Source: Sulfurimonas sp. MAG313
Lineage (GTDB): Bacteria > Campylobacterota > Campylobacteria > Campylobacterales > Sulfurimonadaceae
NCBI RefSeq assembly: GCF_029216045.1
Contig: NZ_JAEMVE010000146.1
Location: forward strand, 1 to 36,134
Direction: 5' to 3'
Length of the DNA: 36,134 nucleotides
The translations under genes were made by a program, and so were the position numbers. The notes beneath the pieces were generated by a model. That model did not search any database. It saw only the letters and a list, made by a program, of their open reading frames with translations, and had not been told where the DNA came from. Of this stretch, positions 1 to 36,134 are shown in pieces (the stretch's first letter is position 1; each line of letters starts with the position of its first letter).

Positions 1-118
1 CCTCTCGTCGTCTTCCCTTTTGTGCCTTTTGCAATTTTTCAGAAGATCGTGATAAACGACTTCCCCACATCCCTTGAAGGTAAAAAGGCACAATACACGC
101 ATCTGCATCTTTAGCCAT
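1..118. repeat. Inverted repeat, diverged copy of 618-735
   Basis: Bases 1-118 align without gaps to the reverse complement of 618-735 (base i pairs with base 736-i), with nine mismatches, about 92% identity. Read on the minus strand, 118-1 encodes the same peptide as 618-735 of the acyltransferase gene, from MAKDADAC to QKGRRRE, and the differences are silent. The similarity stops at base 119, immediately after the first two bases of the apparent ATG of the first gene. The segment therefore behaves like a piece of an orthologous or paralogous acyltransferase gene joined head-to-head. It could be a strain-chimeric fold-back at a contig end or a real inverted duplication continuing outside the window. 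Confidence 0.9.
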
Positions 119-2447
119 GATTTCATTTTTGGCCTTAACTGTGGTTTTTGCTTCTTTAGGATTAAGCAGTATATCCTTGTTTTATATGATGTTTGTGGTA
201 GCCTTTATAGGGGCTATTTATGTGATTCGACATATTCCTCAGTCTATGGTGATATTTTTATTAGCGACGCTTATTTCAAGACGGATAAAACTTGATGTTA
301 AGGGATTAAATAACATTCCCCAAGAAGGGGGTGTTTTACTTCTAGGAAACCATATCTCTTGGTTAGACTGGGCACTCATACAAATGGCTATGCCCAGACG
401 TGTACGATATGTGATGGACAGAGCCATTTATGAAAAATGGTTTTTAAAGATATTTTTAGACTTTTTTAATGTTATCCCTATTTCCGCTCGTTCTGTTAAA
501 GACGCGGCGATTAAGGTAAAAGAACTTTTAAATGCAGGGGAGGTTGTTTGTATCTTTCCTGAGGGAACTATCTCTAGAACAGGACAGCTTTCTGAATTTA
601 AAAGAGGCTATGAGTTAATGGCTAAGGACGCAGATGCATGTATTGTACCTTTTTACCTTCAAGGGATGTGGGGAAGTCGTTTATCACGATCTTCTGAAAA
701 ATTACAAAAGGCGCAAAAAGGCAGACGACGTGAGGTGATTATCTCTTTTGCTCCCTCTATTGATATAAGTAGTTCTACAAGTACCGTAAAGCAAAAGGTT
801 TTTGAACTTTCTTTTAGTTCATGGAACCTGTATACCTCAAGCCTACCTTCTATGCAAGAAGCATGGACCGATACCGCGGCGAGACTTGGTTCAGATTTTT
901 GTATGGCGGATTCTAAGGGACAAGCTCTTTCATATACAAGAATTTTTACGGGCACGGTCTTGTTTTCTAGGTTTGTAAAAGAGCATAAGGAACAAAACAT
1001 TGGGATTTTAATGCCAACGACGTCTGCGGGAGCTATTATTAATATGGCAAGTTTAATGGCCGGAAAAACGGTAGTGAACCTTAACTATACCGCTTCATTG
1101 GCCTCTATTGAAGCAGCTATACTTAAGGCTGAGATAAAAACTATTTTTACAGCTAAGCAATTTATCACAAAATTAAAGGCTAAAGGCTTTGATACAGAAG
1201 CATTGTTAAAAGATTGTACCGTGATTTATATGGAAGATTTAAAAGAAAAAATTTCTAAGTTTAGTGCTATAAGTACATTACTGTTAGCAAAACTTTTGCC
1301 TTCATGTATATTAAAAATGTTGTATATCAAAAAAGTGCCAACAACACAAACAGCGGCTATTTTATTTTCATCAGGTTCTGAAGGTGCACCTAAGGGAGTG
1401 ATGCTCTCACATAAAAACTTTATGTCTAATGTTAAACAAGTTTCTGAGGTACTTAATATGAAAGATGAAGATGTGATTTTAGCTTCTTTGCCTTTGTTTC
1501 ATGCCTTTGGCTTAACGGCTACTACTTGGCTTCCTATGATAGAAGGTATTCCTATGGTGTGTCATCCTGACCCCACAGATGCCTTAGGTATTGGTAGAGC
1601 TGCCGCGCGTTTTAATGCTACGGTTATGTTTGGTACATCAACATTTTTTAGACTCTATACTAAAAATAAAAAAGTACATCCTTTGATGTTTGATTCACTT
1701 CGTATGGCTGTTTCTGGAGCTGAAAAGTTAAATCCTGAGGTAAGAACTGCCTTTAAAGAAAAGTTTCATAAAAATATTTTAGAAGGCTATGGAGTAACGG
1801 AATCTTCTCCTGTAGCCAGTGTTAATATTCCAGATGTGTTAGAAACTCAAGAATTTAGTGTTCAAGTAGGAACAAAGATAGGAAGTGTTGGACTTCCTCT
1901 TCCTGGTACGGCTTTTAAGGTCGTTGACCCAGTTACTATGAATGAGCTAAACGTAGATGAAGATGGTCTTATCTTAATTGGTGGGCCTCAGATAATGAAA
2001 GGCTATTTAAATGACGTGTCTAAGACACAAGACGTTATGGCAATCATTGATAAGACCTCATGGTATAAGACAGGAGACAAAGGCCATCTTGATAAAGACG
2101 GATACTTATTTATTGTTGATAGGTATTCAAGGTTTGCCAAATTAGGAGGGGAGATGGTCTCTTTAGGAAGCATAGAATCCGAAATACATGCTTATATAAA
2201 GGATTCCGAAGTGGATTTTTTAGCAGTGAACCTACCGGATGAGAAAAAAGGGGAGATGGTGGTTTTATTGATAAATGGATACGACAAGTCTAGTGAACTT
2301 AAAAAGGCACTAATAGAATCAGGTATGAACCCTCTAACTATCCCTAGTAAAATTTTTGATGTTCAAGAGGTTCCAAAACTTGGAACAGGAAAAAGTGATT
2401 TTGCAGGAGGTAAAATTCTTGCTCTTAGTTTATTAAATAAAGATTGA
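117..2447 (+). CDS. aas: Acyl-ACP synthetase / lysophospholipid acyltransferase (LplT-Aas type), 5' truncated
   Basis: This is a bifunctional lysophospholipid repair enzyme: an AMP-forming ligase charges acyl carrier protein with fatty acid, and an acyltransferase re-acylates lysophospholipids at the inner membrane. Residues about 1-50 are hydrophobic and look like the last helices of an MFS lysophospholipid flippase (LplT), usually fused in front of this enzyme in related bacteria. Residues 60-250 are a PlsC-type acyltransferase with NHISWLD (H79, D84) and FPEGT near 147. Residues about 260-776 are an AMP-binding ligase with SSGSEGAPKG, YGVTESSP, YKTGDKG and a C-terminal GTGKSD lysine motif. 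The apparent ATG at 117 lies at the junction of an inverted repeat, has no ribosome site, and would begin inside a membrane domain. I infer that the true start and most of the transporter domain are missing. A stem-loop follows the stop. Confidence 0.87.
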   Translation: MISFLALTVVFASLGLSSISLFYMMFVVAFIGAIYVIRHIPQSMVIFLLATLISRRIKLDVKGLNNIPQEGGVLLLGNHISWLDWALIQMAMPRRVRYVMDRAIYEKWFLKIFLDFFNVIPISARSVKDAAIKVKELLNAGEVVCIFPEGTISRTGQLSEFKRGYELMAKDADACIVPFYLQGMWGSRLSRSSEKLQKAQKGRRREVIISFAPSIDISSSTSTVKQKVFELSFSSWNLYTSSLPSMQEAWTDTAARLGSDFCMADSKGQALSYTRIFTGTVLFSRFVKEHKEQNIGILMPTTSAGAIINMASLMAGKTVVNLNYTASLASIEAAILKAEIKTIFTAKQFITKLKAKGFDTEALLKDCTVIYMEDLKEKISKFSAISTLLLAKLLPSCILKMLYIKKVPTTQTAAILFSSGSEGAPKGVMLSHKNFMSNVKQVSEVLNMKDEDVILASLPLFHAFGLTATTWLPMIEGIPMVCHPDPTDALGIGRAAARFNATVMFGTSTFFRLYTKNKKVHPLMFDSLRMAVSGAEKLNPEVRTAFKEKFHKNILEGYGVTESSPVASVNIPDVLETQEFSVQVGTKIGSVGLPLPGTAFKVVDPVTMNELNVDEDGLILIGGPQIMKGYLNDVSKTQDVMAIIDKTSWYKTGDKGHLDKDGYLFIVDRYSRFAKLGGEMVSLGSIESEIHAYIKDSEVDFLAVNLPDEKKGEMVVLLINGYDKSSELKKALIESGMNPLTIPSKIFDVQEVPKLGTGKSDFAGGKILALSLLNKD

Positions 2448-2486
2448 TTAAAGGGTAACTCTAACTATATTTTATCAAACTTGTAT

Positions 2487-2521
2487 AAAACCTGTATATT
2501 CTCAGATTATTATACAGTTTT
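2487..2521 (+). terminator. Stem-loop terminator after aas
   Basis: The arms 2487-2498 and 2511-2521 pair (AAAACCTGTATA against TATACAGTTTT with one bulge). The loop is about 12 bases, and the right arm ends in a short T run. It lies 39 bases past the stop of the acyltransferase gene and before the desaturase promoter. Confidence 0.5.
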
Positions 2522-2554
2522 GATCTCTATCAATCTTTTTCTAACCAAAGTTTT

Positions 2555-2562
2555 TGTATAAT
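2555..2562 (+). promoter_or_regulatory. Extended -10 promoter for the desaturase
   Basis: TGTATAAT at 2555-2562 is a canonical extended -10 box preceded by T-rich sequence, as is usual for the main sigma factor in Campylobacterota. Transcription would begin near 2569, about 40 bases before the TTG start at 2611. The box overlaps the longest possible open reading frame, which is one reason to prefer the later start. Confidence 0.55.
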
Positions 2563-2610
2563 TGCAAAATAATTTTACGTTCATTACAGCGACGTTACAA
2601 AAGGAATACT

Positions 2611-3777
2611 TTGACGAAGTATGCAAGATACGAAGATATAGACCAAGAACAGCTTCAGCGTGATATAGAAGAAGTAAAAGCACAAATAGGGGCTCCTTCT
2701 AAAAAAGACTTTCAACATTTATTGAAACTAGAAAGATGGGGAAGAATATTAAGTTTTACTGGATATTTACTTATTTTAATACTAGGTCTTATAGAAATGA
2801 CGGACTTAGTTATAGGAAGTTTAGGCTTTTGGGCTGTAGCCATAGTGGCTGCCGTACTTATTGGGGTGGGAAATGTATCCAGATGGGCTAATGTAGCGCA
2901 TCCTATTTTACATGGCGCTTATGATAAGGTGGAAGATGTTCCTTTTCGTTATACGAAGTCTGGCTTTGCTAAGGGTAAACGCCGTTATGTAGACTGGTTA
3001 GACTGGATTAAACCCGATGCATGGTCGTATGAGCATAATATTATGCATCATTACCATTTGGGTGAAGATGAAGACCCTGATAACATTGAAGTCAATGTTG
3101 ACCTTGTACGAACCTCTACGATTCCAAATATATTTAAATATATTTTTGTTGCCTTATTAGCATCAACATGGAAGCTTACGTATTATGCACCTAATACACT
3201 TCGTATCTTAGAAAATAAAGAACGCAGAAAGAAAAACCAAAAAGAGGTACAAGACTTAGAATATTCTCCTTTTTCTCAAAATGGTTTTGAATTATGGAAA
3301 AGTTATGTGGCCCCTTATTTAGTGGTTAGGTTTATTCTTACTCCATTGCTATTGTTGCCTTTTGGTATGGACGCGGTAATCAATACTTTAATCATCTTGC
3401 TAATGGCAGAAGTGGTAGCAAACTTACATTCATTTTTAGTGATTGTACCTAATCATTCAGCAGAAGATATCTATAGATTTGAAGAACCACATAAGTCTCA
3501 GGGTGAATTTTATCTTAGACAAATCATGGGTTCAGTAAATTACAATACAGGCTCAGACCTAATAGACTTTGGACATGGTTGGTTGAACTATCAAATAGAG
3601 CACCATCTTTTTCCTAACTTACCTTTGAGTCAGTATCAAGTTATGCAGCCTATTGTTAAAGAGATTTGTAAAAAGCATAAGCTTGAGTATCGTCAAGAAA
3701 GTGTTTTTAAACGCTTATGGATGACGGTAGAACTGATGGTTGGAAAAACAAAACTTCTTAGAGTAAAGGGTATATAA
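2611..3777 (+). CDS. Membrane fatty acid desaturase
   Basis: This is an integral-membrane di-iron desaturase that introduces double bonds into acyl chains. All three histidine clusters of the family are visible: HPILH at 97-101, HNIMHH at 142-147 and QIEHHLFP around 329-335, with extra histidines at 273 and 282. Hydrophobic segments lie at about 46-90, 170-190 and 236-285. The 388-residue length fits the family. I chose TTG 2611 because AAGGAA lies five bases upstream; the in-frame extension to 2554 starts inside the -10 box. The gene sits between a phospholipid-repair enzyme and diacylglycerol kinase, so a role in membrane phospholipid fluidity is likely, by inference. Substrate and double-bond position cannot be read from sequence. 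Confidence 0.88.
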   Translation: MTKYARYEDIDQEQLQRDIEEVKAQIGAPSKKDFQHLLKLERWGRILSFTGYLLILILGLIEMTDLVIGSLGFWAVAIVAAVLIGVGNVSRWANVAHPILHGAYDKVEDVPFRYTKSGFAKGKRRYVDWLDWIKPDAWSYEHNIMHHYHLGEDEDPDNIEVNVDLVRTSTIPNIFKYIFVALLASTWKLTYYAPNTLRILENKERRKKNQKEVQDLEYSPFSQNGFELWKSYVAPYLVVRFILTPLLLLPFGMDAVINTLIILLMAEVVANLHSFLVIVPNHSAEDIYRFEEPHKSQGEFYLRQIMGSVNYNTGSDLIDFGHGWLNYQIEHHLFPNLPLSQYQVMQPIVKEICKKHKLEYRQESVFKRLWMTVELMVGKTKLLRVKGI

Positions 3778-3869
3778 GCTTAAAGGCTTCCTTAACTCTT
3801 TTCTTCGTTACACACTTCATACACATATTCCCTTTATACTACTACAATTTAATTCTTAGTTTAGTACAC

Positions 3870-3875
3870 TATAAT
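3870..3875 (+). promoter_or_regulatory. -10 box upstream of dgkA
   Basis: TATAAT at 3870-3875 overlaps the first ATG (3874) of the dgkA reading frame. Transcription would begin near 3882, so that ATG could not be translated from this promoter. The GTG at 3907, preceded by AGGAAA, then becomes the natural start. Confidence 0.45.
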
Positions 3876-3906
3876 GGCTCATAAACTTAAAAATATAGGA
3901 AATATA

Positions 3907-4275
3907 GTGGCATTAAATAAACCAAAATATACACTTTTTAAAAACACAAGATATGCCTTAGCAGGTTTAGTGGATATAACAAAAAACGAGTCATCGTTTA
4001 AGATTCAAATTTTACTTTTTGTGGTGATGAATATAGTTGCGTGGAATTTAAATATTGTATTTTATTTACAAGCCATTCTTTCACTGTCTCTTTTTATACC
4101 TATCATGGCTGAGGTGGCAAATTCAGCCATTGAACGTGTGGTTGATTTAGTGACTATGGACTATCATGAACTCGCTAAACGTGCAAAAGACGCAGGAGCT
4201 ACTCTTGTTTTTATAAGTCTTATTGTAACCGGTTCTATTTGGGTTTGTGTTTTATATATTGGATATCTACAATAA
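3907..4275 (+). CDS. dgkA: Diacylglycerol kinase (DgkA)
   Basis: This small inner-membrane kinase phosphorylates diacylglycerol to phosphatidic acid and recycles lipid left from periplasmic glucan or lipid A modification. The DgkA signature is present as AEVANSAIERVVD followed by HELAKRAKDAGA, which supplies the catalytic Glu and Asn. Three hydrophobic helices are visible. With GTG 3907 as start the protein is 122 residues and opens with ALNKPKYTLFKNT, the normal DgkA N-terminus. The longer frame from ATG 3874 adds 11 residues but starts on a TATAAT box and lacks a ribosome site. The downstream two-component system begins 59 bases after the stop. Confidence 0.87.
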   Translation: MALNKPKYTLFKNTRYALAGLVDITKNESSFKIQILLFVVMNIVAWNLNIVFYLQAILSLSLFIPIMAEVANSAIERVVDLVTMDYHELAKRAKDAGATLVFISLIVTGSIWVCVLYIGYLQ

Positions 4276-4334
4276 AAACTTTAGCCACAATAAGATAAAT
4301 AACTGTATTTTATTGTGATGTATTAAGGAAAAAC

Positions 4335-4982
4335 ATGAAAATTCTTCTTATGGAAGATGATTTGATACTGCATGAAATCTTGTTAGAGCACCTTATAGCT
4401 AGTGGTCATAATGTGACAGGTTGTGAAGATGGACAAGAGGCTGAAACACTTATCTTTAATGAAAATTTTGATCTCTTACTTTTAGATGTAAATGTTCCCC
4501 ATATTGATGGTTTTAGCCTAGTTGAAAGCATACGTGATAACGGTATTAAAACACCTGCTGTTTTTGTGACCTCACTTAACACTACAAAAGACTTAAAACG
4601 CGGATATGCAGTTGGGGGAGATGAATACATTAAAAAACCTTTTGATATGGATGAACTTGATGTACGTCTTCTTCAAATTCAAAAAGTTTTTAATCTCAAT
4701 GATGACCTGATTATTTTGCCTGATGGAAGAGATTTTGACCCTGTGTCCCACACTATTGATGGAAAAAAATTAAGAAAAAAAGAATCAGAAATATTACATT
4801 ATCTTCTTAGAAATGTCAATCGGGCGGTATCTGCGCAAGAGTTTATGGATAATCTTTGGGCTTTTGATGATGTTCCTTCTAATGCTACCTTACGTACTTA
4901 TATTAAAAACCTTAGGCAAGTGCTTGGAAAAGAGATGATTGTTACGGTTCATGGGGAAGGGTTTAAAATTGAAACTAAGTGA
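4335..4982 (+). CDS. OmpR-family response regulator
   Basis: This DNA-binding response regulator has a receiver domain at 1-115: acidic pocket E7/D8/D9, phospho-acceptor D51 in LLLLDVNVP, T79 and the conserved lysine at 101 in KKPFD. A winged-helix OmpR effector domain spans about 130-215, with LRKKESEILHYLL and TLRTYIKNLRQ followed by VHGEGFKIE. AAGGA lies seven bases before the ATG. The stop overlaps the start region of the partner kinase, so the two are translationally coupled. The target genes are unknown; the upstream lipid genes are possible targets by proximity only. Confidence 0.9.
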   Translation: MKILLMEDDLILHEILLEHLIASGHNVTGCEDGQEAETLIFNENFDLLLLDVNVPHIDGFSLVESIRDNGIKTPAVFVTSLNTTKDLKRGYAVGGDEYIKKPFDMDELDVRLLQIQKVFNLNDDLIILPDGRDFDPVSHTIDGKKLRKKESEILHYLLRNVNRAVSAQEFMDNLWAFDDVPSNATLRTYIKNLRQVLGKEMIVTVHGEGFKIETK

Positions 4983-6117
4983 TTACGAACGAAAATCCCT
5001 TATTAATTTTATTCTTTTATATGTAGGGTCTTCTGTCTTTCTTATATCTGTTATTGCTTTTTTAATTTATGAAAATGAAGAACGTAATTCACTAGAGATG
5101 ATGCAGATGAAAATGGAACACTTTGCAGATATGCAAGGTGAAGAGATTATTAAATCGGATATGAAAAAGTCAAAAGAATATATGTTGCCTGAGGTAAGTG
5201 AATATGAAGTTGCCCTTTATGATAAATCTCAGTCTCTTTTAGATGGGGATGACTTAAAAGGGATAGACTTTGCAAAAAAAGCGTATCAAAAAGATGGGGA
5301 TTGGTATTATCTTTCAAAAGCAGCTAATGGGCACCTTGGAGTGGAACATATTGTGGTAAAAAAGAGAGGATATGATGTCTGTGTTCAAGACCTTAGAAAA
5401 GATGTTATATTATATTGGGCTATTGCCGTTGTATTTATCTCGCTTATGGCCTACTGGTTAGGTAGGATATTTTTAAAACCGGTACGTGAAAAAATTGACA
5501 CCATAGATGAATTTATTAAAGACTCTACTCATGAACTTAGTACCCCTCTTACTGCGCTTATGCTCTCAGTTGATGCCTTATCTAAGCAAGCACCATCCAA
5601 AGCCTTAACCCGAATAAAACTTTCTTCTAGACAAATTGCTGATATTTATCATGATCTCACCTTTTTACTTCAACTTGACCAAACAGCAAAGATAGATGAA
5701 GAGATAGATATGAAAGCTTTATTAGAAGAAAGAGTCAACTATTTTACCCCCTTAGCTGAACATAAACGTTTAGAGTTTATATTAGAATTACACGCTTTTA
5801 TTTTTATGATGGAAAGAACAGCCTGCATACGTTTATTTGACAACATCATCTCTAATGCTATTAAATATAATATGAAAGATAAAAAAATTTATATCTCTAT
5901 AAAAGGGAAAAATGTATTGATTCGTGATGAAGGTAAGGGGATGGATAAGGTGGAGCAAAAACAAGTCTTTGAACGATATATGCGTGTTGAAAAGAACCGT
6001 GGAGGCTTTGGTATTGGTTTAGATATTGTAAAACAAGTGACGAGTCGATATGATATAAAAATTGAAATAAACTCTAAGCCTAATATTGGTACACTCTTTA
6101 CACTAAAATTTCCTTAG
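4969..6117 (+). CDS. Sensor histidine kinase, partner of the OmpR-type regulator
   Basis: This membrane histidine kinase has transmembrane helices at about 11-34 and 146-169 flanking a short periplasmic sensor of about 110 residues. It is followed by a dimerisation/phospho-acceptor box with H188 in DSTHELSTPLTAL and an ATPase domain: N box FDNIISNAIKYN, G1 DEGKGMD, F box FERYMRV and G2 GGFGIGLDIVKQ. I see no clear HAMP domain. TTG 4969 is preferred because GGGGAAGGG lies just upstream. It overlaps the regulator stop by 14 bases. ATG 4951 (388 residues) is possible but has no ribosome site. The sensor domain is not one I recognise, so the signal is unknown. Confidence 0.87.
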   Translation: MKLSDYERKSLINFILLYVGSSVFLISVIAFLIYENEERNSLEMMQMKMEHFADMQGEEIIKSDMKKSKEYMLPEVSEYEVALYDKSQSLLDGDDLKGIDFAKKAYQKDGDWYYLSKAANGHLGVEHIVVKKRGYDVCVQDLRKDVILYWAIAVVFISLMAYWLGRIFLKPVREKIDTIDEFIKDSTHELSTPLTALMLSVDALSKQAPSKALTRIKLSSRQIADIYHDLTFLLQLDQTAKIDEEIDMKALLEERVNYFTPLAEHKRLEFILELHAFIFMMERTACIRLFDNIISNAIKYNMKDKKIYISIKGKNVLIRDEGKGMDKVEQKQVFERYMRVEKNRGGFGIGLDIVKQVTSRYDIKIEINSKPNIGTLFTLKFP

Positions 6118-6226
6118 GGAAATGACGACTTCTGGCATAAAACCTTTTTAAAGAAACATCGTTTCATGAGAAATTTTCTTATTTTGAAGGTCTTATTCAA
6201 GTAGTTTGTAAAGATTAAGGATTGTT

Positions 6227-7408
6227 ATGTCACATGTACTAATTATAGGCGCGGGAGGCGTAGGCCGCGTTGTTACACATAAATGTGTAATGAACAAAAA
6301 AACCTTTACGAAGATTACACTAGCGAGTAGACGCATACAATCGTGTAAAACCATAGCCGATGAGCTTCCCTTAAATGCGATAAATATTGAAGAAATTGAC
6401 GCGGATAATACTCATGAATTAGCAGAACTTATTAAACGTATAGGCGCACAGATAGTTATTAACGTGGCTCTTCCTTATCAAGATCTTACTATTATGGACG
6501 CGTGTTTACTAACAAACATACCTTACTTAGATACCGCAAATTATGAGCACCCGGATGAGGCCAAGTTTGAATATAAAGAACAATGGGCTAAAGATAAGGC
6601 CTTTAAAGAAAAAGGCTTAATGGCACTTTTAGGCTCAGGGTTTGACCCCGGCGTTACCAATGTGTTTTGTGCTTACGCTCAAAAACATTATTTTGATGAG
6701 ATTCATAGTATTGATATCTTAGATTGTAATGCGGGAGACCATGGTTACGCTTTTGCAACCAATTTCAATCCTGAGATTAACCTTAGAGAAGTTTCTGCTA
6801 AGGGGCGTTATTGGGAAGAGGGGAAGTGGATAGAAACTGAGCCTATGGAAATTAAGATGCTTTGGGATTACCCAGAAATTGGTCCTAAGGATTCTTATTT
6901 ATTGTATCATGAAGAAATGGAATCTTTAATAAAGCATATAAAAGGGCTTAAGCGTATTCGTTTTTTCATGACCTTTGGTGAATCGTATCTAAGCCATATG
7001 AAGTGCTTAGAAAATGTAGGCATGTTAGGGATAAAAGAAGTAGAACATAAGGGGCAAAAAATTATTCCAATGGAGTTTTTAAAAACACTTCTTCCCGATC
7101 CCGCTAGCTTAGGTCCAAGAACTAAGGGATTAACAAATATAGGAATAGTGGCTGAAGGACTTAAAGACGGTAAGAAGAAAAAGATATATATTTATCAAGT
7201 AAGTGATCATGAAAAATGTTACGCACAAGTGAAGTCTCAAGGGGTTTCGTATACGACGGGTGTTCCCGCAATGATAGGGGCAAAACTTATGATTGAAGGG
7301 AAGTGGTCGGGTGAGGGCGTGTTTAATATGGAAGAATTTGATCCTGATGTATTTATGCATGAACTTAGTCAACAAGGCCTTCCTTGGAAGATAAAAGAGT
7401 TAAATTAG
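6227..7408 (+). CDS. Carboxynorspermidine/carboxyspermidine synthase
   Basis: This belongs to the saccharopine-dehydrogenase-like family that condenses aspartate semialdehyde with a diamine and reduces the product to carboxy(nor)spermidine using NADPH. The N-terminal Rossmann motif is VLIIGAGGVGRVV (4-16). Downstream family blocks include LDTANYEHPDE, LGSGFDPGVTNVFCAYA and DCNAGDHGYAFATNF. The length of 393 is typical. In Campylobacter jejuni the homologous pair makes spermidine (published for that species), so the same is likely here. AAGGA lies five bases before the ATG. The gene heads a three-gene operon ending in the matching decarboxylase. Confidence 0.9.
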   Translation: MSHVLIIGAGGVGRVVTHKCVMNKKTFTKITLASRRIQSCKTIADELPLNAINIEEIDADNTHELAELIKRIGAQIVINVALPYQDLTIMDACLLTNIPYLDTANYEHPDEAKFEYKEQWAKDKAFKEKGLMALLGSGFDPGVTNVFCAYAQKHYFDEIHSIDILDCNAGDHGYAFATNFNPEINLREVSAKGRYWEEGKWIETEPMEIKMLWDYPEIGPKDSYLLYHEEMESLIKHIKGLKRIRFFMTFGESYLSHMKCLENVGMLGIKEVEHKGQKIIPMEFLKTLLPDPASLGPRTKGLTNIGIVAEGLKDGKKKKIYIYQVSDHEKCYAQVKSQGVSYTTGVPAMIGAKLMIEGKWSGEGVFNMEEFDPDVFMHELSQQGLPWKIKELN

Positions 7409-8041
7409 GTGTTGTGTCCCTTATGTAAAAGTACGGAATTTTCTGTTTATTGTGAACATAAAACAGGGATATATCACATGTGCCATACCTGCTGCTTAGT
7501 CTTTGTTTCTAAAGAAGAATACTTAGATGAAAAATCTGAAAAAGCACGTTATGACTTGCATACAAACTCATCTGAAGATAAAAATTATAGAATATATCTT
7601 TCTAAGGTGTTTAATCCTGTACAAGAACGTATAAAAAAGGGCTATTGTGGCTTAGATTTTGGCTCAGGTCCTGGTCCTACCTTGTCTAAGATGTTTGAAG
7701 AAGCTGGATATAAAATGAATATATACGATCACTTTTATGCTAAAGATGAACATGTCTTATATGAAGGATATGATTTTATAACATCAACAGAAGTAGTAGA
7801 ACATTTATACTCACCAAAAGAAGTTTTAGATGCCCTGTGGACTATAGTGAAAAAAGATGGACTTTTATGTTTGTTAACACAAGTCTATCCATCTCAAGAA
7901 AATTTTTCTAAGTGGTATTATAAAAACGACCCTACTCATGTGTGCTTTTTTTCAGATGAAAGTATGCGATTTATGGCTAAAAAGTGGAAGGCAAGTTTAG
8001 AGATTGTGCACAAAGATGTATTTATATTTAAAAAATCTTAG
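7409..8041 (+). CDS. Class I SAM-dependent methyltransferase with N-terminal zinc finger
   Basis: This is a methyltransferase of unknown substrate. Residues 3-28 hold two Cys pairs (C3/C6 and C25/C28), an apparent zinc knuckle. The SAM-binding motif I is GLDFGSGPGP (81-90), and motif IV region is STEVVEHLYSP followed by KKDGLLCLLTQVYP. It starts at GTG 7409 directly after the upstream stop, or at TTG 7412, and ends nine bases before the decarboxylase. It is therefore embedded in the polyamine operon and presumably co-translated. A polyamine, a biosynthetic intermediate or an RNA/protein target are all possible; nothing in the sequence decides. Confidence 0.75.
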   Translation: MLCPLCKSTEFSVYCEHKTGIYHMCHTCCLVFVSKEEYLDEKSEKARYDLHTNSSEDKNYRIYLSKVFNPVQERIKKGYCGLDFGSGPGPTLSKMFEEAGYKMNIYDHFYAKDEHVLYEGYDFITSTEVVEHLYSPKEVLDALWTIVKKDGLLCLLTQVYPSQENFSKWYYKNDPTHVCFFSDESMRFMAKKWKASLEIVHKDVFIFKKS

Positions 8042-8050
8042 AGGAAAAAA

Positions 8051-9193
8051 ATGAGTATAGACTTTAATCAAGTACAAGAAACACCTGTGTATATATGTGA
8101 ACTTGAGAAACTCGAAAATAATCTTAAGATATTAGACAGGATTCAAAAAGAATCTGGAGCTAAGGTTATTTTAGCCCTAAAAGGCTTTGCTATGCACAGT
8201 ACTTTTGACTTAGTAGCTAAGTATTTACACGGATGTACGGCTTCAGGCTTGCATGAGGCAAGACTTGCAAGAGAAGGTATGAACAAAGAAGTGCACACTT
8301 ATGCACCCGCCTTTAAACACGATGAAATTAAAGAGATAGCTCGTCTGTCTAATGATATTGTCTTTAACTCCCCTTCTCAACTTTTTTTATTTAAAGATAT
8401 TGTTAAAGAAGTAAATCCTAGTATTTTGCTTTCATTACGTATTAACCCTGAATATTCTGAATCTCCTGTAGACTTATATAATCCTTGTGCTTTATACAGT
8501 CGCTTAGGAACGACTAAGATGAATTTTGATGAAGAGGTATTGCCTTATATAGATGGCCTTAACTTTCATGCCTTATGCGAACAAGATGTTTCAGCTTTAG
8601 AAGGAGTGTTAAAGGCCTTTGAAAAAAACTTTGGATCATACATTAGTAAGATGAAATATATTAACTTTGGAGGAGGACATCATATAACTAAAAAAGGATA
8701 TGATGTAGACAGGCTTATTCAAGTGATAAAAGATTTTAGACTTAGACATAATAATGTAAAAGTGTATTTAGAACCAGGTGAGGCAGTAGGGTGGCAAATT
8801 GGAGTTTTAGTATCTAGTGTGCTTGATATTGTTGATAATGGGATGAAGATAGCTATCTTAGATACTTCAGCAGAAGCACATATGCCAGATACCTTAGCCA
8901 TGCCTTACCGAGCAGAAGTTCGAGGCGCTAGTGAGGCGAATAAGAAAAAGTACACCTATAAACTAGCGGGTAACACCTGTTTAGCTGGAGATATTATGGG
9001 GGACTATTCTTTTGATAAAGAGTTGAAAATTGGGGATAAAATAATCTTTGAAGACCAAATTCATTATACCTTTGTGAAAAATACAACCTTTAATGGTATC
9101 AAACTTCCTTCTCTTGCTCTTTGTAACAAACAAAATATATTAAAAATTGTAAAAGATTTTACTTATGAAGATTATAAAAATCGTTTATCCTAA
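8051..9193 (+). CDS. nspC: Carboxynorspermidine decarboxylase
   Basis: This PLP-dependent fold-III (alanine racemase-like) decarboxylase removes CO2 from carboxy(nor)spermidine to give spermidine or norspermidine. The PLP lysine is K44 in LALKGFAMHST. Phosphate-binding NFGGGHHITKKGYD and LEPGEAVGWQIG are visible, as is the partner-subunit cysteine motif AGNTCLAGD. The 380-residue length matches the family. AGAGGA precedes the ATG. It completes the pathway begun by the synthase at 6227-7408 and converges with the kinase gene, with only five bases between the two stops. Confidence 0.92.
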   Translation: MSIDFNQVQETPVYICELEKLENNLKILDRIQKESGAKVILALKGFAMHSTFDLVAKYLHGCTASGLHEARLAREGMNKEVHTYAPAFKHDEIKEIARLSNDIVFNSPSQLFLFKDIVKEVNPSILLSLRINPEYSESPVDLYNPCALYSRLGTTKMNFDEEVLPYIDGLNFHALCEQDVSALEGVLKAFEKNFGSYISKMKYINFGGGHHITKKGYDVDRLIQVIKDFRLRHNNVKVYLEPGEAVGWQIGVLVSSVLDIVDNGMKIAILDTSAEAHMPDTLAMPYRAEVRGASEANKKKYTYKLAGNTCLAGDIMGDYSFDKELKIGDKIIFEDQIHYTFVKNTTFNGIKLPSLALCNKQNILKIVKDFTYEDYKNRLS

Positions 9194-9198
9194 AAGCT

Positions 9199-10794
9199 TT
9201 AAATAGAATAAGGAATTTCAATTATAAAGCGTGCCCCTTCATGGTAGTTATTATCAAGTTCAATAGAACCTTTGAGCTGCTGTGTTACAAGGTTATAAGT
9301 GATGTTTAAACCTAGTCCTGTACCACCTTTATTTCGTTTTGTCGTGATAAAAGGCTCAAATATTTTATCCGAAATATAAGGGTCTACCCCTTTGCCCGTA
9401 TCAGAAAATATAAGTAATACCGTATCTTCTTTATGTTCAGTCTTTAAATGAATTTCCCCTTTGTCTTCATTGTCAAAACCATGTAATAAGGCATTTTGTA
9501 ACATATTTACCACAATCTGAGAAATGGCTCCTGGATAAGAATTCATAGATAATTGTTTATCATCTAAATCAAGAATTAAGTCTATTGGTCGGTGCTTAAG
9601 TTCATTTTTAAAGGTGGAAACAACTTCTATTAGATACTCATTTAATTCAAAAATTCGTTTTTCTTCTGAACTTTGATCAACAGAAATTTTCTTAAAATTA
9701 CGTACAAGTGACGCGGCACGGTCAAGATTTTTTATTAATATATCATCTGCCTCACTGATGGTTTCGATAAAGTGATTAAGGGCAGTTTTAGAGAGTTTGT
9801 TTTGCTCTAATAGCTCCGTTAATGTTTTTATTTCATTTTTGAAAATAGATGCGGCGGTTATGGAAATCCCAAGAGGAGTATTTACTTCATGAGCCACTCC
9901 TGCTACCAAGTTTCCAAGTGCAGACATTTTTTCGGATTCAATGAGCTGAGATTGAGCGCTTTGTAAGCGCTCTAAACTTTCTTGTAATTCACCTGTTCTG
10001 TCTTGTACTCTTTCTTCAAGCTCGTTAGTGAGTCTTTCAAGGTGGGACTGGTAGGTGCGCGAAATTGTTTCAGCTTCTTCTCTTTGTCGACCTCTTTGCT
10101 CTATTTTTTCAAGCATGGCATTAAAATCATCATAAAGTTGACCTACTTCGTCACCATACATTTTTTGTGCTCTGGTAGTATAGTCTTCGGATAAGGCAAT
10201 GGTTTGTGTAATTTTAGAAAGTGTAATAATAGGAAGTGTAATATACTTTTGCAAACGAGAAATCATTATAAATGAAAATAAAATGATAACGATTATCCCA
10301 CCCATTAATATAAAGGCGTGGTTAAGAGTTTCTTTAGCTACACTCGATGTCGATATATGAAAAAGCATCCCACCATAAAGGTTTTTATTATGTTGTACAC
10401 GTGAAAAAATAACAAGTTCATCTTTTGTAAAAACAATACTTTCTTTAAAGGAGTTAATCTTTTTAAACTTCATTTTTTGCTTTTTATTTATGGAGTAAGA
10501 AGCAAAAACGTTGCCTTTTTCGTCATACATAACGGCTGAATTGATATTGGGGATACTTTGCAACTTTGTTAAAATCTCAGTAGCCCCTGATACATCTGAA
10601 AACAAGAGAGGAGTAATGGCGTAATCTGAGATTAAACCTGCTTGCAAGTTGGATTCATTTAATAAGTCTTGGGTATTTTTTTGGTAATTCATAAACAAAA
10701 TCAATGAGGAAAAGACACTTAAAGAAATAAATAAGATGGAAACAATAGCTAAAATAAGTTTTAGTCTTATAGAGAAATTTTGGAAGGTATTCAC
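9199..10794 (-). CDS. CHASE8-like/HAMP sensor histidine kinase of a YfiR-linked operon
   Basis: Domain order: transmembrane helix about 12-34; periplasmic region 35-158 whose start (QAGLISDYAITPLLFSD, then ATEILTKLQSIPNINSAVMY) resembles the CHASE8 sensor of YfiN/TpbB; second helix 159-179; HAMP about 181-234; coiled coil 236-288; phospho-acceptor H302 in GVAHEVNTPLG; and an ATPase domain with NMLQNALLHGF, DTGKGVD and GGTGLGLNI. The start is GTG 10794, six bases after AGGAGGT, overlapping the YfiR-like stop as GTGA. It is the last gene of the operon. I infer that the neighbouring YfiR-like protein binds its periplasmic domain and that it phosphorylates the receiver of the first gene's product. 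CHASE8 assignment is from recall, not a search. Confidence 0.83.
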   Translation of the reverse strand: MNTFQNFSIRLKLILAIVSILFISLSVFSSLILFMNYQKNTQDLLNESNLQAGLISDYAITPLLFSDVSGATEILTKLQSIPNINSAVMYDEKGNVFASYSINKKQKMKFKKINSFKESIVFTKDELVIFSRVQHNKNLYGGMLFHISTSSVAKETLNHAFILMGGIIVIILFSFIMISRLQKYITLPIITLSKITQTIALSEDYTTRAQKMYGDEVGQLYDDFNAMLEKIEQRGRQREEAETISRTYQSHLERLTNELEERVQDRTGELQESLERLQSAQSQLIESEKMSALGNLVAGVAHEVNTPLGISITAASIFKNEIKTLTELLEQNKLSKTALNHFIETISEADDILIKNLDRAASLVRNFKKISVDQSSEEKRIFELNEYLIEVVSTFKNELKHRPIDLILDLDDKQLSMNSYPGAISQIVVNMLQNALLHGFDNEDKGEIHLKTEHKEDTVLLIFSDTGKGVDPYISDKIFEPFITTKRNKGGTGLGLNITYNLVTQQLKGSIELDNNYHEGARFIIEIPYSI

Positions 10795-11307
10795 TTTATT
10801 ACCTCCTGAGCAGATCTTAATAAAAGGTGACTAATATGCACCTTTGAATCTTGAGCTAATTTATTATTAATGATATATTTTATTTTATTATTCTGTACAA
10901 ACATAACAATCATTACATTTTTAGGAATATTCATATGATTATCGCTGACCGTTAATACAGACTGACCTTTAAGAGATAAGAGAACCTTATTGATATCTTG
11001 TGTTTTTTTTCCTAAAAATAACAATTGGCAATGTGGTATATTGGTTTCATCTTTGATGCTTATAAGCTCTACAGATAATGTTTTGAACCTTTCATCCTTG
11101 TAAATATTTTTTAAGGCTTTTGCAAAAACTTCATCTTTTAAAACACAGACAAGAAATTTCTTGTGTTCATTTTTTTGGCCACTGAATGAGATGAGTAAAT
11201 TTTTCCAAAAAGACGACTTTGATTTGTACTTCAGACACTGCATAAAGATGTGAATTAAAAGAAAGGATAACCATACAAATCAAAAAAACTTTAATTGAGT
11301 TTTTCAT
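10791..11307 (-). pseudogene. YfiR-family (DUF4154) periplasmic protein, single-base frameshift
   Basis: The frame from ATG 11307 encodes a signal peptide (MKNSIKVFLICMVILS, ending near LYA) and the start of a YfiR domain (VQIKVVFLEKFTHLIQWP). It then hits a stop just after a run of seven A (minus strand; plus-strand T run 11170-11176). Removing one A joins it to the rest of the domain (NEHKKFLVCVLKDEVFAKAL, LLFLGKKTQ, SVLTVSDN, IKYIINNKLA, HISHLLLRSA), for a 171-residue product of normal length. The ATG overlaps the stop of the upstream regulator (ATGA), and the 3' end overlaps the kinase start. In Pseudomonas, YfiR inhibits the cyclase YfiN from the periplasm. The break may be sequence error, recent mutation or phase variation; the open part alone (from 11243) would lack secretion. 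Confidence 0.8.
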
Positions 11308-13022
11308 GACAAAGGATTTTCTTCAAGTAATAAATCAGGTTTTGGCTCAGAAATATAATATCCTTGAGAATATTCAATCCCTAATTCATTTACAATATCG
11401 AAAATTTCTTTATCACAAACAAATTCAGCAACTAAGGATATACCAACATTGTTAGCAAAATATACGATACTGTCAACCATCTTTCGTGACATTTCATCTT
11501 TAAGGTTTTTAATAAAATACCCATCAATTTTGATGGAGTTTAATTGTAAATTTAAAATATTAGCAAAATTTTGACATTTAGCTCCAAAGTCATCAAGTGC
11601 AATACTACAACCAATTTCTTGAAGTTGGGAAATATTTTTTCTACTGTTTGGAATACTATCTAAAGAATTGTTTTCTAGAATCTCTAAGATAAGTCTTGAA
11701 GGTTTAATGTTATGTTTTTTTAAAACACCTTCAACAAAGCTAGAAAATCCTTCGTCTTGTAAATCATGGGTAGTAATATTAATTGAAAAATAGAGCTCAT
11801 TTTGAGAAAAGACCTTCGCACTTTTTTCTAACATAATGTGCGTAATATCTGATAAAAGACCTGTTTCCTCAGCTACTGTTAAAAAGGCAAAGGGCGAAAT
11901 GACTTCATCTTCTTTTAACATTCGAACCAGACATTCGTATTTTTCAATTTTTTTGGTTCTATTGTTATAAATAGCTTGAAAATAAGGAACTAAACGGTCT
12001 TCTTTGATAGCGTGTTTAATCTCTTTAAACCATTTGACATTATTTTGGATGTCGAGCTGTACCTTCATGTTCTGGTGATAGAATTGTATTCGGTTAGATG
12101 AGATTAAGCGAGCTTCTTTGATGCTTAAATCAGCCTTGTTAAACAAGCCTTCTGTTTCATCTTGAACTACGGCGATAGTAAAGGTGATATTAAAGTCAAT
12201 ATCGTCATGGGTAAAAGAAGAGTTTAAAAACTTTTTTTGAATAGAGCTTATGAGGTCTTGTGTACTTTGTTGGTTTGAGTCCTCTCGTATAAGAACAAAC
12301 TCATCAACACCGATATGGTATAACTTATTACCTTTTTTTTCTAGGAGCTTTAGCACATAGGCTATCTCTTTTAAAATGTAGTTTCCCTGCTCATATCCAT
12401 ATAAATCGTTTATATGTGAAAAACGATCAACGTTTAGTAAAATAAAGGTGATGTCTTGCATATCAAGTAGGTCATCTTGTAGCTTGTGTCGATTATAAAG
12501 ATTGGTCAGTGGGTGTAAAATGATTTTCTGATATAAGGCTTCTTTTTGAGTATTAGACTTTTGTATATCTGCATAATTATTAATAGCAAGTTTTACGGAC
12601 CCGTACAGTTTATCCGCATTTAATTCTGTCTTTTCTTTATAATCGTTAATATCATAATGATCAATGACATATTTTTCAGGTGCTTGACCAGACTGACCTG
12701 TACGAATGATAATACGCATATGAGGGTTAAGAAGTTCTTCCCGAATATATTGGGTAAGTTCAAGTCCCGCGTGCGCTGTTTCCATAACAACATCTATTAA
12801 GGCTACGGCAAAGCTGTCATCATGTTCAAGAAGTTCACGGGCCTCTTTTGCCGAGTAAACAGAGGTAAAAGACATAAGCTTGTTTTGTATGGTCAGATTT
12901 TTCAAGGCAAGACGTGTGATATCGTGAACACCATGGTCATCATCAACAATAAGTATCTTCCATGGCTTTTGAGTTATTACCGTAGACGTTTCTTCCTCAT
13001 CTTGAAATAAAAAATCTTCCAT
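11304..13022 (-). CDS. Response regulator with receiver, GGDEF and EAL domains
   Basis: This is a c-di-GMP output protein of 572 residues. The receiver spans about 20-150 with IVDDD at 26-29 and acceptor D77 in ALIDVVMET. The GGDEF domain (about 170-310) has the family's LTNLYNRHKL start, but the signature reads IGVDEF, so cyclase activity is doubtful. The EAL domain (about 325-565) keeps E-x-L (ECLVR), LILEILENN, ALDDFG, KIDGYFIKNL, AEFVCDKE and QGYY, so it looks able to hydrolyse c-di-GMP. It is the first gene of the operon and its stop overlaps the YfiR-like start (ATGA). I infer that the downstream kinase controls it by phosphorylation. No DNA-binding domain is present. Confidence 0.88.
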   Translation of the reverse strand: MEDFLFQDEEETSTVITQKPWKILIVDDDHGVHDITRLALKNLTIQNKLMSFTSVYSAKEARELLEHDDSFAVALIDVVMETAHAGLELTQYIREELLNPHMRIIIRTGQSGQAPEKYVIDHYDINDYKEKTELNADKLYGSVKLAINNYADIQKSNTQKEALYQKIILHPLTNLYNRHKLQDDLLDMQDITFILLNVDRFSHINDLYGYEQGNYILKEIAYVLKLLEKKGNKLYHIGVDEFVLIREDSNQQSTQDLISSIQKKFLNSSFTHDDIDFNITFTIAVVQDETEGLFNKADLSIKEARLISSNRIQFYHQNMKVQLDIQNNVKWFKEIKHAIKEDRLVPYFQAIYNNRTKKIEKYECLVRMLKEDEVISPFAFLTVAEETGLLSDITHIMLEKSAKVFSQNELYFSINITTHDLQDEGFSSFVEGVLKKHNIKPSRLILEILENNSLDSIPNSRKNISQLQEIGCSIALDDFGAKCQNFANILNLQLNSIKIDGYFIKNLKDEMSRKMVDSIVYFANNVGISLVAEFVCDKEIFDIVNELGIEYSQGYYISEPKPDLLLEENPLS

Positions 13023-13155
13023 ATGTATAGGGACCTTATTGAATATTTAATTGAGCTTATGCACACATGATGAAGCATGTACGCTCAGTGTTTAATATGT
13101 ATTTATAATTATAATACCTGAAAATAAAGAAGAAGTAAAACTAAATGTTTTAAAT

Positions 13156-14080
13156 TTATGAATTTATCTGTTTAAGAGCCGCTTTGATAGCATTTAGATA
13201 AGACTTAGTGGAGGGAAATTTGTTCTTATAGGCAATATCAAAAGCCGTTCCATGATCTACTGAAGTTCTAATTATAGGGAGGTTTAAAGAGATGTTAATA
13301 CTTTCTTCAAAGTATAAGGCTTTAAGAGGAATGAGCCCTTGGTCATGATACATGCATACATAATGTTGATACTCTTGACGCATTCTTTGAGTAAAAGCGG
13401 TATCCGGAACCATAGGTCCAAAAAAAAAGATTTTTATCTAAACTTTCATTGGCACGTTTTATAGCCTTAACAATCTTTTTTTCTTCATCTCCTAAAACTC
13501 CTCCATCACCGGCGTGAGGATTTAAGCCTAAGACAGCAATTTTTTCAGAAGGTATGTCTTTGGCTAAGTCCAGTAGAAATTGTGTTAGTTTTTTAGTGCT
13601 GAGACTTTTAGCAACGGCGTGTAAAGGGATGTGCTCTGTATATAGGGCAACATACATTTTCTCACATCCAAGCATCATAATAGCTTGGGCTTTAAACCAG
13701 TCTCGAAGCATATCGGTATGGCCCTTATACTCTATTCCTGCTTCAAACCATGCTTCTTTATGTATGGGTAAGGTAACAATAGCGTCAGCCAGTTTGTTTT
13801 CACAAAGCTTTATCGCTTTTTTAAAAGATTTATAACTGTATAAACCACTTTTTTCACAGACCATACCTGGCTTAAGTTCAAACTCGCCTTTGATAGGATA
13901 AATGTTGAATGTGGAAGGCACAGATATATTAAGTTTATGGGCAACAGATTCAAGCATTCCTTGGGATATACAATAGATTGGCTCAGCAATTCTACACACT
14001 TCTGCATGGGCTGCCAAGGCTATTTCTATGCCAATTCCGTTAAGGTCGCCTATACTAATGGCTAAAACATTTTTGCTCAC
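13156..14080 (-). pseudogene. pdxA: 4-hydroxythreonine-4-phosphate dehydrogenase PdxA, single-base frameshift
   Basis: PdxA oxidises 4-phosphohydroxy-L-threonine in vitamin B6 synthesis. The N-terminal part (14080-13343) carries SIGDLNGIGIE, KGHTDML and LGLNPHAGDGG; the C-terminal part (13413-13156) carries [11 protein letters not shown] and [10 protein letters not shown]. Together they supply the three metal-binding histidines. The frame changes at a run of nine A (plus strand 13420-13428). With eight, [11 protein letters not shown] reads through to give a 307-residue protein of normal length. The start is GTG 14080, overlapping the pdxJ stop (GTGA). Because B6 synthesis normally needs PdxA and both parts are otherwise perfect, I favour a sequencing or assembly error over a true pseudogene. 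Confidence 0.9.
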
Positions 14081-14877
14081 TTAAGAAGCTCTTTCATATC
14101 TAATATGGCTTGTTCCAATCCTGTGAAAACGGACCGTGCAATAATGCTTTGACCAATATTGAGTTCATTTATAGGTTCAATGTCTTTAATTGGATGCACA
14201 TTTTGATAATTAAGACCATGTCCTGCCGCTACCAAAATCCCTTTTTGATGAGCTAAATATGCCGCGTCTTGAATTTCTTCAAGAGACTTAAATAGTAGTT
14301 GCTTAAGTTCATGACGTGGAAGTTCTAAATCTTTAATACTGTGGTGTGTTGTTGCTAATGGAGTGTTTAACATGGCGTAGATATTAGCGTAGCTTCCTGT
14401 ATGTAGCTCAACCATATCTATATCTAGCTTAGCTGATTGTTCTATCACTTCACTATTAGGGTCTATAAAAAGAGATACATCAATCTCGTGAGACTTGAGT
14501 TTATCTACCGCTTCTTTTATCTTATCAAATTGTCCTAATACATCTAATCCACCTTCTGTTGTCACTTCTTCACGTTTTTCTGGCACAAGAGTGGCTCGAT
14601 GTGGTTTTAACTTACATATAATATCAATAATAGCGCTGTCAATAGAACACTCAAGGTTAACAGGTAAGGCTGAATTAAACATAATCTTTTGTGCATCTAA
14701 GTCATTTATATGTCGGCGATCTTCTCTTAAGTGTATGGTTATCTGATCCGCACCCGCACGTTTACAAATACCAAGAGCATCAACAGGATCAGGGTCATTA
14801 ATTTGTCTGGCTTCTCTAAGTACCGCAATATGATCGATATTTACCCCAAGTTGCATTGTCTTATGTGTCGTTTGCAT
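14077..14877 (-). CDS. pdxJ: Pyridoxine 5'-phosphate synthase PdxJ
   Basis: PdxJ closes the pyridine ring of vitamin B6 from deoxyxylulose 5-phosphate and the PdxA product. It is a TIM-barrel enzyme; visible blocks are LGVNIDHIAVLREAR, GADQITIHLREDRRHI, LVPEKREEVTTEGGLD, ELHTGSYA and VAAGHGLNYQNV, covering substrate and phosphate sites. The length is 266. AAGGA lies six bases before the ATG. Its last four bases overlap the start of pdxA, so the two consecutive enzymes of the pathway are coupled. Both are separated from the signalling operon downstream by about 130 bases. Confidence 0.96.
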   Translation of the reverse strand: MQTTHKTMQLGVNIDHIAVLREARQINDPDPVDALGICKRAGADQITIHLREDRRHINDLDAQKIMFNSALPVNLECSIDSAIIDIICKLKPHRATLVPEKREEVTTEGGLDVLGQFDKIKEAVDKLKSHEIDVSLFIDPNSEVIEQSAKLDIDMVELHTGSYANIYAMLNTPLATTHHSIKDLELPRHELKQLLFKSLEEIQDAAYLAHQKGILVAAGHGLNYQNVHPIKDIEPINELNIGQSIIARSVFTGLEQAILDMKELLK

Positions 14878-15010
14878 ACTAGTCCTTCACTCTTTTCTAA
14901 GAATTATATCGCAAGTTACAAGATGCTTTAGTGAAAAAGACCTATTAATTCACAAATATCATAAAAATATAGCTTTTAATCCTAAACTAATCCAAAAGTC
15001 TAAGAAACAA

Positions 15011-15018
15011 TGTATAAT
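15011..15018 (+). promoter_or_regulatory. Extended -10 promoter for the SPOR-trpE pair
   Basis: TGTATAAT at 15011-15018 is an extended -10 box. The transcript would start near 15025 and carry a leader of about 60 bases before the ATG at 15084. I see no Trp-rich leader peptide in it. Confidence 0.5.
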
Positions 15019-15083
15019 GAGAAAAATTAATTTAGGCACGTAGTTTGCTTAAATAGGTAAAATTTCTAGGTTAAGGATTCTTG

Positions 15084-15797
15084 ATGGAAGAAAAAAATGA
15101 ATTAAATGATATTATTTTAAATCGCAGTAGCAACAATGGTGGTATGAAAAAAGTGATGCTTTTTGTCGCTACCTTAGCTGTTTTGTTAATTATAGTTGTC
15201 GTTATAATGAGCTCTTTAAACTCAGGAGGAATAGCCAACCTTCCACAGGCCATTGAACCTCCGGGTAATATTGTGTCTCAAAAAGTTGAAGAAGATCCTC
15301 TTTTTGAACCTATTGCTATCAATGAAGAACCTTCTAAAAGTGACAGTTTAGATGATGTGGCTAAAAAAATAAAAGAACAAAGTGAAAAAGAAGAAGCAGT
15401 AGTAGATTTTATAGCAGGACCTGAAGACATACTTGAAGAAGACGTGACAGAAGTTGTTGTGCCTGCTAAATATGAAAAGCCAATAGAAAAGAAACCTGTA
15501 AGAGTAGTGGCTAAGCCAAGTCCTAAAAAGCAGAGCAAAAAAGTTGTAAACAAACCAAGTACTAAACCTGCCGCAAAAGGGAACTATTATGTTCAAGTAG
15601 GTTCATTTGGCCGTTTTGCTCCAGATAAAAAGTTCTTAAGTAAAATTACGAGCTCAGGATATACCTATAAACTTCATAAGGTTGGTTCTAGCACTAAGGT
15701 GTTAATAGGCCCGTATGCAACAGATAAAGCAGCACGAAAAGACCTTCGCGCAATTCGCAGTAAAATTGAACCAGGCTCATTTCTTTCTAGGATATAA
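15084..15797 (+). CDS. SPOR-domain membrane protein
   Basis: This is a bitopic inner-membrane protein with a cytoplasmic N-terminus, one transmembrane helix at about 22-43, a long Lys/Pro/Glu-rich periplasmic linker (50-165) and a C-terminal SPOR domain (about 168-237, beginning GNYYVQVGSF and containing VLIGPYATDKAARKDL). SPOR domains bind denuded septal peptidoglycan, so a role at the division site is likely. ATG 15084 is preferred over the in-frame TTG just before it; AAGGA is seven bases upstream. It is followed three bases later by trpE. As I recall, a SPOR gene lies between a DUF1882 gene and aroE in Campylobacter, so its separation from DUF1882 here looks like local rearrangement. Confidence 0.85.
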   Translation: MEEKNELNDIILNRSSNNGGMKKVMLFVATLAVLLIIVVVIMSSLNSGGIANLPQAIEPPGNIVSQKVEEDPLFEPIAINEEPSKSDSLDDVAKKIKEQSEKEEAVVDFIAGPEDILEEDVTEVVVPAKYEKPIEKKPVRVVAKPSPKKQSKKVVNKPSTKPAAKGNYYVQVGSFGRFAPDKKFLSKITSSGYTYKLHKVGSSTKVLIGPYATDKAARKDLRAIRSKIEPGSFLSRI

Positions 15798-15800
15798 TTT

Positions 15801-17207
15801 TTGATACATTCAACCGCATTTACCCTCGATCAATTTGCACCCATTGCGGTGTATGATAAACTTAAAACATACTTTCCAAATGAAATATCTTTTTTATTTG
15901 AAAGTGCAGGGACTTCTGAAGGGAACTATAGTTTTATTGCTATAGGCGCTCAAGAACGTTTAGTCTTTAAAGATAATATTACAAAATATACAGATAATAC
16001 GTCTTGTTGCACAGTGATTAAAGAAGACCCTTTTACATTTTTAAAAAATTATTATAATAAGCTTGATCAAAAAGCCTATAGAGCTAAAACTTTAGAGCTA
16101 GGTATTGGTTATGTGGATGGATTTATTGGCTATATCGGATACGATATGGTTAAGGTGTTTGAACCTATTTTACAAGATACTATGGACAGTTTGAAAGATG
16201 AACTAGAAACACCTGACCTTGATTTGATACGCCCTAAACTTATTTTAGTCTATTCTCATAAAACACATAAACTTACCTTAGTTTCTTCTATGGATGAAAT
16301 CAAAGAAAAATTTTCTAAAATTGAAGATGAATTGAAGTCTTCATATAATTACATTCCCTTAAAACCCATTGATTCAAGTACCGAAGGAAGTTTTTCCTTT
16401 AGTAAGGAAAAGTTTTTTAATATGGTAAATGAGTCTAAAGAGATGATTAAAAGTGGAGACGTCTTTCAAATTCTTATTGCAAACCGTTATACGGCTAAGG
16501 CAGAGGTTGACCCATTTTCTTTTTATCGAATCTTGCGTACAAAAAACCCTTCACCGTATATGTTTTTACTGGAGTTTGAAGACTTCTCTATAGTAGGTTC
16601 TTCTCCTGAGGTTATGGTGAGACTTCAAGATGGAGAACTTCTGTTAAAACCCATAGCAGGTACACGTAAGCGTGGTACGACCCTAGCAAAAGATATACAA
16701 ATGGAAGAAGAACTCACCAGTGATCCTAAAGAATGCGCGGAGCATCTTATGCTAATTGACCTTGGTCGAAATGATGTAAGCCGAGTTGCAAAAACAGGTA
16801 GTGTTCAAGTGCATGATATGATGCACGTTGAAAAGTATTCTCATGTTATGCATATGGTAACAGATGTGATTGCTGAACTTAGAGATGATAAAGATATGTT
16901 TGATCTGTTTGCAGCAACTTTTACGGCAGGAACAATGACGGGTGCACCAAAAATTCGAGCTATGCAGTTAATTGCGCAGTATGAAGAGATTAAACGAGGC
17001 TTTTACGCGGGAGCAATAGGATACTTTGGCTTTGATGGAAATATGGACTCCGCCATTACGATACGAACGTCTCTTATCAAAAAAGATTATATTGTTTTTC
17101 AAGCGGGAGCTGGAGTAGTAGCGGATTCGGTTTGTGAATTGGAATACTTAGAAGTTAAAAATAAACTTGCAGCCTTGCTTAGTTCCTTAGACGATTTAAA
17201 AGCTTAA
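15801..17207 (+). CDS. trpE: Anthranilate synthase component I
   Basis: This chorismate-using enzyme makes anthranilate for tryptophan, with ammonia from a TrpG subunit not seen in this window. The N-terminal regulatory part includes FLFESAGTSEGNYSF, corresponding to the LLES tryptophan-binding motif. The catalytic chorismate-binding part includes SSPEVMVRL, PIAGTRKRG, DLGRNDVSRV, TAGTMTGAPKIRAM, GAIGYFGFDGN and QAGAGVVADS. The 468-residue length fits TrpE rather than the shorter PabB. The start is TTG 15801, three bases after the SPOR gene. PabB cannot be fully excluded without phylogeny. Confidence 0.87.
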   Translation: MIHSTAFTLDQFAPIAVYDKLKTYFPNEISFLFESAGTSEGNYSFIAIGAQERLVFKDNITKYTDNTSCCTVIKEDPFTFLKNYYNKLDQKAYRAKTLELGIGYVDGFIGYIGYDMVKVFEPILQDTMDSLKDELETPDLDLIRPKLILVYSHKTHKLTLVSSMDEIKEKFSKIEDELKSSYNYIPLKPIDSSTEGSFSFSKEKFFNMVNESKEMIKSGDVFQILIANRYTAKAEVDPFSFYRILRTKNPSPYMFLLEFEDFSIVGSSPEVMVRLQDGELLLKPIAGTRKRGTTLAKDIQMEEELTSDPKECAEHLMLIDLGRNDVSRVAKTGSVQVHDMMHVEKYSHVMHMVTDVIAELRDDKDMFDLFAATFTAGTMTGAPKIRAMQLIAQYEEIKRGFYAGAIGYFGFDGNMDSAITIRTSLIKKDYIVFQAGAGVVADSVCELEYLEVKNKLAALLSSLDDLKA

Positions 17208-17230
17208 TTATTTTTCGAGGAAATAAAAAT

Positions 17231-17256
17231 AGTTTTTGTATGAAAATTACAAAACT
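17231..17256. terminator. Weak stem-loop between convergent trpE and zinc-ribbon gene
   Basis: AGTTTTTGTA pairs with TTACAAAACT with one bulged base around a short A-rich loop. It lies 24 bases after the trpE stop in the convergent gap, as expected for a terminator, but lacks a strong T tract. Confidence 0.3.
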
Positions 17257-17304
17257 AGGGGAGTAAGTCTAAGAAAGAGCCTTTTGCAAGGCCAAAGTTT
17301 ATAC

Positions 17305-18237
17305 TTAACTTGCCTTAGTGTATAAAACAAATGAACGCATAGGCTTAATTTCTTCTTTATTAGCATCTTCTTCTTTAAACTCTTTCATTAATAAACTATA
17401 ACTTTTATGTGCAGAAATAGTTAATGATGATTCATTAAATACATTTAAATGCTTAATCGCATAATCAAATAAATCTTTTAACTTTTTGATTTGAATGTTA
17501 CCAAATTCTAAGAGTTGTGCAATTTGTTGTCTTAGTTCTTCATTTATAGATAGATTTTGTGAAAAGTTTGCTTCATTATCGGGCAGGTTACTTTGTAGAA
17601 AATACACATATAAATAACACTCAAGTGCCTCAGCAAAACGTTGTTGTGAACGCATTAGCTCAGCCTTGTGAAAGATAAACGCCATATACAGTTCATAATG
17701 TCCCGCATTCAGAGAGTTTTTAGCATAAGCATTTAATAAAGAATGCATTACATCACCTGATTGAAGGTTCTTCTTTCCTTGTCCTTGCAGTTGTTTTTCT
17801 ATATAGCTGTATTCGTTAGGAAGAAAAAACTTAAATTTTTTGATTTGTGAGGTAGCTTTCCATTGTAAATCAAACTGAGGCTTTTTTTCAAGCATAACAG
17901 CAACGGTTCCCATGTCTTGAACACGTTTTTGTACAAAGAAAGTTTTTTTACATTCACCACATTTTTTTTCACCTAAGTTTAAAGACTGGTAGGCTTTTGA
18001 ACAATAAGGACATTTTTGATTAAGATTTCCGATTTTTTTAAACTTATCTATAAATCGTTTTTCATATCTCATAAGTATGCGTCTATCAACAATATCAGGA
18101 GATTTTTTAAGGTCACTTTCAATTTTATCTTGAAGGGTATGTGTTGAATCTTTCATATCCATTACAGCGTTTTTTGATATGTTTAGATTAATACCTATGA
18201 TTTTTTTTGTGCCAAATAAGTTTTGAAAAAATTTCAT
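17305..18237 (-). CDS. Zinc-ribbon protein of unknown function
   Basis: I do not recognise this 310-residue protein. It has a treble-Cys-pair ribbon, C76/C79 (CPYC) and C93/C96 (CGEC), after a charged N-terminal region, and no signal peptide or membrane segment. The second half is largely helical, with AELMRSQQRFAEALECYLYVYF around 190-212 resembling a tetratricopeptide-like helix pair. It is a single-gene unit on the minus strand between convergent trpE and divergent aroE. Codon use looks like its neighbours. The Cys pairs suggest metal binding, and the helices suggest a protein-protein scaffold; neither gives a function. Confidence 0.7.
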   Translation of the reverse strand: MKFFQNLFGTKKIIGINLNISKNAVMDMKDSTHTLQDKIESDLKKSPDIVDRRILMRYEKRFIDKFKKIGNLNQKCPYCSKAYQSLNLGEKKCGECKKTFFVQKRVQDMGTVAVMLEKKPQFDLQWKATSQIKKFKFFLPNEYSYIEKQLQGQGKKNLQSGDVMHSLLNAYAKNSLNAGHYELYMAFIFHKAELMRSQQRFAEALECYLYVYFLQSNLPDNEANFSQNLSINEELRQQIAQLLEFGNIQIKKLKDLFDYAIKHLNVFNESSLTISAHKSYSLLMKEFKEEDANKEEIKPMRSFVLYTKAS

Positions 18238-18332
18238 CTTATCTTCCTTGTATTAATGTCTTTTCTTAAGTTTATGATACTACGAAATAAGAAACAGAAA
18301 GTAACTCTAGGGTTAATGAAAAGTAAAGATGT

Positions 18333-18338
18333 TATAAT
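18333..18338 (+). promoter_or_regulatory. -10 box for aroE
   Basis: GTTATAATC at 18331-18339 contains a perfect TATAAT. The transcript would start near 18345, about 16 bases before the ATG at 18361. Confidence 0.5.
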
Positions 18339-18360
18339 CGCATAAAATTAAAGATAATTG

Positions 18361-19161
18361 ATGAAAGACACAAAGCTTTTTGCCATTTTTGGCAACCCCG
18401 TTAAACACTCCCGGTCTCCTCTTATGCACAATAAAGTTTTTAAAAAACTAGGGGTGCAGGCGTGTTATACACGTATTCATTTAGAAGATGGAACGAAATT
18501 AAGAGAAACTTTTTTTGCGCAAAAACTTATGGGAGCCAACATAACGGTACCTCATAAAGAAGCGGCCTATAAAGCCTGTGATGAGATACGAGGGTTTGCT
18601 CAAAAAATAGGTGTTGTTAACACTATTGTTAATGAAAATGGCCGTTTAATTGGCTATAACACGGACGCAGATGGTTTTTTGTTTTCTATAGAAAAATTTG
18701 ATACGCTCAAGACAATTTTAATCATTGGCGCGGGTGGAACAGCAAAAGCCTTAAGCATGAAACTTCAAGAAGTAGGTTATAAGGTGAGTGTTCTTAACAG
18801 AAGCAAGGCCAATCTTGAATATTTTAGTAAGAGTGGTTTTATTACGTTCACTTGGGAAGATTGTCCAATTGTATCTTATGACCTTGTTGTTAACACTACC
18901 TCCGCTGGATTAAGTGATGATAACTATCCAGCACCTTTAGAGTTACTCAGAGGACTTCTAGAAAAAACATCTTATGGGGCGGACGCAATTTATGGGAAAC
19001 TCACCCCGTTTTTACGCTTATGTAAAGAACTAAATCTTCCTTATAAAGATGGAGCGGATATGCTTTTAGGGCAGGGGATACTTGCTAATAACTTATTTAC
19101 TCAAGAAAAGTACAGCTTAGACGAGATAGAAAAACCAATGAAAGAAAGCTTCTCGTTATAA
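18361..19161 (+). CDS. aroE: Shikimate dehydrogenase
   Basis: AroE reduces 3-dehydroshikimate to shikimate with NADPH. Visible motifs: shikimate-binding SRSPLMHN near the N-terminus; NITVPHKEAAY with the catalytic Lys; NTDADGF with the catalytic Asp; the nucleotide-binding loop IIGAGGTAKAL; and the C-terminal DGADMLLGQG. The length is 266. ATG 18361 is chosen over the TTG three bases earlier. The gene ends five bases from the stop of convergent recR. It feeds the same pathway as aroG at 27132 and trpE at 15801. Confidence 0.95.
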   Translation: MKDTKLFAIFGNPVKHSRSPLMHNKVFKKLGVQACYTRIHLEDGTKLRETFFAQKLMGANITVPHKEAAYKACDEIRGFAQKIGVVNTIVNENGRLIGYNTDADGFLFSIEKFDTLKTILIIGAGGTAKALSMKLQEVGYKVSVLNRSKANLEYFSKSGFITFTWEDCPIVSYDLVVNTTSAGLSDDNYPAPLELLRGLLEKTSYGADAIYGKLTPFLRLCKELNLPYKDGADMLLGQGILANNLFTQEKYSLDEIEKPMKESFSL

Positions 19162-19166
19162 ATCTA

Positions 19167-19736
19167 TTAAACTTTTACTCGGTCTTCTAATGCTCTGCTT
19201 AGAGAGAGTAAGTCGATGTTTTCTAAACTAACGCCGGTAGGCACACCTTGAGCAATACGTGTAAAATTAACGTCACAGACACTAAGTTTATCTTCTATAA
19301 AAAGCATTACTGCGTCATTAGCAATAGAAGGGGTTAAGGCAAAGACTATCTCTTTTACACCGGCATTGACCATATCAACCAAATGAGAAGAGTCAAAATG
19401 ATCAAGGTTTTCTAAGACAAAGTATTTTCCATCAAAGATACCACCTTCTTCTAAGGTTAAAATATCTTTTGCATTTTCAACGACACACAAAAGTTCTGTG
19501 TCTCTGCTATCATCAGAACACACCCCGCAAAGTTCATCTTCACATAAGCCACCACACTCTATGCACTTTCGTAAACTACCTAAGGCATTTTCTATGGCAT
19601 GTGCTATTTTAATAGCTGAAAAATTGTCTTGCATAACCATATGATAGGCCATGCGTGTTGCAGATTTCTTTCCAATGGAGGGAAGTGCTTCAAGGGATTC
19701 TACTAAGATGTTAAATTTTTCTAATCCACGTTTCAT
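19167..19736 (-). CDS. recR: Recombination mediator protein RecR
   Basis: RecR loads RecA at gaps as part of the RecFOR or RecOR pathway. The 189-residue protein has an N-terminal helix-hairpin-helix (LEALPSIGKKSATRMAYH), a C4 zinc finger with C58, C61, C70 and C73, and a Toprim domain (LLCVVENAKDILTLEE and later FALTPSIANDAVMLFIED). The C-terminal TRIAQGVPTGVSLENIDLLS is the usual family ending. It lies 17 bases downstream of mltA on the same strand. Confidence 0.95.
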   Translation of the reverse strand: MKRGLEKFNILVESLEALPSIGKKSATRMAYHMVMQDNFSAIKIAHAIENALGSLRKCIECGGLCEDELCGVCSDDSRDTELLCVVENAKDILTLEEGGIFDGKYFVLENLDHFDSSHLVDMVNAGVKEIVFALTPSIANDAVMLFIEDKLSVCDVNFTRIAQGVPTGVSLENIDLLSLSRALEDRVKV

Positions 19737-19753
19737 AAAAAAGAGTATACCCT

Positions 19754-20845
19754 TTACTTACTTTTATTTAGGTAATCATTTGGGATAAGTATCCATAACA
19801 CAAGATGTGCCTTCATCTGACCTGCTTGCTCCTTAGCCTTAGCACTTGAGCCAAAAAATATATCTATTCGGGACTCACCCTTTATAGCACCTCCTGTATC
19901 ATGGGCAAATACAATTTTTTGTATATCTTGGTTTTGTAAGGGCTCTTTTGTCTTGATATACAAGGGAAGACCTAAAGGGATATTTTTTCTATCCACTGCG
20001 ACAGAAAAACCTGCTTCTAATACAAGTCCTAAAGACCCAGTGGCAGGCTGAGTTCTTTTTTCAAAAAATATATAAGAAGGATTTGTATTTAGTATCTCAT
20101 CTCTTATATCAGGGTGTTGCTGAAGGTAGGACTTGATGCTTTGTAAAGAAACTTCTTCTTTAATTAAATATCCTTTTGTAATCATCTCTTTGCCAATAGA
20201 AAAATACGGATGTCCATTTTGATCGGCATATCCTAGATAGATAAAGCCACCTTCATCAAGTTCAACAATACCTGAACCTTGGACATGAAGAAAAAACAAG
20301 TCGATTTTATTGTTGACATAACATAAGGGTGGCTCTTTTAGCGCCCCAGCGTTGATCTCTTTTCTAGAATAAAAAGGAATAACCTTATTTTCATATAAAC
20401 GACCTCTAAGAGGTTTGTTGATTTCATAGTTTTTCAAGAGCTTAATTCGTAGCATTTGAGAAGGTACACCATAAACAGGGTAAGGATACATAGTACTTTG
20501 TACTAAAGAGCCCTTTAAAGAAGGTTCATAATACCCTGTGGCTAATGAAGTTTTTGCTAAGGCTTTAAACGGTGTGAAATTGTCTTCAAAAAACATATGT
20601 GCATTTTTTGATTCTAAGGCATTGCGACACACTATCTCAAAAAGTTTTTGGCCGGTGAGCTTTGCACATGTTTTTTTAAAAAGCTCTAAAGAGTTTTCAA
20701 AATCTTGATTTTCCCATGCCGGTAGTTGGGCAAAAGAAACTTTGTTATAACTTCCATAAGAAATTGATTGCAACTGAGTGCTTGGCTTGATGGAGCAGGC
20801 TGAAAAGAGGATGATTGTCAGGAATAAGTAGGGTAAGTATTTCAT
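19754..20845 (-). CDS. mltA: Membrane-bound lytic murein transglycosylase A
   Basis: This outer-membrane lipoprotein cleaves the MurNAc-GlcNAc bond to form 1,6-anhydro ends. The N-terminus is a lipoprotein signal with lipobox FSAC (C17). MltA blocks include ATGYYEPSLKGS, FYSRKEINAGAL, LFFLHVQGSGIV, GYADQNGHPYFSIGK and, at the C-terminus, AHDTGGAIKGESRIDIFFG, where the Asp in RIDIFFG corresponds to the family's catalytic aspartate. The length is 363. It is divergent from dnaJ and followed by recR. Confidence 0.93.
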   Translation of the reverse strand: MKYLPYLFLTIILFSACSIKPSTQLQSISYGSYNKVSFAQLPAWENQDFENSLELFKKTCAKLTGQKLFEIVCRNALESKNAHMFFEDNFTPFKALAKTSLATGYYEPSLKGSLVQSTMYPYPVYGVPSQMLRIKLLKNYEINKPLRGRLYENKVIPFYSRKEINAGALKEPPLCYVNNKIDLFFLHVQGSGIVELDEGGFIYLGYADQNGHPYFSIGKEMITKGYLIKEEVSLQSIKSYLQQHPDIRDEILNTNPSYIFFEKRTQPATGSLGLVLEAGFSVAVDRKNIPLGLPLYIKTKEPLQNQDIQKIVFAHDTGGAIKGESRIDIFFGSSAKAKEQAGQMKAHLVLWILIPNDYLNKSK

Positions 20846-20921
20846 AAATCGTATTGTAGCTAGTCTAAACCAAAGGTGAGCAAAAGAAGTGAGTATTTAC
20901 TAGCTAAATATTGCGTAAATT

Positions 20922-20929
20922 GCTATAAT
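20922..20929 (+). promoter_or_regulatory. -10 promoter for dnaJ
   Basis: TATAAT at 20924-20929, preceded by TTGC, lies 31 bases before the ATG of dnaJ in the divergent gap with mltA. I see no CIRCE-type inverted repeat here. Confidence 0.5.
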
Positions 20930-20959
20930 TTCAAAAAAAGATTTGGATACAGATACATT

Positions 20960-22087
20960 ATGGATGAATTAAGCTATTACGAGATTTTAGAAGTAACAAC
21001 AAGTGCAGACAAGACGACCATTAAAAAGGCCTACAGAACTAAGGCTAAAAAGTACCATCCTGACAAAAATCCAGGAGATTCAGAAGCAGAGCATAAGTTT
21101 AAACTATGTAATGAAGCCTATCAAGTCTTAAGTGATGAAAAACAACGTTCAGTTTACGATAGATATGGAAAAGAAGGCCTTCAAGGTGGCGGCGGCGGTC
21201 GTGGTGGATTTAGCGGCGGTGGATTTGATGATTTAAGCTCGGTATTTGAAGAGATGTTTGGTGGCTTTGGTGGGGGTGGCTCACGTAGACAGCAACGTGG
21301 CGCTCAAGAAAAATATCCTCTTGACTTAGGTCTTAATATGGAGATAAGCTTTAAAGAAGCTATCTTTGGCTGTGATAAAGAATTAGACTTTAAATATAAA
21401 GATTCTTGTGGGACATGTAAAGGAACGGGTGCTAAAGGCGGCAAGGTTAAAACGTGTTCTCAATGTGGTGGTCAAGGTCAAGTGTATGTGAAACAAGGGT
21501 TTATGACCTTTTCTCAAACCTGTCCTGTGTGTAATGGTGAAGGCTCAGAGGTTGCTGATAAATGTGGTGATTGTAAGGGTCAAGGCTTTAATGAGGTTAA
21601 GGATACAGTGACTATTAAAGTACCAGCTGGAATTGATAGTGAAAACCGCCTAAGAGTTTCAGGTCATGGAAATAAGGGGAAATCCTCTTCACGTGGAGAC
21701 TTGTATGTAACGTTTCAAGTAGCTGAAGATGAAACTTTTATTCGACATGGAAACGATATTTATTTAGAAGTGCCTGTGTTCTTTACACAAGCTGTACTTG
21801 GTGAAACTATTAAAATCCCTTCTCTTACGGGAGAGTTAGACTTGGAATTAAGCCAAGGAACTAAGGATAAGGCACAGTTTAACTTTAGAAATGAAGGCGT
21901 TGCTGATGTTCATGGACATGGAAAAGGGGACTTAGTCGCTCAAATTAAACTGGCGTATCCAAGCTCATTAAATACAGAACAAAAAGAACTTCTAGTTAAA
22001 TTACAAGAGTCTTTTGGACTAGAATCTAAGCCTCATGAAAGTACCTTTGAATCTGCTTTTGATAAGGTTAAGGGTTGGTTTAAATAA
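20960..22087 (+). CDS. dnaJ: Chaperone DnaJ
   Basis: DnaJ is the Hsp40 co-chaperone that delivers substrates to DnaK and stimulates its ATPase. The J domain (1-70) contains the HPD motif in YHPDKNPG. A Gly/Phe-rich linker (about 76-115) follows, then four CxxCxGxG zinc repeats ([32 protein letters not shown]) and the C-terminal substrate-binding domains. The ATG at 20960 gives a normal 375-residue protein starting [12 protein letters not shown]. The upstream in-frame extension to 20876 would run across the promoter and is not credible. Confidence 0.96.
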
Positions 22088-22100
22088 AGAGATTTATGTG

Positions 22101-22122
22101 TCCCTAATGTTTTTATTAGGGA
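22101..22122. terminator. Stem-loop between convergent dnaJ and DUF1882 genes
   Basis: TCCCTAAT (22101-22108) pairs perfectly with ATTAGGGA (22115-22122) around a six-base loop, 13 bases after the dnaJ stop. No long T tract follows on either strand, so its terminator role is inferred from position. Confidence 0.4.
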
Positions 22123-22181
22123 TAGTGATAGTAAAGAAGCAATACTTGTTCTTTATTAGCTTTAGAAAAAAAATGAGAACT

Positions 22182-22724
22182 TTACATATGCTTAGACCAA
22201 GAAGCTCCACGTTCTTTAGCATAGACCTCTTGAGGGATATTTAATATATTATATTCTAGGGGAAGGTCTTGAGTAGGAAAGACCCTCCATTGTTTTGGCA
22301 TCTTTGAAGCAAGCTTGGCTGAGATGACCTTAGCGAGCTGATACGCCTCTTGCAGGTCAGTATGTCCTTTGTGGATATAAAGATGAAGATGACCTGGTGT
22401 TTTTGTTTCAAAGGCAGTGAAATTAATATAGCCTTCTTCCCTTAATAAGAGTTGCGCTCGATGATAAAATCTTTGAGGATCTCGACCATTATAATCAATA
22501 ACAATATTTTCAACCTTATTTCTAGCATTGATAAGGGAATGAGCTACTGTAACTTCGCCTTTGATATGTTCATTGATAATTTGTTGATTAAGAGTTTTGG
22601 AGACTTTTTCATATTTATTATAAAATGTTCTTCCCTTGTAAGAAAGCTTTTCAACGACACTATCAGACTTGATCCAATAATGATTAGATACCATTTTAAT
22701 AAGTTTTAAATCCATGGCTGTCAT
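22182..22724 (-). CDS. DUF1882 family protein, Campylobacterota-type
   Basis: This 180-residue soluble protein has no signal peptide or membrane helix. Visible blocks are HYWIKSDSVVEKLSYKGRTFYNKYE, VAHSLI, VENIVIDYNGRDPQRFYHRAQLLLREEGY and TPGHLHLYIHKGHTDLQEAYQLA. The family is conserved in Campylobacter and Helicobacter beside glyA, as I recall, and its function is unknown. The HLHLYIHKGH stretch and conserved basic residues hint at nucleic-acid or nucleotide binding, which is only a guess. AGGAGG lies five bases before the ATG. It ends the cvpA-fur-lysS-glyA series. Confidence 0.78.
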   Translation of the reverse strand: MTAMDLKLIKMVSNHYWIKSDSVVEKLSYKGRTFYNKYEKVSKTLNQQIINEHIKGEVTVAHSLINARNKVENIVIDYNGRDPQRFYHRAQLLLREEGYINFTAFETKTPGHLHLYIHKGHTDLQEAYQLAKVISAKLASKMPKQWRVFPTQDLPLEYNILNIPQEVYAKERGASWSKHM

Positions 22725-22756
22725 ATAAGCCTCCTACAAATGTTATCTTATCTACT

Positions 22757-22786
22757 TGGCTAAGAAAACAGAATGCTTCTTAGCCA
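22757..22786 (-). terminator. Stem-loop between glyA and the DUF1882 gene
   Basis: TGGCTAAGAA (22757-22766) pairs with TTCTTAGCCA (22777-22786), a perfect 10-base stem with a 10-base loop, just past the glyA stop on the minus strand. No T tract follows, so it may be a weak terminator or an mRNA-stabilising end. Confidence 0.4.
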
Positions 22787-22808
22787 TCTAAAAGGAAAAC
22801 CCTTTATC

Positions 22809-24062
22809 TTAATAAGTAGACTGTGTATATATAATAAACTCTTTTGCCATCGTTGTCAACTCTTTTTTCACTTTTTCTTGAATATCTGTATTATTGATGT
22901 CATCTAACACATCTGCCATACGTGTAGCAATAAGCTCAAATTCTTTTTCTTTCATACCACGTGAAGTAAGAGCAGGTGAACCTACACGAATTCCTGAAGT
23001 AACAAAAGGAGAACGAGTCTCACCTGGAACTGTATTCATATTTACTGTCATACCAGCATTTCCAAGAGCAGCGTCAGCTTCTTTACCTGAAAAGTCTTTG
23101 TTGATAAATGAAACAAGTACAAGGTGGTTATCTGTACCATTTGATACAACATCATATCCACGTTTGATTAAAACGTCTGCAAGAGTAGAAGCATTAGCCT
23201 TAACTTGCTTAGCATATACAGTCCATTCTGGAGATAAGTTGAACTTGAAACCAACAGCCTTAGCCGCGATAACATGAACAAGTGGCCCACCTTGAAGACC
23301 TGGAAAGATTGCCGAATTAATCTTCTTAGCAATATCCGCGTCATTAGTCATAATCATTCCACCTCGAGGACCAGCAAGAGTCTTGTGCGTTGTAGTCGTT
23401 ACAACATCAGCATATGGGAATGGGCTAGGGTGCTCGCCTGCACATACTAAACCAGCAATGTGAGCGATATCAGCAAATAAAATTGCTCCCACTTCATCAG
23501 CGATTTCTCTAAACTTTTTAAAGTCAATTTCTCTTGCGTAAGCTGATGCGCCACAAACAATAATCTTAGGCTTAGTAATCTTAGCAATGTCCATTACTCT
23601 TTCATAATTAATGCGACCATCAAGTTCAACACCATAAGTAAAAGAAGAATAATTCTTACCTGAAAAAGAAGGTTTAGAACCATGAGTTAGGTGCCCACCA
23701 TGAGAAAGGTCCATACCTAATATTTTTTCACCAGCCTTAAGTAATGCCGCATAAACCGCGCCATTTGCCTGAGAACCTGAGTGAGGTTGAACATTAGCAA
23801 ATTTACAGTCAAATAATTCGCAAGCTCTATCAATGGCAAGTTGCTCTACCTTATCTGCGTATTCACAACCACCATAATAACGTTTACCAGGATAACCCTC
23901 AGCGTATTTATTTGTAAATACTGAACCCATAGCTTGCATAACAGCAGGAAGTGTAAAGTTTTCAGATGCAATCATCTCTAAGTGTTCAGACTGACGCTCA
24001 ACCTCTTGTTCACAATATCCAAATACTTCTGGATCAAATGTTTGTAAGTTACTAGTGTTCAT
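22809..24062 (-). CDS. glyA: Serine hydroxymethyltransferase
   Basis: GlyA interconverts serine and glycine with tetrahydrofolate and is the main source of one-carbon units. The 417-residue protein has [12 protein letters not shown] near the start, the folate/PLP region [44 protein letters not shown] and the PLP-lysine motif [16 protein letters not shown]. It follows lysS on the same strand after a 104-base gap containing a perfect stem-loop. Confidence 0.97.
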
Positions 24063-24098
24063 GTTTATTCCTCTTAGGTTTTTATTATTTGATTCTTA

Positions 24099-24119
24099 AA
24101 ATTTGGCAGAGCCAAATTT
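24099..24119 (-). repeat. Perfect inverted repeat between lysS and glyA
   Basis: AAATTTGGC (24099-24107) and GCCAAATTT (24111-24119) form a nine-base stem with a three-base loop. A second palindrome, GCGATTAATCGC, lies nearer lysS at about 24141-24152, in a GC-rich patch unlike the surrounding AT-rich DNA. Attenuation or differential expression of glyA is possible; no T tract is present. Confidence 0.5.
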
Positions 24120-24166
24120 AACACGTCAGCCGTGAGCTCGCGCGATTAATCGCTAAAGAGCAACAT

Positions 24167-25699
24167 TTATTCGGGGTTATTGATTTCGTTATCGATACAT
24201 TCTTGTTCTGCTTTTGTAATGGGCTTCATAGCAGGGAAAAGAAGTACATCTCTAATACTATGTTCATTCGTCAACATCATAACAAGGCGGTCAATACCTA
24301 TACCCTGTCCTGCTGTTGGCGCCATTCCATATGAAAGGGCCTTAATGTAGTCCTCGTCCATCTCATGAGCCTCATCATCTCCACCACATTCTTTACCAGC
24401 AACCTGCTCAGCAAAACGTGCATGTTGATCTATTGGGTCGTTTAACTCAGAAAAGGCATTGGCTATTTCTTTACCTGCGATAAACAGTTCAAATCGTTCT
24501 GTAATAGCAGGATTTTCATCTGAACGTCTAGCAAGTGGTGAAATCTCTACAGGATAGTCTGTGATAAATGTTGGATTAATTAACTTAGATTCAACATATT
24601 CATCAAACATTTCTGCTTGAAGTTGACCTATATTCATCTTCTCATTTACTTTAACATGGTCTGCTTTTAAATACGCAATGATTTTATCTTTATCATTAAC
24701 AATATCTTCAGGAACCCCACCGATTTCAGATAATGATTTTACTAAACCAATTTCTCTAAAGTCTTCAAAGTCAATGATATAATCACCATAAGGTAGTTTA
24801 GTAGGACGGTTTAAGTGCTCAAATAAATATCCGAAAAGCTCTTTAGTTAATTCTATGAGGTCTTTATAATTTTTATAAGCCCAGTAAAACTCTATAGAAG
24901 TAAATTCAGGATTATGTGTTGCGTCCATTCCTTCATTTCTAAAGTTTCTATTAATTTCAAAAACTGCTTCAAATCCACCAACAATCAGACGCTTTAAATA
25001 AAGTTCAGGCGCAATTCTTAGGTATCTATCTACTCCAAGAGCATTATGATGCGTAACAAAAGGCTTGGCGTTTGCTCCACCAGGAATGGGGTGCATCATA
25101 GGAGTTTCTACTTCTAAAAATCCCTTATCTTCAAAGAAATGACGAATTAAAGAGATCACCTTAGAACGAACCTTAAAGGTTTTTCTAACCTCTGAGTTCA
25201 TAATTAGGTCTAGGTATCTTTGACGGTAACGTGCTTCCTTATCTGTAATTCCATGATACTTTTCAGGAAGTGGAGAAATCGCCTTAGTTAAGATTTTTAA
25301 GTCTGTAATGTTTAAAGTAAGTTCACCCTTTTGAGTTACAAAAGGAAAACCAGCAACTTCAATAATATCACCTACTTCCATAAGCTTTTTAATCTCGTTA
25401 TAAAAGCCTTCGGCCATATTGTCTCTGGCTAAATATACTTGTAGTACTCCAGACTCATCTTCTATCTTTAAAAAGCTTGCCTTACCCATAAGACGGTAAA
25501 GTTTAATACGACCAGCAACGGTATACGCACGTTCTTCCGCTCTTTTATTTTCCATGCTTTGAACATCAGAATTAATGTTTATAAACTTAGCAATGCTTGT
25601 ATCTCTTTGTGAATCATTACGGTAAGGGTTGTATCCTAGTTCACGAAGCTTTTGTGCTTTTTCTATTCTTTGTTGTACGTATTGGTTTTGAAATGGCAA
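24167..25699 (-). CDS. lysS: Lysyl-tRNA synthetase, class II
   Basis: LysS charges tRNA-Lys. The N-terminal OB-fold anticodon-binding domain includes [21 protein letters not shown]. The catalytic class II core has motif 1 ([21 protein letters not shown]), motif 2 ([29 protein letters not shown]) and motif 3 ([14 protein letters not shown]). The length is 510, as expected. It lies between fur and glyA in the order conserved in this phylum. Confidence 0.97.
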
Positions 25700-25756
25700 T
25701 TTTCAATCCTCTTTTGATTTGATATTAGTTACCTTTAACAAGGTCTACAAAATGTT

Positions 25757-25837
25757 AGAGACAAAGTCTCTGCAGTTCTAATGTTTAGAAGTTAATACTT
25801 ATAAACATTAGAACTGTTTCTCATACAAATGTATGAG
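25757..25837 (-). promoter_or_regulatory. Cluster of three stem-loops between fur and lysS
   Basis: Three perfect inverted repeats lie in the 140-base gap: AGAGAC/GTCTCT with a three-base loop (25757-25771); a 15-base stem 25773-25787 with 25802-25816 and a 14-base loop; and CTCATAC/GTATGAG with a four-base loop (25820-25837). They are read in the fur-to-lysS transcript. No strong T tract follows, so this may be an attenuator, an RNA-processing or stability site, or a small mobile repeat. Confidence 0.55.
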
Positions 25838-25839
25838 TC

Positions 25840-26307
25840 TTACTCTTGACAGTTCTTGCAAAGACCATAAAGTTGCATAGAATGATCTTTGATTTTAAAA
25901 CCAAACTCTTTAGCAATAAGTTCTTGTCGTTTTTCAATCTCATCATCAACAAATTCTGTAATTTCACCACAGTCTATACAAATCATATGATCATGATGGT
26001 CTTTAGCCCCTAGTTCATACTTTTTTCCCTGAGCTCCAAAAGACAAAGAGGTGACGATATCAGACTCTTCTAGTCGAGACAAGGTTCTGTATATAGTAGC
26101 AATACCTGTTTTTAAGTCAGGATGCTTTTGTTGAATAAGCTGATGAAGTGCCTCAGGTGTAAGGTGCTCATCCGAATTATATAAGGTTTCTAAGATGATT
26201 TCTCTTTGAATAGTGAATTTTTCACCATTCTTTTTCAGTAAGATTTTAAATTCTTTTAAAAGAGCTTCAAACTCAATCGTTCGTGATGTAAAATCATGTT
26301 GACTCAT
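25840..26307 (-). CDS. fur: Ferric uptake regulator family protein
   Basis: Fur is a metal-dependent repressor of iron uptake. The winged-helix domain (about 20-90) includes FTIQREIILETLY and the recognition-helix region TGIATIYRTLSRLEE. The dimerisation domain has the metal ligands HHDHMICIDCGE (H104, H105, H107, C110, C113) and a second pair C150/C153 near the end. I chose ATG 26307 because AAGGAA lies just upstream, giving 155 residues. The longer frame from 26349 would overlap cvpA. PerR is the main alternative, but position after cvpA and before lysS matches Fur in Campylobacter as I recall. Confidence 0.9.
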   Translation of the reverse strand: MSQHDFTSRTIEFEALLKEFKILLKKNGEKFTIQREIILETLYNSDEHLTPEALHQLIQQKHPDLKTGIATIYRTLSRLEESDIVTSLSFGAQGKKYELGAKDHHDHMICIDCGEITEFVDDEIEKRQELIAKEFGFKIKDHSMQLYGLCKNCQE

Positions 26308-26326
26308 CTGGGTTCCTTGCATACAT

Positions 26327-26980
26327 TTATTTAGTGAGTGAAATGTCACTTTCTTCTAGTTTTTCAGTTACAATTTTTATTATTTTATCTTTTTCAATGG
26401 CGGCGGACTTTAAAATCTCTTTTGAAGCCTCATCAGAAAGACTTTGCTTTGCTGAGTTGATTCCACTGTCTATAGACTTATTAATGTCATCTGCTATTTT
26501 TGCACCATCTATCTTTATAATATAAGACCCGGTCTTAATCAAAATAGGTAAAAGTATACCTTCTTGCATGTTAATGTTGTTACGAACTACTTTAAAGTTA
26601 TAAAAGGAGTACACAATCACAGAGGCTATAAAGAAAAACTTACCCGCTCCAAAGACAAAGCCTAAAACCTTATCTATAATTCCTAGGCCACTTAGGTTTG
26701 AGAACTTTTTAAAAAGCACACCTACTCCTATCATACTTCCCCAAAAAGCAACTAAGGTGACAATGAATCCAAGAAGAGAAATCGCCGCTGGGCTTTCAAA
26801 CTTAAATATTGCTTCACTTAAAAAGTGGCCAACGTCAGTAGCCACATGCGAACCAATGAAAATACCACCGACAATACCGATAAGTCCAAAAAGCTCTTTG
26901 AAAAATCCATTCAAAATACCTTTTAGGCCAAGAAGTAAGATTATGCTTCCAATTACTAAATCAAAAATACTAAAGTCCAT
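26327..26980 (-). CDS. cvpA: CvpA family membrane protein
   Basis: This is an inner-membrane protein of the CvpA family (known for colicin V production in E. coli and for envelope stress tolerance). Four hydrophobic segments are visible at about 4-26, 30-48, 64-90 and 104-127. FDLVIGSIILLLGLKGILNGFFKELFGLIG at the start is the family signature. The C-terminal 60 residues are charged and helical. AGGA precedes the ATG. It is the first gene of the fur-lysS-glyA series, separated from fur by 19 bases, and is divergent from aroG. Confidence 0.87.
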   Translation of the reverse strand: MDFSIFDLVIGSIILLLGLKGILNGFFKELFGLIGIVGGIFIGSHVATDVGHFLSEAIFKFESPAAISLLGFIVTLVAFWGSMIGVGVLFKKFSNLSGLGIIDKVLGFVFGAGKFFFIASVIVYSFYNFKVVRNNINMQEGILLPILIKTGSYIIKIDGAKIADDINKSIDSGINSAKQSLSDEASKEILKSAAIEKDKIIKIVTEKLEESDISLTK

Positions 26981-27131
26981 TTTTTTCCTAGATAAATATT
27001 GGGCGAATTATACATAACTTAGCATAAAAGAAGCTTTTGTAATCAATCTAATACATGGTTTAGCCTTGTTTTAGGAAGCTTTTGCTAAGATTTGCGAAAA
27101 TAATATTAAGTAAACTAATTACGAGGTAAAT

Positions 27132-28481
27132 ATGAGCACATGGACACCATCAAGTTGGAGAGATTTTCCAATTAAACAACAACCAACATATAATGATATG
27201 GATCACCTAAATCGTGTAACGCAAAAACTTAGAGAACTTCCTCCTTTAGTATTTGCAGGTGAAGTTCGTACATTAAAAAAACAATTTTCACAAGTGGTTG
27301 AAGGTAAGGCCTTTTTACTTCAAGGTGGAGATTGTGCTGAAAGCTTTTCAGAGTTTAAGGCCGATAATATTCGTGATACCTTTAAAGCAATGATGCAAAT
27401 GGCAGTGGTAATGACCTTTGCTGGTTCATCTCCTGTTGTTAAAGTAGGTCGTATGGGTGGACAATTTGCTAAACCACGTTCATCAGATTTTGAAACTATT
27501 GGTGATGTTACTCTTCCTTCTTACCGTGGTGATATTATTAATAGTGTTGAGTTCACAGAAGAATCTAGAATTCCTAATCCAGAAAAAATGGTTCAAGCCT
27601 ATAATCAATCAGCTTCTACCTTAAACCTTTTACGTGCTTTTGCTAATGGTGGTCTAGCTGATTTATCTGAAGTGAACCGTTGGAACCTAGACTTTGTAAA
27701 AGATTCACCTTTAAAAGAAAAATATGAAGATATGGCAAACCGTATTCATGAATCACTTTCTTTTATGGAAGCATGCGGAGTAAGTTCTAAAACGTACAGA
27801 ACATTAAGAGAAACAGATTTTTACACTTCTCATGAGGCGCTTCTTTTAGAATATGAAGAAGCCTTTACACGCAAAGACTCATTAACAGGTGATTGGTATG
27901 ATACTTCAGCACATATGTTATGGATTGGTGATAGAACACGCGCTTTAGATGAGGCACATATAGAATTTATGCGTGGAATTAAAAATCCTATTGGTGTTAA
28001 AGCAGGTCCTACTATGGCTCCTGATGAACTTATTAGGCTTATAGACGCAGTTAATCCTGAAAATGAATCAGGTCGTTTAAATGTTATTGTAAGAATGGGC
28101 AAGGATAAGGTTGGTGATCATTTACCTGAACTTATTCGCGCGGTTGAACGTGAGGGTAAAAAAGTATTATGGTCATGTGACCCTATGCATGGAAATACTA
28201 TTAAATCAACAACGGGATATAAAACACGCCCTGTTGAAGCAGTACTCGGTGAAATGAAAAACTTTTTTGCAGTGCATAAGTCAGAAGGTACGTATGGTGG
28301 AGGTGTTCATCTTGAAATGACTGGTAAAAATGTTACAGAATGTACGGGTGGTGCTTTTAATATTTCAGATGAAGATTTAAAGTCTCGTTACCATACTCAT
28401 TGTGATCCACGTTTAAATGCAGATCAAGCACTTGAACTTGCTTTTTTAATCGCAGACTCTTTAAAAGACGCTAAACACTAA
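27132..28481 (+). CDS. aroG: 3-deoxy-7-phosphoheptulonate synthase, class II
   Basis: This enzyme condenses phosphoenolpyruvate and erythrose 4-phosphate, the first step of aromatic biosynthesis. It is the plant-like class II (type II) enzyme: [17 protein letters not shown] at the start, [12 protein letters not shown] with the metal-binding Cys, [42 protein letters not shown] and [15 protein letters not shown]. The 449-residue length is normal. GAGGT lies upstream of the ATG. It is divergent from cvpA and followed by a stem-loop. The symbol follows common usage in this phylum; aroF is also used. Confidence 0.95.
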
Positions 28482-28521
28482 GCTTACTTTAGCCAGGAGA
28501 AAACTCCTTACACTTCTTATG

Positions 28522-28544
28522 TATCACAGTCTTTAACTGTGATA
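28522..28544 (+). terminator. Stem-loop after aroG
   Basis: TATCACAGT (28522-28530) pairs with ACTGTGATA (28536-28544) around a five-base loop and is followed by TTTCC. A smaller hairpin AGGAG/CTCCT precedes it at 28495-28508. It lies in the convergent gap between aroG and pilT. Confidence 0.5.
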
Positions 28545-28630
28545 TTTCCTAAGATTTCTTATTTAAAATATAAAAACACAAGGGTAAGCACGAACTCTAT
28601 TATAGGATGGCAATACATCCCTAAAGTAAC

Positions 28631-29695
28631 CTAGAGGTTCTGAATTGCCTTAATTAACTCATCAGGACGGTTTGAATATTGAATGGCGGAATCTTTAGAA
28701 ATGACTCTTTGTCTCACATATTCAATTAATTCTTGAGTTTGCGTTACCATTCCTGTAGCTGTTTGATTTAATTGCATTTGAGAATACAGTTGATGAACCT
28801 TATCTTCACGTATAAGGTTTTTAATAGCAGGATTTGTAATCATAATTTCTTGAGCAGCCACACGACCTCCCCCTAAGCGAGGAAGTAAGGACTGAGAAAT
28901 AACGGCAACTAAAGACGTTGACAATTGCGCTCGTACCTGGGGTTGTTCTTCTCCTGAGAAAACATCAATAATACGGTTAATGGTTTCAGGTGCTGAGTTG
29001 GTGTGTAAGGTTCCAAAAACCAAGTGACCTGTTTCTGCTGCAGTTAAAGCAGCCCCAACAGTTTCTTGATCACGCATTTCCCCAATGAGTATAATGTCTG
29101 GATCTTCACGCATAGCAAATTTAAGAGCAGAACCAAATGAGCGGGTGTCTGTTCCTACATTACGGTGAGAAAAAAGACATTTTTTATTATCGTGCATAAA
29201 TTCCACAGGGTCTTCAACTGTAATAATATGCTTGTTTTCGGTTTCATTTATCTCATTAAGCATTGCAGCTAAAGTGGTAGATTTACCTGAACCAGTTGGT
29301 CCGGTTACAAGAATCAATCCTTTTTCTCTTCGAATTAGATCTTTAAAGATAGGCTTTGCTTTAAGTTGATCAAGCGAGGGAATTTCAATAGGAATAATAC
29401 GAAAGGCACAAGCAATATCACCCATGGTACGGTAATAATTTGCACGAAAACGACCAATATCAGGAAGAACGATAGCAAAATCAAGCTCAAGTGCTTCTTC
29501 GAACTCTTTCTTTTGTTTGTCTGTTAATAAAGAGTACGCCATCTCTTCAATAGTTGTTCCATCCATCACAGGCAAGTTAAGTGAAACAAGCTTTCCATCA
29601 ATACGAATTTGAGGTTCTGAACGTGCAACAAGGTGGAGGTCAGATGCCTTATAGGCAACAACAGATTTTAAAAGTTTACGAATATCTAAACTCAT
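28631..29695 (-). CDS. pilT: Twitching motility ATPase PilT
   Basis: PilT is the hexameric motor that retracts type IV pili or drives related pseudopilus systems. The 354-residue protein has the N-terminal PAS-like domain, arginine-rich FRANYYR, Walker A GPTGSGKST (about 131-139), an Asp box around ITVEDPVEF, Walker B DIILIGEMRD, a His box FGTLHTNSAPETINR and the PilT-type AIKNLIRE motif near the C-terminus, which separates it from PilB. AAGGA precedes the ATG. No other pilus genes are in the window. Confidence 0.92.
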   Translation of the reverse strand: MSLDIRKLLKSVVAYKASDLHLVARSEPQIRIDGKLVSLNLPVMDGTTIEEMAYSLLTDKQKKEFEEALELDFAIVLPDIGRFRANYYRTMGDIACAFRIIPIEIPSLDQLKAKPIFKDLIRREKGLILVTGPTGSGKSTTLAAMLNEINETENKHIITVEDPVEFMHDNKKCLFSHRNVGTDTRSFGSALKFAMREDPDIILIGEMRDQETVGAALTAAETGHLVFGTLHTNSAPETINRIIDVFSGEEQPQVRAQLSTSLVAVISQSLLPRLGGGRVAAQEIMITNPAIKNLIREDKVHQLYSQMQLNQTATGMVTQTQELIEYVRQRVISKDSAIQYSNRPDELIKAIQNL

Positions 29696-29731
29696 AGCAA
29701 TCCTTAAAGTAGTTAATAGTTTTTTAACTTT

Positions 29732-30076
29732 TTATAATAGTTCTTTTTTATAAATATCTTCGTTAAAGGCACAAAGAACTTTATTAGCGCTATATTCTAT
29801 CACAGGTCTTTTAATTAACATGTTTTCTTTGGCTAACCACTGAAGTTTTTGTTCATCATTAAGGTCTAGTTCTTTGAGTTTTAACGTTCTATAGGTAGTT
29901 CCACGGGTGTTGAAGAGTTGTTTCATTTCTACACTCTTTAACCAAGAACTGATTTTTTTTAAGGGTACAGAGTCCGTTTTGAAGTCGTGAAGGGTGTAAG
30001 GTATTTCATTGCTTTTTAAAAACTTAATAGCTTTTTTAACACTATCACAGTTTTTAATGCCGTATACATGAACCAT
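29732..30076 (-). CDS. ArsC/Spx-family protein (YffB-like)
   Basis: This is a 114-residue thioredoxin-fold protein. The N-terminal motif YGIKNCDSVKKA has a single Cys and matches the YffB branch rather than true arsenate reductase. The rest (RGTTYRTLKL, LIKRPVIEY) follows the ArsC/Spx family pattern, with the conserved cis-Pro region LIKRPV. It starts three bases after gatC and 36 bases ahead of pilT. Its role is unknown; glutathione-linked or redox function is suggested for the family, but nothing in this context decides. There is no ars operon nearby. Confidence 0.82.
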   Translation of the reverse strand: MVHVYGIKNCDSVKKAIKFLKSNEIPYTLHDFKTDSVPLKKISSWLKSVEMKQLFNTRGTTYRTLKLKELDLNDEQKLQWLAKENMLIKRPVIEYSANKVLCAFNEDIYKKELL

Positions 30077-30079
30077 AAT

Positions 30080-30370
30080 TTATTCGATTATTTTTGGAAC
30101 AATGAAAAAGTTATCTTCACTATGAGGAGCATTTTTCAAGATAGATTGCGAAATGTTTTTAGATGAATTTGGTATGTCTTCACGTAATTGAGTGCCTTTA
30201 TCTGTCATAGCAAAGGTGGGGTCCATATTTGTTGTGTCTAATTCGGATAAGTTATCAACAAAAGAAACAATTTCACTAAGTTGAGAGATTATTTCTTCTC
30301 GCTTATCCTCAGCAATTTCAAGATACGATAGTTTTTCTAATTTTGTTAATAATGCGTCATCAATGTGCAA
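30080..30370 (-). CDS. gatC: Asp/Glu-tRNA amidotransferase subunit C
   Basis: GatC stabilises the GatAB amidotransferase that converts Glu-tRNA-Gln and Asp-tRNA-Asn into their amidated forms. The protein starts HIDDALLTKLEKLSYLEI and shows the family's helical half, then LSELDTTNMDPTF and REDIPNSS. I chose TTG 30370, preceded by AAGGAA, giving 96 residues, the usual size. The longer frame to 30484 adds an unrelated hydrophobic stretch in the promoter gap. It is divergent from the YfgM-like gene. Confidence 0.9.
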   Translation of the reverse strand: MHIDDALLTKLEKLSYLEIAEDKREEIISQLSEIVSFVDNLSELDTTNMDPTFAMTDKGTQLREDIPNSSKNISQSILKNAPHSEDNFFIVPKIIE

Positions 30371-30508
30371 ATTTTTTCCTTGATGGATAAATATGGAAGA
30401 GATTGTAACAAAAACATACTGATTAACTTCTGTTATAAGGAAAACAGAGGCCCCTTTTAGCTTAAATAAGATAATATAACGCACTTTAATAATAATTCAG
30501 GAGCCTGC

Positions 30509-31104
30509 GTGAGCTTAAAAGAAAATATAGATATGGTAAAAGAAGAGTTGAATCAAGAAGAAAAACTTTTTGAATCTGCTGTTAAAACAGAACGTTTTGT
30601 GAAAAAATACAAAACACCTTTAGTAAGTACACTAGTAGCCGTGGTTCTTGTCCTTGTTGGAAAAAGTGCCTACGATATGAATGTTCAAAATTCTATCACT
30701 TCTTCTAATGAGGCGTATTTAACCTTGCTTGAGTCTGCTGAAGACACAAGTGCGGCTAAAATCTTAAAAGAAAACAATCGTGCCTTATATGATGGATGGC
30801 AATTACAAGTTGCCTTAAAGGCAAAGATGAGACCAAATTAGCACGTCTTGTAAATTCATCTTCATCGGTTGTTTCTGACCTTGCTCGTTACGAATTAGCT
30901 ACGTTAAAAAAGGATAAGGCTGCATTAAATACGTATTCTCTTTCTCAAGACGCAGTTTTAAAAGACTTAGCTATTTTAAATGAAGCAGTCTTGTTAATTC
31001 AAGAAGGTAAGACAGAGGAAGCTCAAGCTCGTTTAAAGCTTATTGATGAGAAGTCTAACTTACATAAAATGGTAGTGATGCTACAGCATTATGGTGTAAA
31101 GTAA
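30509..31104 (+). pseudogene. YfgM-like membrane-anchored tetratricopeptide protein, single-base frameshift
   Basis: The N-terminal part (from GTG 30509, five bases after AGGAG) has a charged start and one transmembrane helix at about 37-52, like YfgM. The frame ends at 30841. The rest of the protein (KDETKLARLVNSSSSVVSDLARYELATLKKD onward) is in the next frame to 31104. Adding one A in the short run near 30817-30819 would read ALKGKDETKLARL and give a 198-residue protein, close to YfgM in length, with helical repeat-like segments. It abuts the BamB-like lipoprotein gene with no gap, the arrangement of yfgM-bamB in E. coli. The frameshift may be sequence error; the YfgM link is structural and positional only. 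Confidence 0.65.
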
Positions 31105-32091
31105 ATGGCTAAGACCTCGTTTTTAGTTCTTCTTTTATCCCTTGTTTTTTTAGGATGTAGTTCTAAAGAATATTATGAACCAAAAGAGATAAAAGACTCT
31201 ATAGCCATTTCAGGTCATTTGAAAAGTAATATTATCGAGTTAAATGGTGAAAATGCCACCTTAGAAGATGGAAGAATCTTAACAAAAAAAGGTTTGGACT
31301 TAAGTCGTTTCCCACAAGGATACAGATTTGTATATAAAAATGATATATGGGCCTTAGGATTAAAAACAGGAGGTACTGTTTTTGCTATTAAGGGTGAAAA
31401 TGAAAGTATAAGCTTTAAACTTCCAAAAACAATAGCAACCTTAGCCCTTAAAGACGATCTTTTAGCCGTTGTTTTCGCGGATAATGAACTTGCCTTATAT
31501 GAATTTAGCACACAAACCTTACTCTTTAAAGAACCTGCTTCTGAATCCATTGTGGTTGATATGCGTATCGCTAGTCCTAGGTTTTTAAATGACTTAGTAC
31601 TTTTTCCTACCTTAGATGGAAGAATAGTCATTATTAACGCACCTGAAAAAGAATTGGTACGAACAATAATTGTAAGTTCGGAGCAGTATTTTAATAATAT
31701 TATTTATTTTAATGTTGTTAATGATGTACTTTACGCTGCAACTCCCTCCAAGGTATACACCCTAGGTGAAAAAGAAGCTAGAGTATCATTAGAAGCAAGA
31801 AATATGTTGGTCAACGAAAAAGGGGTATGGGTAGCTACGAAGCAGGGTGAAATAATCGCCTTAGATCACGCCCTACAAGTTATCAAAAAACAGAAATTTC
31901 CTTTTGCCCACTTCTTAGGGATTGTAGCTACAGATGAAGCGGTATATGTGGCAGAAAAAGAAGAATATATCATTTCTTTAAAACACGATCTTTCCTCTTA
32001 TGAAGTACATGAGACTTCTTTAGAAGAAGGCTTTTTCTACAGTTCAAATACAGGATTTTATTTTGGTGATGTTTATATCGAATTGAAATAA
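31105..32091 (+). CDS. Beta-propeller lipoprotein, BamB-like
   Basis: The protein has a lipoprotein signal with lipobox FLGC (C18) followed by SSKEYYEP. The remaining 310 residues are a series of short beta-strand repeats of PQQ/WD-like type: DIWALGLKTGGTVFAIKGEN, LALKDDLLAVVFADNELALYEFSTQTLLFK, GRIVIINAPEKE, GVWVATKQGEIIALDHALQVI and DEAVYVAEKEEYIISLKHD. Such repeats build a propeller like BamB. The start follows the stop of the YfgM-like gene directly, and xerH follows after three bases. BamB helps outer-membrane protein insertion in other proteobacteria; that role here is inference from fold and neighbour. Confidence 0.68.
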   Translation: MAKTSFLVLLLSLVFLGCSSKEYYEPKEIKDSIAISGHLKSNIIELNGENATLEDGRILTKKGLDLSRFPQGYRFVYKNDIWALGLKTGGTVFAIKGENESISFKLPKTIATLALKDDLLAVVFADNELALYEFSTQTLLFKEPASESIVVDMRIASPRFLNDLVLFPTLDGRIVIINAPEKELVRTIIVSSEQYFNNIIYFNVVNDVLYAATPSKVYTLGEKEARVSLEARNMLVNEKGVWVATKQGEIIALDHALQVIKKQKFPFAHFLGIVATDEAVYVAEKEEYIISLKHDLSSYEVHETSLEEGFFYSSNTGFYFGDVYIELK

Positions 32092-32094
32092 GCT

Positions 32095-32937
32095 TTGTCT
32101 GATGTTCTTGAAGCCTTTATAGAATATATAACTATAATAAAGGCTTTAAGCAAGGCAAGCATTGATGCTTATAGGAATGACTTACATTTAATTGAGAGCC
32201 ATTATAAATCTTCCTTACTACAACTAGATGAAATAAAAATATTTAAATATCTTGCCCAATTTGAAAACAAACGAACCCTCAATAGAAAACTTTCATCTTT
32301 AAATGCCTTTTATGATTTTTGTCATAAAGAATTTGATACACCTAGTGAAGATAAACTGTCTTATAAATTTTCTAAAGTTCCCTCAATCTTACCTAAATAT
32401 TTATCTTTTGATAGTATTGTCTCTTCTTTAAATTCTATAGATAAAAGTACATGGCTAGGGCGTAGAGACTACGCATTATTACTTTTTTTATATGCTACGG
32501 GACTAAGAATTAGTGAATGTCTAAGTATTGAACATGGGGATTTTCAAGGGGAGCAAGAGTTTCAGGAGCAATGGCTAAGGGTTCGTCATACTAAAGGCGA
32601 TAAAGAGAGGATGATTCCTGTTGCTAAAGAGGCACTTCGAGCGATTAAAGCTTATGAAAGTGAATGTCCTTTTGAGTCGTCCTCTTTATGGTTAAATTAC
32701 AAAGGAAAGCCCTTGAGCCGGATTTCTGCATATAAAATAAGTAAAAAGTACTTAAATGTATCGCCTCATGTATTACGTCATTCTTACGCGACGGCACTAA
32801 TTATTGGAGGGGCAGACCTTCGTGTTGTACAAGAACTTTTAGGACACGCTTCTTTACTCACTACACAGGTATATACACATATTCAAAAACAAAACTTACA
32901 AGATACCGTGCAAAACCATCACCCTATGGCGCATTAG
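32095..32937 (+). CDS. xerH: Tyrosine recombinase XerH-type
   Basis: This is a site-specific recombinase of 280 residues that likely resolves chromosome dimers at a dif site; Campylobacterota use one recombinase (XerH) instead of XerC/XerD. It has an N-terminal SAM-like core-binding domain (about 1-85) and a catalytic domain with R138 (TGLRISE), K167 (HTKGDKER), H225 and R228 (HVLRHSYA), H251 (LGHASLLTT) and nucleophile Y260. All catalytic residues are present. The start is TTG 32095, three bases after the lipoprotein gene. No phage genes lie nearby, which supports a housekeeping role. I could not identify a dif site. Confidence 0.87.
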   Translation: MSDVLEAFIEYITIIKALSKASIDAYRNDLHLIESHYKSSLLQLDEIKIFKYLAQFENKRTLNRKLSSLNAFYDFCHKEFDTPSEDKLSYKFSKVPSILPKYLSFDSIVSSLNSIDKSTWLGRRDYALLLFLYATGLRISECLSIEHGDFQGEQEFQEQWLRVRHTKGDKERMIPVAKEALRAIKAYESECPFESSSLWLNYKGKPLSRISAYKISKKYLNVSPHVLRHSYATALIIGGADLRVVQELLGHASLLTTQVYTHIQKQNLQDTVQNHHPMAH

Positions 32938-34283
32938 AGGTCTTCTTCTGATTCTCGTGTTTCGTCTAACTCTGGTATCTTTTCTTTAATGATTTCAACC
33001 GTAACAAAACGAGAATAGGTAGGTTTTACTATAGAAATAGGATATTCAATTTGATTATTGATCATCTCTTGTGGAAACTCTCTACGTGCCGAAGTAATAA
33101 GATGATAAAAATAATCAGCTCCAATAGTGGTTGCATAATTTATCCAGTCATAAACGATGTTATTATGAAGTAAAGAATTTGATTCAATCATGACATTATT
33201 ATGATAATTAATAGAGTTTGCAATAAGCATCTTTTCTCTGTCTTTAGCTTGAGTAAGTAGTAACAATTCAGGGTTATAATTGATTTGAGTTGAAAGTACA
33301 TTAGATACATTTACATCATATAAGGTAAGTTGAGACATAACCATAGCACTTTTAACAACAGGTGTATTTAATAAAAAAGACCCTTCTTGTATTTTAGAAT
33401 TTCCATCTAAGCGTCCTTGCAAATTGGAAGTGCGTTTAGCAATAGGAAAACTGTAAAAACGTGGATATTTTGCATAGGTAAGGTTTAAATCATCAAGCTC
33501 ATCTTGGCTTAACTCTTCTCCCTCTTCATCTTTAAAGGGGATTCTATTTTGAGTGATATTGGCATCAAAAGCATAAAGGTATTCTTCTTTAGTAATAGAG
33601 GTAAGCTTCTTACCTAGGGCATTTTGATCATAAAATACGGTTAAAGGAGTACTTGCATAGGGCATCAAACTTTCAAGTTGCTTTTTATAATTAATACCTC
33701 CATAATATGAATATTTTGTAGTGATATTCATATCGTCTTTATTAATAGTTGGAAAATATATATGCATATTACGCTCAAGAGAAGTAACATTATGGGCACC
33801 TACAAGGGTTAAAGGAGCTATGACATAATGAAAATCATCATCTTCAATCTTTTGTAAAACCTTTTGTAAATCTTCTATGCTTTCGGATTCTACATGGTAG
33901 GTTCGTAATTCAAACTGTTGATTCTTAGTTAGATAGTAGGCGAAGGCCGCATTAGTTGTAGAATAAGCGTATCTTCCTATAACACGGTAAGGAAGAAGCA
34001 TAGCTACCTTGAGCTCGGTATATTGTCTCATTCTTTCGACATTAAAAAGAGATGTTTTAATTAAGAGAATGTCATTTAATACAGGATCACTGAGTTTGTC
34101 CTTGGCGTGGGCTAAAAAGCTAAAAAAACGTTCTTCTTTTAAAAATTGGTATAAACATGTGTTATTACAATCATAAGTGTCTGTATTTAAGACATAGGTC
34201 TTAGGTAAGGGGATAGATGAAACTAAAAAGCTTTGCGCTTGTAAGCTTAGCAGACCAAGGCTCAGTAGAAAAATATATTTCAT
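32934..34283 (-). CDS. Secreted protein of unknown function, possibly periplasmic-binding-like
   Basis: The N-terminus MKYIFLLSLGLLSLQA is a cleavable signal peptide. The mature 430 residues contain alternating helix/strand stretches such as LKVAMLLPYRVIGRYAYSTTNAAFAYYL and DDDFHYVIAPLTLVGAHNV, which resemble type 1 periplasmic-binding or LppC-like folds. A Cys pair (DCNNTC) near residue 39 may form a disulphide. The C-terminus is acidic (DETRESEEDL). It overlaps the xerH stop by four bases in convergent orientation and lies directly downstream of the glycosylase gene with no gap. I do not recognise the family; an LpoA-like or envelope role is a guess. Confidence 0.68.
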   Translation of the reverse strand: MKYIFLLSLGLLSLQAQSFLVSSIPLPKTYVLNTDTYDCNNTCLYQFLKEERFFSFLAHAKDKLSDPVLNDILLIKTSLFNVERMRQYTELKVAMLLPYRVIGRYAYSTTNAAFAYYLTKNQQFELRTYHVESESIEDLQKVLQKIEDDDFHYVIAPLTLVGAHNVTSLERNMHIYFPTINKDDMNITTKYSYYGGINYKKQLESLMPYASTPLTVFYDQNALGKKLTSITKEEYLYAFDANITQNRIPFKDEEGEELSQDELDDLNLTYAKYPRFYSFPIAKRTSNLQGRLDGNSKIQEGSFLLNTPVVKSAMVMSQLTLYDVNVSNVLSTQINYNPELLLLTQAKDREKMLIANSINYHNNVMIESNSLLHNNIVYDWINYATTIGADYFYHLITSARREFPQEMINNQIEYPISIVKPTYSRFVTVEIIKEKIPELDETRESEEDL

Positions 34284-34949
34284 TTATAAAAGTCCTTTAA
34301 TATTCATTAAATCATCCATAGTGCATTTTTTTAGCGATGGGTTTCTTAGTAGATGAGAAGGATGATACAGAGGGATAAGTGTTCTACCTTCATAAGGTAT
34401 CTTTTGACCTCGAATCTTCTCGAAATTATTTTCATCTTTAATAAGGCTATTATAGGCAAGTTCTCCTAATGTAACGATAATATCTGGATTGACAAGTTCT
34501 ATTTGTTTAAATAAATAAGGTTTACATGAAGAAAGTTCCGAATCTAAGACAATATGATTATGAGACGGTCTGCATTTTAAACTATGAGTAAGATAAATAT
34601 CTTCAAGTTTAAGCTTTAAAACCTGTGTAATCATTTTTTCAAAAGAAGAACCCGACCTTCCTGCAAAACTATCTCCACTTTCATCTTCAACCATAGAAGG
34701 GGAACTGTCAATAAACATAAGCTTAGCATTAATATTTCCAAAACCAGTTAATACTCTTTGCCTATGTTTACTCAAATCACATAAATGACATTGGGCCATT
34801 TGAGAGTGCAGAGTATTTAAGTCTGTGGGAAGACTTAAATCAAAAGACTGTCGTTCTTCATTGACACTTAGCGGATCCATAAATGAAAAACCAAGGGCTT
34901 TATCGCGGTATAAAGATTTTAGTAAAACAAGATTTTGATATGACTTCAA
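34284..34949 (-). CDS. Uracil-DNA glycosylase family 4 homologue (Fe-S)
   Basis: This 221-residue protein is of the Fe-S uracil-DNA glycosylase superfamily. Four cysteines fit the cluster: C54 and C57 (CHLC), C126 (KCRP) and C142 (SSCKPYL). The block VEDESGDSFAGRSGSSFEKMI matches the family's post-motif-A region, and YHPSHLLRNP carries the C-terminal HPS motif. However, motif A, usually GEAPG, reads DSSPS (81-85), and the Asn expected before KCRP reads His (LTHSLKC). Catalysis or specificity may therefore differ from typical family 4 enzymes. The N-terminal 45 residues are an extension. It is co-directional with the secreted protein that follows. Confidence 0.83.
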   Translation of the reverse strand: MKSYQNLVLLKSLYRDKALGFSFMDPLSVNEERQSFDLSLPTDLNTLHSQMAQCHLCDLSKHRQRVLTGFGNINAKLMFIDSSPSMVEDESGDSFAGRSGSSFEKMITQVLKLKLEDIYLTHSLKCRPSHNHIVLDSELSSCKPYLFKQIELVNPDIIVTLGELAYNSLIKDENNFEKIRGQKIPYEGRTLIPLYHPSHLLRNPSLKKCTMDDLMNIKGLL

Positions 34950-35116
34950 ATATATCCCTAAATGGTGTAATATGACTTATGATTTAAAATATCAGTTTAT
35001 CTAATTGGGAGTTAAATGTTAATTATGCAAAGGAGCTATTAGCTAATGTCACACTAAAAACACTTTATTCACACACTCTTCATTTTTACTTTGTAAAATC
35101 AGATTAAAGGATTAAC

Positions 35117-35200
35117 ATGAAATGTTTTATTTGTGAAATTATAAAAGACATTATGGCAGATAAGAAGTCTGTAAAATTTGAATATAAAACTCAAAATTAA
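35117..35200 (+). CDS. 27-residue CxxC microprotein (putative)
   Basis: In the 350-base gap 34950-35299 the only well-formed frame is ATG 35117 to TAA 35200, encoding MKCFICEII followed by a charged tail rich in Lys. AAAGGA lies six bases upstream, and TGTAAAAT about 25 bases upstream could be a -10 box. A T-rich stretch follows the stop at 35205-35213. The CxxC pair at residues 3-6 could bind metal or act in redox. It is on the opposite strand to both neighbours, with the superoxide reductase convergent. Nothing else is visible in the gap. Translation is not demonstrated. Confidence 0.4.
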   Translation: MKCFICEIIKDIMADKKSVKFEYKTQN

Positions 35201-35299
35201 AGAGTCTTTTTTTGAAAAAAAAATTATAAATTTTTTATATTTTAAAAGAAGAAGGATGCAACCTAGGATATAAACCCTAAGTTACGAAGAAAAGACAGA

Positions 35300-35683
35300 C
35301 TAAGAAACAGCTACTTCTACTTCAGTACCTTCCCAAATACCGTGTTTAGTACAGTAGCCTTGAGCACTAAGCTTAAGTTTCTTACCAGTAGGAATAATTG
35401 TGAAAGTAGTTGTGTTATGTGCTTTAACGTTACCAAGAGTACCTGGAACATAAGAAGCTTTTGCTAATAAAGTATCACCGTTAAAAAGTGAAACACTTTC
35501 AATGTAGTGATCAAAATCATCTGGATGAGTGTATTCGTTACCCATTTTAACAGTTACTTCAAATGGCTCACCAGCAGTTGCTGTATCTGCACAGTGAATA
35601 AATGGAGAGTGACGGTCAATTAAATCTTTTTTAGCTTCACGCTCAACGTTGTCGATGTTTTCATATTTGTTAATCTTTGGCAT
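35300..35683 (-). CDS. Superoxide reductase (neelaredoxin type)
   Basis: This mononuclear non-haem iron enzyme reduces superoxide to hydrogen peroxide without producing oxygen. It is the short one-iron form without the N-terminal desulforedoxin domain. The iron ligands are visible: H25 (RHSP), H53 and H59 (HPDDFDH), C111 and H114 (CTKHGIW). The usual E-K-H-V-P loop reads D-R-H-S-P, so the gating Glu and Lys are replaced by Asp and Arg. ATG 35683 is preferred, with AGGAG seven bases upstream, giving 127 residues; the frame from 35713 adds ten unlikely residues. It is a stand-alone gene, consistent with microaerobic or anaerobic life. Confidence 0.87.
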   Translation of the reverse strand: MPKINKYENIDNVEREAKKDLIDRHSPFIHCADTATAGEPFEVTVKMGNEYTHPDDFDHYIESVSLFNGDTLLAKASYVPGTLGNVKAHNTTTFTIIPTGKKLKLSAQGYCTKHGIWEGTEVEVAVS

Positions 35684-35880
35684 ATTATGCTCCTGTTTGA
35701 AATTATGTCGCATTGTATCCTTAGAAATATTTAATTAAACATAAATTTTTTAGGTTAATTGTGAATTCATATTACTTTAAAGAGAACCTTGTTTTATTTT
35801 AAGGTTTGATGCTTTATTTGTTAAAACCTTAAGTTTTCCTTCCTTACTTACCTATAGGGCATCTCTAAAAACTCTATATT

Positions 35881-35997
35881 CACTCAGAGGTCTTTTGAAA
35901 TGTAAGGTTGTGCATGTATTTTCTTGAGTCATAGCCGTAGCTCTGGCGATGGAAAAACATGTGCAAGATTGCGTTTCAAAATACCTCCCAAAGGGTG
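35881..35997. repeat. Long imperfect stem-loop, about 100 bases
   Basis: GAGGTCTTTTGAAATG (35887-35902) pairs at 15 of 16 positions, counting one G-T pair, with CGTTTCAAAATACCTC (35972-35987). The pairing continues inward through TTGTGCATGT with ACATGTGCAA and TTTTC with GAAAA. It extends outward through CACTC with GGGTG after an asymmetric bulge. The loop around 35930-35950 contains a further small palindrome near ATAGCC/GGCGAT. The ladder of pairs with G-T matches is more like a structured RNA or a terminal hairpin of a small mobile element than a terminator. Confidence 0.6.
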
Positions 35998-36045
35998 ATA
36001 CAAGAAATTCACTCTTAATCGTTGAATGTGATTGAAGCTATCAAT

Positions 36046-36112
36046 ATTACACCACTAACTAAACAGTCAAATAAATAATGGTTTTATTTGACTGTTTAGT
36101 TAGTGGCGTAAT
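36046..36112. repeat. Near-perfect palindrome with 30-base arms
   Basis: The arms 36046-36075 and 36083-36112 are inverted copies with one mismatch (36051 against 36107), separated by seven bases. Weaker inverted similarity seems to continue outward: AGCT at 36037-36040-region against AGCT at 36113-36116 after a six-base offset, then towards the window end. It may mark a fold-back contig end, a paired operator or a mobile-element end. Confidence 0.8.
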
Positions 36113-36134
36113 AGCTCCTTCACGCATCCTCCTC

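Follow-up and report, generated by a model that had tools for sequence, protein, structure and literature searches.

A conserved operon joining a YfiR-like protein, a CHASE8 histidine kinase and a predicted c-di-GMP phosphodiesterase regulator in a family of Campylobacteria

The window, by which we mean the whole stretch of 36,134 nucleotides analysed here, carries on its minus strand, at positions 9199-13022, three genes in the order response regulator, yfiR-like gene, sensor histidine kinase. This arrangement is real and conserved in relatives. The three products likely form a transenvelope two-component system, a reading to which we give a probability of roughly 60%: the YfiR-like protein would act on the CHASE8 domain of the kinase, phosphate would pass to D77 of the regulator and the EAL domain of the latter would hydrolyse c-di-GMP. 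If this is true, YfiR controls the removal of c-di-GMP by phosphorelay and not its synthesis by direct contact, possibly giving this periplasmic protein the opposite effect.

The domains proposed for the three genes by the sequence-only reading were all recovered with Pfam, and the matches are far above chance. The response regulator (11304-13022, minus strand, 572 aa) comprises a receiver (REC, residues 23-131), a degenerate GGDEF domain and an EAL domain (residues 334-560), as established from Pfam, residue conservation and PDB sequence matches. The body of the YfiR-like protein is encoded by an ORF of 150 aa (10791-11243, minus strand), detected by Pfam and by a genome search; it matches DUF4154 (PF13689) above the cut-off with an E-value of 3e-21, the match being incomplete at the N-terminus. 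The kinase (9199-10794, minus strand, 531 aa) has the organisation TM-CHASE8-TM-HAMP-HisKA-HATPase_c. Its CHASE8 domain (residues 43-136) was detected with an E-value of 5e-12 and 46.3 bits, for a cut-off of 27. The HAMP domain (residues 183-233) also scored above its cut-off, the HisKA match (residues 293-331) was weak and HATPase_c was present (residues 423-529). The H-box, with H302, and the N, G1, F and G2 boxes were found. A plasmid search returned nothing beyond short HAMP-region matches.

Four-base overlaps had been described between the three genes. The GTGA (10791-10794) and the ATGA (11304-11307) are indeed present, but the ATGA start opens a frame other than that of the DUF4154 ORF. 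From position 11307 it leads into a separate frame of 46 residues (11167-11307, minus strand; MKNSIKVFLICMVILSFNSHLYAVSE...IQWPKK), which holds a signal peptide and a first helix, matches the N-termini of intact relatives and stops at 11167, directly past a run of seven A (11170-11176, minus strand; T7 on the plus strand). The DUF4154 ORF has no signal peptide and does not cover model positions 1-19, and its real homology starts at about 11177. Because both frames together align with intact relatives, we consider that yfiR is split in the window by an indel, the frame being broken at the A7 run. Relatives of the genus encode yfiR in one frame, about 168-173 aa long; one continuous gene with a signal peptide is found in G001, G004 and G005 (genus relatives, as is G002; the four contigs bear the names Arcobacter sp. 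NORP14, Sulfurimonas sp. UWMA-0129, Arcobacter sp. LH_M16 and Campylobacterales bacterium) and not in the window. Two more genes of the same 36 kb are split, namely pdxA, at an A9 run, and the gene at 30509-31104, which is one frame in five of five relatives. The split of yfiR therefore probably arose very recently or reflects an error in the sequence. An old pseudogene is ruled out by the dN/dS of the shifted part, 0.14 against G001 (0.13 for the CHASE8 domain), and programmed frameshifting or a conserved slippery site is ruled out by the A run, which is not conserved in relatives. Given the split, this strain or assembly may lack a complete switch.

Profile searches, fold and alignment with E. 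coli YfiR and DgcN all upheld the YfiR and CHASE8 identities. A profile built from 22 YfiR relatives retrieved P. aeruginosa YfiR in the PDB with an E-value of 5e-8, whereas a single sequence retrieved nothing relevant there. For the G001 orthologue, the predicted fold (mean pLDDT 70) gave 15 significant PDB matches, all of them to YfiR, with a best E-value of 8e-8 and the next fold at 6e-3. The Cys71-Cys110 pair of P. aeruginosa YfiR is kept. The Cys145-Cys152 pair is absent, and L166, I169 and P178 of the hydrophobic pocket are not conserved.

The periplasmic CHASE8 domain of the kinase (10387-10671, minus strand) is predicted as a PAS/Cache-like domain, flanked in the model by TM-like helices and followed by HAMP. 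Its TPLLF segment (residues 61-65) lies opposite AAVVF in the alignment with E. coli DgcN, and the Phe of this segment is found in 25 of 25 kinases. Malone et al. 2012 (PMC3375315) place the YfiR contact of P. aeruginosa YfiN at AAVVF, and genetic evidence in that paper indicates that YfiR represses YfiN via this CHASE8 segment. Secreted into the periplasm, the YfiR studied here would bind CHASE8 near TPLLF and keep the kinase in a single signalling state; the YfiN precedent makes kinase-off the most likely one. Removal or alteration of YfiR by a signal would change the state of HAMP and of the kinase; H302 would be phosphorylated, and the phosphate would be transferred to D77 of the co-transcribed regulator.

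The residues of a two-component pair are complete, from the H-box His and the N and G boxes of the kinase to the Asp, acidic pair, Thr and Lys of the receiver. Residues D27, D28, D77 and T108 are found in 22 of 22 regulators and K129 in 21 of them; D77 is the receiver aspartate and the predicted phospho-acceptor. In the EAL domain, E363, N415, E447, E450, D477, D478, K498, E533 and Q553, which we take to be the metal-binding and catalytic residues, are invariant in all 22. The GG(D/E)EF active-site motif of diguanylate cyclases is absent from the window regulator, which reads GVDEF, and a true GGDEF occurs in none of the 22 (GVDEF or GIDEF in the window's genus, mostly EADIF elsewhere). Because the EAL residues are conserved and the GGDEF domain is degenerate, c-di-GMP hydrolysis is the likely output, in line with the breakdown anticipated by the sequence-only reading. 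The regulator could instead be a c-di-GMP receptor similar to LapD or FimX, with GGDEF and EAL both inactive and an output exerted via binding. Such a role would suit the degenerate GGDEF domain and the EAL motif, which reads ECL in the window's genus, and FimX and LapD are among the relatives of the regulator, whose closest solved relatives are GGDEF-EAL proteins, with PA0861 as the best. We nevertheless hold it to be quite improbable, since LapD and FimX differ from these regulators in the set of metal-binding and catalytic residues, which is invariant here at nine positions. As a phosphodiesterase, the regulator would thus end the relay by hydrolysing c-di-GMP through its EAL domain.

The conservation of the operon was surveyed in 228 genomes of the window's family. 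The order response regulator-yfiR-kinase was counted in at least 20 genomes of three genera, window included, a lower bound as some CHASE8 loci were not fetched; 17 of these genomes belong to two genera other than the window's. Thus the expectation that the operon is conserved elsewhere was borne out. In G001 and G004 the three-gene order is intact, with four-base overlaps on both sides of yfiR. The trees of the kinases and of the response regulators resolve into the same three main clades, which is what partners should show. Both the shared clades and the order with its tight overlaps, kept in these three genera, make it very unlikely that the genes are adjacent but serve separate pathways, the kinase phosphorylating other regulators and YfiR serving another protein. 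This last possibility draws on the window genome itself, which encodes other kinases with catalytic cores up to 53% identical and several REC-GGDEF-EAL paralogues, and on G005, where a yfiR-kinase pair has no regulator beside it and the nearest relative of the regulator is a paralogue at 39% identity.

Absent from the sequence-only reading was the TonB-dependent receptor gene that adjoins the operon in most relatives. We used an even sample of 397 Campylobacteria genomes, in which 20 places had a CHASE8 domain over the cut-off. A receptor lay within three genes in all 14 fetched DUF4154-CHASE8 loci, which belong to other genomes, and in none of the 4 CHASE8 loci without DUF4154. Over all annotated loci, a set biased to kinase-sized frames, the receptor was found at 44 of 53 loci with DUF4154 versus 1 of 9 without. 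As genomes hold just 3-11 Plug domains, chance adjacency would amount to a few percent. The outputs fused to CHASE8 across Campylobacteria include GGDEF, GGDEF-EAL, kinase, hybrid kinase and SpoIIE, and the receptor accompanies the DUF4154-CHASE8 modules irrespective of output. No YfiB lipoprotein gene was detected in the operon or among its neighbours, which are pdxA/pdxJ and a convergent decarboxylase-like gene. Judging from the neighbourhood, the TonB receptor is the best candidate for the input given by YfiB in P. aeruginosa, and in relatives the signal would probably come from this adjacent outer-membrane receptor in YfiB's place. Its steady presence points to a source of input for YfiR in systems that have no YfiB, a matter left open in the main text of the 2012 paper (PMC3375315), and the TonB receptor and YfiR constitute a directly testable pair.

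We tentatively extend this to the class, with odds clearly short of even. YfiR-CHASE8 of Campylobacteria would be a general module from outer membrane to cytoplasm, with YfiR placed under a TonB receptor instead of YfiB and outputs freely exchanged (diguanylate cyclase; kinase plus c-di-GMP phosphodiesterase regulator; SpoIIE phosphatase; hybrid kinase), and the window would represent a branch whose receptor is gone from the operon. If true, this would be a second inward signalling route for TonB receptors, besides the FecA-FecR type. In the window's genus no TonB receptor was found beside the operon at any locus with two known flanks, and elsewhere its relatives are only about 30% identical.

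Some observations count against the relay. In G002 (a low-coverage assembly, 4x in the contig name) yfiR is reduced to an in-frame remnant of 58 aa, and in G479 it is absent, the regulator and kinase genes still overlapping by four bases. With the split gene of the window, these cases indicate that the kinase and the regulator can persist without YfiR; the missing adjacent regulator in G005 and the loss of a Cys pair and of pocket parts in YfiR also weigh against the relay. A kinase-phosphodiesterase pair sensing directly via its Cache/PAS-like CHASE8 domain, in a lineage where YfiR has become a dispensable leftover, would account for intact kinases and regulators beside a split, cut or absent yfiR. 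It would also agree with the operons of the window's genus that have no receptor at their side, and with the predicted CHASE8 model, which is akin to the ligand-binding sensors CitA, DctB and KinD. We regard direct sensing as unlikely, however, because the split part of yfiR is under purifying selection, with a dN/dS near that of CHASE8, because G001, G004 and G005 keep an intact yfiR, and because the split in the window is probably a sequence error. A hand count gave a missing or broken yfiR in 0 of 11 operons with an intact receptor versus 3 of 9 without (Fisher about 0.07). A link between receptor loss and yfiR loss is suggestive only, one of the three cases being the probable sequence error.

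We also examined these results in the light of known systems. Malone et al. 2012 described, in silico, diverged Yfi systems in which GGDEF-EAL, HPT or sensor histidine kinases stand where YfiN has its GGDEF domain, YfiB being usually missing (main text of PMC3375315). The present locus resembles them in its YfiR beside a CHASE8 protein, its kinase in place of GGDEF and its lack of YfiB. NCBIfam further holds the models NF053590 (TonB receptor TOL_0244), NF053591 (YfiR-like TOL_0243) and NF053592 (HK_near_YfiR_like, a kinase near YfiR-like). The association of YfiR-CHASE8 with a kinase was therefore already on record, and curators have noticed the kinase variant and, in all probability, its association with the receptor too. 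The component types of these models are the same three, receptor, YfiR and kinase, but scores fall under the cut-offs, no response regulator model was seen and the window's genus has no adjoining receptor. The window kinase matches NF053592, its best family, with 148.9 bits (E-value 1.5e-43) for a curated cut-off of 194, and is thus a relative outside the membership as curated; the intact G001 YfiR scores 99.2 bits against NF053591, for a cut-off of 125.

The main text of PMC3375315 makes no mention of a dedicated REC-GGDEF-EAL regulator or of a TonB receptor. In the open-access literature, we found no experimental description in Campylobacterota and no account of this arrangement among papers on YfiR with TonB, DUF4154 or CHASE8. 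Nor did that literature yield a description of an operon that includes its own dedicated REC-GGDEF-EAL phosphodiesterase regulator, of the conservation of this regulator in the family, or of the spread of the receptor-YfiR-CHASE8 unit over many outputs in Campylobacteria. Beyond the kinase prediction of 2012, the present analysis contributes a predicted enzyme partner, its conservation within a single bacterial family, and a usually adjacent outer-membrane receptor.

With YfiBNR (TpbB) of P. aeruginosa and YfiR-DgcN of E. coli, the system shares a secreted YfiR-fold protein beside a membrane CHASE8-HAMP protein, an AAVVF-like segment with its Phe, and presumed control of c-di-GMP. It differs from both by a histidine kinase (HisKA/HATPase_c) and a separate predicted phosphodiesterase in place of a fused diguanylate cyclase, by having no adjoining YfiB and by the absent second Cys pair. 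The regulator resembles the REC-EAL and REC-GGDEF-EAL phosphodiesterase regulators of RocR/PvrR type in its receiver and complete EAL active site, and differs from them in its degenerate GGDEF domain and in a partner kinase placed under a YfiR module.

Finally, pdxA (13156-14080, minus strand) lies directly upstream of the operon; it is a conserved context in the window's genus, outside the system, pdxJ-pdxA being directly upstream in five of five genomes of the genus having the system. P. aeruginosa YfiR binds B6 or Trp, with a reported Kd of 35 mM (PMC4887326). Given this Kd, the largely unconserved pocket residues and the loci seen in other genera, which have no pdx genes around them, vitamin B6 sensing was set aside and is kept as a curiosity only.

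In the window, an A9 run divides pdxA (13156-14080, minus strand) into two separate ORFs; the gene is intact in the genus relatives G001, G002 and G005. A further gene is split into two overlapping ORFs (30509-31104, plus strand); its orthologue measures about 200-226 amino acids in all five genus relatives. Together with the split yfiR, these two interruptions point to indel errors in the window contig. In relatives, yfiR is cut in frame to 58 codons in G002 (locus L021, 2374-2546; 4x coverage according to the contig name), with both the start and stop overlaps retained, and is absent altogether from G479 (locus L065, 5207-8511), where the response regulator and the CHASE8 kinase overlap by 4 bases.

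The operon lies directly downstream of pdxJ-pdxA, the genes of vitamin B6 synthesis, in all five operon-bearing genus members (13156-14877 and, from the response regulator, 11304-13022 in the window). Vitamin B6 is bound weakly by P. aeruginosa YfiR (Kd 35 mM; PMC4887326).

The window's genome encodes another DUF4154 protein, in this case as a fusion with a histidine kinase (842 amino acids; L026 7391-11317, G000:C242). Its gene has a TonB-dependent receptor on one side and, on the other, a receiver protein that stands alone. A second REC-GGDEF-EAL paralogue (L026 2816-4516 and orthologues), 37-39% identical to the window's response regulator, was found in 6 of 6 genomes of the genus.

CHASE8-HAMP-SpoIIE phosphatases adjoin a TonB receptor and a DUF4154 protein at L037 (5633-7165), L040 (8784-10478), L050-L056, L062, L068 and L069. 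These loci are YfiR modules, with a predicted output of the partner-switching type. At several of them, small proteins come after the phosphatase.
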